Shown here: piece after piece, positions 1 through 64,000 of the stretch | Numbering within the stretch: position 1 is the first letter of the stretch | How the letters are laid out: each line of letters starts with the position of its first letter | Assembly: GCF_014873915.1 (NCBI RefSeq) | Contig: NZ_JADBEJ010000001.1 | Location: 62,001 to 126,000 of the forward strand | Direction: 5' to 3' | DNA from: Amycolatopsis roodepoortensis | GTDB taxonomy: Bacteria > Actinomycetota > Actinomycetes > Mycobacteriales > Pseudonocardiaceae | DNA: 64,000 bases | Notes under the pieces: generated by a model | The model's database searches: none | The model's input: the letters and a program-made list of their open reading frames with translations, nothing else | Told to the model about the DNA's origin: nothing | Translations under genes and position numbers: made by a program

Positions 1-2
1 TC

Positions 3-566
3 CTGCCCACCCTCGTGCTCGGACTCGGTCCGGCGGTCGGCTCTCGCGTCTGGGGCCAAGGGCTTCGCACGGACTTCGGCCTCAAACCCACCTGGCGCGA
101 CGTCCGGATCGGGCTCGCCTGCGGGGCCGCCGCGCTCGCCGCCGGCTACCTCCTCAACCTGCTCCTGCTCGCCGTCTACGGGACCGACAGCGACGACCGG
201 ACCTTCTCCGACGTCTCACCCGGCCCGATCACCGAGCTTTCGGGCACCACCGAGGGCGACACGATCTGGCTGGTGCTGGCCGCGGTCATCGTCGTCCTCG
301 CCGCCCCGGTCACCGAAGAACTGCTCTTCCGCGGCACGCTGTGGAACGCCATGGGCTTCCATCGCCTGCCCTCGTGGGTGATCCTGCTGGTCACCGCGCT
401 CGTGTTCGCCCAGTTGCACGGCGAGGCCGCGCGCACGATCGCGTTGTTCGGCCAGGGCATCGCCATCGGTCTCGCCCGTTATCTCTCCGGCCGGGTGAGC
501 GCGTCCGTGATCGCGCACGCGGCCAACAACCTCCCACCGGCTGTATTGCTCTTCGCGGCGAGGTGA
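3..566 (+). CDS. CPBP family intramembrane metalloprotease, 5' truncated by the window edge
   Basis: The open frame runs in from the left edge; an internal GTG at 15 is not a credible start, so the N-terminus is missing. Hydrophobic segments alternate with short loops. The signature glutamate pair and arginine of the CPBP (Abi/Rce1-like) family is visible as EELLFRG, with later conserved His in AQLHGE and Asn in HAANNLPP. Such proteins are membrane-embedded proteases or maturation factors whose substrates are usually unknown. A second CPBP gene follows 58 bases later in the same direction, so the two probably form a tandem duplicate. Confidence 0.85.
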   Translation: MPTLVLGLGPAVGSRVWGQGLRTDFGLKPTWRDVRIGLACGAAALAAGYLLNLLLLAVYGTDSDDRTFSDVSPGPITELSGTTEGDTIWLVLAAVIVVLAAPVTEELLFRGTLWNAMGFHRLPSWVILLVTALVFAQLHGEAARTIALFGQGIAIGLARYLSGRVSASVIAHAANNLPPAVLLFAAR

Positions 567-624
567 TCGCCGGTCCAGGCGGCTAGAGTCTTTGAGTAAC
601 CGAACGATCACCGGAGGGATCGGC

Positions 625-1443
625 GTGACCGTATCTCAGCCCAGGGAGCCGATCCCCGAGGCCGCGCCGCCGGATGAGCTGACCGAAGAAGTCATCGCCG
701 GAGGTGAGGTGGCCGCGCCCGGCACGCCACCGCCGCATCGCTGGGGATTCGGGGCCTTCCTCCTGGTGGAAGCCGTCCTGCTGGCGTCGGCGGCGTTCAT
801 CAGCGTCCTGCTCGGCGACGTCCAGCCCGGCCAGCCCCTGCCGATGCGCATGGTGCTGCTGGGCACCATGGTGCCGACGATGATCGCCGCCGGGGTCGCG
901 CTGCTGATCACCCGCCTGCGCGGCAACGGCCCGGTCATCGACCTGCGGATCGGCTGGAGCTGGGCCGACGTCAAGGTCGGCCTCAAACTCGGCGTGCTCG
1001 GACTCGGGTTCACCTCGCTCGCCGCGTGGGCCTGGACACAGGTCGTTGGCAACGAGAACGCGACGTCGGCGATCAGCGCGCTCGTCGAGGACCGGCGGAT
1101 GTCGGTCTCGGCGGCCATCGTCATGTTCATCTACCTGTGGCTGGTCGGGCCGATCTGCGAGGAGATCATCTACCGCGGGCTCCTGTGGGGCGCGGTGGAA
1201 CGACTGACGTGGCGCACCGAACGCTGGGGGAGGATCGCGGCGTTCCTGGTCTCCACGGCCGTTTTCGCGGCGAGCCACCTCGAACCGCTGCGCACCACGT
1301 TGCTGCTGGTGATCGCGATCCCGATCGGGCTGGCCAGGGTGTTCACCGGACGGCTGCTCGGCAGCGTGGTCGCCCATCAGGTGAACAATTTCCTCCCGGC
1401 CGTGACGATCCTGCTGGCCTCGCTCGGGATAGCCGCGTTCTGA
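625..1443 (+). CDS. CPBP family intramembrane metalloprotease
   Basis: A 272-residue protein. I chose the GTG at 625 because GGAGGG lies six bases upstream; a longer frame from 592 has no ribosome site. It has an acidic, proline-rich N-terminus of about 40 residues, then roughly seven or eight hydrophobic segments. The CPBP motifs are EEIIYRG, a His in ASHLEPL, and HQVNNFLP near the C-terminus; these supply the Glu, His and Asn expected around the catalytic site. It is the paralogue of the truncated gene just upstream. The substrate cannot be deduced from context. The neighbourhood switches to translation genes immediately downstream. Confidence 0.87.
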   Translation: MTVSQPREPIPEAAPPDELTEEVIAGGEVAAPGTPPPHRWGFGAFLLVEAVLLASAAFISVLLGDVQPGQPLPMRMVLLGTMVPTMIAAGVALLITRLRGNGPVIDLRIGWSWADVKVGLKLGVLGLGFTSLAAWAWTQVVGNENATSAISALVEDRRMSVSAAIVMFIYLWLVGPICEEIIYRGLLWGAVERLTWRTERWGRIAAFLVSTAVFAASHLEPLRTTLLLVIAIPIGLARVFTGRLLGSVVAHQVNNFLPAVTILLASLGIAAF

Positions 1444-1512
1444 CGGCCGATCGGCGTCTGGCAGAATGTACGCTTGCCTGCTTTGGCCGGACCCTCTCAC
1501 CGCGCCCGAGCT

Positions 1513-1552
1513 CACCCTTCGGGTGTGCGCAGCCGTGTCCCCACTCGGCTGG
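1513..1552 (+). promoter_or_regulatory. Two small hairpins in the rpsP leader
   Basis: The 157-base gap before rpsP holds CACCC-TTC-GGGTG at 1513-1525 and CAGCCG...CGGCTG at 1530-1551. The ribosome site GAGGAG follows at 1584-1589. These could be part of a ribosomal-protein leader RNA, but I recognise no known family. Confidence 0.35.
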
Positions 1553-1600
1553 CGTGCGCCTTCCACATGCATCAGAGAGAACTGAGGAGTACCCACACCC

Positions 1601-2047
1601 GTGGCCGTCAAGATCAAGCTGCAGCGTCTCGGCAAGATCCGTGCGCCGTACTACCGCATCATCGTCGCCGACGCGCGCACCCGCCGTGATGGCAAGGCCA
1701 TCGAGACGATCGGCAAGTACCACCCCAAGGAAGAGCCGAGCTTCATCGAGGTCGACACCGAGCGGGCCCAGCACTGGCTGTCCGTCGGCGCCCAGCCGAC
1801 CGAGCCGGTCCAGCGCATCCTCGAGATCACCGGTGACTGGCAGAAGTTCAAGGGCCTGCCCGGCGCCGAGGGCACCCTGAAGGTCGCCGAGCCGAAGCCG
1901 TCGAAGCAGGACCTGTTCAACGCCGCGCTCGCCGCCGCCGGTGACTCGGCCTCCGCCGAGGCCACCACGCCGAAGAAGAAGTCCGCTCCGAAGAAGGCCG
2001 AAGCCGACAAGGCCGAGGCCGCCGAGGGTGACAAGGCCGAGGCGTGA
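1601..2047 (+). CDS. rpsP: 30S ribosomal protein S16
   Basis: Small-subunit ribosomal protein of 148 residues, starting at GTG with GAGGAG about 11 bases upstream. The N-terminal 80 residues match the S16 fold, beginning [19 protein letters not shown]. As in many actinobacteria there is a long low-complexity Ala/Lys/Glu tail after about residue 100, which explains the length compared with roughly 80-90 residues in E. coli. It heads the run rpsP-khpA-rimM-trmD; the stop codon overlaps the next start, so translation is probably coupled. Confidence 0.97.
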
Positions 2048-2283
2048 GCTTCCTCGCTGACTCCCTCGAGCACCTGGTGCGCGGGATCGTCGACAACCCG
2101 GACGAGGTCCGGGTCGAGCTGCTGACCACGCGTCGTGGCCGCACGCTCGAGGTGCACGTGCACCCCGACGATCTCGGCAAGGTGATCGGCCGGGGTGGCC
2201 GCACGGCGACCGCCCTGCGCACCGTCATGGGCGGCATCGGTGGCCGCGGCGTCCGCGTGGACGTCGTCGACACCGATCGCTGA
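2044..2283 (+). CDS. khpA: KH-domain RNA-binding protein KhpA
   Basis: A 79-residue protein that is nearly all one KH domain, with the GxxG RNA-binding loop visible as [15 protein letters not shown]. KhpA proteins bind RNA, often with a partner KhpB/Jag, and influence cell envelope growth and translation. The GTG start overlaps the TGA of rpsP by four bases, a placement between rpsP and rimM conserved across actinobacteria. Confidence 0.92.
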
Positions 2284-2299
2284 CCAAGGACAGAACGGG

Positions 2300-2812
2300 A
2301 TGGACGTCGTAGTCGGCCGGATCGCCAAGGCGCACGGAATCCGCGGGGAACTCGCGGTGGACGTGCGCACGGACTCGCCGGAACAGCGGTTCGCGGTCGG
2401 TTCGGCCGTCACGACGAAGCTGCGTGACGGCAGCAGCAGAGACCTCACCATCGCAGCCGCCCGCGAACACAGCGGGCGGCTGCTGGTGCGTTTCGAAGAG
2501 GTGCTGACCAGGGACGTCGCGGAGACCCTCCGCGGCGCGCTGCTCATCGCCGACACCTCGACGCTGCCGCCGACCGAAGACCCCGACGAGTTCTACGACC
2601 ACGAACTCGAAGGCCTGCGGGCCGAACTCGCCGACGGCACGGTCGTCGGCAAGGTGCTCGAAATCGTGCACTCGCCCGCCGGCGAGCTGCTGTCGATCGA
2701 ACACGACGGACGCGAGGTGCTGGTGCCGTTCGTGAAGGCGATCGTCCCGGCGGTCGACGTCCCGGGCGGCCGCGTGGTCCTCGACCCGCCGGAAGGCCTG
2801 CTGGACGCCTGA
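2300..2812 (+). CDS. rimM: Ribosome maturation factor RimM
   Basis: A 170-residue assembly factor for the 30S head that binds ribosomal protein S19. The ATG at 2300 is preferred over an upstream in-frame start at 2195, which would overlap most of khpA. The N-terminal RimM barrel begins [18 protein letters not shown]. The C-terminal PRC-barrel region follows after the linker containing [11 protein letters not shown]. Its TGA overlaps the ATG of trmD by one base, as is usual for this pair. Confidence 0.96.
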
Positions 2813-3576
2813 TGCGCCTCGACGTCGTCACGATCTTCCCCGAATACCTCGACCCGCTCCGCGCCGCGCTGCTCGGGCGCGCGATCGACCGCGGCCTCAT
2901 CGAGGTCGGCGTGCACGACCTGCGGGACTGGACGCACGACGTCCACCGCGCCGTCGACGACGCGCCGTACGGCGGCGGGCCAGGCATGGTGATGAAACCG
3001 CAGATCTGGGGTCCCGCCCTGGACGACGTCTGCGGCGAGAACACCCGCCTCGTGGTCCCGACCCCCGCCGGAAGGCCGTTCACCCAGGCCATGGCCCACC
3101 AGTACGCCGCCGAGGAGCACCTGGTGTTCGCGTGCGGCCGCTACGAGGGCATCGACCAGCGGGTGATCGACGACGCCGCGCGGCGGATGCCCGTCGACGA
3201 GGTCTCCATCGGCGACTACGTGCTGGTCGGCGGCGAGGCCGCGGTGCTGGTGATGGTCGAGGCCGTCGTCCGGCTGCTGCCCGGCGTCCTCGGCAACGCA
3301 CGCTCCGCCGAAGAGGACTCGTTCTCCGACGGGCTCCTCGAAGGCCCCAGCTACACCCGGCCGGAGGTCTGGCGCGACCTGGCCGTCCCGGACGTCCTGC
3401 GCTCGGGAAACCACGCGCTGATCGACCGCTGGCGCCGCGACCAGGCGCTGGAACGCACCGTGCGGCGCAGGCCCGAACTGATCGGGCAGCTGCCGGAAGG
3501 TAGTCTCGACAAGCACGATCTCGGTGTCCTCGAGCGGTTGCACGAGGACACCGGCCAGGCCGGGTCGAACGCCTGA
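2812..3576 (+). CDS. trmD: tRNA (guanine-37-N1)-methyltransferase TrmD
   Basis: A 254-residue SPOUT methyltransferase that methylates G37 next to the anticodon, preventing frameshifts. It begins [16 protein letters not shown]. The knot-forming AdoMet site is visible in [13 protein letters not shown] and [13 protein letters not shown]. The catalytic-domain Asp of the family lies in the segment [14 protein letters not shown] and onward. It overlaps rimM by one base, so the two are almost certainly co-translated. Confidence 0.97.
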
Positions 3577-3759
3577 GACCTGGTCTGCAATACTTGACAG
3601 GTTGGCGTGAGTGGACGCGCGAAACTTGATTGGTGCTGTCAGCACGAATCAAGGCCGCGAGGTCCGCCGGAACGCCATCAGCCCCCGGGTAGGTCGCAGT
3701 GCCCGACACTGCGCGCCCAAGCTGCACGTAAGCCATACGAAGACGAGGACGGACCACCG
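3577..3759 (+). promoter_or_regulatory. trmD-rplS gap with a likely promoter
   Basis: A 183-base gap interrupts the operon. A perfect -35 hexamer TTGACA lies at 3594-3599, but no convincing -10 stands at the usual 16-18 base spacing. The roughly 140-base leader left before rplS could hold regulatory structure; none was recognised. Confidence 0.35.
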
Positions 3760-4128
3760 ATGAACACCCTGGACGCGCTGGACGCGCAGTCACTGCGTTC
3801 CGACATCCCGGACTTCCGACCGGGCGACACGCTCAAGGTTCACGTCCGCGTCATCGAGGGCAACCGCGAGCGCAACCAGATCTTCCAGGGCGTCGTGCTG
3901 CGTCGCCAGGGCGGCGGCATCCGCGAGACCTTCACGGTCCGCAAGGTGTCGTTCGGCATCGGCGTGGAGCGCACCTTCCCGGTGCACTCGCCGAACATCG
4001 CCGAGGTCGAGGTCTTCAAGCGCGGTGACGTCCGCCGGGCGAAGCTGTACTACCTCCGCGAGCTGCGCGGCAAGGCCGCCAAGATCAAGGAACGCCGCGA
4101 AAACCGCGAGACGACCTCCGCCAAGTAG
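3760..4128 (+). CDS. rplS: 50S ribosomal protein L19
   Basis: Large-subunit protein at the 30S-50S interface, 122 residues. The ATG at 3760 is the expected start; an upstream in-frame extension from 3607 is not part of L19. Family segments are evident: [20 protein letters not shown], then [21 protein letters not shown], and [20 protein letters not shown]. It follows trmD as in most bacteria but is probably transcribed in part from its own promoter. Confidence 0.97.
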
Positions 4129-4138
4129 GTAGCCGCAC

Positions 4139-4152
4139 GGTTACCGGTAACC
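4139..4152 (+). promoter_or_regulatory. 14-bp perfect palindrome overlapping the lepB start region
   Basis: GGTTACCGGTAACC is a perfect palindrome ending eight bases before the lepB GTG. Its right half contains TAACCT, a good -10 hexamer, and no Shine-Dalgarno sequence separates it from the start. This fits leaderless transcription with an operator over the -10 box; the binding protein is unknown. Confidence 0.45.
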
Positions 4153-4159
4153 TGGCGTC

Positions 4160-5110
4160 GTGGTCGAACCCGTGTCCCAGAACACCTCCGAAGACGAGCC
4201 CGATCGCCCCGAAGAGGAGCGCCCTACCAGGGCCTCCCGGCGGGGCCGGTCCGGCTCCAAGAAATTCGGCAAGGTCAACAAGAAGCGGTCGTTCTGGAAG
4301 GAACTGCCGATCCTGATCGTCGTGGCACTCGTGCTGACGATCTTGATCCAGCAGTTCCTCGCCAAGGTCTACATGATCCCCTCGGGGTCGATGGAGACCA
4401 CGTTGCACGGCTGCGCGGGATGCACGGGCGACCGGATCCTGGTCGACCGGATCACGTACGACTTCACCGATCCCGGCCCGGGCGACGTGGTGGTCTTCAA
4501 GGGACCGCCCGCCTGGGTCGGCGAGATCGACACGCCGGAGTCCAGCAACATCTTCGTCACCGGATTCCGCACGCTGGGTTCCCTGATCGGGTTCGCGCCG
4601 CCGGACGAGCGTGACTTCGTCAAGCGGATCATCGCGACCTCCGGGCAGACGGTGCAGTGCTGTGATCCGCAGAACCGCGTGATCGTGGACGGCAAGGCGC
4701 TCGACGAGCCGTACATCCACTGGGAACCGGGTTCGCAGGTGGACGAGAGCGGCAAGCCCGTCCAGGACACGTTCGCACCGGTCAAGGTGCCTGCCGGTTA
4801 CGTCTGGGTGATGGGCGACAACCGCAACAACTCGAGCGACTCACGGCGCCAGGGCGGCGGCGGGGTCAACGGCGCGATCCCGGTCGAGAACATCATCGGC
4901 AAGGCGCGGGTCATCGTGCTCCCGCCCGGCCGCTGGGGTGGCGTTTCGGACCACAACCCGCAGGCGAACGCCCAGCCGGTGGCGCTCGGTGCGCCTGCCT
5001 GGCAGCAGGGGCTTCCCCTCGGCGTCGGTGTCGCCGCGGCGTGGCCCGTGCTCTTCCTTGGCAGGCGGATGTCGGTTGGAGTGCGCAAGGCGGTCGACCG
5101 GAGGCGGTAA
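4160..5110 (+). CDS. lepB: Signal peptidase I
   Basis: Cleaves Sec and Tat signal peptides at the outer face of the membrane. The 316-residue protein has a charged cytoplasmic N-terminus, one membrane segment at about residues 49-68 ([15 protein letters not shown]) and then the catalytic domain. The nucleophile is the second Ser in MIPSGSME (about residue 77); the general-base Lys is in DFVKRIIA. The box [11 protein letters not shown] follows. Two cysteines in GCAGCTGD could form a disulfide outside the cell. A C-terminal hydrophobic stretch near residues 285-300 may be a second anchor. GTG at 4160 was chosen because a -10-like box is seven bases upstream; GTG at 4172 is an alternative. Confidence 0.95.
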
Positions 5111-5114
5111 GGCC

Positions 5115-5948
5115 TTGAGAGTTCCTGTACCGCTCACACCGGCCGAGCCGCTTCGGCCGCCGCGGGCAGTGGTGCGTGGCGACCTCTTCTGGGGGTTGCA
5201 GGGTGCGCTGGACCGGCGAGGGCTCGGGCCCGTCGCCGGAGTCGACGAGGCAGGGCGCGGTGCTTGCGCCGGCCCGCTCGTCGTGGCCGCCTGCGTCCTG
5301 CGTCCGGGTGACGCCGCACGCCTGCCCGAGCTCACCGATTCGAAGGTGCTCACGGCCAAGGCTCGCGACCGGGTGTACGACCGGGTCGTCCAGCGTGCCG
5401 TCGACTACTCGGTCATCGTCATTCCCGCGGCCGAGATCGACCTGTTCGGTATCCACGTCATGAACCTCGAAGGCATGCGGCGCGCCGTCTCGGCGCTGCG
5501 GACCACGCCCGGCTACGTCCTGACCGACGGATTCCGCGTGTCCGGACTGCCCGCCCCGAGCATCCCGGTGCTCAAGGGGGACAAGGCCGTCGCGTGCGTG
5601 GCGGCGGCGTCCGTGCTGGCGAAGGTCACCCGGGACCGGATCATGGGCGACCTGCACGACGTCCACCCGCACTACGGTTTCGACGTGCACAAGGGCTACA
5701 GCACCACCGACCACAGCGCGGCACTGAACACCCACGGTCCGAGCCCGGTCCATCGCTGGTCGTACACGAACGTGGCCACCGCGGCGGCCGCGCACCGCGT
5801 CCCACCACCTCATCCGGTGGTCCTGACCGTCGCGGCACTGGAAAACCCGAGCGTGCCGATACGTGCCCTCGGCCCGTACGTGGGTAACAATGAACGCTCC
5901 GCCGCTGGAACAGCAGCAAAATCGCGAGGAGGGGCGCGGATTTCATGA
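5115..5948 (+). CDS. rnhB: Ribonuclease HII
   Basis: Removes ribonucleotides from DNA-RNA hybrids. The 277-residue frame uses a TTG start five bases after lepB, with GGAGG about ten bases upstream; a GTG at 5169 is the alternative. The catalytic DEDD residues sit in [25 protein letters not shown] and the later [15 protein letters not shown] region. The reading frame overlaps the next gene by four bases, so lepB-rnhB-DUF2469 look like one transcript. Confidence 0.94.
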
Positions 5949-6268
5949 GCGCAGAGGATCTCGAGAAGTACGAGACCGAGATGGAGCTCTCGCTTTACCG
6001 CGAGTATCGCGACATAGTCGGCCAGTTCTCGTACGTGGTGGAGACCGAGCGGCGGTTCTATCTGGCCAACGCCGTCGACGTGCAGGTGCGCGACGGCGGC
6101 GGTGAGGTGTACTTCGAGGTCCGCATGTCCGACGCGTGGGTCTGGGACATGTACCGGCCCGCGCGGTTCGTCAAGCACGTCCGGGTCATCACGTTCAAGG
6201 ACGTCAACGTCGAAGAACTCGACAAACCGGATCTCCGGCTGCCGGAAGACGGGCCGTTCTCCGGCTGA
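5945..6268 (+). CDS. DUF2469 family protein
   Basis: A 107-residue protein of a family found almost only in actinobacteria and always beside rnhB. Recognisable segments are [20 protein letters not shown] and the aromatic motif [15 protein letters not shown]. The function is unknown. The ATG lies in an ATGA overlap with the rnhB stop, arguing for coupled translation. No signal peptide or membrane segment is present. Confidence 0.9.
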
Positions 6269-6278
6269 TCTTCGGAAA

Positions 6279-6323
6279 GTATGTGAAGGCCCCCTTCAGT
6301 GCGTGAAGGGGGCCTTCACGTAT
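6279..6323 (+). repeat. Palindromic element with 16-bp perfect arms (GTGAAGG type)
   Basis: Arms at 6283-6298 and 6304-6319, separated by five bases, start GTGAAGGCCCCCTTCA; wobble pairs extend the stem a few bases. It sits just after the DUF2469 stop and can act as a terminator. The same 16-base arm occurs again at 45136-45151, so it is a dispersed element. The 176 bases after it, up to yraN, contain one DnaA-box-like TTGTCCACA at 6404-6412 and nothing else recognised. Confidence 0.8.
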
Positions 6324-6499
6324 CTCCGGGCCGCATAGCACAGCCCACCGACGATTCCGGCCGGTGAGCTCCCGCGACGGCCCAACCATCCACAACACCC
6401 CACTTGTCCACAGGCGGCGGAATCAGCCCTGTCCGCCGCCCCCTCACCCTGGCAGCGTCGATCCCACACGCACCGTGACGATCGCTGAGGGGGATCGAG

Positions 6500-6886
6500 A
6501 TGACGAGCACGGCCGAACAGCCGTCCGCCGGGACACCACATATCGAACTGGGCCGATGGGGCGAGGAGCTCGCGGTCCGGCATCTGGAAAAGACGGGCTA
6601 TGTCGTCTTGAGCCGTAATTGGCGTTGCCGTGACGGCGAACTGGATCTGATCGCGACCGACACCAAACGCCTCGTCTTCTGCGAGGTGAAGACGAGGACC
6701 GGGGTGGGTTTCGGCACGCCCGCCGAGGCGGTGACCCCGGACAAGGCGGACCGCATCCGCCGCCTCGCGTACCAGTGGCAGCGGCAGTTCATGCTCCGCT
6801 GGTGCCCCGTCCGCTACGACATCATCGCGATCGTCGCCAGGCCCGACGCCAAGCCCAAGGTGCGGCATATCAAGGCGGCGTTCTGA
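6500..6886 (+). CDS. YraN family (UPF0102) putative endonuclease
   Basis: A 128-residue protein with the compact nuclease-like fold of UPF0102. The key residues are seen in GRWGEELAVRHLEKTGY, RNWRCRDGELDLIA and VFCEVKTRTG, matching the E, D-x-E-x-D/E and E-x-K pattern of Holliday-junction-resolvase-type nucleases. Its stop directly abuts the start of yifB and it heads the yraN-yifB-dprA set, commonly grouped with DNA uptake and processing. A biochemical activity is inferred from the fold only. Confidence 0.9.
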   Translation: MTSTAEQPSAGTPHIELGRWGEELAVRHLEKTGYVVLSRNWRCRDGELDLIATDTKRLVFCEVKTRTGVGFGTPAEAVTPDKADRIRRLAYQWQRQFMLRWCPVRYDIIAIVARPDAKPKVRHIKAAF

Positions 6887-8398
6887 ATGGCGCTGGCGAG
6901 GGCCTGGTCCGTCGCGTTGCTCGGCGTCGAAGGCCGGATGATCGAGATCGAGGCCGACATCGGCGGCGGCTCGCCGAAGGTGACGATGGTCGGACTGCCC
7001 GACACCGGGCTGAAAGAGGCGAAAGACAGGGTCCGGTCCGCCGTCCGCAATTCGGGGCGGACCTGGCCGGACGAGCGGGTGATCCTCGGCCTCTCACCGG
7101 CGAACCTCCCGAAGGTGGGATCCGGTTACGACCTGGGGATCGCGGCGGCGATCATGGCCGCGACCGGATCTGTTCCCGCCACGAAGCTGCTGAACACCGT
7201 GCTGCTCGGCGAACTGGCTCTGGACGGCCGCGTACGGGCGGTCCGCGGGGTACTGCCAGGGCTCCTGGCGGCGCGTAACGCCGGATATCGGAGAGCCGTC
7301 GTCCCCGCCGAGTCGCTATTCGAAGCCGCTCTCGTGGACGGCTTGGAAGTCGGCGGGGTAGCCCGGCTGAGCGAATTCGTGGACTGGCTCAAGGGCGAAG
7401 GGGAGCTCACCCGCCCCGAGCCTTCCGTCGTCCAAGAGCCGCCGCAGGTGCCCGACCTCGCCGACGTCGTGGGACAGCCGGAAGCGCGGTGGGCACTGGA
7501 GGTGGCCGCGGCGGGCGGGCATCACCTGCTCATGACCGGGCCTCCCGGGGTGGGCAAGACGATGCTCGCCAAACGCCTTCCCGGCCTCCTCCCGCGGCTG
7601 ACCGCCGAAGAGTCGTTGCAGGTCACAGCGATCCATTCGATCGATGGTTCGCTTTCGCGGTCCGCGCCGCTCGTCACCGTGCCGCCGTTCGTCGCGCCGC
7701 ATCACTCGATCAGCGTGCCCGCCCTGATCGGCGGAGGAAGCGGCCTCGCCGTGCCCGGCGCGATCAGCCGGGCGCACCGGGGGATCCTGTTCCTCGACGA
7801 GGTGTGCGAATTCGGCCCGGAACGGTTGGAGTCGCTGCGCACGGTGCTCGAAGAAGGCGAAGTGCGGATCGCCAGGGTCAAGGGCGCCGTGCGGTATCCG
7901 GCACGGTTCCAACTGGTGCTGGCGACCAATCCCTGTCCCTGCGCTCCGGCGAAGGACGCCGACTGCACGTGCTCCGCGACCGTGCGGAGGCGCTACTTGA
8001 GCCGACTCTCCGGACCATTACTCGATCGGGTGGATCTGCGGGTTCGGCTGCGCCCGCTTTCCGCGCTCAGCGCGCACCTGAGCGAGCCGCCCGAAGCCTC
8101 GGCTGCCGTCCGGGAGCGGGTGCTGGAGGCACGCGAGCGAGCCGGTAAACGCTGGGCCGAGCAAGGCTGGCTCACGAACGCCGAGGTGCCCGGCCCGGCA
8201 CTGCGCCGTGAATTCGCACTGCCGCCGCAGGTCACGGCGTTGCTGGACCGCGCGTTGGAGCGAGGCGCGATCACCGCGCGCGGCGCCGACCGGTGCCTTC
8301 GCATCGCCTGGACGCTCGCCGATTTGCAGGGCGCCGACAAGCCGGAGGCGGACGAGGTCGCGGCCGCCCTGAACTTCCGAGAGCGGTCATCCGGATGA
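6887..8398 (+). CDS. YifB/ComM family Mg-chelatase-like AAA+ ATPase
   Basis: A 503-residue protein with an N-terminal Lon-protease-like domain (about residues 1-170) and a Mg-chelatase-type AAA+ domain. The Walker A is GPPGVGKTMLAKRLP, the Walker B ILFLDEVCEF, and a cysteine-rich insert NPCPCAPAKDADCTC probably binds zinc. The relative ComM is a branch-migration helicase that helps integrate incoming DNA. It lies between yraN and dprA with an ATGA overlap to dprA, which supports a role in recombination of single-stranded DNA. Confidence 0.93.
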   Translation: MALARAWSVALLGVEGRMIEIEADIGGGSPKVTMVGLPDTGLKEAKDRVRSAVRNSGRTWPDERVILGLSPANLPKVGSGYDLGIAAAIMAATGSVPATKLLNTVLLGELALDGRVRAVRGVLPGLLAARNAGYRRAVVPAESLFEAALVDGLEVGGVARLSEFVDWLKGEGELTRPEPSVVQEPPQVPDLADVVGQPEARWALEVAAAGGHHLLMTGPPGVGKTMLAKRLPGLLPRLTAEESLQVTAIHSIDGSLSRSAPLVTVPPFVAPHHSISVPALIGGGSGLAVPGAISRAHRGILFLDEVCEFGPERLESLRTVLEEGEVRIARVKGAVRYPARFQLVLATNPCPCAPAKDADCTCSATVRRRYLSRLSGPLLDRVDLRVRLRPLSALSAHLSEPPEASAAVRERVLEARERAGKRWAEQGWLTNAEVPGPALRREFALPPQVTALLDRALERGAITARGADRCLRIAWTLADLQGADKPEADEVAAALNFRERSSG

Positions 8399-9534
8399 GT
8401 GAACTCGACACCGAGCGCATCGCCCGGTCGTATCTCCTGCGCGTGGCCGAGCCACCGGCACCCGCCTTGGCCGATTTCGTCGGTGAAATCGGCCCCGTCG
8501 CCGCCGCGGAACGAGTGCGAAGCGCCGAGTGCCCGCCGAAGGTGCGCGACGAGACCGCCGCGCGGCGAGCGCACGACTATGCCGAGCGAGATCTGGAGCG
8601 GGCCGAGGCAGGCGAGGCCCGCCTCGTCATCCCGGAAGACGACGAATGGCCGGCCTGGCCGTTGCTTTCGCTGGCCGTGGCCCAGAGCAGGGGCGTGTCC
8701 GGCGTGGCACCTCCGCTGGCGCTGTGGGTACGCGGCCCCGCGAGGCTCGACGAGGCCGTGGACCAGGCGATAGCGATCGTCGGTGCCCGCGCGGCGACCG
8801 GGTACGGCGAGCACAACGCGGCCGAGGTGGGCTACCACCTGGCGAGCCGGGGGATCCCGGTGTTCTCGGGGGCGGCGTACGGCATCGACGGCGCGGCCCA
8901 TCGCGGCGCGCTGAGTGCGGACGGTACGACGGTCGCCCTGCTCGGTTGCGGTGTCGACGTCGGCTATCCGGCCCAGCACGCGACCCTGTTGCGCTCCATC
9001 GCGGAGACGGGCGCGGTGGTCAGCGAGTACCCGCCGGGCACCACCCCCGCGAGGCATCGCTTCCTCGTCCGGAACAGGCTCATCGCGGCGCTCACGGAAG
9101 GGACCGTCGTGGTCGAGGCGGGCAGGCGCAGCGGCGCGCGGAACACCGCGGCGACGGCCGGAGCGCTCGGCAAGGTCGTGATGGCCATGCCGGGGCCGGT
9201 GTCCTCGGGGATGTCCGCCGGCTGTCACGCGCTGATCCGCGAAGGCGAGGCGACGCTGGTGACCTCGGTCGACGAGATCCTGGAGACGGCGGGACGGTTC
9301 GGGGCACCGGGAGCGGATCCGTCGAAACCGCGCCGCCGCACCGATCAGCTCGGTCCGGAAGCGCTGCGAGTACACGATGCCCTGTCCGATCGGTCGGCGA
9401 GGCCCGTGGAACGGATCGCCGCCGAGTCGGGCATCCCGGTCGAACGTGTCCGTTCGTTGCTTCCGGCACTCGAACTCGACGGCTTCGCGGAAAGAGGTGA
9501 CACAGGGTGGCGAAGACGCGCCGCCAAGACCTGA
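8395..9534 (+). CDS. dprA: DNA-processing protein DprA
   Basis: Loads RecA on incoming single-stranded DNA. The ATG at 8395 overlaps the yifB TGA; the protein is 379 residues. The Rossmann-like DprA core shows IAIVGARAATGYGEH, GAAYGIDGAAHRGALS and LLGCGVDVGYPAQHA. A winged-helix domain follows near the C-terminus (residues about 315-375). Length is usual for actinobacterial DprA. Confidence 0.94.
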   Translation: MSELDTERIARSYLLRVAEPPAPALADFVGEIGPVAAAERVRSAECPPKVRDETAARRAHDYAERDLERAEAGEARLVIPEDDEWPAWPLLSLAVAQSRGVSGVAPPLALWVRGPARLDEAVDQAIAIVGARAATGYGEHNAAEVGYHLASRGIPVFSGAAYGIDGAAHRGALSADGTTVALLGCGVDVGYPAQHATLLRSIAETGAVVSEYPPGTTPARHRFLVRNRLIAALTEGTVVVEAGRRSGARNTAATAGALGKVVMAMPGPVSSGMSAGCHALIREGEATLVTSVDEILETAGRFGAPGADPSKPRRRTDQLGPEALRVHDALSDRSARPVERIAAESGIPVERVRSLLPALELDGFAERGDTGWRRRAAKT

Positions 9535-9639
9535 CTGGCCTACACCTGAGACGCCATCCCGGCACGATCCGACCACGGACACCGCAACAGGGTGCGGCGA
9601 TACTTGACCATCCGCCGTACATCGCGCAGCGTGATCGGC

Positions 9640-10635
9640 ATGCCGTCGACCGAAGGTCCCCACGGCACGGGGAAACGCGCCCGCAGACCCGATCTGCGCG
9701 CCGCCCGTGCCGCGCTGCCGGAGCCTGTCCGGAAGCTGATCGACGACTACGAGCGGCACCTTTCCCTCGAACGCGGGCTGTCCGCGCATACGGTGCGTGC
9801 CTACCTCGGCGACGTGGTGTCGCTGATGGGTTTCGTGGACGCGAACGGCGGGCGGTTCTCCGACCTCGACATCGGGACGCTGCGTGGTTGGCTCGCCCGG
9901 CAACGCGAGGAAGGGGCCAGCCGGACCACGCTGGCGAGGCGGGCCGCGGCGGCTCGCACCTTCACCGCGTGGGCCCATCGAGGCGGGGCGCTCGCGTCGG
10001 ATCCGGGCGGGCGGCTGGTGGCGCCGCGCGCGCACCGCAAGCTTCCCGGGGTCCTCCGCGCGGAACAGGCCAGCGACGTCATGCGCTTCTCAGCCGCCGG
10101 TGCCGAACAGCGCGACCCGGTGGCATTGCGGGACAGTGCCATCGTGGAACTGCTCTACGCGACCGGCGTGCGGGTCTCGGAACTGTGCGGGCTGGATGTG
10201 GGCGACGTCGATTTCTCCCGCCGGGTCGTGCTCGTGCTGGGCAAAGGCGGCAAGGAACGCGTCGTGCCGTTCGGCGTGCCCGCCGAAGCGGCCTTGCGGG
10301 CGTGGCTGGACGAGGGCAGGGGAAAGCTCGCCGTCGAAACCAAGGGATCGGGGGAAGCGGCACTTTTCCTCGGGGCACGGGGAGGCAGGCTCGACCCGCG
10401 GGCGGCCCGCCGCGTCGTCCACGACGCCGTCGGTTCGGTGCCGGGCGCGAACGACATGGGCCCGCACGGCCTGAGGCATTCCGCGGCCACCCATCTGCTC
10501 GAAGGCGGCGCTGATCTTCGGAGCGTTCAGGAACTGCTTGGTCACGCTACGCTGGCCACAACGCAGCTCTACACTCATGTGACCGTCGATCGGCTGAAGG
10601 CGATCCACGACCGCGCGCACCCCCGGGCCCGATGA
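9640..10635 (+). CDS. xerC: Tyrosine recombinase, XerC type
   Basis: Site-specific recombinase that resolves chromosome dimers at dif. The protein is 331 residues if ATG 9640 is used; an in-frame GTG at 9592 would add 16 residues, and neither has a clear ribosome site. The N-terminal SAM-like domain covers about residues 25-110. Catalytic residues are recognisable: Arg in [11 protein letters not shown], Lys in [11 protein letters not shown], His and Arg in [12 protein letters not shown], His in [11 protein letters not shown] and Tyr in YTHVTVDR. Chromosomal context next to dprA suggests XerC rather than XerD. Confidence 0.88.
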
Positions 10636-10742
10636 TGCCGGGGAGGACTCGGCAGGTGACCCGGCGGCCCGGACCGGCGGCGCACGCGCATCCGCACGAG
10701 CACGGAGAACACGCTGAGTCGCATGCTGAGAACGGCGGCCCG

Positions 10743-11591
10743 ATGACCGCCGACCCACATGTCACCGAAGCCGCCGGGAAACACCGCCCCGGCGGGGACG
10801 GTCCTGCCGTCGCGCCCGAAGCGCGGACCGGCTACGAAGTCGACGCCGGGATCCAGGCGCTATGGCGGCAGTTCACCGAGTCCCCGGACCAGATCGTGCG
10901 CGACCGGCTCGTGCTGCACTACGCCCCGCTCGTCAAGTACGTGGCCGGCCGGGTCGGCACCGGCCTGCCGACCCACGTCGACGTCGGGGACCTGATCCAG
11001 TCCGGGATCTTCGGCCTGGTCGACGCGATCGAGAAGTTCGAACCCGCCAGGGGCCTGCGGTTCGAGACCTACGCCATGCAGCGCATCCGGGGCGCGATCC
11101 TCGACGACCTGCGCTCACAGGACTGGGTCCCCAGAGCGGTGCGCAGCAAGGCCCGCGAAGCCGAGCGCGCCCTGGAACGCCTCGGCGCCCGGCTCAACCG
11201 CACCCCGACCGACGCCGAACTCGCGGCCGAGCTGGAAATCAGCGTCGACGACCTGCGCGAGTTCTACGGCCAGATGCAGCTGACCAGCGTCATCGCCCTG
11301 GAAGACCTGGTCGCCGCGGGCAAGGACAGCGGCTCACTGGTCGACACCCTGCCCGACGACGGCGCCGTCGACCCGGTGGCCGTCCTGGTCGACCAGGACA
11401 ACCGCCGCCAGCTCGCGCAGGCGATCGCCCAGCTCACCGAACGTGACCGGATTGTGGTCGGTCTCTACTACTTCGAAAGCCTGACGCTCGCCGAGATCGG
11501 CAAGGTCCTCGGCGTCACCGAGTCGCGGGTCAGCCAGCTGCACACCCGTGCCGTCATGCGGTTGCGCGCCAAACTGGTCGAGCAGGCCTAG
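10743..11591 (+). CDS. whiG: FliA/WhiG family RNA polymerase sigma factor
   Basis: A 282-residue group 3 sigma factor. Region 2 is seen in LVLHYAPLVKYVAGRVG, IQSGIFGLVDAIEKFEPARG and FETYAMQRIRGAILDDLR; region 3 in SKAREAERALERLGARL; and region 4 helix-turn-helix in SLTLAEIGKVLGVTESRVS. In Streptomyces WhiG starts spore formation in aerial hyphae. ATG 10743 was chosen; an ATG at 10632 overlapping the xerC stop would add 37 residues rich in His and Glu and cannot be excluded. The region before 10743 has no clear ribosome site. Confidence 0.9.
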   Translation: MTADPHVTEAAGKHRPGGDGPAVAPEARTGYEVDAGIQALWRQFTESPDQIVRDRLVLHYAPLVKYVAGRVGTGLPTHVDVGDLIQSGIFGLVDAIEKFEPARGLRFETYAMQRIRGAILDDLRSQDWVPRAVRSKAREAERALERLGARLNRTPTDAELAAELEISVDDLREFYGQMQLTSVIALEDLVAAGKDSGSLVDTLPDDGAVDPVAVLVDQDNRRQLAQAIAQLTERDRIVVGLYYFESLTLAEIGKVLGVTESRVSQLHTRAVMRLRAKLVEQA

Positions 11592-12034
11592 CCGCCGTCC
11601 CCGTTCTGTGAACGCAAGGCACCGCGTCGCGGCCTTGCCGTGGCCCGCGGGCCCCTTCTCACGTGAGTGAGTCGCAAGTGCCAGTCGGCACCTGGACGAC
11701 TCGTGTGTTTGGGCGGACGGCACGTGTGATCAGCCGGACGGCACGTGTGATCAGGCGGACGGCACGTGTGTCGAGCCGGGCGACCTGGGTTTCCTCCGGA
11801 TGTAGCGCTTGTCGATCGGGTGACGCGTGTCGCCGGCGGATCACACGGTCCGGAGCCTGCTCGATGTGTTCGTTCTCCAATCACGCGTGTGCCGTGCCTG
11901 GACACGGGAATCGCGCCAAGTGCCGCAGTAGCGAGGTACGCGGAAGGACTCCGGGGCACGAAAAGCAACACATGCGCCATGGCGCGAGCAGACCACGGAC
12001 CGGCGGGTACCGCGCCCACTCCAGCAACCCCTGC
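11592..12034. other. 443-base gap between whiG and the M23 gene
   Basis: No credible gene. It holds the 21-bp tandem repeats at 11695-11778 and further scattered CACGTG/CACGCG words (for example near 11824 and 11882). A reading frame on the - strand spans the repeats but starts at TTG without a ribosome site, so I do not call it. Confidence 0.6.
11695..11778. repeat. 21-bp tandem repeat, four copies
   Basis: Copies lie at 11695-11715 (divergent), 11716-11736, 11737-11757 and 11758-11778. The core copy begins GACGGCACGTGTGATCAG, containing a CACGTG palindrome; a fifth, decayed copy may follow at 11779-11799. Since 21 is divisible by three, the - strand reads as a seven-residue repeat (TRAVRLI), but coding is unlikely. 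Confidence 0.8.
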
Positions 12035-12640
12035 TCAGTCTCCTTCCCAAGGTTTGAGGCGGATCTCGGACGGTTCACCGATCAACGTGAGCGGGTCGAC
12101 GTACTCCTCGCCGCGCCGGACGCCGAAGTGCAGGCACGCCGGCTCCGGGCAGCCCGGGTGGCCCGCCGCGAGCGTGCCGAGCACCTGACCCCGGTGGACC
12201 TGATCACCCGCGGTGACCGTCGGGGCGAGCGGTTGGTAGGTGGTGCGCAGCCCTCCGTCGTGATCGATCGACACCACACCGCGGCCCGCCACCTGCCCGG
12301 CGAACATCACCACTCCCTCGGCGGCCGCGAGCACGTTCGCGCCCGGGGGCGCGGCGAGGTCGACGCCCCGGTGGCCGGGGCCGTACGGCGTCGAGGGCGG
12401 CTCGAAGTACCTGGTGACGCTCGGTACCGGGGAAAGCGGCCAGGAGAGGCGCCCCTGCGGGGTGGGCGCCCCTCGCGCCGTCCCGGGCATCGCCGCGGAG
12501 GTGAGAATCGCGAGCACGGTCGCGAGGATCGCCAGGCGGGGAAGGCGCCGGGCGGGCCCTGGGCGGCGGTGCCTGCCGCCGGTGCGGTCGATCGCGAAGG
12601 AATGCCTGGTGACAGGGCGGGATGAGGTCGTCGGTGTCAT
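12035..12640 (-). CDS. Secreted M23-type peptidase (LytM-like)
   Basis: A 201-residue exported protein predicted to act on, or bind, peptidoglycan. The ATG at 12640 gives a basic N-terminus and a hydrophobic signal segment at about residues 33-52 ending near AMPGTARGAP. The LytM domain shows the first metal motif HRGVDLA. The second motif, normally His-x-His, reads CLHFGVR, so its first His is Cys; this variant is known in actinobacterial M23 proteins and may weaken or abolish catalysis. It points away from rpsB; the shared upstream region has two DnaA-box-like sites. Confidence 0.88.
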   Translation of the reverse strand: MTPTTSSRPVTRHSFAIDRTGGRHRRPGPARRLPRLAILATVLAILTSAAMPGTARGAPTPQGRLSWPLSPVPSVTRYFEPPSTPYGPGHRGVDLAAPPGANVLAAAEGVVMFAGQVAGRGVVSIDHDGGLRTTYQPLAPTVTAGDQVHRGQVLGTLAAGHPGCPEPACLHFGVRRGEEYVDPLTLIGEPSEIRLKPWEGD

Positions 12641-12691
12641 GTGTTCCAGGTTGGGGGTACGGCGTGGCGGGCGGGGCGCGCCGGTGGAATC

Positions 12692-12719
12692 TGTGGATAA
12701 CCGAGGTGGTTGTGGACAA
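12692..12719 (-). other. Two DnaA-box-like 9-mers
   Basis: Reading the - strand, TTATCCACA at 12700-12692 matches the general DnaA box and TTGTCCACA at 12719-12711 matches the actinomycete version. They share orientation and lie 19 bases apart in the M23-rpsB gap. Binding is inference. Confidence 0.4.
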
Positions 12720-12767
12720 CCCCTCTCATCAGGGGCTGCCGGTGCGGTACCCGGTGGCGACAGGGAG

Positions 12768-12907
12768 TAGACTCTTTTGCGCGGTCCGCGGCAGCGGACT
12801 GACTTCGCGTGCACATGCGCGCTCCCGATGGCCGATCTCCTCACGGAGGGTCAGGACAGGTGGGGGCACACGGTCCGGCGGTCCCTGGAGTACTTCGCTC
12901 CGGGGTC
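12768..12907 (+). promoter_or_regulatory. rpsB promoter and leader hairpin
   Basis: TAGACT at 12768-12773 is a good -10 box with no strong -35. The transcript would have a leader of about 245 bases. A stem at 12881-12890 with 12898-12907 (ten positions, one mismatch) closes on a TACTTCG loop. It may be a regulatory leader for S2, but no known family was recognised. The rest of the 381-base gap holds the DnaA-like sites. Confidence 0.45.
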
Positions 12908-13021
12908 CGGGCCCGAGCATCGGCACCAGGGCGATCGGCCACCCGGCCGAGAGCGACGAACCGAGCAAGCGCGTTCCGGCGGAGCCGGGCGCGCACGACA
13001 CAGAAGAGGTTGATTCCGGCA

Positions 13022-13894
13022 ATGGCCGTCGTCACCATGAAGCAGCTGCTCGACAGCGGCGTGCACTTCGGGCACCAGACCCGTCGGTGGAACCCGAAGA
13101 TGAAGCGCTACATCTTCACCGAGCGCAACGGCATCTACATCATCGACCTGCAGCAGACGCTGACCTACATCGACCGTGCGTACGAGTTCATCAAGGAAAC
13201 CGTCGCGCACGGCGGCACCATCATGTTCGTCGGCACGAAGAAGCAGGCCCAGGAAGCCATCGCGGCCGAAGCCTCGCGCGTGGGCATGCCCTACGTGAAC
13301 CAGCGCTGGCTCGGCGGCATGCTGACCAACTTCCAGACGGTGCACAAGCGTCTTCTCCGCCTGAAGGAGCTCGAGTCGCAGGAGCAGACCGGCGGCTTCG
13401 CCGGCCTGACCAAGCGCGAAATCCTCACGCTCACCCGTGAGAAGGACAAGCTCGAGAAGACCCTCGGCGGTATCCGCGACATGGCCAAGGTGCCGAGCAT
13501 CGTGTGGATCGTCGACACGAAGAAGGAGCACATCGCCGTTGGCGAGGCTCGCAAGCTGAATATCCCGGTCGTCGCGATCCTGGACACCAACTGCGACCCG
13601 GACGAGGTCGACTACCCGATCCCGGGTAACGACGACGCCATCCGTTCGGCCGCGCTGCTGACCAAGGTCGTGGCCGAGGCCGCCGCCGCCGGTCTGATGG
13701 CCCGCTCCAGCCGCAACGGTTCCTCCGCCGACGCCAAGCCCGAGGCGGGCGTCGCCACGGACGAGCCGCTGGCCGAGTGGGAGAAGGAGCTGCTCGCCGG
13801 CTCCGAGACCGCCGCCGCGGACGCCAAGGAAGCCGCCGCCGCGACCGAGGCCGCCACCGAGGCTCCGGCCGAGCAGGCCACCGCCTCCTCCTGA
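13022..13894 (+). CDS. rpsB: 30S ribosomal protein S2
   Basis: A 290-residue small-subunit protein starting [20 protein letters not shown]. Core segments include [32 protein letters not shown] and [15 protein letters not shown]. The C-terminal 50 residues are a low-complexity Ala/Glu tail typical of actinobacterial S2. Followed by a strong hairpin and then tsf, the standard order. Confidence 0.97.
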
Positions 13895-13902
13895 TCCACC
13901 TG

Positions 13903-13934
13903 CCCGTGGGGCCGCCTGGAGGCGGCCCCACGGG
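13903..13934 (+). terminator. Hairpin between rpsB and tsf
   Basis: Perfect 14-bp arms CCCGTGGGGCCGCC at 13903-13916 and its complement at 13921-13934 flank a TGGA loop. There is no T-run of note. It probably attenuates read-through so that rpsB is made in excess over tsf, or protects the rpsB message end. Confidence 0.75.
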
Positions 13935-13986
13935 TGACTTCCCCAAAAGACTTTCTCGTACCTGAAAAAGGACGGACACACCCACG

Positions 13987-14811
13987 ATGGCGAACTACAC
14001 CGCCGCAGACGTGAAGCGTCTCCGGGAGCTCACCGGCTCCGGCATGATGAACTGCAAGAAGGCGCTGGAGGAGAACGACGGCGACTTCGACAAGGCCGTC
14101 GAGTTCCTGCGCATCAAGGGCGCCAAGGACGTCGGCAAGCGCGCCGAGCGCGCCACCGCCGAGGGCCTCGTCGCCGGTGACGGCGGCGTGCTGATCGAGC
14201 TCGACTCCGAGACCGACTTCGTCGCGAAGAACGAGGACTTCCAGGCTCTCGCCGCGAAGATCGTCGAGGTCGCGAAGGCCGAGAAGACCAGCGACGTCGA
14301 GAAGCTGAAAGCCGCCTCGCTCGACGGCAAGACCGTCGAAGAGCAGGTCCAGGAGCTGGCCGCCCGCATCGGTGAGAAGCTCGAGCTTCGCCGTGTCGCC
14401 GCTTACGAGGGCACCACCACCACGTACCTGCACCGTCGCGGTGCGGACCTCCCGCCCGCCGTCGGTGTGCTGATCGAGTACACCGGTGAGGGCGAGGAGG
14501 CCGCGGAGGCCGCCCGTGGCGCCGCCATGCAGGTCGCCGCGCTCAAGGCCAAGTACCTGACCCGTGAAGAGGTCCCGGCCGAGATCGTCGAGAACGAGCG
14601 TCGCGTCGCCGAGGCCACCGCCCGCGAAGAGGGCAAGCCGGAGCAGGCCATGCCCAAGATCATCGAGGGCAAGGTCAACGCGTACTACAAGGACAACGTC
14701 CTGCTCGAGCAGCCGTCGGTCAAGGACAACAAGAAGACCGTCAAGGCCCTGCTCGACGAGGCTGGCGTGTCCGTGAGCCGGTTCGCCCGGTTCGAGGTCG
14801 GCCAGGCCTGA
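13987..14811 (+). CDS. tsf: Translation elongation factor Ts
   Basis: Nucleotide exchange factor for EF-Tu, 274 residues. The N-terminal UBA-like domain reads [20 protein letters not shown], and the TDFV motif that contacts EF-Tu is present as [13 protein letters not shown]. The two-subdomain core fills the rest with normal length for actinobacteria. It sits downstream of rpsB with a hairpin on either side. Confidence 0.97.
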
Positions 14812-14838
14812 TCCAGGCGCGGAACACAAGAATCACCA

Positions 14839-14875
14839 CTGTGCCCCGTCTCCGTCCATCGGGGACGGGGCACAG
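14839..14875 (+). terminator. Hairpin after tsf
   Basis: Arms at 14839-14850 (CTGTGCCCCGTC) and 14864-14875 pair perfectly and can extend inward by four pairs, one a wobble. It separates tsf from pyrH. Confidence 0.75.
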
Positions 14876-14903
14876 TCGGGTTCGGAGCATTAGGGAGGGC
14901 GAC

Positions 14904-15647
14904 ATGGGTGTCCGGGTCGAAGGCGGATACCGGCGGGTGCTGCTGAAGCTGGGCGGCGAGATGTTCGGCGGCGGTTCCATCGGGGTTGATCCGGATGTGG
15001 TGCACTCGGTCGCTCAGCAGATCGCCGACGTCGCGCGCACGGGCGTGCAGATCGCCGTCGTGATCGGCGGCGGCAACTACTTCCGCGGCGCGGAGCTGTC
15101 GCAGCGCGGCATGGACCGCGACCGCGCGGACTACATGGCGATGCTCGGCACCGTGATGAACTGCCTGGCGTTGCAGGACTTCCTGGAGAAGGAGGGCCTG
15201 CCGACCCGCGTGCAGACCGCCATCACCATGGGACAGGTCGCCGAGCCGTACATCCCGCGCCGCGCCGAGCGTCACCTGGAGAAGGGCCGCGTCGTCATCT
15301 TCGGCGCCGGGGTCGGCATGCCGTACTTCTCGACCGACACCGCCGCCGCGCAGCGCGCGCTCGAGCTCGGCTGCGAAGCCGTCTTGATGGCGAAGGCCGT
15401 CGACGGCGTCTACACCGCGGACCCGAAGAGCGACCCGACCGCCGAGATGTTCCACGAGATCAGTCACCGCGAGGTGCTGGAGCGGGACCTCAAGGTCGCC
15501 GACGCCACCGCGTTCAGCCTGTGCATGGACAACAACATGCCGATCATCGTGTTCAATCTGCTCACCGAGGGGAACATCGCCCGCGCGGTCAGTGGTGAGA
15601 GGATCGGCACCCTGGTCGACACCCCCGCCGACGGGGTGCCCGCGTAG
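14904..15647 (+). CDS. pyrH: Uridylate kinase
   Basis: Converts UMP to UDP in pyrimidine synthesis; 247 residues of the amino-acid-kinase fold. ATG 14904 has GGGAGGG four to ten bases upstream. Motifs: [11 protein letters not shown] near the N-terminus for phosphate binding, [10 protein letters not shown], and [14 protein letters not shown] for nucleotide binding. Its position between tsf and frr is standard. Confidence 0.97.
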
Positions 15648-15698
15648 GCCTGCTCTGATCTTCGCAATCGGTACGCATACACAACTACGGGAGTTGCC

Positions 15699-16256
15699 GT
15701 GATCGACGAGACCCTCCTCGACGCCGAGGAGAAGATGGAAAAAGCGGTGTCCGTCGCCAAGGAGGACCTGTCGTCGGTACGCACCGGCCGGGCCCACCCG
15801 GGGATGTTCTCGCGCATTGTTGTCGAGTACTACGGCGCGCCGACCCCGCTGAACCAGATGGCGAGCGTCAACATCCCCGAAGCCCGGATGGCGTTGATCA
15901 AGCCTTACGACCAGACCTCGCTCAACGCCATCGAGAAGGCGATCCGCGAGTCGGACCTCGGCGTCAACCCGAGCAACGACGGCAACGTGATCCGCATCGT
16001 CATCCCGCAGCTCACCGAAGAGCGCCGCAAGGAGATGGTGAAGGTCGCCAAGGCCAAGGGTGAGGACGCCCGCGTCTCGATCCGCAGCGTCCGCCGCAAG
16101 GCCAAGGAAGAGCTCGACCGGATCAAGAAGGACGGCGAGGCGGGCGAGGACGAGGTCGTCCACGCCGAGAAGGAACTCCAGAACCTCACCGACACCTACA
16201 GCCACAAGGTCGACGAGCTGGTGAAACACAAGGAAGCCGAGCTACTCGAGGTCTGA
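15699..16256 (+). CDS. frr: Ribosome recycling factor
   Basis: Splits post-termination ribosomes with EF-G. A 185-residue protein with GTG start; the three-helix-bundle domain carries [20 protein letters not shown] and the end [12 protein letters not shown]. Its TGA overlaps the cdsA ATG by one base. Confidence 0.97.
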
Positions 16257-17152
16257 TGAGCCAGGTGAGCGAGGAACGCGAGGACCGGGTGGACAACCCG
16301 GAACCGGTTCCGGCCGAGAAGCCGGAACCGGCGAAGAAGGTTTCCCGCGCCGGCCGCAACCTGCCCGCCGCGATCGGGGTCGGGCTGCTGCTGGGGGCGG
16401 CGATCGTCACGTCCCTGCTCACCGTGCGCTATCTGTTCATCGGCATCATCGCGATCGCCATCGCGGTCGGCACGATCGAGCTGGCCGGCGCACTGAAGCG
16501 CGCGGCGGGCATCCGGATCGCGCTGGTCCCGGTGCTCGTCGGCGGTCAGGCGATGATCTGGCTGGCGTGGCCGTACGGCCGCGAGGGCGCGCTGACGGCG
16601 TTCGTGCTGACGGTGCTCGTCTGCCTGCTGTGGCGGTTGCCCGGCGGCGCGGACGGCTACCTGCGCGACATCAGCGCGTCCGTCTTCGCCGCCGCGTACA
16701 TCCCGCTTTTCGGCGCCTTCGCCGCCATGCTCGTCCCGCCGGCGGACGGCGTCGGCCGGGTGCTGGCGTTCATGATCGGTGTCGTCGCTTCGGACACCGG
16801 CGGCTACATCGCCGGTGTACTGGGCGGCAAACATCCGATGGCGCCCAGCATCAGTCCGAAGAAGACCTGGGAAGGGTTCGCCGGTTCGCTCGTGGCCGGG
16901 GTGGTCGCCGGCGCGCTGACCCTGAGCCTTCTCCTGGACGGTCACGCTTGGCAGGGCGTGTTGTTCGGCGCGGCGATCGTCTGCACGGCGACGCTGGGCG
17001 ATCTCGTGGAGTCGCTGATCAAGCGTGACCTCGGCGTCAAGGACATGGGGAACATGCTGCCGGGGCACGGCGGGCTGATGGACCGGCTCGATTCGTTGCT
17101 CCCTTCGGCCGTCGTCTCCTGGCTGCTGCTCTCCGCATTCGTGCCTCTTTAG
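16256..17152 (+). CDS. cdsA: Phosphatidate cytidylyltransferase
   Basis: Makes CDP-diacylglycerol, the precursor of most phospholipids. The 298-residue protein has a charged N-terminal tail of about 35 residues and about eight membrane segments. The family signature near the C-terminus is visible as SPKKTWEGFAGS and then VESLIKRDLGVKDMGNMLPG with GHGGLMDRLDSL. It closes the rpsB-to-cdsA run and overlaps frr by one base. Confidence 0.95.
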   Translation: MSQVSEEREDRVDNPEPVPAEKPEPAKKVSRAGRNLPAAIGVGLLLGAAIVTSLLTVRYLFIGIIAIAIAVGTIELAGALKRAAGIRIALVPVLVGGQAMIWLAWPYGREGALTAFVLTVLVCLLWRLPGGADGYLRDISASVFAAAYIPLFGAFAAMLVPPADGVGRVLAFMIGVVASDTGGYIAGVLGGKHPMAPSISPKKTWEGFAGSLVAGVVAGALTLSLLLDGHAWQGVLFGAAIVCTATLGDLVESLIKRDLGVKDMGNMLPGHGGLMDRLDSLLPSAVVSWLLLSAFVPL

Positions 17153-17305
17153 GCCAAGTCCCTGCTCGGAGCGCTGACGACGACCGCGGCGGAGGCGGGC
17201 TCAGGCCCGGTCGCCGGCACGGATTCCGGTCCCGTCCGCGGCGTGAGCACCGGCGAATACCGGAGTTTCCAAGGTATTCCGTTCGCGCCCCCGGTCGGTG
17301 ACCGG
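17153..17305 (+). pseudogene. Remnant of a type-B carboxylesterase N-terminus
   Basis: In the frame that follows the cdsA stop, with no start codon, the DNA reads SLLGALTTTAAEAG, then TDSGPVRGVSTGEYRSFQGI and PFAPPVGDR. That is the typical opening of secreted type-B carboxylesterases (TxxGxVRG then YRSFQGIPYAxPPVGDLRW). Homology stops abruptly at the end of the convergent VOC gene; both the start and the catalytic body are missing. Confidence 0.75.
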
Positions 17306-17306
17306 C

Positions 17307-18152
17307 TCAGTCGTCGTAGGGATCGTCGACTTCGGCGGTACCCCAGCCCTCGACGGCCCGCGAGTGGTCGATCACGGCGAACACCGAACCGTCGGGGTCG
17401 GCGAGGATCGCCATCCGGCCGTACGGGGTGTCGTAGGGCTGGACCACGACGGCACCGCCGAGCATCAGGGCCTGTCCCGCAGCGGCGTCCGCGCCGCGGG
17501 CCGGGTCGAGCTCGAAGTAGACCATCCAATGCGGGGGCGTGTCCGGCCGGTACTCCGAACCCATCACGTACCGGTACAGCACGGGTTCGTGTTCGATGAG
17601 CCATTCGGCGTAGTCGAGCGAGGCACCGTCGCCGATCTGGTGGCTGGTGTAGTTGAAGAGGCGGCAGTAGAAGTGATCCGCCGCCGCCCCGTCGTGGGTG
17701 TTGAGATCCGCGCCGCTGAAGGTGTTCGGCACCCCGGTCGCGAACTCCCAGGTGGCGGGCGGCTCCCAGAAGACGACGTGCGCGCCGCACGCGTCTACGG
17801 CGTGGACGATGTTGCCGCGATGGGGGATCGCCACCGGCCCGAGCGTGACCCGGCCACCGAGACTGTCGACCCATTCGGCGGCCGCGGCCGCCTGTGGCAC
17901 CGAGATGTGGACGCTCCAGCCTGCCGGGCCGCCGGTGCCCGCGCGGTACAGACCACCGGCCGGGACGCCGTTCAGCGTGGCGATCGAGTAGCGGCCGGTC
18001 GGTGTCGCCGGATCGCGCTGGACGACGTACTCCCAGTCGAAAAGCCCGCTGTAGAAGGTTTGCGCGGCCGTTTCGTCTCTGCACGCGAGCTCGATCCAGC
18101 ACGGGATTCCCGAAGGTATGACGGAAGTGTGGGCGGCCGAGCCGAGCGACAT
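17307..18152 (-). CDS. Two-domain VOC (glyoxalase/bleomycin-resistance-like) protein
   Basis: A 281-residue protein with two tandem vicinal-oxygen-chelate units, about residues 12-130 and 145-270. The first begins GIPCWIELACRDETAAQTFY and ends VVFWEPP; the second ends with AILADPDGSVFAVID. Such proteins act as dioxygenases, epimerases, thiol transferases or binding proteins; no particular substrate can be assigned. It is a single gene on the - strand whose end abuts the carboxylesterase remnant, suggesting insertion with deletion at this point. Confidence 0.82.
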   Translation of the reverse strand: MSLGSAAHTSVIPSGIPCWIELACRDETAAQTFYSGLFDWEYVVQRDPATPTGRYSIATLNGVPAGGLYRAGTGGPAGWSVHISVPQAAAAAEWVDSLGGRVTLGPVAIPHRGNIVHAVDACGAHVVFWEPPATWEFATGVPNTFSGADLNTHDGAAADHFYCRLFNYTSHQIGDGASLDYAEWLIEHEPVLYRYVMGSEYRPDTPPHWMVYFELDPARGADAAAGQALMLGGAVVVQPYDTPYGRMAILADPDGSVFAVIDHSRAVEGWGTAEVDDPYDD

Positions 18153-18267
18153 GCGGTTCTCCCTTACCGGTGGGAGTAAAGTCTAGTCGCTGACCGCATT
18201 GTTTCCGTCAAAGATTTCGACCGGACGACCCCGGAACCCGGCCCGGTGTCCCTTCGTTGGAGCTTCC

Positions 18268-19107
18268 GTGCGCTGGTTTCCCCGAGCCCTCTCCTCCTTC
18301 CGCCGCGGCGGTGAGGAGGTGTTGCCGAGCCCGAACATCTGGTACTACCAAAAGGCCTACGAGGTCGAGAACCGCGCGCAGGACGTCGACGGCGAAATCT
18401 GGCGCGTGCTCGCCGGGTACCGCGACTGGTCCGGCGCGGACGTCCTCGACATCGGCTGCGGTGACGGTTTCCATCTGCCGCGGTTCGCCGCGACGGCGCG
18501 GTCGGTGGTCGGGGTCGAACCCCATGAGCCGCTCGTCCTCGACGCACGGAAACGGGTGGAGCGACTGGAGAACGTCGAGGTGCGGCAGGGGCGTGCACAG
18601 CGGCTTCCCTTACCGGACGCGGCTTTCGACGTCGTCCACGCGCGCACCGCGTACTTCTTCGGCCCCGGCTGCGAGCCCGGTCTTCGCGAAGCGGAGCGGG
18701 TGCTGCGTCCGGGCGGGCTGTTGGTGATCGTGGATCTCGATGTGACGAGTGAGCCTTACGGACGCTGGATGCGGCTGGATCTTCCGCACTACGACCCGCC
18801 CGGCGTGGAGAAGTTCTTCGCCCGTCAGGGATTCGCCTGCCGCAAGGTGATGACGCGGTGGCTGTTCGAGGACGCCGCCGCGATGGAGGCGGTGCTGAAG
18901 ATCGAGTTCAGCGCTCCGGTCGCGGCGAAGGCGATCGCGGACGTCCGGCGCCTGAACGAGGTTTCGTCAGGTTCCGGGGAGAAGCGGATGACGCTGCCGG
19001 TGGGCTATCGCGTGCATACGCGCGTCAAGCCCACCGGCCTCGTCGTGCCTGGTCACTCCGTGTCCTCGTCCGGAGTGGCGTCCTCGGCTTCACCGAGGAT
19101 TCCGTAG
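18268..19107 (+). CDS. Class I SAM-dependent methyltransferase
   Basis: A 279-residue protein. The AdoMet motif I is VLDIGCGDGFHLPRF, followed by VVGVEPHEPLV and the motif IV/V region LRPGGLLVIVDLD. The frame from 18199 is longer; GTG 18268 has GGAG at 18259-18262 and GTG 18319 has GAGGAG close by, so the exact start is open. The C-terminal 18 residues overlap the end of the convergent PadR gene by 55 bases. The substrate is unknown. Confidence 0.82.
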   Translation: MRWFPRALSSFRRGGEEVLPSPNIWYYQKAYEVENRAQDVDGEIWRVLAGYRDWSGADVLDIGCGDGFHLPRFAATARSVVGVEPHEPLVLDARKRVERLENVEVRQGRAQRLPLPDAAFDVVHARTAYFFGPGCEPGLREAERVLRPGGLLVIVDLDVTSEPYGRWMRLDLPHYDPPGVEKFFARQGFACRKVMTRWLFEDAAAMEAVLKIEFSAPVAAKAIADVRRLNEVSSGSGEKRMTLPVGYRVHTRVKPTGLVVPGHSVSSSGVASSASPRIP

Positions 19108-19661
19108 ATCGTCCGTCGTGCCTCGTTGAGCACGTCGACGGTGCGGGCCTGCTGGCTTTCGGTGCCGGCGTGCATCACCTGCGCGACCGCCGCGGCCAGG
19201 GTCGCGCCCGCCTTGCGGAGGTTGACCTCGGCCGGGTCGACGTCGTGGGCGATCTGCTCCCACGGCGGGACGGCGTCCTGCTGCTCGGCCGCGGCGCGGC
19301 CGGATTCGGTGAGCTCGAACAGCTTCTTGCCGTTCTCGTCCTTGCTGATCACCAGGCCTTCGTCGGCGAGCAACTGCAGGGTCGGGTAGACCGAGCCGGG
19401 GCTCGGCTTCCAGAAGCCGCCGCTGCGTTCGCCGATCTCGCGGATGATCTCGTAGCCGTGCCTCGGCTGCTCGGACAACAGCGCCAGGATCGCGGCGCGG
19501 ACGTCACCGCGTTTGCCGCGCCGCCCGGGACCGCCGCGGCGGCCGTGCCGGTGCCGGTGGCCCGGTCCGCCCGGACCGGGCGGGAAGTCGCCGAAGCCGC
19601 CGCGGGACCAAGGTCCGAAGGCAGGCCGGCCGTGTTCTGGGGGGAAGGGTCGTCGTCGCAT
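19053..19661 (-). CDS. PadR family transcriptional regulator
   Basis: A 202-residue repressor-type regulator. The ATG at 19661 has AAAGGA about nine bases upstream. The N-terminal 45 residues are rich in Gly, Pro, His and Arg (for example GHRHRHGRRGGPGRRGKRG), then the winged helix reads VRAAILALLSEQPRHGYEII and SPGSVYPTLQLLADEGLV. A C-terminal helical dimerisation segment follows. PadR proteins often control neighbouring efflux genes; the RiPP exporter lies 550 bases upstream on the same strand, so regulation of that locus is possible but unproven. Confidence 0.88.
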   Translation of the reverse strand: MRRRPFPPEHGRPAFGPWSRGGFGDFPPGPGGPGHRHRHGRRGGPGRRGKRGDVRAAILALLSEQPRHGYEIIREIGERSGGFWKPSPGSVYPTLQLLADEGLVISKDENGKKLFELTESGRAAAEQQDAVPPWEQIAHDVDPAEVNLRKAGATLAAAVAQVMHAGTESQQARTVDVLNEARRTIYGILGEAEDATPDEDTE

Positions 19662-19699
19662 GAGATGAATCCTTTCTACGTACTGTCTCGACACGTTCA

Positions 19700-19709
19700 C
19701 GATATATCG
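19700..19709. promoter_or_regulatory. Palindrome CGATATATCG upstream of padR
   Basis: A ten-base perfect palindrome, AT-rich against its surroundings, 39 bases upstream of the padR ATG. It could be the -10 region and an autoregulatory operator. Confidence 0.4.
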
Positions 19710-19749
19710 GAAACAGTCGCATGGCAACCCGTTCTCGGTGATCTGGCTC

Positions 19750-20217
19750 TCAGGAGAGGTCGAGCGCGAGCAGATCGATGCCGCCGGAGCCGAACTCGCC
19801 GACCTTTCGCCAGCCCCAGCGCTGGTACAGCTTCCGGGCGGGCGCCTCGACACGGGACGCGAGTACGGCGAACCGCTCGGGTCGCTCTTTCAGCAGGTCA
19901 TCGAGCAGAGCGCGGCCGAGCCCGCGGCCGCGGAGCTCGGGGAGGAGCGCCAGCTCGTACACGTAGAACAGCTCTTCGCCGTCGAACCACGAGGGCGCCG
20001 GAGCCGTCGCGCGGTCGGGCCACCAGCCGATTTCCTGCCGGACCCCGTAGGCGAAGCCGCCGAGTGCCCCGGCTTCGCGCACCGTCGTCATGGCGAACCC
20101 GGGGAGCGCGGCGTGTTCGGCGAACAGCACACCGAAGCGGGCGACGTCGTCCTCGCCTTCGAGGTACGGCGGTTCGCGGTAGACGCGGCGGTAGACGTCG
20201 TCCAGTTCAGAGCGCAC
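19750..20217 (-). CDS. GNAT family N-acetyltransferase, last gene of the RiPP operon
   Basis: A 155-residue GNAT enzyme that would move an acetyl group from acetyl-CoA to an amine. Motif A, which binds the CoA pyrophosphate, is LPELRGRGLGRALLDDLL; the C-terminal segment RKLYQRWGWRKVGEF is also typical. It begins at GTG and overlaps the MFS gene upstream by 11 bases, so it is translated with the exporter. It could N-acetylate the released peptide product (N-terminus or a side chain), confer self-protection, or be a passenger. Nothing in the sequence shows which. Confidence 0.85.
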   Translation of the reverse strand: MRSELDDVYRRVYREPPYLEGEDDVARFGVLFAEHAALPGFAMTTVREAGALGGFAYGVRQEIGWWPDRATAPAPSWFDGEELFYVYELALLPELRGRGLGRALLDDLLKERPERFAVLASRVEAPARKLYQRWGWRKVGEFGSGGIDLLALDLS

Positions 20218-21415
20218 GGTTCAGTCTGCCCAGCACCACGATCGCCACGCCACAACAGCCGATCAGCACCAGCCACGGCAGAGCCGCACCGTGCGACAGC
20301 AACCAGGTGAACGTCGCCGGGGCGATCACCCGCGCCACGCTCCACACGAGTTCTTCGAGGCCGAGATAGCGGCCGCGCAGCCGCGCCGGAGCGATCGCGA
20401 CGGTCAGCGCGCTGCTGGTCGGCGCCTGGAGCAGTTCGGCGGCGGTGAAGACGACCATCGCGAGGGTGAGCACGAGGAACGCCGTCGTGGATTGCCCGGT
20501 GGGCACCAGCGCGAACAGGACGAACGAGACCGCCCACACCGCGGCCGATACCTGGAGCGTGCGCGGCATGCGACGCCGCTCGACCCGGCGTGACACCACG
20601 GTCTGCGCGAGCACGACCAGCACCGTGTTGATCGCGAACAGGACACCGGGCTGCCAAGCCGGCAGCTTCAGGCCGTCGAGGACGTACGCGCTCAGCAAGA
20701 CGGTCAACGCCAGATCGCACAACGCGAAGACGAAGACGGTCACGAGGACGCCCCGGAAGAGCCGGTCGGCGAGCACCTTCCGGTAGCCGCCAGGGGGAAC
20801 GGCCTCGGATCCGCTCTCGCGAGGGGTGCCAGCCGGGGCTCGCCACGAGGCGACCAGAACCGCGGCGACGACGAAACTCGCCGCGTTGACCAGCACGATC
20901 GCCGTGTAGCCACCCGGGCCGCCCCAAGCGACCATCGCGGCGCCGAGGAGCCCGCCGAGCCCGATGCCGACATTGCGCAGCGCGCGTTCCATCGCGTACC
21001 AGCGGGCGCGCTGGCCGTCGTCGGCCACCTGCGCCACCAGCGCGCCGGTCGACGGCCAGAACATGCCCTCGCCCCAGAACGTGATCGCGGCAAGGACGAC
21101 CAGATGCCAGGCCTCGCCGGCGAAGACGTAGCCGGTGAAGGTCACCGCGCGGATCAGGTTGGCGGTGATCACCATCCGTCCCGGCCCGAACCGGTCGATC
21201 AGCCGCCCCGCGAGCGGACCCGACGGCAGCGCGATCATCGCCGCGATCGACAGCGCCGCTCCGACGGCCGTCAGCGACAGGCCCTTCGCCGCGTGGAAGT
21301 AGACGACGGCGAACGGCAGGAACAAACCGGTCCCCAGCGCGTCGACGCTTTGCGCCGCGATGAGCGGGAACCGGCCGCGAGTGCTCGGGAGCCCGAGCAG
21401 GTCGGCGGCGGCCAT
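20207..21415 (-). CDS. MFS transporter, probable exporter of the RiPP
   Basis: A 402-residue protein with about 12 membrane segments. The ATG at 21415 overlaps the YcaO stop codon in an ATGA, so the very long upstream in-frame extension is not used. The MFS loop 2-3 signature is visible as GPLAGRLIDRFGPGRMVI. The family exports drugs and small peptides or sugars by proton antiport. Tight coupling to the YcaO gene strongly suggests that it exports the mature product. Confidence 0.88.
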   Translation of the reverse strand: MAAADLLGLPSTRGRFPLIAAQSVDALGTGLFLPFAVVYFHAAKGLSLTAVGAALSIAAMIALPSGPLAGRLIDRFGPGRMVITANLIRAVTFTGYVFAGEAWHLVVLAAITFWGEGMFWPSTGALVAQVADDGQRARWYAMERALRNVGIGLGGLLGAAMVAWGGPGGYTAIVLVNAASFVVAAVLVASWRAPAGTPRESGSEAVPPGGYRKVLADRLFRGVLVTVFVFALCDLALTVLLSAYVLDGLKLPAWQPGVLFAINTVLVVLAQTVVSRRVERRRMPRTLQVSAAVWAVSFVLFALVPTGQSTTAFLVLTLAMVVFTAAELLQAPTSSALTVAIAPARLRGRYLGLEELVWSVARVIAPATFTWLLSHGAALPWLVLIGCCGVAIVVLGRLNRAL

Positions 21416-23583
21416 CACGCGTGTGGGAGCGGGAAGACGTTGAGTTCGTGCTCGGCGAGCGGTTCGTCGCGCCAGCCGAGCGCCACCGCCGCTTCGGCGA
21501 TCCTTCCATTGCCCCACAACGGGGATCCGGCGGGGAAGTTCGACACAAGCCCCGGGACGAGCGTATGCGCGGCGTGGAATCCGGCGGCCGCGACGTCGGA
21601 GGTCGTCAGGTCGACGCTGAGCACCTCGAATCCCCGGGCTTCGACGCGGGCTTGGTAGGCCTTGAGCCGCCGTTCCCCGAGGGCGGGAAGGTCGTCCCAG
21701 CCGCGGCTCGGCAGGTCCATGAGCCAGGGCGCCACTCGCTTCACTGCCCGTGGGTCGAGATAGATCTGTTGCTGGCAAAGGAGATCCGCGACGTCGGCGA
21801 AGTCTTCGCGGTACGAATCCAGGTATCGCCGGTCGGCCCGGTACGGTTTGAGGTTGCCCAGATGCGGCAGTTCCCGGCGCATGCCCGCCAGTTCGCGTTC
21901 GTCGTCGAGGGCGCGGCAGGTGTGCTGGAGCGTGAACCCTTCGGCGAGCGCCTTCTTGGCGGCCTCCAGCGCGTCCGGCCGGGTCGCGAAACCGATCGAC
22001 AGCCAGCGTTTCACGCGGTCGAGGACCACCGCGGCGACCACCGGGACGTCGAACTCGTTGTCCAGGTGGATGAGCGTGACCTCGTAGTCGTCGGTGGCGT
22101 CGGCGATGAGCGATCGGATCTCGTCCGGGATCGAGAGCCTGCCGAGTCGCGGCGTGTTGGCCCACCAGAGCATGGTGGTGTCGCGTTCGAGGACCTCTTC
22201 GAGGCCGGAGGTGACGGCGTGCTCCTCGGTGGTCCCGCTCGCGAGGCCGGCGATCAGCGGATCGGCGAAATACGCTTCCTCCGGCCGTCGTTCGTTCGAG
22301 AACAGGAACGCCGGAACCCAGACGGGTTCGCCGGTGGTGTGGGAGAAGCCTTCCACCCACGAACATTCCGTGTCCTGGGTCAGTGGCGCGAACGGGAAAC
22401 CCGGCGATCGGTACTGCGTGACCGAATAGAGGTTGAGCCGTTGCGGGTCGAGCGCGGGGACGCCGTAGCGGAAGAACTGCTTGTAGCTGCCGAAGCACAC
22501 TTCGCGCTCCGGAGCGAGCCAGCTTCCGCAGTAGCGCTCCACCGCTTCGCCGATGGCAGACTGACGCGCGAGGTCGAAGTCGTGCCAGGACGTGCCGAAG
22601 GCCTGACGGTCGTTGGGCCAGTTCGTCACGCGGCGCATGTCCGCGACATCGACCGCGCAGACCCGCAGCCGGGCGGGCATCCCCGGCGCGGGAGGGATCT
22701 CGCCGACACCGGTCACGATCCCGGTCTGGTCGTCCACCAGTAGCCCGGGGTCGGTCGTGGCGGGAACGGACCGGGCCCGGTCGGGCACGGGGAGGATCGG
22801 ACGGCGGATCTCGGTGAGGTCCGCCGGGTTCAGTTCGATCTCGCCGGTGGTCAGGCCGGATCGTCCGCCGGAGAGCCAGTGCTCGAGATGGACGGCGAGG
22901 GTGGTCAGCGCCCAGCGGGCGTCGCCCGGCCGAAGCGGGGTAGAGCCCGAGGGGGCCGAGAGGAACGCTTCGACGACTCGCGGGTCCTGCGCGGCGGAGC
23001 GGCGCCGCGCGACGACGTCGGCGAAGTCGATGCCGCCGGGCGCGATCGCGGGCCCGGCGATCACCCGGCCGCGTTCGCGGCGCAACGGCAGCCAGCGCAC
23101 CCCGCTGCCGGCGCACAACGCGTCCAGCGCGATCAGTTCGGTGTAGGCGGGGTGATCGAAGGCCGCGACCACGACCGTGTTCTCGGTGTCCACTTCGGAC
23201 AGATCATGGAAATAGGGGACCGTCTCGACGCTCGCGTACCCGCCGCCGCGGAGGATTTCCGCCAACGGCTCGGTGAGCGCGGGCGAGCCGGTGAGCAGGA
23301 TCGAGGTGGCGGCGGCATCGTCGTCCCCGGTGTGGCGGCCGGAGCTGAGACAGCCGTCCGCTTCGAGGATCTCCATCATCTCCTCGTAGTCCGGATCCAT
23401 ACCGGCCAGCAGTTCGGCGCGGGTCCGGGTGCCGTCGCATCGGCTCGCCCAGGCGCGGAACTCCCGGGTCGGCGCGGCGATGTAGAACTGGCCCCCGTTG
23501 GGCGTGACGAGAAAGCAGAGCTCCGGTTCGAGATCGGTGATCTCGATCCCGTCGAGCCGCGGTCTGACCTCTTCGGACCCCAT
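21415..23583 (-). CDS. YcaO-domain RiPP maturation enzyme (TOMM-type, fused leader-binding region)
   Basis: A 722-residue fusion protein. Residues about 1-90 look like the winged-helix leader-recognition part (YIAAPTREFRAWASRCDGT, then LEADGCL). Residues about 90-260 resemble a reduced E1-like Rossmann partner (SILLTGSPALTEPLAEILRG) but lack the zinc-binding CxxC pairs of azoline cyclodehydratases. The YcaO domain covers about 265-722: SAIGEAVERYC (342-352), GLASGTTEEHA (446-456) and EEVLERD (462-468) are ATP-binding landmarks. YcaO enzymes use ATP to activate backbone amides and make azolines, thioamides or amidines. The protein ends PLPHA, a weak version of the C-terminal PxPxP tail. The precursor gene is just upstream, behind a hairpin. 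Confidence 0.9.
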   Translation of the reverse strand: MGSEEVRPRLDGIEITDLEPELCFLVTPNGGQFYIAAPTREFRAWASRCDGTRTRAELLAGMDPDYEEMMEILEADGCLSSGRHTGDDDAAATSILLTGSPALTEPLAEILRGGGYASVETVPYFHDLSEVDTENTVVVAAFDHPAYTELIALDALCAGSGVRWLPLRRERGRVIAGPAIAPGGIDFADVVARRRSAAQDPRVVEAFLSAPSGSTPLRPGDARWALTTLAVHLEHWLSGGRSGLTTGEIELNPADLTEIRRPILPVPDRARSVPATTDPGLLVDDQTGIVTGVGEIPPAPGMPARLRVCAVDVADMRRVTNWPNDRQAFGTSWHDFDLARQSAIGEAVERYCGSWLAPEREVCFGSYKQFFRYGVPALDPQRLNLYSVTQYRSPGFPFAPLTQDTECSWVEGFSHTTGEPVWVPAFLFSNERRPEEAYFADPLIAGLASGTTEEHAVTSGLEEVLERDTTMLWWANTPRLGRLSIPDEIRSLIADATDDYEVTLIHLDNEFDVPVVAAVVLDRVKRWLSIGFATRPDALEAAKKALAEGFTLQHTCRALDDERELAGMRRELPHLGNLKPYRADRRYLDSYREDFADVADLLCQQQIYLDPRAVKRVAPWLMDLPSRGWDDLPALGERRLKAYQARVEARGFEVLSVDLTTSDVAAAGFHAAHTLVPGLVSNFPAGSPLWGNGRIAEAAVALGWRDEPLAEHELNVFPLPHA

Positions 23584-23614
23584 GGCAACCCCATCGTTTC
23601 CAGGACTCCCGCCT

Positions 23615-23650
23615 CGCCGCCGCGGTCCAAGACACGGGACCGCGGCGGCG
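23615..23650 (-). terminator. Attenuator-like hairpin between precursor and YcaO genes
   Basis: A perfect 14-bp stem (CGCCGCCGCGGTCC at 23615-23628 with 23637-23650) and an eight-base loop lie in the 88-base gap. There is no T-run. Partial termination or message protection here would give many precursor copies per enzyme, as is usual in RiPP operons. Confidence 0.75.
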
Positions 23651-23671
23651 CGGGCGGCTTTGTCGGCCGGT

Positions 23672-23806
23672 TTACTTGGCGGCGGAACGGTTGTGGACGA
23701 CCGCGCGGTTGTGCACGACGGCCCGGTTGTGGACGACCGCGCGGTTGTGGACCACGGCGCGGTTGTGGACGACGACGGCGGCGGGGCGCACGAAGGTCGA
23801 GATCAT
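23672..23806 (-). CDS. Repetitive RiPP precursor peptide with five VVHNRA-type repeats
   Basis: A 44-residue peptide starting at ATG 23806 with an excellent AGGAGGA ribosome site three bases upstream. Residues 1-11 (MISTFVRPAAV) would be a very short leader. Residues 12-41 are five hexapeptides: VVHNRA four times and VVHNRS once; AAK ends the peptide. The repeats differ at seven wobble positions (GTC/GTG, CGC/CGG/CGT, GCC/GCG) but the only amino-acid change is the last A to S, so selection acts on the peptide. There is no Cys; Ser and Thr occur only in the leader and at residue 41. I recognise no described precursor family. Neighbouring YcaO, exporter and acetyltransferase genes support a multi-core RiPP. 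Confidence 0.85.
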   Translation of the reverse strand: MISTFVRPAAVVVHNRAVVHNRAVVHNRAVVHNRAVVHNRSAAK

Positions 23807-24003
23807 GGGTCCTCCTGATTTTCGCTCGGGGTCGTCACGCTCCGTGGCGCGACATGACCAAGTCTCGGGCCGGACGTGACCTCCCGACGTCTCCTGATGT
23901 GCGATCCGCACGCCCGCCCCGGGCACGGTTCACGTGACCTGGGGAACAGCGATCCGGGGCGGCCAAGGCGCGTCGAAGGTGGACATGGGACACTGAGTGA
24001 GCT
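23807..24003. promoter_or_regulatory. Divergent control region between the RiPP locus and rlmN
   Basis: A 197-base gap that must hold the promoters for the precursor operon (-) and rlmN (+). I see no strong -35/-10 pair on either strand, and no clear operator. Confidence 0.3.
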
Positions 24004-25110
24004 ATGACTGCCCTCCCTCTCGTCTTCGACGCGCCCAAGCGCGGCCTTCCGCCGCGCCACCTCGCCGACCTTTCCGCCGCCGAGCGGGCCGCTGCCGTCG
24101 CCGAGCTGGGGGAGAAGCCGTTCCGCGCGAAGCAGCTTTCGAACCATTACTTCTCGCGGCTCACGGTGGACCCGGCGGAGATGACCGACATCCCGGCGGC
24201 GTCGCGGGAGAAGCTGGTCGGCGATCTGATGCCGACGCTGCTCACCGAGATCAAGGCGCTCGCGTGCGACGACGGCACCACGCGCAAGACGCTGTGGCGC
24301 GCGCACGACGGGACGCTCCTGGAGAGCGTGCTGATGCGCTACCCGGATCGGGCGACCCTATGTATCTCGAGCCAGGCCGGCTGCGGCATGGCGTGCCCGT
24401 TCTGCGCGACCGGCCAGGGCGGCCTCGACCGGAACCTGTCGACCGCTGAGATCGTCGACCAGGTCCGTGCCGCCGCCGCGGTGATGCGTGACGGAGCGAT
24501 GCCCGGCGGGCCCGGCCGCCTGTCGAACATCGTCTTCATGGGCATGGGCGAGCCGCTGGCGAACTACAAGCGGGTGGTGGCGGCGGTCCGGCGGATCACG
24601 GACCCCTCGCCGGACGGGCTCGGTATCGGGCAGCGTTCGGTGACGGTGTCGACGGTGGGGCTCGCGCCGGCGATCCGCAAGCTCGCGGACGAGAAGATGC
24701 AGGTGCGGCTGGCGGTTTCGCTGCACACGCCCGACGACGAGCTGCGGGACACGCTGGTGCCGGTGAACGAGCGCTGGTCGGTGGACGAGGTCCTGTCCGC
24801 GGCCCGGTACTACGCGGACACTTCCGGCCGCCGGGTGTCGATCGAGTACGCGCTGATCCGCGACGTCAACGATCAGCCCTGGCGTGCCGAGTTGCTGGCG
24901 AAGCGGCTTCGCCAGCACCTCGGTCAGCTGGTGCACGTGAACGTGATCCCGCTGAACCCGACGCCGGGCAGCAAGTGGGACGCCTCGCCGAAGCCGGTGG
25001 AGCGGGAGTTCGTCCGGCTGGTGAACGCGGGCGGAGTGGCGTGCACGGTCCGTGACACGCGTGGTCAGGAGATCGCGGCGGCGTGCGGTCAGCTCGCCGC
25101 CGAGAACTGA
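24004..25110 (+). CDS. rlmN: 23S rRNA (adenine-2503-C2)-methyltransferase RlmN
   Basis: Radical SAM enzyme that methylates A2503 of 23S rRNA and A37 of some tRNAs. The 368-residue protein carries the iron-sulfur cluster motif with cysteines at 127, 131 and 134 ([12 protein letters not shown]). The accessory N-terminal domain includes [15 protein letters not shown]. The segment [14 protein letters not shown] is the family GGE-like AdoMet motif, and the methyl-carrying Cys near the C-terminus is in [14 protein letters not shown]. No relation to the neighbouring RiPP genes is needed: this is a core gene. Confidence 0.96.
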
Positions 25111-25140
25111 GTCCTTCCTTTCAGTGATGGAGATTTTGTC

Positions 25141-25422
25141 GTGATGTATGCCCCCAGCCTGCTGGATCCGGCTGCGGAGGAGCTGAAGCTCACGGACGTG
25201 ATCGGCCACGGCGCGACCGGTGTCGCGCGTGAGGCCAGGACGTTGCTCGGTGAGCGGTTCAGCTCGGTGACCTTCATGTACGTCCTGATGCGGGCGTTCG
25301 AGGTGGAGTACACGGCGGCGCGGGACGCTTCGCGGTGGCACGAGTTCCACGGCGGGCCGTACGCGCTGTCCGACGCCGACCTCGAAGCCCTGCTGGCGCC
25401 CTGGCTCGGTTCCCGCCGCTAG
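25141..25422 (+). CDS. Small hypothetical protein
   Basis: A 93-residue soluble protein of unknown function. It starts at GTG 25141 (GGAG eight bases upstream) or ATG 25144. The sequence is mixed alpha-helical with many charged residues (TGVAREARTLLGERF, FHGGPYALSDADLEALL) and no signal or membrane segment. It lies 30 bases after rlmN in the same direction and may be co-transcribed. Confidence 0.65.
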   Translation: MMYAPSLLDPAAEELKLTDVIGHGATGVAREARTLLGERFSSVTFMYVLMRAFEVEYTAARDASRWHEFHGGPYALSDADLEALLAPWLGSRR

Positions 25423-25444
25423 CCCGACCGTCCTTTGTGGATGG

Positions 25445-26029
25445 TCAGCTCGATTCGTGCCGGGTGGGCCGGTAGACGAGCTCCTGGACGCGCCCGTCGA
25501 AGGTGCGGCTCTCGAGCAGTTCGAGGTCGAAGTCGGCCGCGCCCCGGAAGATCGAGTCTGTGCCGGTTTTCCCGGTGATCACGGGAAAAATCGTCACCTG
25601 GACGCGGTCGACGAGGCCGGCGGCCAGCAGTGCCCGGTTCAGCGCCAGGCTGCCGTGCGAGCGCAGCGGAACGTCGGACTCCGCCTTGAGCCGGGCGACG
25701 ACGTCGGCCGCGTCCCCGCTCACGACGGTCGCGTCCGGCCAGTCGAGCGGCTCCCGCAGCGTGGCCGACACCACCGTCGCCGGCAGGTGCTTCAGCCGGG
25801 AGACCCACGGGTCCAGCGCCTCGCGCTCCACGATCTCGGCGTTCAGCATCGCCATGTTCGCGCGGAACGTGGTGGCGCCGAAGACCATCCGCTGCTCCTC
25901 GGAGTACTGGGCGAGGCGGTGCCGGAGGAGTTCGGGGCCCTGTTTGCCCCAGTAGCCGCCCCAATCGCCGGTGTGGGAGCCGTAGCCGTCGAGGCTGGAA
26001 AAGACGTCAAAGGTGTAGGTCGCGGTCAT
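25445..26029 (-). CDS. Dihydrofolate reductase family protein (RibD C-terminal-like)
   Basis: A 194-residue protein with GAAGGAG five to eleven bases before ATG 26029. Family marks are TYTFDVFSSLDGYG at the N-terminus, VFGATTFRANMAML and LRSHGSLALNRALLAAGLVD, then the end VTIFPVITGKTGTDSIF. The fold binds NADPH; members of this group reduce unknown small substrates rather than dihydrofolate. It stands alone on the - strand. Confidence 0.85.
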   Translation of the reverse strand: MTATYTFDVFSSLDGYGSHTGDWGGYWGKQGPELLRHRLAQYSEEQRMVFGATTFRANMAMLNAEIVEREALDPWVSRLKHLPATVVSATLREPLDWPDATVVSGDAADVVARLKAESDVPLRSHGSLALNRALLAAGLVDRVQVTIFPVITGKTGTDSIFRGAADFDLELLESRTFDGRVQELVYRPTRHESS

Positions 26030-26142
26030 GATGCTCCTTCGGTGAGCTGGTCTCTCACCCTGGCTACGAACGCGGCCGGCCCCGATCGACATCGGCCCGG
26101 AAAAAGTTCCGGCGGCCGGCCGCGAGGTGGCAGGATGCGGGC

Positions 26143-26565
26143 GTGTATTGCCTGCAAGCCGTCCTCGTCACCGAGCCCGCACGTGGAGAATTGCTCGCTT
26201 CGGTCGAGGGCGCGCGGCTCGTCCCGCTCGGGCATCACCTGTCCTTGATGCCGTTGACCGAGGCGCTGTCCGACGACGGGGAATTCCGGACCGTGCTCGT
26301 CGCGTGCTCCGAGCACGGCGCCGTGGCGTACGTCGAGGCCGAGTACTTCGGTGGTGTCGGGACGCAATCCGCGCAGGTGTGGGACCGCGGCGAGACGGTC
26401 CTCGGCCCGCTGCACCTTGCCGAGGACGAGCAGGCCCCGGCCGCCGGCAGTCCGATTTCCCAGGCGCTTCGGCGGCTCGGCGTGGCCAAGGGCGACCACT
26501 TCGACGAGTTCGACGCCGTCGGGCTCGGCAGGCACCGCCACACCGGCGGCTGGCTCCCCTCTTAG
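26143..26565 (+). CDS. Hypothetical protein
   Basis: A 140-residue soluble protein starting at GTG. I do not recognise it. It has a hydrophobic N-terminal strand pattern (YCLQAVLVTEPARGELLA), a central EFRTVLVACSEHGAVAYVEA and a His-rich C-terminus (GLGRHRHTGG). No signal peptide. A ribosome site is not obvious. Confidence 0.55.
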   Translation: MYCLQAVLVTEPARGELLASVEGARLVPLGHHLSLMPLTEALSDDGEFRTVLVACSEHGAVAYVEAEYFGGVGTQSAQVWDRGETVLGPLHLAEDEQAPAAGSPISQALRRLGVAKGDHFDEFDAVGLGRHRHTGGWLPS

Positions 26566-26668
26566 CGATCCACTTCCTCCTCTGCCGCTGGGCCGGACGG
26601 CCCAGTCACGCGGCGGTCATGGCCGTCGGCGGCGACACTCGATGGAGACTCACGAGGAGGTGGACCTG

Positions 26669-27484
26669 ATGTCCGCGACCAAGGCGAGACAGGTGCGCCA
26701 CAACACGGCCGTCCAGGTGCTCGGAAGGATCGGGATGGGCTGCTACGGCCTGGTGTACCTGCTCATCGGGTACCTGGCGGTCCGCGTCGCCGTCGGCGGT
26801 GGCGGCCAGGAGGCCGACGGCCGTGGCGCGATCACCGAGGTCGGCTCGACGCCGATGGGCGGCGTGCTGTTGTGGGTGCTGGCGGCGGGGCTGGTGGCGT
26901 ACGGCCTGTGGCAGGGGCTGCTCGCCGCGGTGGGCTACACCTGGATCGACAAGCAGAGGAAGCGCACCGTGAAACGGGTGACGTCCGGCGTGCGCTGCGT
27001 GGTGGGGATCTCCTTGGGCGTCTACGCGGCCAAGGTCGCCATGGGCTCGGGGGAGCAGGGCAGCGGTGACCAGAAACAGCAGGAGTTCACCGCGCGGCTG
27101 CTCGGGTTGCCCGCCGGGCCGTTCCTGGTGACCTTGGTGGCCGTCGTCGTGTTCGGGGTCGCGGTGGGGTCGGTGGTGAAGGGCGTGCGCCGGACCTTCC
27201 TGCAGGATCTCGACCTTTCGCGGCTCCCGTCCGGGACGCGGCGGTGGGTCGAGCGCCTCGGCAGGATCGGTTACGTGGCAAGGGGTGTCGTGTTCGGCGT
27301 GGTCGCGGTACTCGTCGGCTACGCGGCGCTGACGCACGACGCGGCCCGATCCGGCGGGCTCGACGCCGCCCTGCGGACCCTGGCCGCTCAGCCGTTCGGC
27401 ACGGTACTGCTCATCGTGGTGGCCGCCGGGGTCGCGGCCTTCGGCGTGTACTGCGTCGGGGCGGCACGGGCGCAGCGTGGCTGA
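26669..27484 (+). CDS. DUF1206 family membrane protein
   Basis: A 271-residue integral membrane protein with GAGGAGG eight bases before the ATG. Three related units each have a pair of membrane segments; conserved starts are seen in LGRIGMGCYGLVYLLIGYLA and LGRIGYVARGVVFGVVAVLV, the hallmark of this repeated family. Function is unknown. A bidirectional hairpin follows. Confidence 0.88.
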   Translation: MSATKARQVRHNTAVQVLGRIGMGCYGLVYLLIGYLAVRVAVGGGGQEADGRGAITEVGSTPMGGVLLWVLAAGLVAYGLWQGLLAAVGYTWIDKQRKRTVKRVTSGVRCVVGISLGVYAAKVAMGSGEQGSGDQKQQEFTARLLGLPAGPFLVTLVAVVVFGVAVGSVVKGVRRTFLQDLDLSRLPSGTRRWVERLGRIGYVARGVVFGVVAVLVGYAALTHDAARSGGLDAALRTLAAQPFGTVLLIVVAAGVAAFGVYCVGAARAQRG

Positions 27485-27492
27485 CGGCGCGG

Positions 27493-27526
27493 CCTTGTCC
27501 CGCCCCGGAATCGAGGCGGGACAAGG
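27493..27526. terminator. Bidirectional terminator
   Basis: Perfect 12-bp arms CCTTGTCCCGCC (27493-27504) and complement (27515-27526) around a ten-base loop, between two converging genes. Confidence 0.8.
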
Positions 27527-27529
27527 GAA

Positions 27530-27853
27530 CTAGCCGACGGCCAGTTCGCCAAGCTCCGACCAATCGTCCTGATCGACCTTCGCGTTGACGATGCGCGGCG
27601 TCTCGGCCAGGTATCGCGGAAGCTCACGCCGAGCCGTGCGGAAATGTTCCGAACCGACGTGGGCGGCACCCGCCTCGTCGTCGCGGAACGCTTCGACGAG
27701 CACGTATTCGTCCGGGTCGTCGAGGCTGCGAGCCCAGTCGTACCAGAGACAACCGGGCTCGGCCCGGGTCGCCTCGGTGAACTCGCGCGCGATCTCCGGC
27801 CACCGGTCCGCGTGTTCGGGGCGGACCCGGAACTTCGCCGTGATGAAGATCAT
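27530..27853 (-). CDS. Antibiotic biosynthesis monooxygenase (ABM) domain protein
   Basis: A 107-residue dimeric alpha-beta barrel protein. Family features: FITAKFRVRPEHADRWPEI, then EPGCLWYDWARSLDDPDEYV and EHFRTARRELPRYL. Members oxidise polyketides or quinones without cofactors, or only bind them. The ATG lies in an ATGA overlap with the end of the upstream SDR gene, so they form an operon and may work on the same substrate. Confidence 0.86.
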   Translation of the reverse strand: MIFITAKFRVRPEHADRWPEIAREFTEATRAEPGCLWYDWARSLDDPDEYVLVEAFRDDEAGAAHVGSEHFRTARRELPRYLAETPRIVNAKVDQDDWSELGELAVG

Positions 27854-28626
27854 GAGAACTGGATTCCCCCGTCGATCATCACCGATTGGCCGGTCATGTA
27901 ATCGGAATCCGGCGAGGCGAGATAGGAGACGTACGCCGCCACGTCCTCGGGAACGGAGACGCGCCCGAGATGGATCAGGTTCGAGTACTTCTCGATCGCC
28001 TGCCCCTTCCGGATTCCTTCCGATTCCGCCAGTTTCTCGTCGATGAGGTCCCACATGGCCGTCCCGACGATCCCGGGGCAGTACGCGTTGACGGTGATGC
28101 CGTGGCGCGCCCATTCCATCGCGGCGGCCTGGGTCAGCCCGCGGACCGCCCATTTGGACGCGGAATAGTGGCCGAGCAACGCGAACGGGCGATGGGCGAC
28201 GATGGAGGCCGCGCCGATGATCTTGCCGCCGTTGCCCTGCCGGATCATCTGCTTCGCCGCGGCCTGGTAGCAGAGGAAGATGCCGCGCGCGTTGACGGCC
28301 ATCATCCGGTCCCAGTCCTCCGGGGTCACTTCGAGCAGCGGCAGGACCTGCGCGATTCCCGCGTTCGCCACCATGACGTCCAGCGAACCCAGCGCGTCGG
28401 CGGTTTCGGCGACCATGGCGGTGACCGACGCCGGGTCCGAGACGTCCGCCGTGATCGCCGCGGAGCGCCGTCCCGTTTCGCGGATCTCCTTCGCGACCGC
28501 CTCGAGTTCCGCTTCGTTGGCGGCGACGTCGTTGACCGCGACGTCGTGCCCGTCGGCGGCGAGCCGGAGCGCGATCCCCTTTCCGATTCCTCGTGCCGCA
28601 CCGGTGACGAGTACGTTCTTGCTCAT
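27850..28626 (-). CDS. Short-chain dehydrogenase/reductase, acetoin/diacetyl reductase-like
   Basis: A 258-residue classical SDR. NAD(P) motif TGAARGIGKGIAL, structural motif VANAGIAQ, catalytic Ser in GAASIVAH and YSASK. The C-terminal part VNAYCPGIVGTAMWDLIDEK with SDYMTGQSVMIDGGIQF strongly resembles acetoin(diacetyl) and butanediol dehydrogenases. It is encoded upstream of the ABM gene, and an AraC gene lies further upstream on the same strand. Confidence 0.85.
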   Translation of the reverse strand: MSKNVLVTGAARGIGKGIALRLAADGHDVAVNDVAANEAELEAVAKEIRETGRRSAAITADVSDPASVTAMVAETADALGSLDVMVANAGIAQVLPLLEVTPEDWDRMMAVNARGIFLCYQAAAKQMIRQGNGGKIIGAASIVAHRPFALLGHYSASKWAVRGLTQAAAMEWARHGITVNAYCPGIVGTAMWDLIDEKLAESEGIRKGQAIEKYSNLIHLGRVSVPEDVAAYVSYLASPDSDYMTGQSVMIDGGIQFS

Positions 28627-28721
28627 GCGATGACTCCCTTGTTCGCCTGGGCTTGAACGGAAGGTAGGGGCGGCGACGGCGGCTTGGGAGTGGCCTCGTG
28701 TCTCACTTTGAGACACGGCGA

Positions 28722-29495
28722 TCAGAGCGACGACGCGGCGCGGTAGTCCCTCGGCGAGGTGCCGAGAAGCCGGGTGAACATCGTGGAGAACGCGGCGGGG
28801 CTCTCGTAGCCGAGCGAGGCGGCGATCCCGGCGATGGGAAGACCGTCCGACAGCAGCGAGAGGGAATGCAGGACGCAGGCACGCTGCCGCCAGCGGGCGA
28901 AACCCATCCCGGTTTCGGTGGTGAAGAGCCGGTTCAGTGTCCGCTCGCTCACGTGTAGCCGGGCGGCCCAGGCGCCGGCCGGATCGTGGATGTCCGGAGC
29001 GTCCAAAAAGGACTCGCATAGCGCGCGCAGCCGGTCGTGCTTGGGCAGCGGGAGATCGAGGTGGACCGGGGCGGCACGGCGGATCTCGTGCAGGGTCAGG
29101 CCGATGACCGCGGCGTCCCGGCCCCGCGGGGTGTACAGCTCGGGTACGCCGACGGCCTCGTTCAGGAGTTCGCGGAGCAGCGCGGAGACTTCGACGACCT
29201 GGCAGCGGCGCGGGAACCACGGCACCGCCTTCGGCTCGATGTACAGGCTCCGGGTGCTCACGGTCGTGGTGAAGACCTGATGGACCGTTTCCGGCGGCAC
29301 GAGCACCGCCCGCCGCGTCGGGATGGTCCATGTGCCGTCGCCCGTTTCGACCCGCATCGATCCCGTCGCGCTGTAGAGGAACTGCGCCCGCCGGTGCCGA
29401 TGCGGGAGGATCCGGTGCCCCGGCGGGTAATCGGTGCGGATCGCCACCACCGCGCGGTCGAGGTGGTCGACCTCGTCGATGGGGATGTCGCGCAC
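28722..29495 (-). CDS. AraC family transcriptional regulator
   Basis: A 257-residue activator-type regulator with an N-terminal cupin (PPGHRILPHRHRRAQFLYSA) and a C-terminal double helix-turn-helix (ARLHVSERTLNRLFTTETGM, then GIAASLGYESPAAFSTMFTR). GTG 29495 was chosen because longer frames would run into the divergent TauE gene. It lies upstream of the SDR-ABM pair and divergent from TauE, so it may control either. Confidence 0.86.
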   Translation of the reverse strand: MRDIPIDEVDHLDRAVVAIRTDYPPGHRILPHRHRRAQFLYSATGSMRVETGDGTWTIPTRRAVLVPPETVHQVFTTTVSTRSLYIEPKAVPWFPRRCQVVEVSALLRELLNEAVGVPELYTPRGRDAAVIGLTLHEIRRAAPVHLDLPLPKHDRLRALCESFLDAPDIHDPAGAWAARLHVSERTLNRLFTTETGMGFARWRQRACVLHSLSLLSDGLPIAGIAASLGYESPAAFSTMFTRLLGTSPRDYRAASSL

Positions 29496-29586
29496 CTCAC
29501 CCAGCGTACGCCGGATGTCCGATAGGCGAAAGAAAGTGACGTTCTTTCGAATGCCCGCCGCGCGGTAAGCGCCTACCGTCGCAGGA

Positions 29587-30390
29587 GTGCTGATCGAGAT
29601 CTCGGTGCTCCTCGCATTCGGTTGCCTGAGCGGGGTCACCACCGTCCTTTTCGGATTCGGCGGCGGATTCGTCACCGTGCCCGTCGTCTACGCCTTCGCG
29701 CTCGCCGACCCGGAGAACGCGCCGTCCGCGATGCATGTGGCGGTGGCCACGTCGACCGCGGTGATGGTGGTCAACGCCGGGAGCGCGACCGTCGCGCAAC
29801 TGCGGACAGGACGGCTTCGCCGTGACTACCTGTGGCCGCTCATCGCGTTCATCGGCCTGGGTGCCGTGCTCGGGTCCCTCGCGGCCACCATGGCCGACGA
29901 GGGCGTACTGCGCTGGCTCTTCGTCGCCTATCTCGCGCTGACCATCGCCGACAGCGTGGCCAGGAAGGGGTTCGTGAGCATGCGGGACGACGGCAGGCCG
30001 CGTGCGCTCGGCGGGTTCACCACCAGCGCGGGCGGCACCGGGATCGGTGCCGTGGCGAGCTTCCTCGGGGTCGGGGGCAGCGTCCTCACCGTCCCGCTCA
30101 TGCGGCGCAAGGGTTTGCCGATGGCCGACGCGGCCGCGCTGGCGAACCCGCTGAGCCTGCCGGTGGCGGTGATCGGCACGGCCGTCTACGCCTTCGCGGC
30201 GACGGGCCCGGCCCCGGGCGCCGCTCACCTCGGCTACATCGACCTGGTGGCCGCGGGCGCGCTGCTGTGCGGATCGTTGCCCGCCATCGCCGTGACCCGC
30301 CGGGTGGTCGGCCGCATCCCGGATCGTGCCCACGCCATCGCGTACCTCGCCTTGCTCGTCATCGCGCTGGTCGCGATCGTCGTCCGTTAG
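29587..30390 (+). CDS. TauE/SafE family anion exporter
   Basis: A 267-residue membrane protein with about eight hydrophobic segments, starting at GTG with a short AGGA just before. The two repeated units begin CLSGVTTVLFGFGGGFVTVP and FTTSAGGTGIGAVASFLGVG, the glycine-rich signatures of the TauE/SafE family that moves sulfite, sulfoacetate or related anions. Divergent from the AraC gene with a 91-base shared promoter. Confidence 0.88.
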   Translation: MLIEISVLLAFGCLSGVTTVLFGFGGGFVTVPVVYAFALADPENAPSAMHVAVATSTAVMVVNAGSATVAQLRTGRLRRDYLWPLIAFIGLGAVLGSLAATMADEGVLRWLFVAYLALTIADSVARKGFVSMRDDGRPRALGGFTTSAGGTGIGAVASFLGVGGSVLTVPLMRRKGLPMADAAALANPLSLPVAVIGTAVYAFAATGPAPGAAHLGYIDLVAAGALLCGSLPAIAVTRRVVGRIPDRAHAIAYLALLVIALVAIVVR

Positions 30391-30417
30391 CGGCTCCGGG
30401 AGAAAGCCGCATGGAGG

Positions 30418-30452
30418 CCGGGGTGGCCCGGCGCACGGCCGAGCCACCCCGG
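30418..30452. terminator. Bidirectional terminator
   Basis: Ten-bp perfect arms CCGGGGTGGC at 30418-30427 and complement at 30443-30452, between converging genes. Confidence 0.7.
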
Positions 30453-30457
30453 TTCAC

Positions 30458-30763
30458 TCAGCAGACGTGGGAGTACCACGCGTTGTTGACGTCCCGCGCC
30501 CCGCCGATGTCGACGGTGCCCCGCTGCAGGATCTGCTTGTACTGGTTGGGGCCCGACTCGTAGTCGACGACGATCCAGATGCAGCTGTCCGCGCAGTGTG
30601 CGTAGAAGGCGGTGACGTGGTTCTCGTAGAACCCGCACACCTCCATGGCGGCGGGTTCGGCCGAAGGCGCCGATTCCGCCGGTGCCGCGATCGCCGACGT
30701 CCCGGCGAAAATCAGTCCCGCCGCCGCCGAAGCGACTACCGCGGATGCTTTCAAAAAGCGCAT
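30458..30763 (-). CDS. Small secreted cysteine-containing protein
   Basis: A 101-residue exported protein with AAAGGGG before ATG 30763. The signal peptide is about residues 1-27, cleaved after SAIAA. The mature part of about 70 residues has four Cys (VCGFYENHVTAFYAHCADSC and the final C), probably two disulfides, and a C-terminal pattern GGARDVNNAWYSHVC. It reminds me of the small secreted DUF6355-type proteins of actinomycetes, but that is only a resemblance. No partner gene is evident. Confidence 0.7.
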   Translation of the reverse strand: MRFLKASAVVASAAAGLIFAGTSAIAAPAESAPSAEPAAMEVCGFYENHVTAFYAHCADSCIWIVVDYESGPNQYKQILQRGTVDIGGARDVNNAWYSHVC

Positions 30764-31262
30764 GTCTACCCCTTTTTCGACAATGGCTGATTGATGAACG
30801 GCGCATTCTTGCTCGCCGCGAAAAAAGGCGGAGTCTGCCGCCGGAGCAGGGCGCCCTGCTCCGGTAGATGCGTTGGCATGCATGGAAAGTGAGTGAACCT
30901 CAGCTGAACGCGAATCGAGAATTCGAATTCATTGAAACCCCTCGTGACCCCACCCCAGTGTGCCGCCCTGGTTGTTCTTGGCGACAGTTAACAGCTTTCC
31001 GGCAGCTGTGGTTGTTGAATATCCCCCAAGGGGGTGATCTCCATTGGTTCTGCTTTTACTGAACATTTCTCATGCTTGATTCGGCGCGCTGAGACGAGCT
31101 GTCAAGGCAAGTGATCCGATGAGTCGAGCGCGGAGGTCGCGGGTGGCCGGGTCTTGACAAGCAGGTATGCGAGGTGGCAGGCGATGTGCCGCACCGGCTT
31201 CGTGGGTAAAGATCCGACCAATCCTCTATCCCTCTGCCGGATCTTGCGCCAAGATCTCCTGC
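30764..31262. other. 499-base gap, lower GC than its surroundings
   Basis: Divergent control region for the small secreted protein and the propeller gene. It contains AT-rich words (GAATTCGAATTC near 30920) and a short palindrome CCCCCAAGGGGG near 31024. No gene was recognised; the lower GC suggests foreign or non-coding DNA. Confidence 0.5.
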
Positions 31263-33245
31263 ATGAAACTGAGATCGATCACCAAACGCATGTTCGTTCT
31301 CGGGCTGCTGACGGTTCTCGGGACCACCGGGGCGACGTCGGTGGCCACCGCCGAACCCCCGCCGCCTGCCGAGGTCGACGCGACCGGGCGGCCGCACGGC
31401 GCCTGGGACCCGGTCGGCCCGAACAGCGTCGGCGGGCTGCTGGCGGTTTCGCCCGCCGGGCTCGCGATGATGGTGCCCGGCCCGCCCGCCCTGTGGCTCT
31501 CCGGCGACCGCGGCGCCTCGTGGACCGTGCGCAGGGGCCTGCCGGCGGACACCGCAATCCAGGGATTCTTCGCCGATCCGGTGAACCCGGACCGGATGCT
31601 CGCGGTGGGCAACTCGCCCGGCGGGATGCCCGGCGAGTGGCACGGGATGCTGCTGCGGACCACCGACCGTGGTCAGAGCTGGGAAACCCTGCGCGAGTGG
31701 TACCCCGACGGCGCGTTCGGCATGGCCACGGACCCGACGGGCCGGGTCGTGGTGGTGCAGAACCTCGACTCGCTGAGTGTCAGCATCGACGGCGGCGAGC
31801 ACTGGAACGACGTGCCGAGGACCTGGCCGCGCGAGGGGATCGCCTCGCCGGTCGGCGCGCTCAAGCTCACGATGGTCGGCGACGACGCCTACTTCACGAC
31901 GGTCTACCCCGAATACGCGCTCTGGGCGGTCCGCAGGGTCAGCGGCAAGGAGCCGCAGGCCGAACTCGTCTACCGGACCAACGGCGAGGTCAATCAGGTC
32001 GCGGCGGACGGCGGGCGGCTCGTGGTCACGGTCGGCCCCGAACTGCACGGCTCCACCGACGGCGGCAAGACCTGGACGGTGCTGCGCCGCGAGCCCGCCG
32101 GGCAGACCCTGCGCGAACCGCGTTTCGTCGGCGGACGCCTGTACGTCTCGACGTATAACGACATAGACGTCAGCTCGGATTTCGGCCGCACCTGGGCCCG
32201 CAAACCGGTGCCCGCCCCGGGCGAAGGCGTCAGCGACATGATCGACCTTCCCGCCGCGCCGGGCAAACCCGCCACCACGCTGATCTCCTCGCTGTACCGC
32301 GGCGTCTACGCCGACGGCGGCAAGAGCGGATACCAGCAGATCGGCGTACCCGGTGAGACCATTCGCGACCTCGTGACCACCGGGAACCTCCTGCGGGAGA
32401 GCGTCGTCGCGGCCGGTGTGCAGGAGATCTACAACACCCCGCTCCCGCGCGGCAAGGTCTCCGCGGCCGACCGCGTCTGGCAGTCGCACCCCACCGACCG
32501 GCTGCACGAGGACGCGAGCCTGTCCGTCTCGCCGGGCCGCCCGGACGTGGTCTGGCAGGTCACCAGGAACGGGTTCTCGCTCGACGTGCTGCGCAGCGGC
32601 GACGGCGGGCGGAGCTGGCAGTTCGCGGCGAAGGCGAAGGAAGGACTGCCCAGGACGATCTTCGCTCACCCGGCCGATCCGGACCGGATCATCGTCTCGG
32701 CCTTCGCGCCCAGCGGTTACGTGCTCCACCGCAGCGACGACGCCGGGAAGACCTGGGAAAAGCTCTCGGTCGACAACGGCTTCACCACGTTCGCCGGTGA
32801 TCCGTGGAACCCGAACCGCGTCTGGGGCGGGGACTCCGGCGGCCTGTCCCGGTCGGACGACGGCGGCAAGACCTGGACCCATGTCACGAGCCAACCGGTC
32901 AGTTCGATCTCCGTCAGCCGGTGGGGTGGCGGCCGCGTGCTCATCGGCGGCGCGGGCATCCACCTGAGCGAGGACGGCGGCCGGACGTTCCGCCGGGTCC
33001 ACGACGGCGAGGACCCCCGTGAGATCAGCCGGATCCTGCCGCATCCGTTCGACTTCCGGGTGTGGTTCGCGAGCGACGCGACCGGGGGAGGCGTGCTGCG
33101 CAGCACGGACTTCGGCCGCACCTGGTCGCCCGTGCCCGGCGCGCTGCCCGATCCCAGGGTGCTCTCCCTGGCGATCAGCGCGGACGGCCGGTATCTGTTC
33201 GCCGGCACCGCGCAGTCCGGCGCGTACCGGTTGAAGCTGTACTGA
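31263..33245 (+). CDS. Secreted BNR/Asp-box repeat beta-propeller protein
   Basis: A 660-residue exported protein. ATG 31263 gives a signal peptide (ITKRMFVLGLLTVLGTTG, cut near SVATAEP). At least seven Asp-box motifs are spread through the chain: STDGGKTW, SSDFGRTW, SGDGGRSW, SDDAGKTW, SDDGGKTW, SEDGGRTF and STDFGRTW. They mark blades of a sialidase- or sortilin-like propeller. No catalytic Arg triad or FRIP motif of true sialidases was seen, so a binding or other glycan role is more likely. It stands alone and is followed by a terminator. Confidence 0.82.
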   Translation: MKLRSITKRMFVLGLLTVLGTTGATSVATAEPPPPAEVDATGRPHGAWDPVGPNSVGGLLAVSPAGLAMMVPGPPALWLSGDRGASWTVRRGLPADTAIQGFFADPVNPDRMLAVGNSPGGMPGEWHGMLLRTTDRGQSWETLREWYPDGAFGMATDPTGRVVVVQNLDSLSVSIDGGEHWNDVPRTWPREGIASPVGALKLTMVGDDAYFTTVYPEYALWAVRRVSGKEPQAELVYRTNGEVNQVAADGGRLVVTVGPELHGSTDGGKTWTVLRREPAGQTLREPRFVGGRLYVSTYNDIDVSSDFGRTWARKPVPAPGEGVSDMIDLPAAPGKPATTLISSLYRGVYADGGKSGYQQIGVPGETIRDLVTTGNLLRESVVAAGVQEIYNTPLPRGKVSAADRVWQSHPTDRLHEDASLSVSPGRPDVVWQVTRNGFSLDVLRSGDGGRSWQFAAKAKEGLPRTIFAHPADPDRIIVSAFAPSGYVLHRSDDAGKTWEKLSVDNGFTTFAGDPWNPNRVWGGDSGGLSRSDDGGKTWTHVTSQPVSSISVSRWGGGRVLIGGAGIHLSEDGGRTFRRVHDGEDPREISRILPHPFDFRVWFASDATGGGVLRSTDFGRTWSPVPGALPDPRVLSLAISADGRYLFAGTAQSGAYRLKLY

Positions 33246-33252
33246 GTCCGAG

Positions 33253-33289
33253 CGCTTCGTGGCCGGGAGAAAGTTCCGGCCACGAAGCG
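33253..33289 (+). terminator. Terminator after the propeller gene
   Basis: Arms CGCTTCGTGGCCGG at 33253-33266 and complement at 33276-33289, nine-base loop. Confidence 0.8.
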
Positions 33290-33326
33290 TTTACTCGGTC
33301 CTGCGCCGGATGTCAGAGTCGAGGGC

Positions 33327-34508
33327 ATGGCCATCGACGTCGCCGCCCTCCGGCTCCACTTCCCTTCCCTCGCCGGCGGAACCGCCTTCTTCGACGGACC
33401 CGCGGGTACCCAGACACCCCGGCCCGTCGCCGACGCCATCACCCGGACGCTCACCGGGCCGCTGTCGAACCGGGGCAAGGTCAGCCCGTCCGAACTCAAC
33501 GCCGAGAACGCCGTCATGGCCTTCCGGGCCGCGTACGCGGACTTCCTCGGCGTGCCTGCCGAAGGGGTCGTCCACGGCCGCAGCGCCACCCAGCTGACGT
33601 ACGACTTTTCCCGGCACCTGGCCAAAAACTGGCGTGCGGGCGACGAGATCGTCGTCAGCCGTCTCGATCACGACGCCAACGTCCGGCCGTGGGTCCAGGC
33701 CGCGGAACGAGCCGGGATGACCGTCCGCTGGCTCGACATCGATCCCGAGACCACCGAACTCGACCTCGATACGTTGGTCCTCACCGAAAGGACGAGGCTG
33801 GTCGCGGTCACGGCGGCTTCGAACGTTCTCGGCACGAAGCCGCCGATCCGCCGGATCGCCGAACTCGCCCACGACGCCGGGGCGCTGGTGTTCGTGGACG
33901 GAGTCCACTACGCCGCCCACGACCTGGTGGACGTTCCCGCGCTGGGAGCGGATTTCTTCGTCTGCTCGCCGTACAAGTTCCTCGGCCCGCACTGCGGGGT
34001 GCTCGGCGCGTCGCCGTCCCTCCTTGAAACCGTCGAGCCGGACAAGCTTCTCCCGTCGCCCGACGCCGTGCCCGAACGGTTCGAATTCGGGACGCTGCCC
34101 TACGAGATCCTCGCGGGCGCGACGGCGGCAGTGGACTTCCTCGCCGCGCTCGACCCGGGATCGGCCGGATCGCGGCGTGCGAGGCTGGCCAACTCGATGA
34201 ACTCGTTGCACGAACACGAAGACACGCTGCGCGCCAGGTTGGAGAAAGGGCTGGGCGACGACGTCACCGTCCACGGCAAGGCCGCCGACCGGACGCCGAC
34301 CGTCCTGATGGGCCTCGGAGGCCGCGAGTGCGAGGCGCAGAAATACCTCGCCGAGAGGAATGTCGTCGCACCGGCGGGATCCTTCTACGCCTACGAAATC
34401 TTCGCGGCCCTGAAGCTGGAGGACCCCGCGCTCCGCGTCGGGCTGGCACCGTACACCAGCGCCGAGGACGTCGACAGGCTGCTGGACGGGCTTTCGGCCT
34501 TCGGGTGA
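33327..34508 (+). CDS. Cysteine desulfurase-like class V aminotransferase
   Basis: A 393-residue PLP enzyme of the cysteine desulfurase-like group. It begins LRLHFPSLAGGTAFFDGPAG; the PLP-binding Asp-x-x-His is FVDGVHYAAHD and the Schiff-base Lys is in CSPYKFLGPHCG. It lacks the conserved C-terminal Cys loop expected of true IscS/NifS enzymes, so another lyase or aminotransferase reaction is possible. Single gene, no pathway partner. Confidence 0.85.
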   Translation: MAIDVAALRLHFPSLAGGTAFFDGPAGTQTPRPVADAITRTLTGPLSNRGKVSPSELNAENAVMAFRAAYADFLGVPAEGVVHGRSATQLTYDFSRHLAKNWRAGDEIVVSRLDHDANVRPWVQAAERAGMTVRWLDIDPETTELDLDTLVLTERTRLVAVTAASNVLGTKPPIRRIAELAHDAGALVFVDGVHYAAHDLVDVPALGADFFVCSPYKFLGPHCGVLGASPSLLETVEPDKLLPSPDAVPERFEFGTLPYEILAGATAAVDFLAALDPGSAGSRRARLANSMNSLHEHEDTLRARLEKGLGDDVTVHGKAADRTPTVLMGLGGRECEAQKYLAERNVVAPAGSFYAYEIFAALKLEDPALRVGLAPYTSAEDVDRLLDGLSAFG

Positions 34509-34653
34509 CAGGCCACAGTGGACAGTGCGCCGACTTATACCGGACGGGCTCCGCCGCTTCACCCGGGACCCGTAACTCGAACAGGTTGGATTTCCGCGCC
34601 ACCGCCGTGCGCCGTATTACCGTTCGGTCATGATCGACAACGGGAGGTTCGCG

Positions 34654-35181
34654 ATGCGTTTCCGGTCGGTGGCCGCTTCTGTCCTTCTCGGTTGCGCGCT
34701 GTGCGTGGCGCCCGCGGCACTCGGGGCCGGGGCGCGGTCGCTCGCGATCCAGCCCTGCCCCGAGGTCAACGATCCGCCCGACTACACGATCTCGAACGGC
34801 GCCAAGGCCTGGATGAAGACGAATCTCCGCAGTGACTACCTGCGCGGGCCGGGGACGATCACCTACAACAAGACCACGACGTCGTCCGTCAACGCCTCCA
34901 TCACGGGTACGACCAGTGCCGAGGCGGGCGTCATCTTCGCGAAGGCGAGTGTCTCGCTGGCCGTGAGTGTCGGCGCGAGCTACTCGAAGTCCGATTCCTG
35001 GTCCTATTCCGCGACGGTGCCCGCCGGGAAGACGTTGCGGTTGCAGCAGTACAAGGAAGCGCGCTCGTTCACCGTGCAGAAGTACCGGATCGTCCCGCCG
35101 TGCAAGGTCAAGTACCTCTGGAAGAAGAAGGCCGTCGCGCCGGTCAAGAGCCCCAGCTACCTGTGGCAGCTGATCGGCTGA
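34654..35181 (+). CDS. Secreted beta-rich protein, possibly pore-forming
   Basis: A 175-residue exported protein. ATG 34654 has GGGAGG six bases upstream; an ATG at 34630 in frame has none. The signal peptide ends near ALGAGA. The middle is rich in Ser and Thr with alternating hydrophobic residues (TTTSSVNASITGTTSAEAGV, then SVSLAVSVGASYSKSDSWSY), like the membrane-insertion region of aerolysin-type proteins. The end CKVKYLWKKKAVAP is basic. Two mature Cys may form a disulfide. The pore-forming idea is inference only. Confidence 0.6.
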   Translation: MRFRSVAASVLLGCALCVAPAALGAGARSLAIQPCPEVNDPPDYTISNGAKAWMKTNLRSDYLRGPGTITYNKTTTSSVNASITGTTSAEAGVIFAKASVSLAVSVGASYSKSDSWSYSATVPAGKTLRLQQYKEARSFTVQKYRIVPPCKVKYLWKKKAVAPVKSPSYLWQLIG

Positions 35182-35190
35182 CCCCGGTTT

Positions 35191-35235
35191 GGGGCCGATC
35201 ACAAGACTCGTTCGCCCGATCTTGTGATCGGCCCC
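35191..35235 (+). terminator. Strong terminator hairpin
   Basis: Perfect 15-bp arms GGGGCCGATCACAAG at 35191-35205 and complement at 35221-35235; no T-run. Confidence 0.8.
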
Positions 35236-35317
35236 ATGGACCTACGGTGACCGTGCCGACACGCTGGGAGGTGCGTCGCGGGCAACGGGGCCCGGACGGA
35301 ACGGGACGGTGGCCACG

Positions 35318-36145
35318 ATGGGGAGACTTCGCGCACGGATACTGATCGCCGGGATGGTCGCGCTCGCGACCGTGGGCATCGCGCCCGCCGCGACGGCCGA
35401 GGCCGGCATCGCGAGCCGGTGGAGTGAACCAGGGCCCTACGCGGTGACGGTCGAAGCCCTCGACAGCACGCATACCGTGTACCGGCCTTCGCGGCTGGAG
35501 AAGCACCCGGTGATCCTGTGGGGCAACGGGACCGGTGCCGGCCCGAAGGTCTATGACGGCTTGTTGCGGCATCTGGCGTCACATGGTTTCGTGGTCGCGG
35601 CGGCCGATACGCCGAACGCGGGTTCCGGTCAGGAGATGCTGGCCGGGGCCACGACGCTGATCGCCGAGAACTCCCGTCCCGGCAGCCCGTACCAAGGGAA
35701 GATCGACACGGCGCACATCGGCGCCACCGGCCACTCCCAGGGCGGCGGCGGGGCGATCGCCGCCGGCGCGGACGCCCGCGTCACCACGACGATCCCGATC
35801 GAACCCGGACCGCAGGGTTCGGCCGCGGCGCTGAAGGGGCCTTCGTTCTTCCTGGGCGGGCAGTTCGACACCATCGTCGTGCCCGGGCTGCTGGTCGTCC
35901 CGCGGTACCGCCAGGCGGACCAGGTCCCCGCGATCTACGGCGAACTCGGCGGAGCGACCCATTTCACGCCCGTCGGCGACGGGGGCGGGTTCCGTGGCGC
36001 GATCACGGCGTGGTTCCGGTTCTGGCTTTCCGGCGACGAAGGGGCCCGCGCGGAATTCTTCGGCCCTTCCTGCGGATTGTGCCGTGACGGGGCATGGTCC
36101 GACGTCCGGCGCAACGCGAAGGCGCTGGCCGTCCCGGGCGCTTGA
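35318..36145 (+). CDS. Secreted alpha/beta hydrolase (cutinase/chlorophyllase-like)
   Basis: A 275-residue exported hydrolase. ATG 35318 or GTG 35309 start a signal peptide (ILIAGMVALATVGIAPAATA). The oxyanion segment is HPVILWGNGTGAGP and the nucleophile is Ser in GHSQGGGG; the His is probably in GATHFTPV. The architecture fits the lipase-like group that includes actinomycete polyester hydrolases. Substrate unknown. Confidence 0.8.
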   Translation: MGRLRARILIAGMVALATVGIAPAATAEAGIASRWSEPGPYAVTVEALDSTHTVYRPSRLEKHPVILWGNGTGAGPKVYDGLLRHLASHGFVVAAADTPNAGSGQEMLAGATTLIAENSRPGSPYQGKIDTAHIGATGHSQGGGGAIAAGADARVTTTIPIEPGPQGSAAALKGPSFFLGGQFDTIVVPGLLVVPRYRQADQVPAIYGELGGATHFTPVGDGGGFRGAITAWFRFWLSGDEGARAEFFGPSCGLCRDGAWSDVRRNAKALAVPGA

Positions 36146-36213
36146 TCGACGGATCTTGTCGGTGCCCGGGGTTAAGGTCTGCCGCAGCAGCCTGACCTGG
36201 AGGGATATCCGCG

Positions 36214-36768
36214 ATGACCACACTCGTCAACCGGCCGAACACCGCGCTCCTCGTCGTCGACGTCCAGAACGGCGTCGTCGACGAGGCCCACGAGCGCGAC
36301 GCCGTGGTCGCGAAGATCGGCGGGCTCGTCGGCAGGGCGCGCAGGGAAGGCGTGCCGGTCGTCTGGGTGCAGCATTCCGACGATGAACTCGTGCGGGACA
36401 GCGAAGAGTGGCGCATCGTCGGCGAGCTGGACCGCGAAGACTCCGAGCCTCTCGTCGAAAAGTCCTATGGGGATTCGTTCGAGGACACCGATCTGGAGGA
36501 GGTGCTCGCCGAGCGCGGGGTCGGGCGGCTGGTGGTCGTCGGGGCGGAGACCGACGCCTGCATCCGTTCGACACTGCACGGCGCGATGGTCCGCGGGTAC
36601 GACGCGACGCTGGTCGGTGACGCGCACACGACCGTGGACAAGTCGGAGTGGGGAGCGCCGACGCCGGAGCAGGTCGTCGCGCACACGAATCTGTACTGGC
36701 GGTATCAGGCCGCGCCGGGCCGGAAGGGAGGGACGGTCAAGGCGGACGACGTCGATTTCCGCGGCTGA
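36214..36768 (+). CDS. Isochorismatase-family cysteine hydrolase
   Basis: A 184-residue enzyme with the Asp-Lys-Cys triad: Asp in ALLVVDVQNGV, Lys in LVEKSYGDSF, Cys in GAETDACIRST. The non-prolyl cis peptide region VVVGAETDAC is normal. Family members hydrolyse isochorismate, nicotinamide or carbamoyl compounds; the exact substrate is open. Its GAGG ribosome site lies a few bases ahead. Confidence 0.87.
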   Translation: MTTLVNRPNTALLVVDVQNGVVDEAHERDAVVAKIGGLVGRARREGVPVVWVQHSDDELVRDSEEWRIVGELDREDSEPLVEKSYGDSFEDTDLEEVLAERGVGRLVVVGAETDACIRSTLHGAMVRGYDATLVGDAHTTVDKSEWGAPTPEQVVAHTNLYWRYQAAPGRKGGTVKADDVDFRG

Positions 36769-36775
36769 ACCCGGT

Positions 36776-38212
36776 TCACCGAGTTCCCGGCCAGCACGCG
36801 ATCAGCAGTCCGGCGTCGCCCGTGAAACCGCTGCCGTGGTGGGACTTCGCCGCGTCGAGCACGCGCCGGACGATTTCCGGTGGTACGTGCCCGGCACCGG
36901 CGGCCAGGCTGTCGGCGAGCGCGAACCTTTCACGGTCGGCGGCGCGCGCTCCCGTGAGGCCTTCGGTGTGCAGGGCGAGGAGCTCTCCGGGCCGGAGGCG
37001 AGCGGTCGTGATGTGCCCGGGGCCGCCGTCGCCGAACGGTGGTCGCCGCGCACTGTCCACTGTGGTCGGCCCATGCCCGGTGCCGAACACGAGCGGTGGT
37101 TCGCCACCCGCTTCGAGGTGGCGCAGTGTGCCTCGGGTGAGGTCCACTTCGGTCAGCGTGCCGCGGACCGTGGTGCCGTCAGGGAACTGCGCCGAAAGCG
37201 CTTTGTCGACAGCGCTTTCCTGGCCGCGTAGATCCTGGCCTTCGCGACGGGCCGATCGATAGGCCGCGAGCGCCGTCGAGACCGCCAGACCCGCGGACCC
37301 GGTGTCCCGGCCCGCGTCGAAGATCGCCAACCACGCCGTCGTTTCGGAAAGGGCGTAGTCGAAGGACACCCCGCGAACGTCGTAGGCGGGCTCGACGCCG
37401 CCCGCGACCACGAAGTCGCCCGTCGCCGCCGTCAACGGCGGCAGGTTCTGCCAGAGCAGCTCGGCGGTGGGGCCGCGCCACCTCCGGCGCCGGGTCGTGT
37501 CGAGGCCGTCGCCGTAGCGCATCGCGGCGGCGATGAGATGGCCGGACAGCGACGCGAGCCACTGGCACTGGGTGCGCAGGGCGGGGTCGTGGAGGTCGGC
37601 GCCCTGGACGGCTCCGATCTCGAGCACGCCCATCCGCTCGTCGCCGTCCAGGAGCGGGGCCCACAGCCGCGGCCCGCCCGGTTCCTCGGTCAGTACGGTG
37701 CCGGCGTGCCGGTAGGCCCGTCCGGCGGTGCCGGCCTCGATGGGCAGCGGCACCCGGGCGGGTGCGAACTCGGTGGGGAGGGGGTGGAGCTGCCGCTGCT
37801 CGTAGTCGGCGAGGTAGACCGTCAGCTCCAGGTCGAGCGCCCGGCCCGCGGCGGCGACGATCGCGGGCAGCCGCTCGGGAGAGACCCGCTGGGCGCCGTC
37901 GAGAAGTCCCACCAGCGCGGCTAGGAGACCGCGGGGGCGGCTGTCGTCCCCGGCGTCGCGGCTGTACGGTGCCCGCCGCGCGCCGGAGAGCTCGTCGAGC
38001 CGCTCGTTGACCGCGTGGGCCACCATGTCCCGCTGGATCCTGGACAGGGGGAGCACACCCCGCAGGTAGGCCGACAAGTCAGCCGCGCCGACGTCACCGC
38101 CCAACGCGAAGTACCTCAGCCACAGTTGCTCCAGGGTGAGCCCTGAACGCGCGAAGCACTCGGCGATGACCCGTCGCTGCTCCGCGGCCTGGAGCGAGGA
38201 CACAGTGATCAC
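36776..38212 (-). CDS. GAF and SpoIIE-like (PP2C) protein, catalytic motif altered
   Basis: A 478-residue regulator. GTG 38212 was chosen over an arginine-rich extension. Residues about 1-80 are helical (RRVIAECFARSGLTLEQLWL), about 120-290 look like a GAF sensor, and about 300-478 are SpoIIE-like. The usual GGDWYD/GDVxGHG metal residues are poorly kept (AYDVRGVSFDYA, FDAGRDTGSAG), so phosphatase activity may be lost or changed; the later HTEGLTGARAADRERF does fit the family. SpoIIE-type proteins act on anti-sigma antagonists. Divergent from a GAF-ANTAR gene. Confidence 0.75.
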   Translation of the reverse strand: MITVSSLQAAEQRRVIAECFARSGLTLEQLWLRYFALGGDVGAADLSAYLRGVLPLSRIQRDMVAHAVNERLDELSGARRAPYSRDAGDDSRPRGLLAALVGLLDGAQRVSPERLPAIVAAAGRALDLELTVYLADYEQRQLHPLPTEFAPARVPLPIEAGTAGRAYRHAGTVLTEEPGGPRLWAPLLDGDERMGVLEIGAVQGADLHDPALRTQCQWLASLSGHLIAAAMRYGDGLDTTRRRRWRGPTAELLWQNLPPLTAATGDFVVAGGVEPAYDVRGVSFDYALSETTAWLAIFDAGRDTGSAGLAVSTALAAYRSARREGQDLRGQESAVDKALSAQFPDGTTVRGTLTEVDLTRGTLRHLEAGGEPPLVFGTGHGPTTVDSARRPPFGDGGPGHITTARLRPGELLALHTEGLTGARAADRERFALADSLAAGAGHVPPEIVRRVLDAAKSHHGSGFTGDAGLLIACWPGTR

Positions 38213-38456
38213 CCCCGGGGTTCTCGGCGACACTGCCCCGGGTACCACGGCGCCGCCGGGCGAAACATGAGCCGTCCTGGTGCGGAATACGCCAGGTGGC
38301 CGAACGGGGTATCGCCGGTCTGGCCGGAAGACACGAACCGGCACGCGCGGAACGTGGGTCGCGGTAGGCCGGTTGATCGCATTCGGCTAAGGTCGGCTTC
38401 CGAAAGCGGTTCTGAGCGTTGAGAAGTTAGCGCCGATCCGCCGGTAACCGGGTTGG

Positions 38457-39374
38457 TTGCGGCGGTTGATGGTGCGCGCTCGGCGCCGGTTCCCGCCGGT
38501 GACTCCCGTGGTGCATCACGCCGATGTGCAGAAGTGGGAGAGGCGGGCTTTGGCCGATGAATTCGACTGGCAGCAGGACAAGAACCGATTCGTCGAGGAT
38601 GTCGGCGACGGCGACCTGCCGGTGACCTCCGAAAGCGGCGCCCGGCTCATCGCCGGGCCACTTGTCTCTCAGTTCGTGGCCCTGACCAGGGCATTGCTGG
38701 ATTCCGGTTCGATCGCGGCGGTGCTCGAACGGGTGGTCTTCGCCACGCGTGACCTGGTGCCGGGCGCCGATCTGGTCAGCGTCACCCTCCTCGATCCGGA
38801 CGGCGGGTTCCACACGCCGGTGCGGACCGACGAGATCGCCGGCGATCTGGATCAGCTGCAGTACCAGTACGGCGAGGGTGCTTGCGTCGAAGCGGCGCGG
38901 GTTTCCGGGCCGGCGGCGGCGTTCAGCGACAATCTGGCGGAAGACGCCCGGTGGCCGCGTTTCGGTCCCGCCGCGGCGGCGCTCGGGTTCCACTCGCTGG
39001 TCTCGACCGCGCTCCTGCCGGAGGCGTCGAGTTCGCAGCTTTCCGGCGCGCTGAACGTCTATTCGCGCAGCCCGCACGGCATCGCCAAGGCCGACCGCGA
39101 CGTGCTGCTGCTTCTGGCGACGCACGCGTCACTGGCCTTGGCGACGACACACGCGGTCACGCGAGGCCAGCTCCAGGAGGAGCAGCTCCAGCAGGCGCTC
39201 GACAGCCGCGACGCGATCGGGCAGGCCAAGGGCATCCTGATGGCGCGGCGCGGGATCGACGCCGCGGAGGCGTTCGAGGTGCTGCGGCACACCTCACAGA
39301 ACATGAACGTCAAACTCCGGGAGCTGGCGGAGATGCTGTCCAAACGGCATACGGAACTGCAACTGCCGGACTGA
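38457..39374 (+). CDS. GAF and ANTAR domain protein
   Basis: A probable RNA-binding antiterminator of about 305 residues; the start is uncertain, with TTG 38550 and GTG 38526 as alternatives. The GAF domain covers about residues 75-235 (FATRDLVPGADLVSVTLLDP). The C-terminal ANTAR domain reads RDAIGQAKGILMARRGIDAA and EAFEVLRHTSQNMNVKLREL. ANTAR proteins bind two-hairpin leader RNAs. It is divergent from the SpoIIE-like gene and both have GAF parts, so they may share a signal. Confidence 0.87.
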   Translation: MRRLMVRARRRFPPVTPVVHHADVQKWERRALADEFDWQQDKNRFVEDVGDGDLPVTSESGARLIAGPLVSQFVALTRALLDSGSIAAVLERVVFATRDLVPGADLVSVTLLDPDGGFHTPVRTDEIAGDLDQLQYQYGEGACVEAARVSGPAAAFSDNLAEDARWPRFGPAAAALGFHSLVSTALLPEASSSQLSGALNVYSRSPHGIAKADRDVLLLLATHASLALATTHAVTRGQLQEEQLQQALDSRDAIGQAKGILMARRGIDAAEAFEVLRHTSQNMNVKLRELAEMLSKRHTELQLPD

Positions 39375-39402
39375 GCGGGCGGCCGCCACTACGATCGCGG
39401 TC

Positions 39403-40266
39403 ATGGGTTTCGGCGAGCTGGAGTTGTCGCGAACGTTCGAATGGCGTGGCCGTTCGGTGGCGTGGGAACGCCTCGGCGAAGGCGCCCCGGTGGTGCTGTG
39501 TCACGGGACACCGTGGTCGGCGCAACTGTGGGCGCCTTTCGCGCGAGCGCTCAGCGCGGAATTCGCCGTCCACGTCTGGGACATGCCGGGGTACGGCCGT
39601 TCGTCGAAGGATCCCGGCCACGCCGTCGATCTCGGGACGCAGGGCGAGCTTTTCGCCGATCTGCTCGCGTATTGGGGGTTGGCCGCCCCGCACGTGATCG
39701 CCCATGACTACGGCGGGGCCGTTTCACTGCGCGCGAAGCTGCTGCACGGCGCGGAATTCGCCTCCCTCGCCCTGGTGGACGTCGTCGCGTTGCGGCCGTG
39801 GGGTTCGGAATTCTTCCGGCTGGTCGCGGAGAACGCCGAGGTCTTCCAGGCGCAGCCCCCGGTGGTGCATCGAGGAGCGCTGGAGTCCTACATCGGGACG
39901 GCCTCCCATCGTGGTCTCACCGCCGCGCAACTGGCCACGCTGACCGGGCCTTGGCTGGACGCGGAGGGACAACGCGCCTTCTACCGCCAGATCGCCGAGG
40001 CCGACGTCCGGTACACCGACGAGATCCAGGACCGTTATCCGGAACTGGCGCTGCCGGTGAAGGTGATCTGGGGCGCCGACGACACGTGGATCCCGGTGGA
40101 CCGGGCCGAACGGCTCGCCGGCGCCATTCCCGGTGCCCTCCTGGACGTCATTCCCGACGCCGGGCATCTGATCCAGTACGACGCGCCGGTCGAACTGGCC
40201 CTTTCCCTGCATCGGTGGCTCACCGCGGAAGTGGGCCGGTGGGGACCTGCCGGGAGCGGACGCTGA
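39403..40266 (+). CDS. Alpha/beta hydrolase
   Basis: A 287-residue cytoplasmic hydrolase. The oxyanion loop HGTPWSAQLW, the nucleophile in the pattern HDYGGAVSLRAKLL (nucleophile Asp) and the later Asp in IWGADDTWIP and His in PDAGHLIQYD are visible. Nucleophile Asp makes haloalkane dehalogenase or epoxide hydrolase chemistry more likely than an esterase. Confidence 0.8.
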   Translation: MGFGELELSRTFEWRGRSVAWERLGEGAPVVLCHGTPWSAQLWAPFARALSAEFAVHVWDMPGYGRSSKDPGHAVDLGTQGELFADLLAYWGLAAPHVIAHDYGGAVSLRAKLLHGAEFASLALVDVVALRPWGSEFFRLVAENAEVFQAQPPVVHRGALESYIGTASHRGLTAAQLATLTGPWLDAEGQRAFYRQIAEADVRYTDEIQDRYPELALPVKVIWGADDTWIPVDRAERLAGAIPGALLDVIPDAGHLIQYDAPVELALSLHRWLTAEVGRWGPAGSGR

Positions 40267-40303
40267 ACCGCGCCGTCAAGATCGACATCGAGTCATTCGG
40301 ATA

Positions 40304-40645
40304 TCAGAATTCGTCTACGTGATATCCGGCGACGTACGCGCTCGAAAGCAGGGCGCCGTGACATTCCGCCGCCGACGGGCCGAAACCGATCGGGACCCAA
40401 CGCCCGACGGTGTACCAATAGGAGGATCCGGACGCGCAGTGGGCGACCACCCGGTAGGTCTCCGAGTGTCTAGGCAGTGAGAAGCAGGTCAGGGAAATAC
40501 CCTCGCCGAAGAGGATTCCGTAGCGATCACCGTTGCAACCGTAGGGCGGGAACTTGCCTTCGGTCGCCGCGGAGGCCGGCGTGGCGGCCAGGAATACGGC
40601 CGCCGAAAAGGCGGCCATGACTAAAGCGGCGATTTTCTTCTTCAT
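40304..40645 (-). CDS. Small secreted protein of unknown function
   Basis: A 113-residue exported protein. The signal peptide is clear (KKKIAALVMAAFSAAVFLAA, cut after PASA). The mature part of about 86 residues has four Cys, giving possible disulfides, and is rich in Tyr and Gly (SYWYTVGRWVPIGFG). It does not look like the other small secreted protein of the window. No partner is evident. Confidence 0.68.
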   Translation of the reverse strand: MKKKIAALVMAAFSAAVFLAATPASAATEGKFPPYGCNGDRYGILFGEGISLTCFSLPRHSETYRVVAHCASGSSYWYTVGRWVPIGFGPSAAECHGALLSSAYVAGYHVDEF

Positions 40646-40809
40646 CGAATTCTCCCGCGGCTCGTTCCCAATGGAATGCCAAGGTTAGCCGCACGGAAGA
40701 ATTGTCGTGAATTCATCGGGCAGGTGAAACGAGAACGCGTGCGGTGAACCGCGCTGCTCCGAAAGAGCGTCGCTCGCCCCTCTTCTGAGTTCCCGTCTCC
40801 CCTTTTGGC

Positions 40810-42345
40810 CTAGCGTCGCCGGTACTGCGCCGGAGACGTGATGGTCGACCGGTCCTCGTACGATCCGGGCCTGCCGCGGTCGACGTGGAACGTGGTCAGG
40901 GTGCTCACCGGGGAGCGCGGGTCGCGCCGGTCGCCGATCACGCGCATATGCGTGCTCCAGCGGCGCGGGGTGACCTCGTAGACGTCGTACCCGTACCGGT
41001 TGCCCTCGAAGTACTTGAGATGCGGGTTCGCCGCGCCCATCTTCGGTCCGTTCGTGGCGTTCCATTCGGGGGAGTAGGCCCCGGAACTGACCGAATGCGC
41101 GGTGAACTCCGTGCCGATCACCGGGGTGGACGGATCCGCGAAGTCCGGACGGATGTCGTCGACGAACGCGGAATGCCAGTCGCCGGTGATCACGACGAGG
41201 TCTTCGAGGCCGCTCTCGGCCACGTGGGTCAGCACTTCCTTGCGCTCGGCGAGGAAACCGTCCCACTGGTCCGTGAACATGTAGCCGCCGCCGGGCTTCG
41301 CGAGCTGGCTCAGCATGATCGAGTTCACCCAGCAGTGCCACGCCTCGCCCGCACCGGTCACCTGGTCCTTGAGCCACGCCTTCTGGTCCGCGCCGAGGAT
41401 CGTGCCGTCGGGCAGGTTCTGCGCCGACCGGTACTGCCGGAGATCCAGAATGGACAGATCGAGGAGGTCGCCCCAGCGCCGCTGCCGGTGGATCCTCGGC
41501 GTCGAGGGGTGGTCGGGGCGCACCGGCATGTGCTCGTACCAGGCCTGGTACGCCGCCGAGCGCCGCGCCCGCAAGGACGGGGTGGTGCCGCTGTAGTCGT
41601 TGACGACCTCGTGATCGTCCCAGGTGATGAACCAGGGATGCGCGGCGTGGGCGTCCCGCAGCGAGGGGTCGGATTTGTACAGCGCGTGCCGCCGCCGGTA
41701 CGCCGGCAGGGTCAGCACCTCGGGGCCTTCGTGGTCGCGCAGCGGGTTCCCGCCGACCTGACCGTGCTCGTAGACGTAGTCACCCAGGTGGACGACGAAA
41801 TCCAGCTCTTCCCGCGCGATCCCGGCGTGGGCCGCGTAGAACCCGTCGTGGAAGGCCTGGCAGTTCGCCGAGGCGAACCGCACCCGCCGCACCGGCCCGA
41901 CCGGCGCGGTGCGGGTGCGGCCGATCCGGCTGACCTTGCCGAGCGCGTGGAAACGGTAGTAGTACTGAGAGCCCGGCTCCAGCCCGGACACCGGGACGTG
42001 CACGCTGTGCCCGAGCCCGGCGGTGGCGGCCGTCGTCCCGTGCGCCACGCGGCGGCGGAACCCGCGGTCGGTGGCGACCTCCCACGCGACCTCGACGGTG
42101 TCGTCCAGCGGCTGCTCGAACTCCATCGGCTTCGGCGCGAGCCTGGTCCAGAGCGCGACGCCGTACGGGACCGGGTCGCCAGACGCGACCCCGAGGGTGA
42201 ACGGCGCTTCGTCCCAGGTCGCGCCCAACGCCGCCGCGGCCTCCTCGGCCTGTGCGACCGTCATCCGCGAACTCAACGGCCAGGCCAGCCCCAGCGCACC
42301 GGCGGTGGCGGCGCCTCGCAACAGGTCGCGGCGGTTGACGGACAT
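40810..42345 (-). CDS. phoD: PhoD-family alkaline phosphatase, Tat-exported
   Basis: A 511-residue secreted phosphodiesterase/phosphatase. ATG 42345 follows GAGGAG. The twin-arginine signal is NRRDLLRGAATAGALGLAWP. A fibronectin-like N-terminal domain (to about residue 135) precedes the metallophosphatase part, with VHLGDYVYEHG, WDDHEVVNDYSG and VVITGDWHSAFVDD carrying metal ligands. PhoD releases phosphate outside the cell, usually under PhoP control; no PHO box was recognised. Confidence 0.9.
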   Translation of the reverse strand: MSVNRRDLLRGAATAGALGLAWPLSSRMTVAQAEEAAAALGATWDEAPFTLGVASGDPVPYGVALWTRLAPKPMEFEQPLDDTVEVAWEVATDRGFRRRVAHGTTAATAGLGHSVHVPVSGLEPGSQYYYRFHALGKVSRIGRTRTAPVGPVRRVRFASANCQAFHDGFYAAHAGIAREELDFVVHLGDYVYEHGQVGGNPLRDHEGPEVLTLPAYRRRHALYKSDPSLRDAHAAHPWFITWDDHEVVNDYSGTTPSLRARRSAAYQAWYEHMPVRPDHPSTPRIHRQRRWGDLLDLSILDLRQYRSAQNLPDGTILGADQKAWLKDQVTGAGEAWHCWVNSIMLSQLAKPGGGYMFTDQWDGFLAERKEVLTHVAESGLEDLVVITGDWHSAFVDDIRPDFADPSTPVIGTEFTAHSVSSGAYSPEWNATNGPKMGAANPHLKYFEGNRYGYDVYEVTPRRWSTHMRVIGDRRDPRSPVSTLTTFHVDRGRPGSYEDRSTITSPAQYRRR

Positions 42346-42428
42346 CGGTGGTCTCCTCGGCACTCGGCGGATCGCTCTCCGACACCGAACACTGCCAAGA
42401 TGGCCGGAGTCCGAAGCGGGGGAGAACA

Positions 42429-43391
42429 TCAGACGGTGATGACGACCTTGCCGCGCGCGTGTCCTTCACGGACGTAGCGGATGGCTTCGGGCACCTCGGC
42501 CAGCGAGTAGGCCCGGTCGATGACCGGCGTCAGCTTGCCCGCTTCGACGAGCGCCCGCAGCGCCTGGAGATCGTCCTGGTCCTCCGTGGAGAACAGGCCG
42601 CGGAGCTTCTGCTTCACGAACGGCCCGAGGAGCAGCGCCCGCACATTGCGCCCGACCGCACCGATCCACTTCCCCTCGCTCTCGCCCCCGACGAGGACGA
42701 GAGTGCCTTGCGGGGTAAGGGCCTTCCGCAAGGAGGACAGCGGCCGGTTGCCCGCGGTGTCGAGGATGAGGTCGTAGCCGCCGCCGAAATCCTCACGGGT
42801 GTAGTCGAAAACGCGGTTCGCGCCGAGTGAGCGGACGAGGTCGACCTTGCCCGTGCCGCACACGCCGTCCACCTCGGCGCCGAACGCCTTGGCGATCTGC
42901 ACCGCGAAGGTGCCGACGCCACCGCCGGCGCCGATGACCAGGACCTTCTGCCGGGGCGCGACCCGCCCTCGGTCCCGAAGCGCTTGGAGCGCGGTGAAAG
43001 CGGAGATGGGCACAACCGCCGCTTCGTCGAAGCCGAGCCGCTCGGGCTTCCGGGCGATCTTGTCCACTGTGGTCAGTGCGTATTCGGCGAAGGAACCTTG
43101 GCAGGTACCGAAAACCTCGTCGCCCGGCTGGAACCGGGTCACTTCGTCGCCGACGGCGTGCACCACGCCCGCGAAGTCCAGCCCGCGGACCCGGGCCTTC
43201 GGTCTCCGCACGCCGAAACCCATCAGCCGCACCAGATACGGCGTGCCCTCCATGAGGTGCCAGACCCCGGGATCGACCGCGGCAGCCCGGATCCGCACGA
43301 CCACCCCGCCGGGTCCGGCTTCGGGTTCGGGCAGGTCGGTCAGGGTCAGGACGTCGGTGGTGCCGTACTCGTTCTGGGCGATCGCCTTCAC
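42429..43391 (-). CDS. Medium-chain NAD(P)-dependent oxidoreductase (quinone reductase-like)
   Basis: A 320-residue MDR enzyme starting at GTG. Nucleotide motif VIGAGGGVGTFAVQIAKAFG and GroES-like N-terminus (VRIRAAAVDPGVWHLMEG) fit zinc-free quinone reductases and enoyl reductases. Zinc ligands are not seen. Third gene of an operon with a membrane protein and an XRE regulator. Confidence 0.86.
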   Translation of the reverse strand: MKAIAQNEYGTTDVLTLTDLPEPEAGPGGVVVRIRAAAVDPGVWHLMEGTPYLVRLMGFGVRRPKARVRGLDFAGVVHAVGDEVTRFQPGDEVFGTCQGSFAEYALTTVDKIARKPERLGFDEAAVVPISAFTALQALRDRGRVAPRQKVLVIGAGGGVGTFAVQIAKAFGAEVDGVCGTGKVDLVRSLGANRVFDYTREDFGGGYDLILDTAGNRPLSSLRKALTPQGTLVLVGGESEGKWIGAVGRNVRALLLGPFVKQKLRGLFSTEDQDDLQALRALVEAGKLTPVIDRAYSLAEVPEAIRYVREGHARGKVVITV

Positions 43392-43398
43392 GGCGGCC

Positions 43399-43620
43399 TC
43401 ATTCCTGGTCTGGGTACTGGAAAACGTCGTCGAGCGCGACGCCGAACACCCTGGCGATCCGGAAGGCCATCTCCAGGGACGGCGAGTAGCGGCCCTGTTC
43501 GATGGCGATCACCGTCTGGCGGGTGGCGCCGATCCGGTCCGCGAGTTCGGCCTGGGTCATCTCACCCTTCGCGAACCGCAGGGCGCGGATGGAGTTCGTG
43601 ACCTTGGTCGGTTTCACCAT
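43399..43620 (-). CDS. Small XRE-family DNA-binding protein
   Basis: A 73-residue helix-turn-helix protein of the YozG-type: TQAELADRIGATRQTVIAIE with GRYSPSLEMAFRIARVFGVA. It overlaps the membrane protein gene by seven bases and is seven bases ahead of the MDR gene. Small XRE proteins of this kind pair with a membrane protein in many Gram-positive genomes. Confidence 0.88.
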   Translation of the reverse strand: MVKPTKVTNSIRALRFAKGEMTQAELADRIGATRQTVIAIEQGRYSPSLEMAFRIARVFGVALDDVFQYPDQE

Positions 43621-44036
43621 GCCTGGAATCCCCAGCGGTAGGCGGCGATCTTCGCGATCGAGCCGAGCAGGGAGGACAGGACGAAGGCGAGGTACACGGT
43701 GTTGGCGATCCAGAAGTGGTCCAGTTCCGCCATCGCCATGACGAGTGCCGCGACACTGCCGATCACGACGAACGACTGTCCGAGGTACTCGCCGAACCGG
43801 CCGATCTCGCGGTCGCGCTGGTCCTTGCGGCCCGCGTCACGCGGCGAGGTGATCGCGGCGGCGATGTTCAGCACGATCGAAGCCACGATGGCCGCGCCGA
43901 TCGTCCACAACAACGGTGCCACATAAGGGATGTCGACGAGCGGGCCGGAGCCTGCCCGGCGGAGGACGACGATCAGGTACGCGGCATAGCCGAAGACCGT
44001 GACCACCACCATGATCCACGCGCGTTTCTCTTCCAT
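43614..44036 (-). CDS. Four-segment membrane protein
   Basis: A 140-residue protein with four hydrophobic segments (AWIMVVVTVFGYAAYLIVVL, PLLWTIGAAIVASIVLNIAA and two more). The start at 44036 is supported by a promoter whose -10 box ends only 12 bases upstream. Domain unknown; the pairing with a YozG-type regulator is common. Confidence 0.78.
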   Translation of the reverse strand: MEEKRAWIMVVVTVFGYAAYLIVVLRRAGSGPLVDIPYVAPLLWTIGAAIVASIVLNIAAAITSPRDAGRKDQRDREIGRFGEYLGQSFVVIGSVAALVMAMAELDHFWIANTVYLAFVLSSLLGSIAKIAAYRWGFQAW

Positions 44037-44048
44037 CGCCACGGCGCC

Positions 44049-44077
44049 AAGGTAAAGAGTTCTAGACACCATGTCAA
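44049..44077 (-). promoter_or_regulatory. Promoter of the membrane protein-XRE-MDR operon
   Basis: On the - strand TTGACA (44077-44072), a 17-base spacer and TACCTT (44054-44049) form a near-consensus promoter. Transcription should start within a few bases of the ATG, so the message is nearly leaderless. Confidence 0.7.
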
Positions 44078-44104
44078 ATATTCTTTACTTCGACACAGGC
44101 AAGT

Positions 44105-44137
44105 AGTTCGTGATACAAATAGTGCGTACTACGAACT
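44105..44137 (+). promoter_or_regulatory. Inverted repeat upstream of the LLM flavoprotein gene
   Basis: AGTTCGT at 44105-44111 and ACGAACT at 44131-44137 are perfect arms with TACAAAT between them, which may be the -10 box. A repressor site is plausible; the XRE product next door is a candidate. Confidence 0.45.
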
Positions 44138-44149
44138 TGAGGAGTGGTG

Positions 44150-45046
44150 ATGACACTGTTCGGCTTCGGGCTCGAAACCGGCGTCGGCGAGGTGGAAGAC
44201 CTCCTGCGGCACGCCGAACAAGCCGACCGCGCGGGACTCGACCTGGTCAGCCTGTCCGACCATCCGTACTTCGCCGACCGGCTCGACGCCTACGCGGCGC
44301 TGGGCGTGATCCTCGGCCGGACGTCGCGGGTCACGGCCGCGGTCAACGTGACCAACCTGCCGAGCCGTCCCGCGCCGATGCTGGCGAGGACGATCACGTC
44401 GCTTTCGGCGCTCTCGGGCGGCCGGGTCGCGCTCGGCATCGGCGCGGGCGGGCTGTGGCGGGAGATCGCCAAACTCGGGGTCGCGCACCGGACGCCCGCC
44501 GAGGCGGTCCGGGCGATGGGTGAGGCGATCACCCTGATCAAGGCGCTTTCCGGCGGCGGGGCGCCGGTGACCTTCGAGGGGGAGTTCTACTCCGTCGACG
44601 GGCTGGTGCCGGCGGCCGCGCCCGCGCCCCCCGTGTGGACGGGTGCCGTCGGTCCCAAATCCCTCGCGGTGACCGGAAAACTCGCGGACGGCTGGATCCC
44701 GGGCCACGCCGCGGACTGGCTCAGCCCGCGGTTCGCCGAATCCCGTCCGGTGATCGACCAGGCAGCCATCGACGCGGGCCGCGACCCCGGCGAGGTCGTC
44801 ACCATTTACAACTTCCCCGGCCGCATAACGGAAAAGCCCACGGCGTCGCCGCGTGACGACGAGGGGCGGTGGGTCGGTGGTTCGCCGGAGCAGTGGGTCG
44901 ACGAACTGGTCACGGCGGTGCGCGACCACGGCGCCGCGGGCTTCATCTACTTCCCGGTCGAAGACGGGACCACTACCGACAGCGCGCTCGGCCGCTGGGG
45001 GAACGAGGTCGTCCCGGCGATCCGTGAGGAGCTGGCCCGGGGCTGA
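44150..45046 (+). CDS. LLM-class flavin-dependent oxidoreductase
   Basis: A 298-residue F420- or FMN-dependent enzyme of the luciferase-like fold. ATG 44150 has GAGGAG six bases ahead. Family segments: FGLETGVGEVEDLLRHAEQA, DHPYFADRLDAYA and LGIGAGGLWREIAKLG, with PPVWTGAVGPKSLAVTGKLA. Actinobacterial members often use F420. Divergent from the MDR operon. Confidence 0.86.
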   Translation: MTLFGFGLETGVGEVEDLLRHAEQADRAGLDLVSLSDHPYFADRLDAYAALGVILGRTSRVTAAVNVTNLPSRPAPMLARTITSLSALSGGRVALGIGAGGLWREIAKLGVAHRTPAEAVRAMGEAITLIKALSGGGAPVTFEGEFYSVDGLVPAAAPAPPVWTGAVGPKSLAVTGKLADGWIPGHAADWLSPRFAESRPVIDQAAIDAGRDPGEVVTIYNFPGRITEKPTASPRDDEGRWVGGSPEQWVDELVTAVRDHGAAGFIYFPVEDGTTTDSALGRWGNEVVPAIREELARG

Positions 45047-45076
45047 CCATGATCGCCTCGTGAGTGACGAGGTCCG

Positions 45077-45123
45077 TGAAGGCCTCCTTGCCTCGGCTCA
45101 GCCGAGGAAACTCGACCTTCACC
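45077..45123 (+). repeat. Imperfect palindrome ending in GTGAAGG/CCTTCAC
   Basis: Arms of 22 bases at 45077-45098 and 45102-45123, the inner seven perfect (CCTCGGC/GCCGAGG), the middle mismatched. It looks like a decayed relative of the perfect element next to it. Confidence 0.6.
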
Positions 45124-45130
45124 CCTTCCC

Positions 45131-45189
45131 AAGTACGTGAAGGCCCCCTTCACTGCGCTAGACGCAGTGAAGGGGGCCTTCACGTACTT
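45131..45189. repeat. Perfect 27-bp palindrome, second copy of the GTGAAGG element
   Basis: Arms at 45131-45157 and 45163-45189 with a five-base loop CTAGA. Sixteen bases of the arm equal those of the element at 6283. It sits between converging genes (LLM and MarR) and can terminate both transcripts. Confidence 0.85.
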
Positions 45190-45221
45190 CAGGGGCAAGC
45201 AAAGGAGCGGTGGCCTGGAGG

Positions 45222-45608
45222 TCAGGCTTCGACGGTGAGGGTCTCTTCGAGGGTCGCCCGGTGCGTCGGCTTCGCCTCTTCGTAGCGACGGCGACCCTCG
45301 TCGGTCACGACGACGAAGATCCCGCGCCGGTCCGACTCGCAGAGCGCGCGCTGGACGAGCCCTTCGCGCTCGAGGCGGGCTACGAGCCGTGAGGTGGCGC
45401 TCTGGCTCAGGTGGACGACCTCGGTCAGATCGGCCGCGCGGCATTTGCCGACGTCGCAGTTCACCAGCCGCTCGAGGGCTTCGAACTCGGTGACACCGAG
45501 GCCGTGGCCCTCCTGGAGGCGGCACTCGAGGCGGCCGAAGACCGCCGCATGCCGGGCGGAAAGTTCGCGCCACTCCTGCAGCAGGTCTTGTTCGGCGACG
45601 TCGCTCAC
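45222..45608 (-). CDS. MarR family transcriptional regulator
   Basis: A 128-residue winged-helix repressor. GTG 45608 leaves the operator array outside the gene; a frame from 45680 would run through it. Motifs: LVNCDVGKCRAADLTEVV, then LSQSATSRLVARLEREGLVQ and RRGIFVVVTDEGRRRYEEA. Two Cys in NCDVGKC could sense oxidants. Divergent from an MFS pump gene, which it most likely represses. Confidence 0.87.
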   Translation of the reverse strand: MSDVAEQDLLQEWRELSARHAAVFGRLECRLQEGHGLGVTEFEALERLVNCDVGKCRAADLTEVVHLSQSATSRLVARLEREGLVQRALCESDRRGIFVVVTDEGRRRYEEAKPTHRATLEETLTVEA

Positions 45609-45623
45609 GCGGCCCAAGATAGC

Positions 45624-45680
45624 ATGCACGTGAATTTTATGCAAAGTCATTAAATGCACTTGCATTAGATGCGCGTGCAT
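45624..45680. promoter_or_regulatory. Four 12-bp operator-like sites at exact 15-bp spacing
   Basis: Sites at 45624 (ATGCACGTGAAT), 45639 (ATGCAAAGTCAT), 45654 (ATGCACTTGCAT) and 45669 (ATGCGCGTGCAT) repeat at 15 bases. Sites 3 and 4 are near-palindromes; sites 1 and 2 are weaker. The array fills the gap between the divergent marR and MFS genes and likely covers both promoters. Confidence 0.75.
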
Positions 45681-45694
45681 GTACTGTACGGATC

Positions 45695-47152
45695 ATGAGT
45701 TCTTCCGTGCAGCTGTCCACCAGCTCGACAAGGTGGGACGCGCGCCTCTGGGGTGTCCTGCTCACTGTGTCCGTCGTCGTTGGCCTCGACGCGCTCGACG
45801 TGTCGATGGTCGCCGTCGCCCTCCCGTCCATCCAGGCCGAACTCGGCCTGTCCACCGGTGCCCTGCAATGGATCATCAGCGCCTACGTGCTCGGCTACGG
45901 CGGCCTGCTGCTCCTCGGCGGGCGCACCGCCGACCTGCTCGGCAGGCGCCGGGTCTTCCTCGTCGCCGTCGCGGTTTTCGCGCTCGCCTCCCTGCTCGGC
46001 GGCCTCGTCGACGACGGCGCGCTGCTGATCGCCACCCGCTTCATCAAGGGTCTCGCCGCCGCGTTCACCGCGCCGGCCGCGTTGTCCATCATCACCACGA
46101 CCTTCCACGAAGGCCCCGCCCGCAACCGGGCGATCAGCATCTTCGCCGTCTTCGGTGCGAGTGGTTACTCCGCGGGCCTCGTCTTCTCCGGGCTGCTCAC
46201 CGAGGTGGGCTGGCGCTGGACGTTCCTGCTGCCGGTGCCGATCGCGCTCGCCGCGCTGGTCGCCGCGATCAAGCTGATCCCGTCCTACTCGCCGCAGACC
46301 GGTGGCGGCTACGACTTCCCGGGCGCGATCACCGGTGCAGCCGGTTCGCTCCTGCTGGTCTTCGCCGTGGTCGAGGCACCGGAGATCGGCTGGGCCGCGC
46401 CGCGGACGCTGATCTCGTTCGCCCTCGCGCTCGCCCTGCTCGTCACCTTCGTGTTCATCGAGAAGCGCAGCAAGCACCCGCTGCTCCGGCTCGGCATCCT
46501 GCGCTCCGGCCCGCTGGCCCGCGCCAACCTCGGTGGCGCGACGTTCTTCGGCGCCTACATCGGTTTCCAGTTCGTCGTCATGCTGTACCTGCAGAACGTG
46601 CTGGGCTGGTCCGCGTTGCAGACCGCGCTCGGGTTCCTGCCCGCCGCGCTGATCGTGGCCTTCGGTTCGCCGAGGATCGAGCCGCTGATCGACCGGCTCG
46701 GCACCCCGCGCACGATCCTCGCCGGTGTCGTCGCCCACGTCATCGGGTACGCGCTGTTCCTGCGGATCGACGAGAGCTCCAGCTACGCCGGCTCGGTGCT
46801 GCCGAGCATGATCCTGCTGGGCATCGGCTTCATGCTGGCGTTCTCCTCGCTGAACATCCAGGCGACCAACGGCATCTCCGACGACGAGCAGGGGCTCGCC
46901 GGCGGGCTGCTGAACACGTCGATCCAGGTCGGCGGCGCGATCGGCCTCGCCATCGTGACCGCGGTCCTGACCGGGAACTCCGGCGGCGCCACCGGCTCGG
47001 CCGCGCTGCTGAACGGACTGGCGCCCGCGCTCACCGTGGTCACCGGTATCGCCGTGATCAGTGTCCTGGTGGCCCTGTCCGGAATCGTCGGCCTGCGCAA
47101 GGCCGAAGCCCGTTCCACCGTCGCCGAACCGGAGTTCGCCGCGGCCGAATGA
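45695..47152 (+). CDS. MFS drug transporter, DHA2-like (14 TM)
   Basis: A 485-residue proton-driven pump with about 14 hydrophobic segments. Motif C-like and motif A elements are seen in ALDVSMVAVALPSIQAELGL and GGRTADLLGRRRVFLVAVAV. The gene is divergent from marR with the operator array between, so it is probably induced by the compound the regulator senses. Confidence 0.9.
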   Translation: MSSSVQLSTSSTRWDARLWGVLLTVSVVVGLDALDVSMVAVALPSIQAELGLSTGALQWIISAYVLGYGGLLLLGGRTADLLGRRRVFLVAVAVFALASLLGGLVDDGALLIATRFIKGLAAAFTAPAALSIITTTFHEGPARNRAISIFAVFGASGYSAGLVFSGLLTEVGWRWTFLLPVPIALAALVAAIKLIPSYSPQTGGGYDFPGAITGAAGSLLLVFAVVEAPEIGWAAPRTLISFALALALLVTFVFIEKRSKHPLLRLGILRSGPLARANLGGATFFGAYIGFQFVVMLYLQNVLGWSALQTALGFLPAALIVAFGSPRIEPLIDRLGTPRTILAGVVAHVIGYALFLRIDESSSYAGSVLPSMILLGIGFMLAFSSLNIQATNGISDDEQGLAGGLLNTSIQVGGAIGLAIVTAVLTGNSGGATGSAALLNGLAPALTVVTGIAVISVLVALSGIVGLRKAEARSTVAEPEFAAAE

Positions 47153-47166
47153 CCAGGGGGTGATGG

Positions 47167-47198
47167 GCCCCTTCCCGCGCTCGGGGGCGGGAAGGGGC
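47167..47198. terminator. Bidirectional terminator
   Basis: Perfect 12-bp arms GCCCCTTCCCGC (47167-47178) and complement (47187-47198), between the converging MFS and P450 genes. Confidence 0.78.
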
Positions 47199-47204
47199 TC
47201 GTCG

Positions 47205-48455
47205 CTACCAGCGGATCGGCAGCGATTTCAGCCCGTTCTGGAAGTTCGACCGCAACCGCACCGGAGCACCGGCGGGTTCGACCTCGCCGAGCTGGTCCAG
47301 TACCGCTTCGAACATCGCGCGCAGCTGCACCCTGGCGAGCTGGGCGCCGAGGCAGAAGTGCGGGCCGTGCCCGAAGGTCAGGTGATCGTTGGGAGCGCGG
47401 CCGATGTCGAAGCGGTCCGGATCCTCGAACACGGTTTCGTCGCGGTTCGCGGCGGAGAACCAGACGACCACCTTCTCACCGGCGCGGATGTCCACATCGG
47501 ACAGGACGACGTCCTCGGTCGCGGTCCGGCGGAAATGCATGACCGGCGTCCACCAGCGCAGCATCTCTTCCACCGCACCGGGAAGCAGGGAGCGGTCGGC
47601 GAGCAGCCGCCGGTACTGATCCGGATGCGCCAGCAGCGCCTGCATCCCGCCGGGGATGCCGTTGCGCAGCGTTTCGTTACCCGCCACGGAAAACAGCCAG
47701 AACAGGTTTTCGAACTCCTCGATGGACACCCGGCCGCCCTCTTCGACGTGACCCATCAGGTTGCTCATCACGTCGTCACCGGGGTTCCGGCGTTTGTACT
47801 CGCCGAGCGCGGTGGCATACGCGTAGAGATCCGGCATCCCCTCGCGAGTGCGCGGATCGGGCATCGACCCGTCCGGCCCCGGAACCGGCCGGACCGCCAG
47901 CGCCGCCCGCGCGAGATCGGTGACCTCGTCCGCGTCGACGGTCGCGCTCACCGCGTAGTCGGCGTCCTGATAGCCGATCACGCGATTGCTCCAGTCGTAC
48001 ATCAGCCGCCGGTCCCGCTCGGGGATCCCGAAGACCTCGGCGAGCGTCAGCAGCGGGAGATCGGCGGCGACCGCGGCGAAATCGCACTCGCCGTCCGCGC
48101 GGACACCGGCGATCAGCTCCCTCGCCCAGCCCTGGATCCGCTCGGTCAGCTTGGCGACCGCGCGCGGCGTGAACGCCTTGGTGAGCAGGCCCCGCAGCCG
48201 GTTGTGCTCGGGCGGATCCATGTTGAGCATCATCCGGCGGACGTAACCGAGGTCCCGCTCGGTCGCCGGATCACGGATCTGCGTCCCGCCGAGGTGCGAC
48301 GAGAACAGCTTCGGGTTCTTCAGCACGTGCTTGACGTCCGAATGCCGCAGCACGGCCCAGAAATCGTCCACGCGTACGACCGGCGACTCCCGGCGCAGCG
48401 CCGCGAGGTGCTCGTACGGCACGCCTCGGGTGTATACGTCCGGATCGGTGATCAC
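47205..48455 (-). CDS. Cytochrome P450
   Basis: A 416-residue soluble P450. Heme-binding loop FGHGPHFCLGAQLAR with the axial Cys, I-helix motif FSVAGNETLRNG (AGxET) and the ExxR-region in AVEEMLRWWTPVMHFRRTA. The I-helix AGNET and the MHFRRTA-to-FSAANRDE stretch resemble the CYP125/142-like group that hydroxylates sterols or terpenoid chains. No ferredoxin gene adjoins. Divergent from an alpha/beta hydrolase gene, with 47 bases between. Confidence 0.88.
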   Translation of the reverse strand: MITDPDVYTRGVPYEHLAALRRESPVVRVDDFWAVLRHSDVKHVLKNPKLFSSHLGGTQIRDPATERDLGYVRRMMLNMDPPEHNRLRGLLTKAFTPRAVAKLTERIQGWARELIAGVRADGECDFAAVAADLPLLTLAEVFGIPERDRRLMYDWSNRVIGYQDADYAVSATVDADEVTDLARAALAVRPVPGPDGSMPDPRTREGMPDLYAYATALGEYKRRNPGDDVMSNLMGHVEEGGRVSIEEFENLFWLFSVAGNETLRNGIPGGMQALLAHPDQYRRLLADRSLLPGAVEEMLRWWTPVMHFRRTATEDVVLSDVDIRAGEKVVVWFSAANRDETVFEDPDRFDIGRAPNDHLTFGHGPHFCLGAQLARVQLRAMFEAVLDQLGEVEPAGAPVRLRSNFQNGLKSLPIRW

Positions 48456-48502
48456 GGCCCGAGACTAGCCCGCGAGCGGGGGACTGCGGAAAGATCCGTC
48501 CG

Positions 48503-49231
48503 GTGGACAAGCTGAAGATGCGCACCGCCGGAACCGAAGGCCCCGCCGTGCTCCTGCTGCACGGCCTCGGCGCGACGGGCGCGGTCTGGGACGGCCTGAT
48601 GCTGCAACCCGGCTACCGCTGGCTGGCGCCCGACCTCCCCGGTCACGGGGCTTCACCGCACTCGACGCATTACTCCTTCGGCGGCTTGGCCGCGGCGGTC
48701 GCCGACGTGCTCCCGGAACGCGGTCCGCTGCTGGTGATCGGCCATTCCCTGGGCGGTGTGGTCGGGCTCGCGCTGGCCAGCGGGTGGTTCGGGCTCCGGG
48801 TCGACGGGTTGCTCGCGGTGGGGGTCAAGGTCGAATGGAGCGAGTCCGAACTCGCGAAGGCCGCCGACATGGCGGCGAAACCGCCCAGGGTGTTCACGGC
48901 CCGCGAGGACGCCGAACGAGCCTTCCTCAAGATCGCCGGGTTGACCGGTCTGGCCGAAGCGGACCCCGACGGCATCGTCGAAACCGAGGGCGGCTGGCGG
49001 CTCGCGCTGGACCCGCGGGCCTTCGCTGTCGGCGCTCCCGACATGCCCGGACTCCTCGGGGCGGCGCGCTGCCCGGTCGCCCTGGCCGCCGGTGAGCACG
49101 ACCCCATGAGCCGTCCCGAACAGCTTCGCGCGCTCAGCGAGGCTTCTGTCGAACTTCCCGGGCTCGGCCACAACGCCCACGTCGAAGACCCGGCCGTGCT
49201 CCTGGCCTTCCTCGGGCAATTCGGCGGCTAG
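48503..49231 (+). CDS. Alpha/beta hydrolase
   Basis: A 242-residue cytoplasmic hydrolase. Oxyanion segment VLLLHGLGATGAVWDG, nucleophile Ser in IGHSLGGVVGLAL, acidic residue in AAGEHDPM and His in LGHNAHVEDP complete the triad. It shares its promoter region with the divergent P450. Its stop overlaps the converging MocR gene by four bases. Confidence 0.85.
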   Translation: MDKLKMRTAGTEGPAVLLLHGLGATGAVWDGLMLQPGYRWLAPDLPGHGASPHSTHYSFGGLAAAVADVLPERGPLLVIGHSLGGVVGLALASGWFGLRVDGLLAVGVKVEWSESELAKAADMAAKPPRVFTAREDAERAFLKIAGLTGLAEADPDGIVETEGGWRLALDPRAFAVGAPDMPGLLGAARCPVALAAGEHDPMSRPEQLRALSEASVELPGLGHNAHVEDPAVLLAFLGQFGG

Positions 49232-50664
49232 CGCCTGATCTTGCCCAGGACGGCGATGCCCTCGGCGATGTCGCTCGCCGGGCTCGCCCCGTAGCCGAGG
49301 ACGAGACCCGGATTCATCGGCCGCTGACAGTGCCACGACAGCGGCTGCACCTTCACCCCCTGCTCCAGCGCGGCGGCGGCGAAGTCGAGGTCGGAGAACT
49401 CCGCGTCGAAGGTGATCGTCAGGTGCAGCCCCGCGGCGGCGCCGTGCACCACGGCGTCCGGGAGATGCGTCCGGAGCGCGTCGATCATCGCGTCCCGGCG
49501 GCGGCGATGCCGTTTGCGCACGAACCGCAGCTGCCGCTCCATCTCGCCGGACTCCATCAGATGCGCGAGCACCAGCTGCGGGAGGACGGCGTTGCCGAGG
49601 TCGGCGAACCGTTTGGCCGCCACCACCTCGTCCCGGTACCGCGACGGGACCAGCATCCAGCCCACCCGGAGCGCGGGCGCGAGCCACTTCGACACGCTGC
49701 CCGCGTAGCAGACCTGCTCGGCGAGCATCGAGCGCAGCGCGGGAACGGGCGGACGGTCGTAGCGGTGCTCGGCGTCGTAGTCGTCCTCGATGATCAGCCC
49801 GCCGTCCGCGGCCCAGCGCATGAGTTCGCGACGGCGTTCCCCGCCGAGCACGACCCCGGTCGGGAACTGGTGCGCCGGTGTGAGCAGCACGGCGGGCGCG
49901 CCACTGCGCACGAGCTCGCCGACGTCGACCCCGTCCTCGTCGACGCGGATCGGCGGCGTCGCCAGCCGCCGGTCGTGCAGATGCTGACGGGCGCCCAGGG
50001 AACTCGGGTCCTCGACGGCGATCTCGGAGATGCCGTTCTCGAGTAGCACCTGGGCCAGCAGCCCGAGGCCCTGCGCGACACCGGCGACGATCAGCACGTC
50101 GTCGGCGTCGACGGTGATGCCGCGGGTGCGGGCGATCCAGTGCGCGATCGCGAGCCGCAGCGCGGGCGCGCCCCGCGGATCGCCGTAGCCGAAGTCCGCC
50201 GCCGAAAGGCTGTTGAGCACCGTGCGTTCGGCACGGAGCCAGGCCGTCCGCGGGAACGCCGTCAGATCCGGCACGCCGGGGGACAGGTCGATCCTCGCCG
50301 GGGTCGCCCGCAGCGAGTCGAAGACGCCGATCCCGGGCGCGGGCCGGAAGATCGTGCCCGCGGCAGGCGGACCCGAGGCCGTCTGCTCCTTGGTCCTCGC
50401 CGGTGCCGCGACGACCACCGTGCCCGCGCGGCCGCGTCCGGCGACGTGCCCGTCCTCGACCAGCCGCTGGTAGGCCTCGGTGACCACGCCGCGGGAGACC
50501 CGCAGGTCGGCGGCCAGCGCCCTGGTCGCGGGCAGCCTGCTGCCGACCGGCAGGCGGCCGTCGGAGATGGCGTGCCGCAGCCGCGACGCCAGCCAGTCCG
50601 ACCGGCGCCCCGGCGGGGCGTCCCCGATGTCCAGCTGCAGGAAGTCCGAACCTTCGGCAGTCAC
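49228..50664 (-). CDS. MocR/PdxR-type GntR-aminotransferase regulator
   Basis: A 478-residue fusion starting at GTG. The N-terminal GntR winged helix is GSRLPATRALAADLRVSRGV then VTEAYQRLVEDGHVAGRGRA. The rest is a class I aminotransferase-like domain with the PLP Lys in AGSVSKWLAPALRVG. MocR proteins sense PLP or amino-acid derivatives and commonly control a divergent gene; here the upstream neighbour on the same strand is metH, 12 bases away, so a link to PLP or methionine metabolism is possible. Confidence 0.88.
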   Translation of the reverse strand: MTAEGSDFLQLDIGDAPPGRRSDWLASRLRHAISDGRLPVGSRLPATRALAADLRVSRGVVTEAYQRLVEDGHVAGRGRAGTVVVAAPARTKEQTASGPPAAGTIFRPAPGIGVFDSLRATPARIDLSPGVPDLTAFPRTAWLRAERTVLNSLSAADFGYGDPRGAPALRLAIAHWIARTRGITVDADDVLIVAGVAQGLGLLAQVLLENGISEIAVEDPSSLGARQHLHDRRLATPPIRVDEDGVDVGELVRSGAPAVLLTPAHQFPTGVVLGGERRRELMRWAADGGLIIEDDYDAEHRYDRPPVPALRSMLAEQVCYAGSVSKWLAPALRVGWMLVPSRYRDEVVAAKRFADLGNAVLPQLVLAHLMESGEMERQLRFVRKRHRRRRDAMIDALRTHLPDAVVHGAAAGLHLTITFDAEFSDLDFAAAALEQGVKVQPLSWHCQRPMNPGLVLGYGASPASDIAEGIAVLGKIRR

Positions 50665-50676
50665 CTGATCATTGTG

Positions 50677-54285
<3,609 letters not shown>

Positions 54286-54304
54286 CCAGCGCTCCTCCCA
54301 TGTC

Positions 54305-54400
54305 GTGGGAGGCGCCCTTGCGGTGAAGTCCGGGGCCGAGCGTGGCGGACCCGGCGGTCCGTTGCAGCGCCTCTCGACCTTGGTGCCCAAGACTACCGGA
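54305..54400 (-). ncRNA. S-adenosylhomocysteine (SAH) riboswitch controlling metH
   Basis: On the - strand the leader contains GAGAGGCGCTGCAACGG, then a strong hairpin (CGGACC-GCC-GGGTCCG), then CCACGCTCGG and, 20 bases before the ribosome site, CCGCAAGGGCGCCTCCC. The GAGGCGC and GCGCCTC segments can pair, and CGAG with CTCG. That order and the GCGCTGCAACG core match the SAH riboswitch, a known regulator of metH and ahcY that switches recycling on when SAH builds up. Edges are approximate. Confidence 0.82.
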
Positions 54401-54499
54401 TCAGGACAAGGCCACTCCGCCTGAATTGCTCTCCTGCTGGCCGGCGCGGGTTCGACTTTCCCGCATCGTGGGACGGGGCGGGTTCGGCCTGCGTGGGCC

Positions 54500-55371
54500 A
54501 CGATCCTGCGGCCGACGTCGGTCATGGGTACCTCGACCCGGTGGCGGAGGACGTCCGAGATGACCAGGGCGACGACGGTCACGGCGACCGCGGTCAAGGT
54601 CCGATGCGGGCCCATTTGGGGGTCGACAAGGCGACCACGGCCGCCGCCACCCCTACAAGAGATGCACGAAGTAGGACCTCTCGCCGATGAACCGCATCGC
54701 CGGGGGGGCGAAGAGCCAGGCGATCGGACCGCGCGGGACCAGTGAGGTGATGAACGGCGCGGTCAGTACGGCGCACGTGGTTCCGCCGTCCTGGAAGTCG
54801 ATCACGTGGAGCTGAAGGACCACGAGAGCCGCGAGCAGGACGAGGCGGGCGATGAGATGGGTGAAGACGCGGAGGACCGCGAAGCCCTTGCGGTAGTGGA
54901 GGTCGATGGCGAGGGGGCAACCGATGATGATGCGGCGTGCGGCATCACCGGGATCAGCGCGACCAGCGCGATCGCCAGCCGAGTCGCTTCGGGAAGCTCA
55001 GCGCCGCGACTGGCCGAACAGTGCGTTATGGGAACTCGTTCGTCAAGGTCAGGAGGTATGGCGTGGCTCCGGAGGGTCCGCTGGTGGTGTATGCCCAGAG
55101 TCGGTGAATAGAACGGAAGAATGCGGAACGCGCGATGGATATAGAAGTTCGCGAGCGAGATCTTGCCGTTTTCGGTCTTCTTCACGCGGCGCCAGTGTGG
55201 TGATCAGGAAACCGGAAGGAACGAAGAACAGGTGGACGCCGATCCACCCGTTGCCCATGGCCCACGACGGTCCTCGTGGTGGAACACCACCACGAGGAGC
55301 GCGGCGATCGCGCGCAACCCTTCGAGGGCCGGGAATCTCCTTGTGGACAGGTGCTGCTCGTGAGTCATCAT
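54500..55371 (-). pseudogene. Broken acyltransferase 3 (OafA/YrhL-like) gene
   Basis: Pieces of a membrane acyltransferase lie in order in different frames. The N-terminal piece from ATG 55371 reads FPALEGLRAIAALLVVVFHH, then a shift to GWIGVHLFFVPSGFLITTL, another shift to LANFYIHRAFRILPFY, and finally [20 protein letters not shown] and the end YFVHLL, which hits a stop, with a further shifted [18 protein letters not shown]. At least four frame changes and loss of part of the middle mean it is not functional. Intact genes of this family modify sugars or lipids in the envelope. It lies upstream of metH on the same strand. Confidence 0.85.
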
Positions 55372-55545
55372 CGTCGCCCCAGGCGTCACCGGCCTTCCTG
55401 CCGGGTAAGGATGCGCCACTCTGCGGAGTGAAATACTGGTTCCTGTGCGGGGCTGCGCATTCGCCGTGTGGATCGACGGCGCCTGTTGGAGATTAACCGG
55501 CTGACGCGGCCCGTCGGGCTCGAATTACTCGAAGGTGGATAGACG

Positions 55546-55980
55546 TTGGCGATCGACTATGAAGCGTGGTGCGCCGAGGAGCCGCGGGTGGCGTCGGTCG
55601 CTCGTGTGGCCACGGTGACGATGCGACTTCTGCTGGGCGTCGACAACATCGAGATCGTCGTCACCGGTGAGGCCGAGCTGACATGGAGCTTCAGCTGGGG
55701 GAGTGCCGCCGGAGCACGGGTGATGGTCATGGGGCCGGAGTACGCCGAGATCCCGGGACGATGGTCGGTCTTCGCCGCGGCCGACTCCCGCGGGGTGGAC
55801 CTCGATGAGCTTCTCTCGCTGATGATCGTCATCGCGGCCGGGGTCGTACACGGCGGTGAGGTGGTCGACGAGAGTGGCAGGCTCGCGCAGCGCGTGAACG
55901 AGCCAGGCGAGCTCATGCTCAAGGTGTTGAGATCGGGCGAACGGGAGCCCGCGAGACTGGTGGAGTGTTTGAAGTCGTGA
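55546..55980 (+). CDS. Hypothetical protein in the SUKH island
   Basis: A 144-residue soluble protein starting at TTG with GAAGGTGG upstream. I do not recognise the fold. It has a beta-rich first half (TVTMRLLLGVDNIEIVVTGE) and helical second half (LDELLSLMIVIAAGVVHGGE). It is followed by 26 bases and an SMI1/KNR4 gene in the same direction, so it may be another immunity-type protein. Confidence 0.62.
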   Translation: MAIDYEAWCAEEPRVASVARVATVTMRLLLGVDNIEIVVTGEAELTWSFSWGSAAGARVMVMGPEYAEIPGRWSVFAAADSRGVDLDELLSLMIVIAAGVVHGGEVVDESGRLAQRVNEPGELMLKVLRSGEREPARLVECLKS

Positions 55981-56006
55981 GCGGCCGGCGAGAGGGGTGA
56001 ACGGTC

Positions 56007-56465
56007 ATGGAGTTCGATGAGTTCGATGCCCTCGTGCTGCGGACCAGGGAAAGGCTGCCGACTCAGGACTATCCCGAAGACTTCTTCCCATTCGATTCAT
56101 GGCGTTCGTCCGAGGAGGAGATCGAGCATGTCGAGCACGAGCTCGATGTTCGCCTTCCTTCGCAGTACAAGGAATTCATGGTGCGACATGGCGGCGGCGG
56201 GTTCCTCTTCGTCGATCTGCTGCCGGTCGTCGCAGCTGACCCGAGGGAAGAAGACCTCGTCTCGGTCAATCGTGGTCTCCTGCGGGAGGCTGGATTTCTC
56301 GCGGTGGCACCGGTCGGTACCGGGGACTGGTGGGGCTTCACCTTGACCGGGAACGAGTGTGGCGAAGCGGTCGATTTCCGATTCCACGAAGATGGCCTGC
56401 GTGAACGTGAGGCGCCCGGCTTTCTCGACTTCCTGGTTCGGCAGGGGCTTCGGTGGGACTCGTGA
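56007..56465 (+). CDS. SMI1/KNR4 (SUKH) family protein
   Basis: A 152-residue SUKH-fold protein. The diagnostic run is SSEEEIEHVEHELDVRLPSQ followed by YKEFMVRHGGGGFLF, and a middle segment WGFTLTGNECGEAVDF. SUKH proteins commonly neutralise secreted nuclease toxins in polymorphic toxin systems. Its stop overlaps the next gene in a GTGA. Confidence 0.85.
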   Translation: MEFDEFDALVLRTRERLPTQDYPEDFFPFDSWRSSEEEIEHVEHELDVRLPSQYKEFMVRHGGGGFLFVDLLPVVAADPREEDLVSVNRGLLREAGFLAVAPVGTGDWWGFTLTGNECGEAVDFRFHEDGLREREAPGFLDFLVRQGLRWDS

Positions 56466-56989
56466 AATTCGATGGGCACGGACCGGATCTGCGCTTCTGG
56501 ACTCAGCGGATGTCCTTCCTGAGTGCCGAGTTCGAGCGGGGATTCGAGGCGAGGTGCGGCTACCCGCCGGGCGGGAACCAAGTGGTCCTGGCGTACGAGG
56601 CTCCAGGCGGTAGCCGACTCCTCGCGGACCTCGGCCGCGCGACGGAGCTGGTGGATTTCTATGCCGTCGTGCGAGAGGTGTCGTTGCCGGATCTCGGTAA
56701 CGGCATTTTCGTGCATTCGGCGCGGGAAGTGCTCGCCGGGTTGCGCGGGGCGATGCCCACCCTGCTCGGCGGTGCCACAGAGGACTCGATCATCGTTTTC
56801 GGGTCGGATGGGGGAGGCGCGCTGTTCGCGCTCAGCACGAGCGGCCGCGGCGTGTACCGGCTTCGCGGTGGCGCCGTTTTGGCCGGCACATACGATGCGG
56901 ATCAGGCGGAGGTCGCCACGGTGGCCCCGGATCTCCGGCGATTCCTGGACACCGTCCTCGCTGAAGTGGAAGGCCGAGTCGTCGAATGA
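56462..56989 (+). CDS. Hypothetical protein, immunity-like
   Basis: A 175-residue protein whose GTG start overlaps the preceding TGA. I recognise no family with certainty; the SMI1-like segments IIVFGSDGGGALFALSTS and VATVAPDLRRFLDTVLAEVE suggest a SUKH-related or Imm-type protein. It overlaps the following SUKH gene by four bases, so three genes are translationally coupled. Confidence 0.7.
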   Translation: MKFDGHGPDLRFWTQRMSFLSAEFERGFEARCGYPPGGNQVVLAYEAPGGSRLLADLGRATELVDFYAVVREVSLPDLGNGIFVHSAREVLAGLRGAMPTLLGGATEDSIIVFGSDGGGALFALSTSGRGVYRLRGGAVLAGTYDADQAEVATVAPDLRRFLDTVLAEVEGRVVE

Positions 56990-57915
56990 GTGTCGACGCG
57001 AGCGAGCGGCTGATCGATCTGGTGCGCGCGAACGGCGACCTGTCGAACCACGCCGACGGCGCGGACGAGGGGATGATCAGCTCCGCTGAACGCACTTTGG
57101 GTGTCGCGTTCCCTCCCTCATATCGACGCCTGGTCGAGGAATTCGGCACCTGGGACATCGCGGGACTGGAGTTCCTCGGTGTGTACCGCACTCCCGGCTA
57201 CGGCCCGGGCTTGCTCGGATCCGTCGCCGAGACCTTGGACATGCGACGGGACCACGGGCTGGCCCCCGAGCTGATCGTGGTGATGTTCGACGGCATGGGT
57301 GGTGCGGTCGTCCTCGATTCCTCGCGGCCGGACGACTCCGGTGAGTATCCGGTCCTGGCCTGGTCTCATGCCGACAAGACTCCGGAGAAGCTGGGGGACG
57401 ACTTCGGTTCTTTCGCTCTCGCACTGTGCGCGCGGTCTGTGTACCGCGAAGGAGCGAAGCTCCCGATCGATTCTGCGATCACTGTCGCGCAAGATCTCCT
57501 CGGGGTGCCTGGATCACGCCGGAAGCCTCCGGCTGTCGACGAGGTCGTATCGGCCATCCGCGGCTTCGAAGCCGTCGCGTTCGCTGTGCCAGATGGCACT
57601 GACACCGATGGTTTTCTTTTCGAGTACAGCGAAGTGAACTGGCTCTCCGAGCCGATGTTCGCGGTGAGGTTCGTACGGCAGATGCAAATCGTCGATGCCG
57701 CCGGTGAGCATGACGAGTACTCGCAAGTCAGCTTCGAGTTCCACTGTCGGGTGGATGTGGACCTGCGATCGGTCGGGAGCCGTGCGGTGTGGTGGTTTCG
57801 TAGCGACGGCACCGACTTCGAGGAATGGCTCGCATCGGTGACGCGGGATCCGGTGTGGAGGGTGCTCCGGCGGAAGGAGATCGCCGAATTCGTTCTCACA
57901 CAGGAATCTGTCTGA
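56986..57915 (+). CDS. SUKH-domain protein with an extra C-terminal domain
   Basis: A 309-residue protein. The N-terminal about 150 residues are SUKH: MISSAERTLGVAFPPSYRRL and LIVVMFDGMGGAVVLDSS. The second half (FEYSEVNWLSEPMFAVRFVR and onward to WLASVTRDPVWRVLRRKEIA) is unassigned and beta-rich. It begins in an ATGA overlap. Possibly a two-domain immunity protein. Confidence 0.75.
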   Translation: MSVDASERLIDLVRANGDLSNHADGADEGMISSAERTLGVAFPPSYRRLVEEFGTWDIAGLEFLGVYRTPGYGPGLLGSVAETLDMRRDHGLAPELIVVMFDGMGGAVVLDSSRPDDSGEYPVLAWSHADKTPEKLGDDFGSFALALCARSVYREGAKLPIDSAITVAQDLLGVPGSRRKPPAVDEVVSAIRGFEAVAFAVPDGTDTDGFLFEYSEVNWLSEPMFAVRFVRQMQIVDAAGEHDEYSQVSFEFHCRVDVDLRSVGSRAVWWFRSDGTDFEEWLASVTRDPVWRVLRRKEIAEFVLTQESV

Positions 57916-57947
57916 CTTCGGCGAGCAGTGATTTGGGGAGGACGACG

Positions 57948-58433
57948 GTGGTCGAACCGTTCGCAAGCGAAGACATGTTCACCGGCCCACCTGTCGACGA
58001 TGCGCTGATCGCTGAGACCGAGAAACGACTCGGGTATCGCCTCCCGTCGTCCTATTTGGACGTCCTGCGCCGGACGAACGGCGGGTCCCTCCGGCGCAGG
58101 CGGTGTCCGACGTCGTTCCCTACCTCGTGGGCGGACGATCATTTCGAGGTGCGATCGCTGATCGGAATCGGCGGCGCCCGGGGAATCGACTCGAACGGCG
58201 GACACGGAAGCAAGGACATGATCGCGGAGTGGGGGTACCCGGATATCGGGATCGTCCTCTTCGACATGCCTTCCGGTGGGCACGACGCGGTCATGCTCGA
58301 CTATCGCGAATGCGATGGCGATGCTGAGCCATCCGTCGTATATCTCGACGAAGATCGGGTTCCCCGCCGGGTCGCCCGTGATTTCGCCGAGTTCCTCGGG
58401 CTCCTGGTCGAATCCGGCGACTCGCGAGTCTGA
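57948..58433 (+). CDS. SMI1/KNR4 (SUKH) family protein
   Basis: A 161-residue SUKH protein starting at GTG with GGGGAGGA about six bases ahead. Diagnostic parts: DALIAETEKRLGYRLPSSYL, DVLRRTNGG, and YPDIGIVLFDMPSGGHDAVM followed by DYREC. It is the last gene of the island and converges on the cyclophilin gene four bases later. Confidence 0.86.
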   Translation: MVEPFASEDMFTGPPVDDALIAETEKRLGYRLPSSYLDVLRRTNGGSLRRRRCPTSFPTSWADDHFEVRSLIGIGGARGIDSNGGHGSKDMIAEWGYPDIGIVLFDMPSGGHDAVMLDYRECDGDAEPSVVYLDEDRVPRRVARDFAEFLGLLVESGDSRV

Positions 58434-58437
58434 ACGA

Positions 58438-59112
58438 TCAGAAACCCACGGTCGCCTTCTGGATCTTCACCGGCTTCGCGGGCAGCCCGTCCTGCGGACC
58501 GTTCGGATCCGTCGGGATGATGCCGTTCGCCACGATCCGGTCCAGCACCTCCATGCCGCGCACGACCTTGCCCATCACCGAGTAGTTCTTCGGGATGTTC
58601 GCGAACGAGTGCACGATGAAGAATTCGCTGCCGTTGGTGCCGGGGCCCTGGTTGCCCATGGCGATGGTGCCGCGTTCGTAGGTCTCGGTGCCGTCGACCT
58701 CGTCCGGGAACTTGTAGCCCGGCCCGCCCTTCTCGGCTTCGTAGATATCGCCGCACTGAAGGACTCCGAGGCGCGACGAGTTCGTCAGGCGCCAGCACTG
58801 GCTGCGGTCGTAGAAACGCTGCAGCGCCAGGCTCGCCAGGTTGTGGACGGCGCACGGCGCGGCGCCCGCGCGGTTCAGGCGCACGGTCACCGGGCCGTAG
58901 TTGAAGCGGAAGGTGACGTCGACGGTGCCGCGCGTGAACGCGAAGGGAAGCGGGCGCAGCACCGGGCGGGCCGCGGGGTTTTCCGGCGTCGGGGTGAACT
59001 CGCAGCGCACGATCGGCACGGACGCCGGGGCGGGCGCGGCGGTGGCCACACCGGGCAGCAGGACGGCGGCGAGAGCGGAAACGACAGCGGTGACACCCCA
59101 GCGCAGCTTCAT
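58438..59112 (-). CDS. Secreted peptidyl-prolyl cis-trans isomerase (cyclophilin)
   Basis: A 224-residue exported cyclophilin that helps fold secreted proteins. The signal peptide ends near VATAAPAP. The domain core reads NLASLALQRFYDRSQCWRLT, then KGGPGYKFPDE, ERGTIAMGNQGPGTNGSEFF and YSVMGKVVRGMEVLDRI. Catalytic Arg of classical cyclophilins (FHR) is replaced in FYDRSQCWRL, as is common in actinobacterial secreted forms. It is divergent from the lysozyme-like gene. Confidence 0.9.
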   Translation of the reverse strand: MKLRWGVTAVVSALAAVLLPGVATAAPAPASVPIVRCEFTPTPENPAARPVLRPLPFAFTRGTVDVTFRFNYGPVTVRLNRAGAAPCAVHNLASLALQRFYDRSQCWRLTNSSRLGVLQCGDIYEAEKGGPGYKFPDEVDGTETYERGTIAMGNQGPGTNGSEFFIVHSFANIPKNYSVMGKVVRGMEVLDRIVANGIIPTDPNGPQDGLPAKPVKIQKATVGF

Positions 59113-59171
59113 GAGGGGGAACCTAACCCAAAAGGATGGTCGTCGGGTAGCCGTTCACGCGGGCGCGCGGT

Positions 59172-59231
59172 CCAGGTGGTCGTGAGTGGCGATTCGGGTT
59201 AGAACACGAATCGCCACTCACGACCACCTGG
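59172..59231. repeat. Perfect 25-bp palindrome before the lysozyme-like gene
   Basis: Arms at 59172-59196 and 59207-59231 around a ten-base loop; the left arm begins CCAGGTGGTCGTGAGTGGCG. The GGAG ribosome site of the gene starting at 59238 lies at the very end of the right arm, so the hairpin could hide it. This is an unusual place for a terminator. Confidence 0.8.
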
Positions 59232-59237
59232 AGCCGC

Positions 59238-59840
59238 ATGTTCACCGCCGCGTACCTCGCCCTTTCCCTCGTCCTGCTCCCGCCCACCGAGATCCGCCCG
59301 GACCAGGTCGAACACGTCGCCCTGCCCTGCGTCCAAGCAGGCGCGACGACGGATGACGCGGACGCGGCCAAAAGCCTCAATCAACAGCTCGCCACCAAGA
59401 TGCGCGGCTACATGAACCCGTACAACACGTCGTGCGCCAGAGTGATCGTCGAGACGGTCCAGAGATCGGGGTTCAACGATCGCGCGGCGGCCATCGCGAT
59501 CGCCACGGTGATCGTCGAATCGAGTATCGCCAACCTCGACGGCGGCCTCGGCGACTCGGTCGGGCTCTTCCAGCAGCGCGCGAGCTGGGGGAGTTTCGAG
59601 CAGCGGACGGACCCGGTCTGGGCGACCGGCCGGTTCCTCGCCGTGATGCGGCAGTTCTACCCGAACGACTCGTGGAACGACGTCGCCATCGGGGAGGTCG
59701 CCGCGGTCGTCCAGCGGCCGGCGGCGAAGTACCGGCATCGCTACGGCGTCGAGGCGGGTGACGCGGTCAAGATCGTCAACGAGTTGTGGTCCCAGAACGG
59801 CCGATGGCCCCTGCCCACGAAGGTGGACAGGGGCCATTGA
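59238..59840 (+). CDS. Lysozyme-like (transglycosylase fold) protein
   Basis: A 200-residue protein with a short hydrophobic N-terminus that may be a signal segment (FTAAYLALSLVLL). The core pattern is ARVIVETVQRSGFNDRAAAI, then TVIVESSIANLDGG with the catalytic-type Glu, and GDSVGLFQQRASWGS, as in the actinobacterial phage-lysozyme-like family. A role in peptidoglycan turnover is inferred. Its ribosome site is at the foot of a 25-bp hairpin. Confidence 0.75.
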   Translation: MFTAAYLALSLVLLPPTEIRPDQVEHVALPCVQAGATTDDADAAKSLNQQLATKMRGYMNPYNTSCARVIVETVQRSGFNDRAAAIAIATVIVESSIANLDGGLGDSVGLFQQRASWGSFEQRTDPVWATGRFLAVMRQFYPNDSWNDVAIGEVAAVVQRPAAKYRHRYGVEAGDAVKIVNELWSQNGRWPLPTKVDRGH

Positions 59841-59852
59841 GCCGTGAAGAAG

Positions 59853-60122
59853 CTACTTGCGCCAGGCCGTGCGCTGCTTGCGGATGTCCAGCACGAGGCC
59901 GAACACGAGCAGCAGGGACAGGCCGATCAGCCACAGGTTCTCGGTCCAGCCGTGGTGGTTGCCGTACAGCATCACCAGCAGGATGATCGCGGTCAGCCAA
60001 CCGGCGATCCGCGTCGCCTTCGGGAAGGAACCGTGCCAGCCCCACTCGGCCGACGGCTCGTCGCGGGGGTCAACGGTGTCGACGCCCACCCGGCCGCGCT
60101 TTTCGACCGCCTTGCTCGCCAC
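59853..60122 (-). CDS. DUF2631 family membrane protein
   Basis: An 89-residue protein of the actinobacterial DUF2631 family that sits next to dxr. GTG 60122 has GAGGAG six bases ahead. Motifs: EWGWHGSFPKATRIAGWLTA and GNHHGWTENLWLIGLSLLLV, two membrane segments, and the basic end DIRKQRTAWRK. Function unknown. Confidence 0.88.
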   Translation of the reverse strand: MASKAVEKRGRVGVDTVDPRDEPSAEWGWHGSFPKATRIAGWLTAIILLVMLYGNHHGWTENLWLIGLSLLLVFGLVLDIRKQRTAWRK

Positions 60123-60217
60123 GATCAACTCCTCAAAACCCGATGGTTCGCTTGCCCGCGAATGATCCCACACCTGGCTGCACGCGCCCGACGGGCCCCA
60201 AGCGACAATGAGCCCCG

Positions 60218-61423
60218 ATGACTACCTCGCGAAGTGTGCTCGTGCTCGGTTCGACCGGATCGGTCGGCGCCCAGGCCCTCGACGTCGCGGCCCGCAACCC
60301 GGAGCTGTTCCGGGTCGCCGGGATCGCCGCCGGCGGGTCCGACCCCGCCGCGCTGGCCGCGCAGGCCCTGGCGCACCAGGTCGACGCCGTGGCGATCAGC
60401 AGGCCGACGGCCGTGGAAGACCTGCAGCTCGCGCTGTACGCCGAGGCGCAGAAGCGCGGCTACAACCGCGGCGACTTCAAGCTCCCGCGCATCTTCGCCG
60501 GGGCCGACGCGGTCGTCGAGATGATCGACGCCACCCCGGTCGACGTCGTGCTCAACGCGCTCCCCGGCTCCCAGGGGCTCCCGCCGACCCTGCGCGCGCT
60601 CGCCACCGGCGCCACGCTCGCGCTGGCCAACAAGGAGTCGCTGATCGCGGGCGGGCCGCTGGTCCTTGCCGCGGCCAAACCCGGCCAGCTGGTCCCGGTC
60701 GATTCCGAGCACTCCGCGATCGCGCAGGCCCTGCGCGCCGGCCGTGAGTCCGAGGTCGCCCGGCTGGTGCTCACCGCCTCGGGTGGCCCGTTCCGCGGTC
60801 GCAAGCGCGAGGAGCTGGCGGACGTCACGGTCGAGCAGGCGATGGCGCATCCGACCTGGTCGATGGGCCCGCTCATCACGATCAACTCGTCCACCCTGGT
60901 CAACAAGGGGCTGGAGCTGATCGAGGCGAAGCTCCTGTTCGACATCGAGACCGACCGCATCGACGTGGTCGTCCACCCGCAGTCGATCATCCACTCGATG
61001 GTGACCTTCGTGGACGGCTCGACGATCGCCCAGGCCAGCCCGCCCGACATGCGGCTGCCGATCGCGCTCGCCCTGCACTGGCCGGACCGCGTGCCCGGCG
61101 CAGCGGCCGCGTGCGCCTGGGACCAGCCCGCGAGCTGGACCTTCGAGCCACTCGACAACGACGCGTTCCCCGCCGTCGAGCTGGCGCGGCACGCCGGGAC
61201 CGTCGGCGGCTGCGTCCCGGCGGTCTACAACGCGGCGAACGAGGAGCTGGTGGCCGCCTTCCTGGCACAGAACACCGGCTTCACCTCGATTGTGGACACT
61301 ATTGCCCAGGTGGTGGAAGCCGCCGACGAATGGCGTCGTGAACCTCGCGACGTGGATGACGTACTAGCTGCCGAGCGCTGGGCTCGCGCGCGTGCCGGTG
61401 CGCTGATCGGTAAGGGGAAGTAG
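60218..61423 (+). CDS. dxr: 1-deoxy-D-xylulose-5-phosphate reductoisomerase
   Basis: Second step of the MEP pathway to isoprenoids: converts DXP to MEP with NADPH. A 401-residue protein with the NADPH motif [15 protein letters not shown], the metal and substrate residues in NKESLIAGG and PVDSEHSAI and the loop [13 protein letters not shown]. The nearby ispG gene (two genes downstream) belongs to the same pathway. Confidence 0.96.
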
Positions 61424-61426
61424 CGC

Positions 61427-62668
61427 GTGGTCTTCATTCTCGGGATCGTGCTGTTCGCGCTGGGCATCTGCCTGTCCGTCGCGCTGCACGAGGCCGGCCA
61501 CATGTGGGCGGCGAAAGCCTTCGGCATGAAGGTCCGGCGCTACTTCATCGGCTTCGGGCCGACGATCTTCTCCTTCCGCCGCGGTGAGACCGAGTACGGC
61601 ATGAAGTGGATCCCGCTCGGCGGGTTCTGCGACATCGCGGGCATGACCGCGCTCGACGAGGTCACCCCGGAAGAGTCGAAGCGCGCGATGTGGCGCTTCA
61701 AGACCTGGAAGCGCACCGTCGTCATGTCGGCGGGTTCGGCGATGCACTTCATCCTCGGGTTCATCATCCTGTACCTGATGGCCGTCACCATGGGCCTGCC
61801 GAATCCGGCCGCGCAGGCCGCGCCCACCGAGGCCGTGATCAGCGCCACGTCGTGTGCTCGTCCGGCCACCACCATGGAGCAGCTGAACGACACGGCCTGC
61901 CCGCCCGGCGCCCCGACCCCCGCGAAGACCGCCGGTCTCCAGGCCGGCGACAAGGTCGTCTCCGTCGCGGGCAAGCCGATCAAGACCTGGCGCGAGATGC
62001 TCGCCGCCGTCCAGGTCGCCAGTGGCCCGACGCCGTTCGTGGTCGAGCGGAACGGCCAGACGCTGAACCTGACCGTCGACGTGCCGCGCGTGCAGCGGCT
62101 GGTCGCCGACGGTTCCAACAACACCACGGTCAAGGACGTCGGCATGATCGGCGCCTCGCCGGTCCAGAACACCGCGCCGCCGATGCTGGCCTACGGCCCG
62201 GTCGACGCGGTCGGCGCGACGTTCTCCTTCACCGGCACGATGTTCTCCGAGACCGCCAAGCGGCTGATCGAGTTCCCGTCGCGGATCCCCGCGGTGGTGG
62301 ATTCCATCTTCGGCGGCGAGCGCGACCCGAACACCCCGGTCAGCGTGGTCGGCGCCAGCCGGATCGGCGGCGAGGCCGCCGAGCGCGGTCTGTGGGAGAT
62401 CTTCGTGCTCCTGCTGGCGAGCCTGAACTTCTTCATCGGCGTGTTCAACCTGCTGCCGCTGCTCCCGCTCGACGGCGGGCATATCGCGGTCGTCTGGTAC
62501 GAGCGGGTGCGGGACTGGTTCCGCAAGCTGCGCGGGAAGGCGGCGGGCGGGCCGGTCGACTACACGAAGCTCTCCGCGGTGACGATGGTGCTCGTCTTCA
62601 TCGGCGGCGCGGTGACTCTGCTCACCGTCACCGCCGACATCGTGAACCCGGTCAAGCTGTTCCAGTGA
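61427..62668 (+). CDS. Site-2 intramembrane protease (RseP/Rip1-like)
   Basis: A 413-residue zinc protease of the M50 family, starting at GTG three bases after dxr. First zinc motif HEAGHMWAAKAFG in segment one; PDZ domain about residues 130-225 (AGLQAGDKVVSVAGKPIKTW); second zinc motif NLLPLLPLDGGH in a later segment. In mycobacteria the homologue Rip1 cuts anti-sigma factors. It lies between dxr and ispG, the usual actinobacterial order. Confidence 0.94.
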   Translation: MVFILGIVLFALGICLSVALHEAGHMWAAKAFGMKVRRYFIGFGPTIFSFRRGETEYGMKWIPLGGFCDIAGMTALDEVTPEESKRAMWRFKTWKRTVVMSAGSAMHFILGFIILYLMAVTMGLPNPAAQAAPTEAVISATSCARPATTMEQLNDTACPPGAPTPAKTAGLQAGDKVVSVAGKPIKTWREMLAAVQVASGPTPFVVERNGQTLNLTVDVPRVQRLVADGSNNTTVKDVGMIGASPVQNTAPPMLAYGPVDAVGATFSFTGTMFSETAKRLIEFPSRIPAVVDSIFGGERDPNTPVSVVGASRIGGEAAERGLWEIFVLLLASLNFFIGVFNLLPLLPLDGGHIAVVWYERVRDWFRKLRGKAAGGPVDYTKLSAVTMVLVFIGGAVTLLTVTADIVNPVKLFQ

Positions 62669-62786
62669 CGCGGGAGGACGGCGAGAGAGCGCGCTGTCAG
62701 CGTCGTTGCGCTGCCCAGGTAATGCTGCTCACCGTGACGGCTGACGTCGTGGATGTCCGCCGATCGGGGTAGGTACGCTTGAGGGC

Positions 62787-63938
62787 GTGACTGTCGCTCT
62801 TGGTATGCCAGCGCTTCCTCCTCCCGTCCTCTCCGAGCGTCGCAAGACCCGACAGCTGCAGGTCGGGCCGGTCGGCGTCGGCAGCGAGCACCCGATCTCG
62901 GTGCAGTCGATGACCACCACGCTCACCTCCGACGTCAACGCGACCCTGCAGCAGATCGCCGAGCTGACCGCTGCGGGCTGTGACATCGTCCGCGTCGCGT
63001 GCCCGTCGGCGGACGACGCCGAAGCGCTGCCCGCGATCGCGAAGAAGTCGCAGATCCCGGTGATCGCCGACATCCACTTCCAGCCGAAGTACGTCTTCGC
63101 CGCGATCGAGGCGGGCTGCGCGGCGGTCCGGGTGAACCCGGGCAACATCCGCAAGTTCGACGACCAGGTCAAGGAGATCGCGCGGGCCGCGAAGGACCAC
63201 GGCACCCCGATCCGGATCGGCGTCAACGCGGGTTCGCTGGACAAGCGGATCATGGACAAGTACGGCAAGGCGACCCCGGAGGCGCTGGCCGAGTCGGCGC
63301 TGTGGGAGGCGTCGCTGTTCGCCGAGCACGACTTCTACGACGTGAAGATCTCCGTGAAGCACAACGACCCGGTGGTCATGGTGCGCGCGTACGAGATCCT
63401 CGCCGAGCAGTGCGACTACCCGCTGCACCTCGGCGTCACCGAGGCGGGCCCGGCGTTCCAGGGCACCATCAAATCGGCCGTGGCCTTCGGCGCGCTGCTG
63501 CGCCAGGGCATCGGCGACACCATCCGCGTTTCGCTCTCGGCGCCGCCGGTGGAAGAGGTCAAGGTCGGGATCCAGATCCTGCAATCTTTGAACCTCAAGG
63601 AGCGCAAGCTCGAGATCGTCTCCTGCCCCTCGTGCGGCCGCGCGCAGGTGGACGTCTACACCCTCGCCGAGCAGGTCACCGCCGGCCTGGAGGGCATGGA
63701 GGTCCCGCTGCGTGTCGCGGTCATGGGCTGCGTCGTCAACGGGCCCGGCGAGGCGCGCGAGGCCGACCTCGGCGTCGCTTCGGGCAACGGCAAGGGCCAG
63801 ATCTTCGTCAAGGGCGAGGTCATCAAGACCGTGCCCGAGCACGCGATCGTCGAGACGCTGATCGAAGAGGCCATGCGGATCGCCGAGGAGTCGGGCCAGA
63901 CGATCGGTGAGGGCGAGCCCACCGTCACCGTCGGCTGA
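62787..63938 (+). CDS. ispG: 4-hydroxy-3-methylbut-2-enyl diphosphate synthase
   Basis: Next-to-last step of the MEP pathway, an iron-sulfur enzyme making HMBPP. The 383-residue protein has the barrel start [15 protein letters not shown] and cluster cysteines in [12 protein letters not shown] and [10 protein letters not shown]. The -10-like TACGCT at 62774-62779 stands seven bases before the GTG, so the message may be leaderless. A terminator follows. Confidence 0.96.
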
Positions 63939-63941
63939 CTG

Positions 63942-63989
63942 GTCGAGACCACGCCGGGAACGGACCTTTCCCGGCGTGGTGATCTCGAC
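63942..63989 (+). terminator. Terminator after ispG
   Basis: A 13-bp perfect stem (63948-63960 with 63968-63980) extended by GTCGAG/CTCGAC beyond a three-base bulge. Confidence 0.75.
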
Positions 63990-64000
63990 CTGCCGAAGTT

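Follow-up and report, generated by a model that had tools for sequence, protein, structure and literature searches.

A Conserved Cassette of Amycolatopsis and Streptomyces with a VVHNR-Repeat Peptide and a Fused YcaO Enzyme: a Probable Multi-Core RiPP Pathway

A compact cassette in Amycolatopsis roodepoortensis couples a short peptide gene of five VVHNR units with genes for a fused YcaO enzyme, an MFS transporter and a GNAT acetyltransferase. The cassette is real, conserved and under selection, and it very probably constitutes a RiPP pathway. The favored interpretation, held with moderate confidence, is a multi-core pathway in which the YcaO enzyme modifies each VVHNR unit and the units are cut out, acetylated and exported. 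As judged from the sequence, each precursor would likely give several copies of one short product.

Structure of the Locus

The window, the whole stretch of DNA analyzed here, comprises 64,000 nucleotides of contig NZ_JADBEJ010000001.1 (assembly GCF_014873915.1, positions 62,001 to 126,000 of the forward strand). The cassette is read from the minus strand, starting at position 23816, in the order AGGAGG, 44-codon peptide gene, 14-bp stem-loop, 722-codon YcaO gene, MFS gene and GNAT gene. The features are as follows.

23811..23816, minus strand: ribosome-binding site AGGAGG (sequence, ATG four bases downstream)
23672..23806, minus strand: precursor peptide gene, 44 residues and stop (translation; like peptides in 23 other loci and on a plasmid)
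23687..23773, minus strand: five VVHNR units with Ala linkers, period of 18 bases (translation, TRF)
23615..23650, minus strand: 14-bp stem-loop in the spacer between peptide gene and YcaO gene (folding, z of -3.2)
21415..23583, minus strand: fused RRE-like/E1-like/YcaO enzyme, 722 residues (TIGR03604, PF02624, AlphaFold2 model)
23341..23565, minus strand: RRE-like N-terminal part, about residues 7 to 81 (secondary structure of the model, alignment with LynD and MccB)
22780..23331, minus strand: E1/ThiF-like part, about residues 85 to 268 (E1 and ThiF-type chain matches)
21418..22755, minus strand: YcaO domain, about residues 277 to 722
20207..21415, minus strand: MFS transporter, predicted exporter (PF07690, translation, co-occurrence with the peptide)
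19750..20217, minus strand: GNAT acetyltransferase with a putative role in capping or self-protection (PF13508 and PF00583, co-occurrence with the peptide)

The first-pass annotation had described a 44-residue peptide gene with a strong ribosome site, a hairpin, a 722-residue YcaO fusion, and MFS and GNAT genes in the same direction, with the last three genes overlapping. This layout is confirmed throughout: the AGGAGG (23816 to 23811) lies four bases ahead of the ATG, the 14-bp stem occupies 23650 to 23615, and the fusion is borne out by both YcaO family models and by the fold of its three parts. The YcaO and MFS genes overlap by one base when the latter starts at its ATG and by four bases when it starts at the GTG of position 21418; the overlap of the MFS and GNAT genes, on the same strand, is 11 bases. 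In Pfam, the transporter matches PF07690 with an E value of 5.9e-39, and the acetyltransferase exceeds the cut-offs of both PF13508 and PF00583. The divergent gene upstream of the cassette presumably encodes RlmN, and the same-strand gene downstream presumably encodes a PadR-type protein. A syntenic locus in A. pittospori (L001) carries a YcaO with 85% identity to that of the window.

The fold of the 91-nt spacer between peptide and YcaO genes has a z of -3.2 against dinucleotide shuffles, of which 1 in 200 is as good. A stem is found at the same place, with differing letters, in all 22 folded peptide-YcaO spacers. The hairpin may let the cell produce more peptide than enzyme. Terminator prediction gave no site at its position.

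No peptidase is encoded in the cassette. In five of seven Streptomyces loci a DUF885 gene lies nearby, in one case on the opposite strand; the Amycolatopsis stretches have none. Among 394 genomes of the class, 60 have DUF885 homologues at 1e-180, and 39 of those 60 are taken for Streptomyces. In view of this spread, DUF885 was rejected as a part of the cassette. On a Streptomyces plasmid (L096, 8964 to 10658), the DUF885 gene overlaps the GNAT gene and is possibly an extra hydrolase of the plasmid version.

The Repeat Peptide and Its Conservation

Positions 23806 to 23672 of the minus strand translate to MISTFVRPAAVVVHNRAVVHNRAVVHNRAVVHNRAVVHNRSAAK, followed by a stop. The peptide begins with the leader MISTFVRPAAV, continues with five VVHNR units linked through Ala and ends in the tail SAAK; TRF describes the array with a period of 18, 4.8 copies and 86% matches. 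The other intact peptide genes examined are likewise preceded by a GGAGG- or AGGAGG-like stretch. Compared with NCBIfam and Pfam, the peptide has Hexapep as its sole match, with 18.1 bits against a cut-off of 27, which is taken as an effect of the six-residue period.

When GTDB species contigs were scanned, 13 loci proved to contain a relative of the YcaO enzyme, and nine of these loci have an in-frame VVHNR array upstream of it. The four loci without an array comprise two from Amycolatopsis, where the YcaO match begins at residue 93, and two with distant YcaOs (41% and 35%). The full repeat set consists of 22 distinct peptide genes from 24 loci, two of which are DNA copies, and includes the broken gene of genome G014. 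When units are counted by the pattern VVHNR, with nothing but linkers and tail left over in each core and with wider variants searched too, all 103 units of the 22 genes read VVHNR, in 17 DNA spellings. Within the units, bases vary exclusively at the third position of the V, V, N and R codons, and every change is silent. The array is thus more than chance, since it lies in frame upstream of YcaO in most loci of the scan and varies only silently. The frame of the repeats, raised at first pass as a point on which near relatives might differ, is kept in every relative that has them. When adjacent units within one gene are compared, 75 of the 81 pairs differ at 1 to 4 of their 15 bases, and the identity of the units therefore does not stem from recent duplication.

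Outside the units, Ala occupies all 81 inner linkers, Ser or Thr occurs within two residues past the last unit in 22/22 distinct genes, and the final Lys of the tail is kept in all 22. Five units are present in 14 genes, four in 6, six in 1 and three in the broken gene of G014. A 23rd distinct gene lies on a Streptomyces plasmid (strain NBC_00503); each of its four units reads VIHNR, and a Ser or Thr again comes after the last one. None of the 107 repeat units (103 VVHNR and the 4 VIHNR of the plasmid) contains Cys, Ser or Thr.

A large protein collection holds a single relative of the peptide, the aberrant 41-residue P0107; the peptide gene has therefore probably been missed by annotation, and the family by genome mining. 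The second half of P0107 reads like the antisense strand of the peptide gene, and the entry probably comes from a chimeric contig. The first-pass annotation knew of no described family with this hexapeptide repeat, and no report of VVHNR was found in the open-licence literature searched either.

The Fused YcaO Enzyme

The 722-residue product of 23583 to 21415 matches TIGR03604 with 263 bits (cut-off 219.25) and PF02624 with an E value of 2.6e-57, and is of the SagD type in the NCBIfam classification. Its AlphaFold2 model matches LynD, TruD and MusD, with LynD and TruD aligned over residues 4 to 722; these fused cyanobactin heterocyclases (4v1u, 4bs9, 7u58) show the same single-chain domain order by fold. 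The N-terminal part of the model is built of three strands and three helices and aligns with LynD from residue 7 and with MccB from residue 6, and this RRE-like part is predicted to bind the leader. E1 and ThiF-type chains match over residues 84 to 268, and TIGR03882 gives a weak match below its cut-off. At the C-terminal end, FPLPHA, two prolines align with those of TruD and LynD, but the first proline of the PxPxP motif does not. The enzyme family could not be matched to any described one.

Among the features of TOMM cyclodehydratases, the RRE/E1-like partner of YcaO is present in fused form, and Cys, Ser or Thr is absent from the repeat core, a single Ser or Thr being found in the tail. The motifs aligning with the conserved ERY and ERD of TruD and LynD, which serve in Mg-ATP binding, are intact in 20/20 precursor-bearing YcaOs (15 from Amycolatopsis, 5 of the 7 from Streptomyces). 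TfuA is not encoded among the cassette genes. PF07812 (TfuA) is found elsewhere in the genome in four of 20 cassette genomes (G000, G038, G044 and G069), including that of the window, and in these four TfuA might act in trans.

Distribution among Genomes

Across 80 Amycolatopsis genomes, a YcaO match at 1e-60 is found in 32, of which 25 show at least 60% identity. The presence of a related peptide beside homologous YcaO genes in other Amycolatopsis strains, a check put forward at first pass, is borne out in these 25 genomes: 15 contain an intact peptide gene, one (G014) a broken gene of three units and nine none. Three of the 15 intact genes start with TTG.

The cassette peptide also occurs in seven Streptomyces loci. 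In a sample of 392 Streptomyces genomes, four match at 1e-150; the three close ones (65 to 67%), which repeat loci of the GTDB set, all contain the peptide. The fourth (43%) has two YcaO copies and no peptide. These equal-scoring copies (G520:C1:106083-108293 and 10568845-10571055) lie in opposite orientation near the ends of a 10.7-Mb chromosome. At 1e-40, matches were obtained in two plasmid records, and the full cassette is present in one of them, from Streptomyces sp. NBC_00503. Even sampling across the class gives matches at 1e-100 in 5 of 394 genomes, one of these being the genome of the window. Given these few matches across samples, the cassette is patchy. A mobile or viral origin was considered and rejected, with no match in phage records and no relative among the 31 stretches of viral contigs that fit a pattern.

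Joint Absence of Peptide, Transporter and Acetyltransferase

Each of the 15 Amycolatopsis loci whose peptide gene is intact also has the MFS and GNAT genes; 14 of the GNAT genes were counted in the first stretches and the 15th in a longer stretch (L084). The seven Streptomyces loci have GNAT in 7/7 and MFS in 6/7, with the MFS gene missing in L011, where the YcaO match is shortened. In contrast, the 10 genomes without an intact peptide contain no intact MFS or GNAT gene within 4 to 6 kb on each side. Remnants are found in G014 (95 MFS residues and a GNAT gene split between frames) and in G026 (pieces of GNAT). Loci L052 to L054 have no peptide before YcaO, and a ribosome-site-like stretch remains, as seen by eye, in at least L052 and L053. 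Eight stretches from genomes without YcaO show RlmN and PadR adjacent in six cases, and G048 shows no PadR. In L093 (G043), a GNAT remnant of residues 76 to 147 lies between RlmN and PadR at an otherwise empty site and is a cassette relic.

Mapped onto the YcaO tree, absence of an intact peptide takes five changes, and supported branches force four of these. The RRE-like part is missing in five of the 10 peptide-less genomes, where the YcaO match begins at residue 93, and since it is missing there together with the peptide, both may have been lost in one deletion. These five loci (L069 to L071, L085 and L086, from G035, G002, G074, G013 and G034) hold a YcaO without RRE-like part, peptide, MFS or GNAT at the RlmN-PadR site; ATP-site motifs are altered in four of them, though relatives are annotated as YcaO-like. 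Overall, the ERY- and ERD-like motifs are altered in seven of the eight older precursor-less YcaOs and intact in G035, G014 and G026. The eight older enzymes show 10 to 51 changes at invariant positions, and G014 and G026 show one each; these positions are defined on the precursor-bearing rows, and a recount with each row left out gives 0 to 7 changes in those 20.

The dN/dS ratio is 0.26 to 0.34 in 10 older precursor-less pairs compared to 0.12 to 0.30 in 12 precursor-bearing pairs, and some other constraint may act on the older precursor-less enzymes. Pair tests on the tree point in the expected direction with four pairs, too few for significance. A peptide search of 16 genomes, nine peptide-less ones included, recovered the intact gene of G000 and the broken one of G014; the remaining matches, accepted up to an E value of 1, range from 0.006 to 0.94, and that of 0.006 is the antisense of the window's gene. 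A second role of the YcaO retained in peptide-less genomes, at first suggested by the open reading frames, was considered and rejected, as the altered ATP-site residues and the long branches of the older enzymes favor decay, although the dN/dS ratios leave room for some constraint. Taken with the exact conservation of the units, the joint absence of peptide, MFS and GNAT and the altered ATP-site motifs support a multi-core RiPP with one conserved short product.

Proposed Pathway and Alternative Explanations

The multi-core RiPP proposed at first pass remains the best interpretation, but the ordinary TOMM azole chemistry on the repeat is not upheld. Standard azoline formation on VVHNR is excluded because the unit is devoid of Cys, Ser and Thr, and for the same reason a ring on the side-chain nitrogen of Asn or His is proposed. 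The leader, MIS(T/S), would bind to the N-terminal RRE-like fold, followed by the YcaO enzyme spending ATP to activate one backbone amide per unit. The side-chain nitrogen of Asn or His would then close a six-membered ring, with a change of -18 Da per unit. Judging from the gene families, host peptidases would release the units, with the C-terminal side of Arg as the natural site, and the freed peptide would be acetylated by the GNAT enzyme and exported by the MFS transporter. Compared with MusD-like cleavage, an N-terminal amidine or a tail oxazoline, a ring at the His/Asn of each unit is the most attractive single chemistry, although it is advanced tentatively, with the balance of probability against it.

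The enzyme could instead act like MusD as an ATP-dependent peptidase, in which case it would activate the amides at the unit borders for cleavage by water and the array would be chopped without a protease. This is improbable, as LynD and TruD match about as well as MusD when overall sequence and fold are compared, and MusD also makes azolines and cuts after the modified core. An N-terminal six-membered amidine, of the kind that occurs in streptamidine and klebsazolicin, would arise if host peptidases freed the units first and the YcaO then joined the free amine to the second carbonyl. Streptamidine precursors, too, are without regions rich in Ser, Thr or Cys, and an RRE/E1-like protein partners the YcaO in that system (PMC8442711); thiovarsolin, as described in PMC6511847, is a case in which repeats ending in Arg are freed from their precursor. 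Once freed, however, a unit no longer has the leader for the RRE-like part to bind, the four cassette genes include no hydrolase or dehydrogenase like AmiC or AmiE, and the streptamidine ring is followed by Ser, which makes this order of events unlikely.

A conventional oxazoline former that modifies a single residue, the Ser or Thr in the tail, and leaves the VVHNR array unmodified would agree with the presence of that residue in 22/22 genes and on the plasmid and with a TIGR03604 score above the cut-off. Yet the position of the residue varies (SxxK or ASAK), conservation is strictest in the units rather than in the tail, and a single site would have to serve four to six units, so that this explanation is quite unlikely. 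The small open reading frame might not be a precursor at all but a leader peptide for translation-coupled attenuation of the YcaO operon in response to His or Arg supply, as it contains repeated His and Arg codons and a strong hairpin separates it from the enzyme gene. Such a role is highly improbable: all five residues of the unit are kept rather than one codon type, V is changed to I in all four plasmid units at once, the hairpin coincides with no called terminator-like site, and absence of the peptide tracks the absence of MFS and GNAT and the alteration of the YcaO motifs.

Distant Relatives of the Enzyme

Extending the proposed ring at His/Asn to the whole fused YcaO clade would make it a new type of cyclodehydratase, working at His/Asn instead of Cys/Ser/Thr. 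The delta nitrogen of Asn or His would close the six-membered ring onto the activated backbone amide, four to six times per precursor in the cassette described here and at a single core in the distant relatives. This extension is doubtful.

An upstream short open reading frame with a ribosome-site-like stretch and adjacent His/Asn residues is found in 11 of 12 distant loci of the fused type (L012, L013, L055 to L058, L062 to L065 and L115), 10 of the 11 peptides having been chosen by eye and several being near-copies; none was found in L061, the exception. Examples are MIREVNEAREETIAPHNHAVTAASFHWS and ...LAPNGNHH..., and the His/Asn stretches include APNGNHH, APHNH, NNN and HHH. Composition alone yields a His/Asn pair in 19 to 76% of shuffles for nine of these peptides. 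A rule-based look at 25 further loci gave a fitting peptide in L115 only, and the other 24 resemble stand-alone YcaOs by their matched range; a His/Asn pair is present in two of eight same-strand frames compared to 1 of 18 antisense frames. Eight tested peptides of, or like, the His/Asn kind gave no NCBIfam match. The distant His/Asn peptides may form one wide RiPP family, and their position beside fused YcaOs hints at the chemistry of these enzymes.

A second multi-core peptide, MKQEQF...(VNTCVAASL-like) with three to four copies, occurs in L059 (upstream of 6001) and L060 (upstream of 7242, minus strand). The YcaO of these loci resembles that of the window in the YcaO part alone, with matches beginning at residue 289 or 301; an MFS-like match lies close by, and the VNTCVAA repeats contain Thr and Cys and no His/Asn pair.

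Comparison with Known Systems and Significance

Multi-core precursors are known from the cyanobactins, whose cores contain Cys/Ser/Thr and are accompanied by recognition sequences and the PatA/PatG proteases. Contrary to these systems, the cassette has no PatA/PatG-type protease among its genes and no Cys/Ser/Thr in its units. Like the cassette, the thiovarsolin system (var) of Streptomyces varsoviensis, as described in PMC6511847, combines a YcaO and an MFS transporter with a repeating core that is short, ends in Arg (APR) and needs no Cys/Ser/Thr. It differs in its imperfect repeats, in thioamidation with TfuA, where YcaO and TfuA stand in place of a single RRE-like/E1-like/YcaO chain, and in its heme-oxygenase-like, ATP-grasp and amidinotransferase proteins. 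As described in PMC8442711, the streptamidine system (ami) resembles the cassette in its actinomycete precursors without a Ser/Thr/Cys-rich core and in the combination of an RRE/E1-like partner with YcaO. It differs in having AmiB and AmiD as separate proteins, Fec-like transporters, a hydrolase and a dehydrogenase, and its family motifs occur one to three times, in contrast to the exact array of the cassette; separate AmiB/AmiD, the hydrolase and Fec-like transporters are absent from the four cassette genes. The std cluster, as described in PMC13174530, is comparable in that its YcaO targets the peptide backbone at Asn and one of its genes codes for an MFS protein. It differs from the cassette in thioamidation by YcaO-TfuA, a single SNKEWQE motif, an MNIO and a carbamoyltransferase.

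The cassette represents a compact four-gene system for asking what a YcaO enzyme does without a classical nucleophile in its unit. The exact conservation of that unit across Amycolatopsis and Streptomyces, in contrast to many fast-changing RiPPs, points to one product with a strict target.
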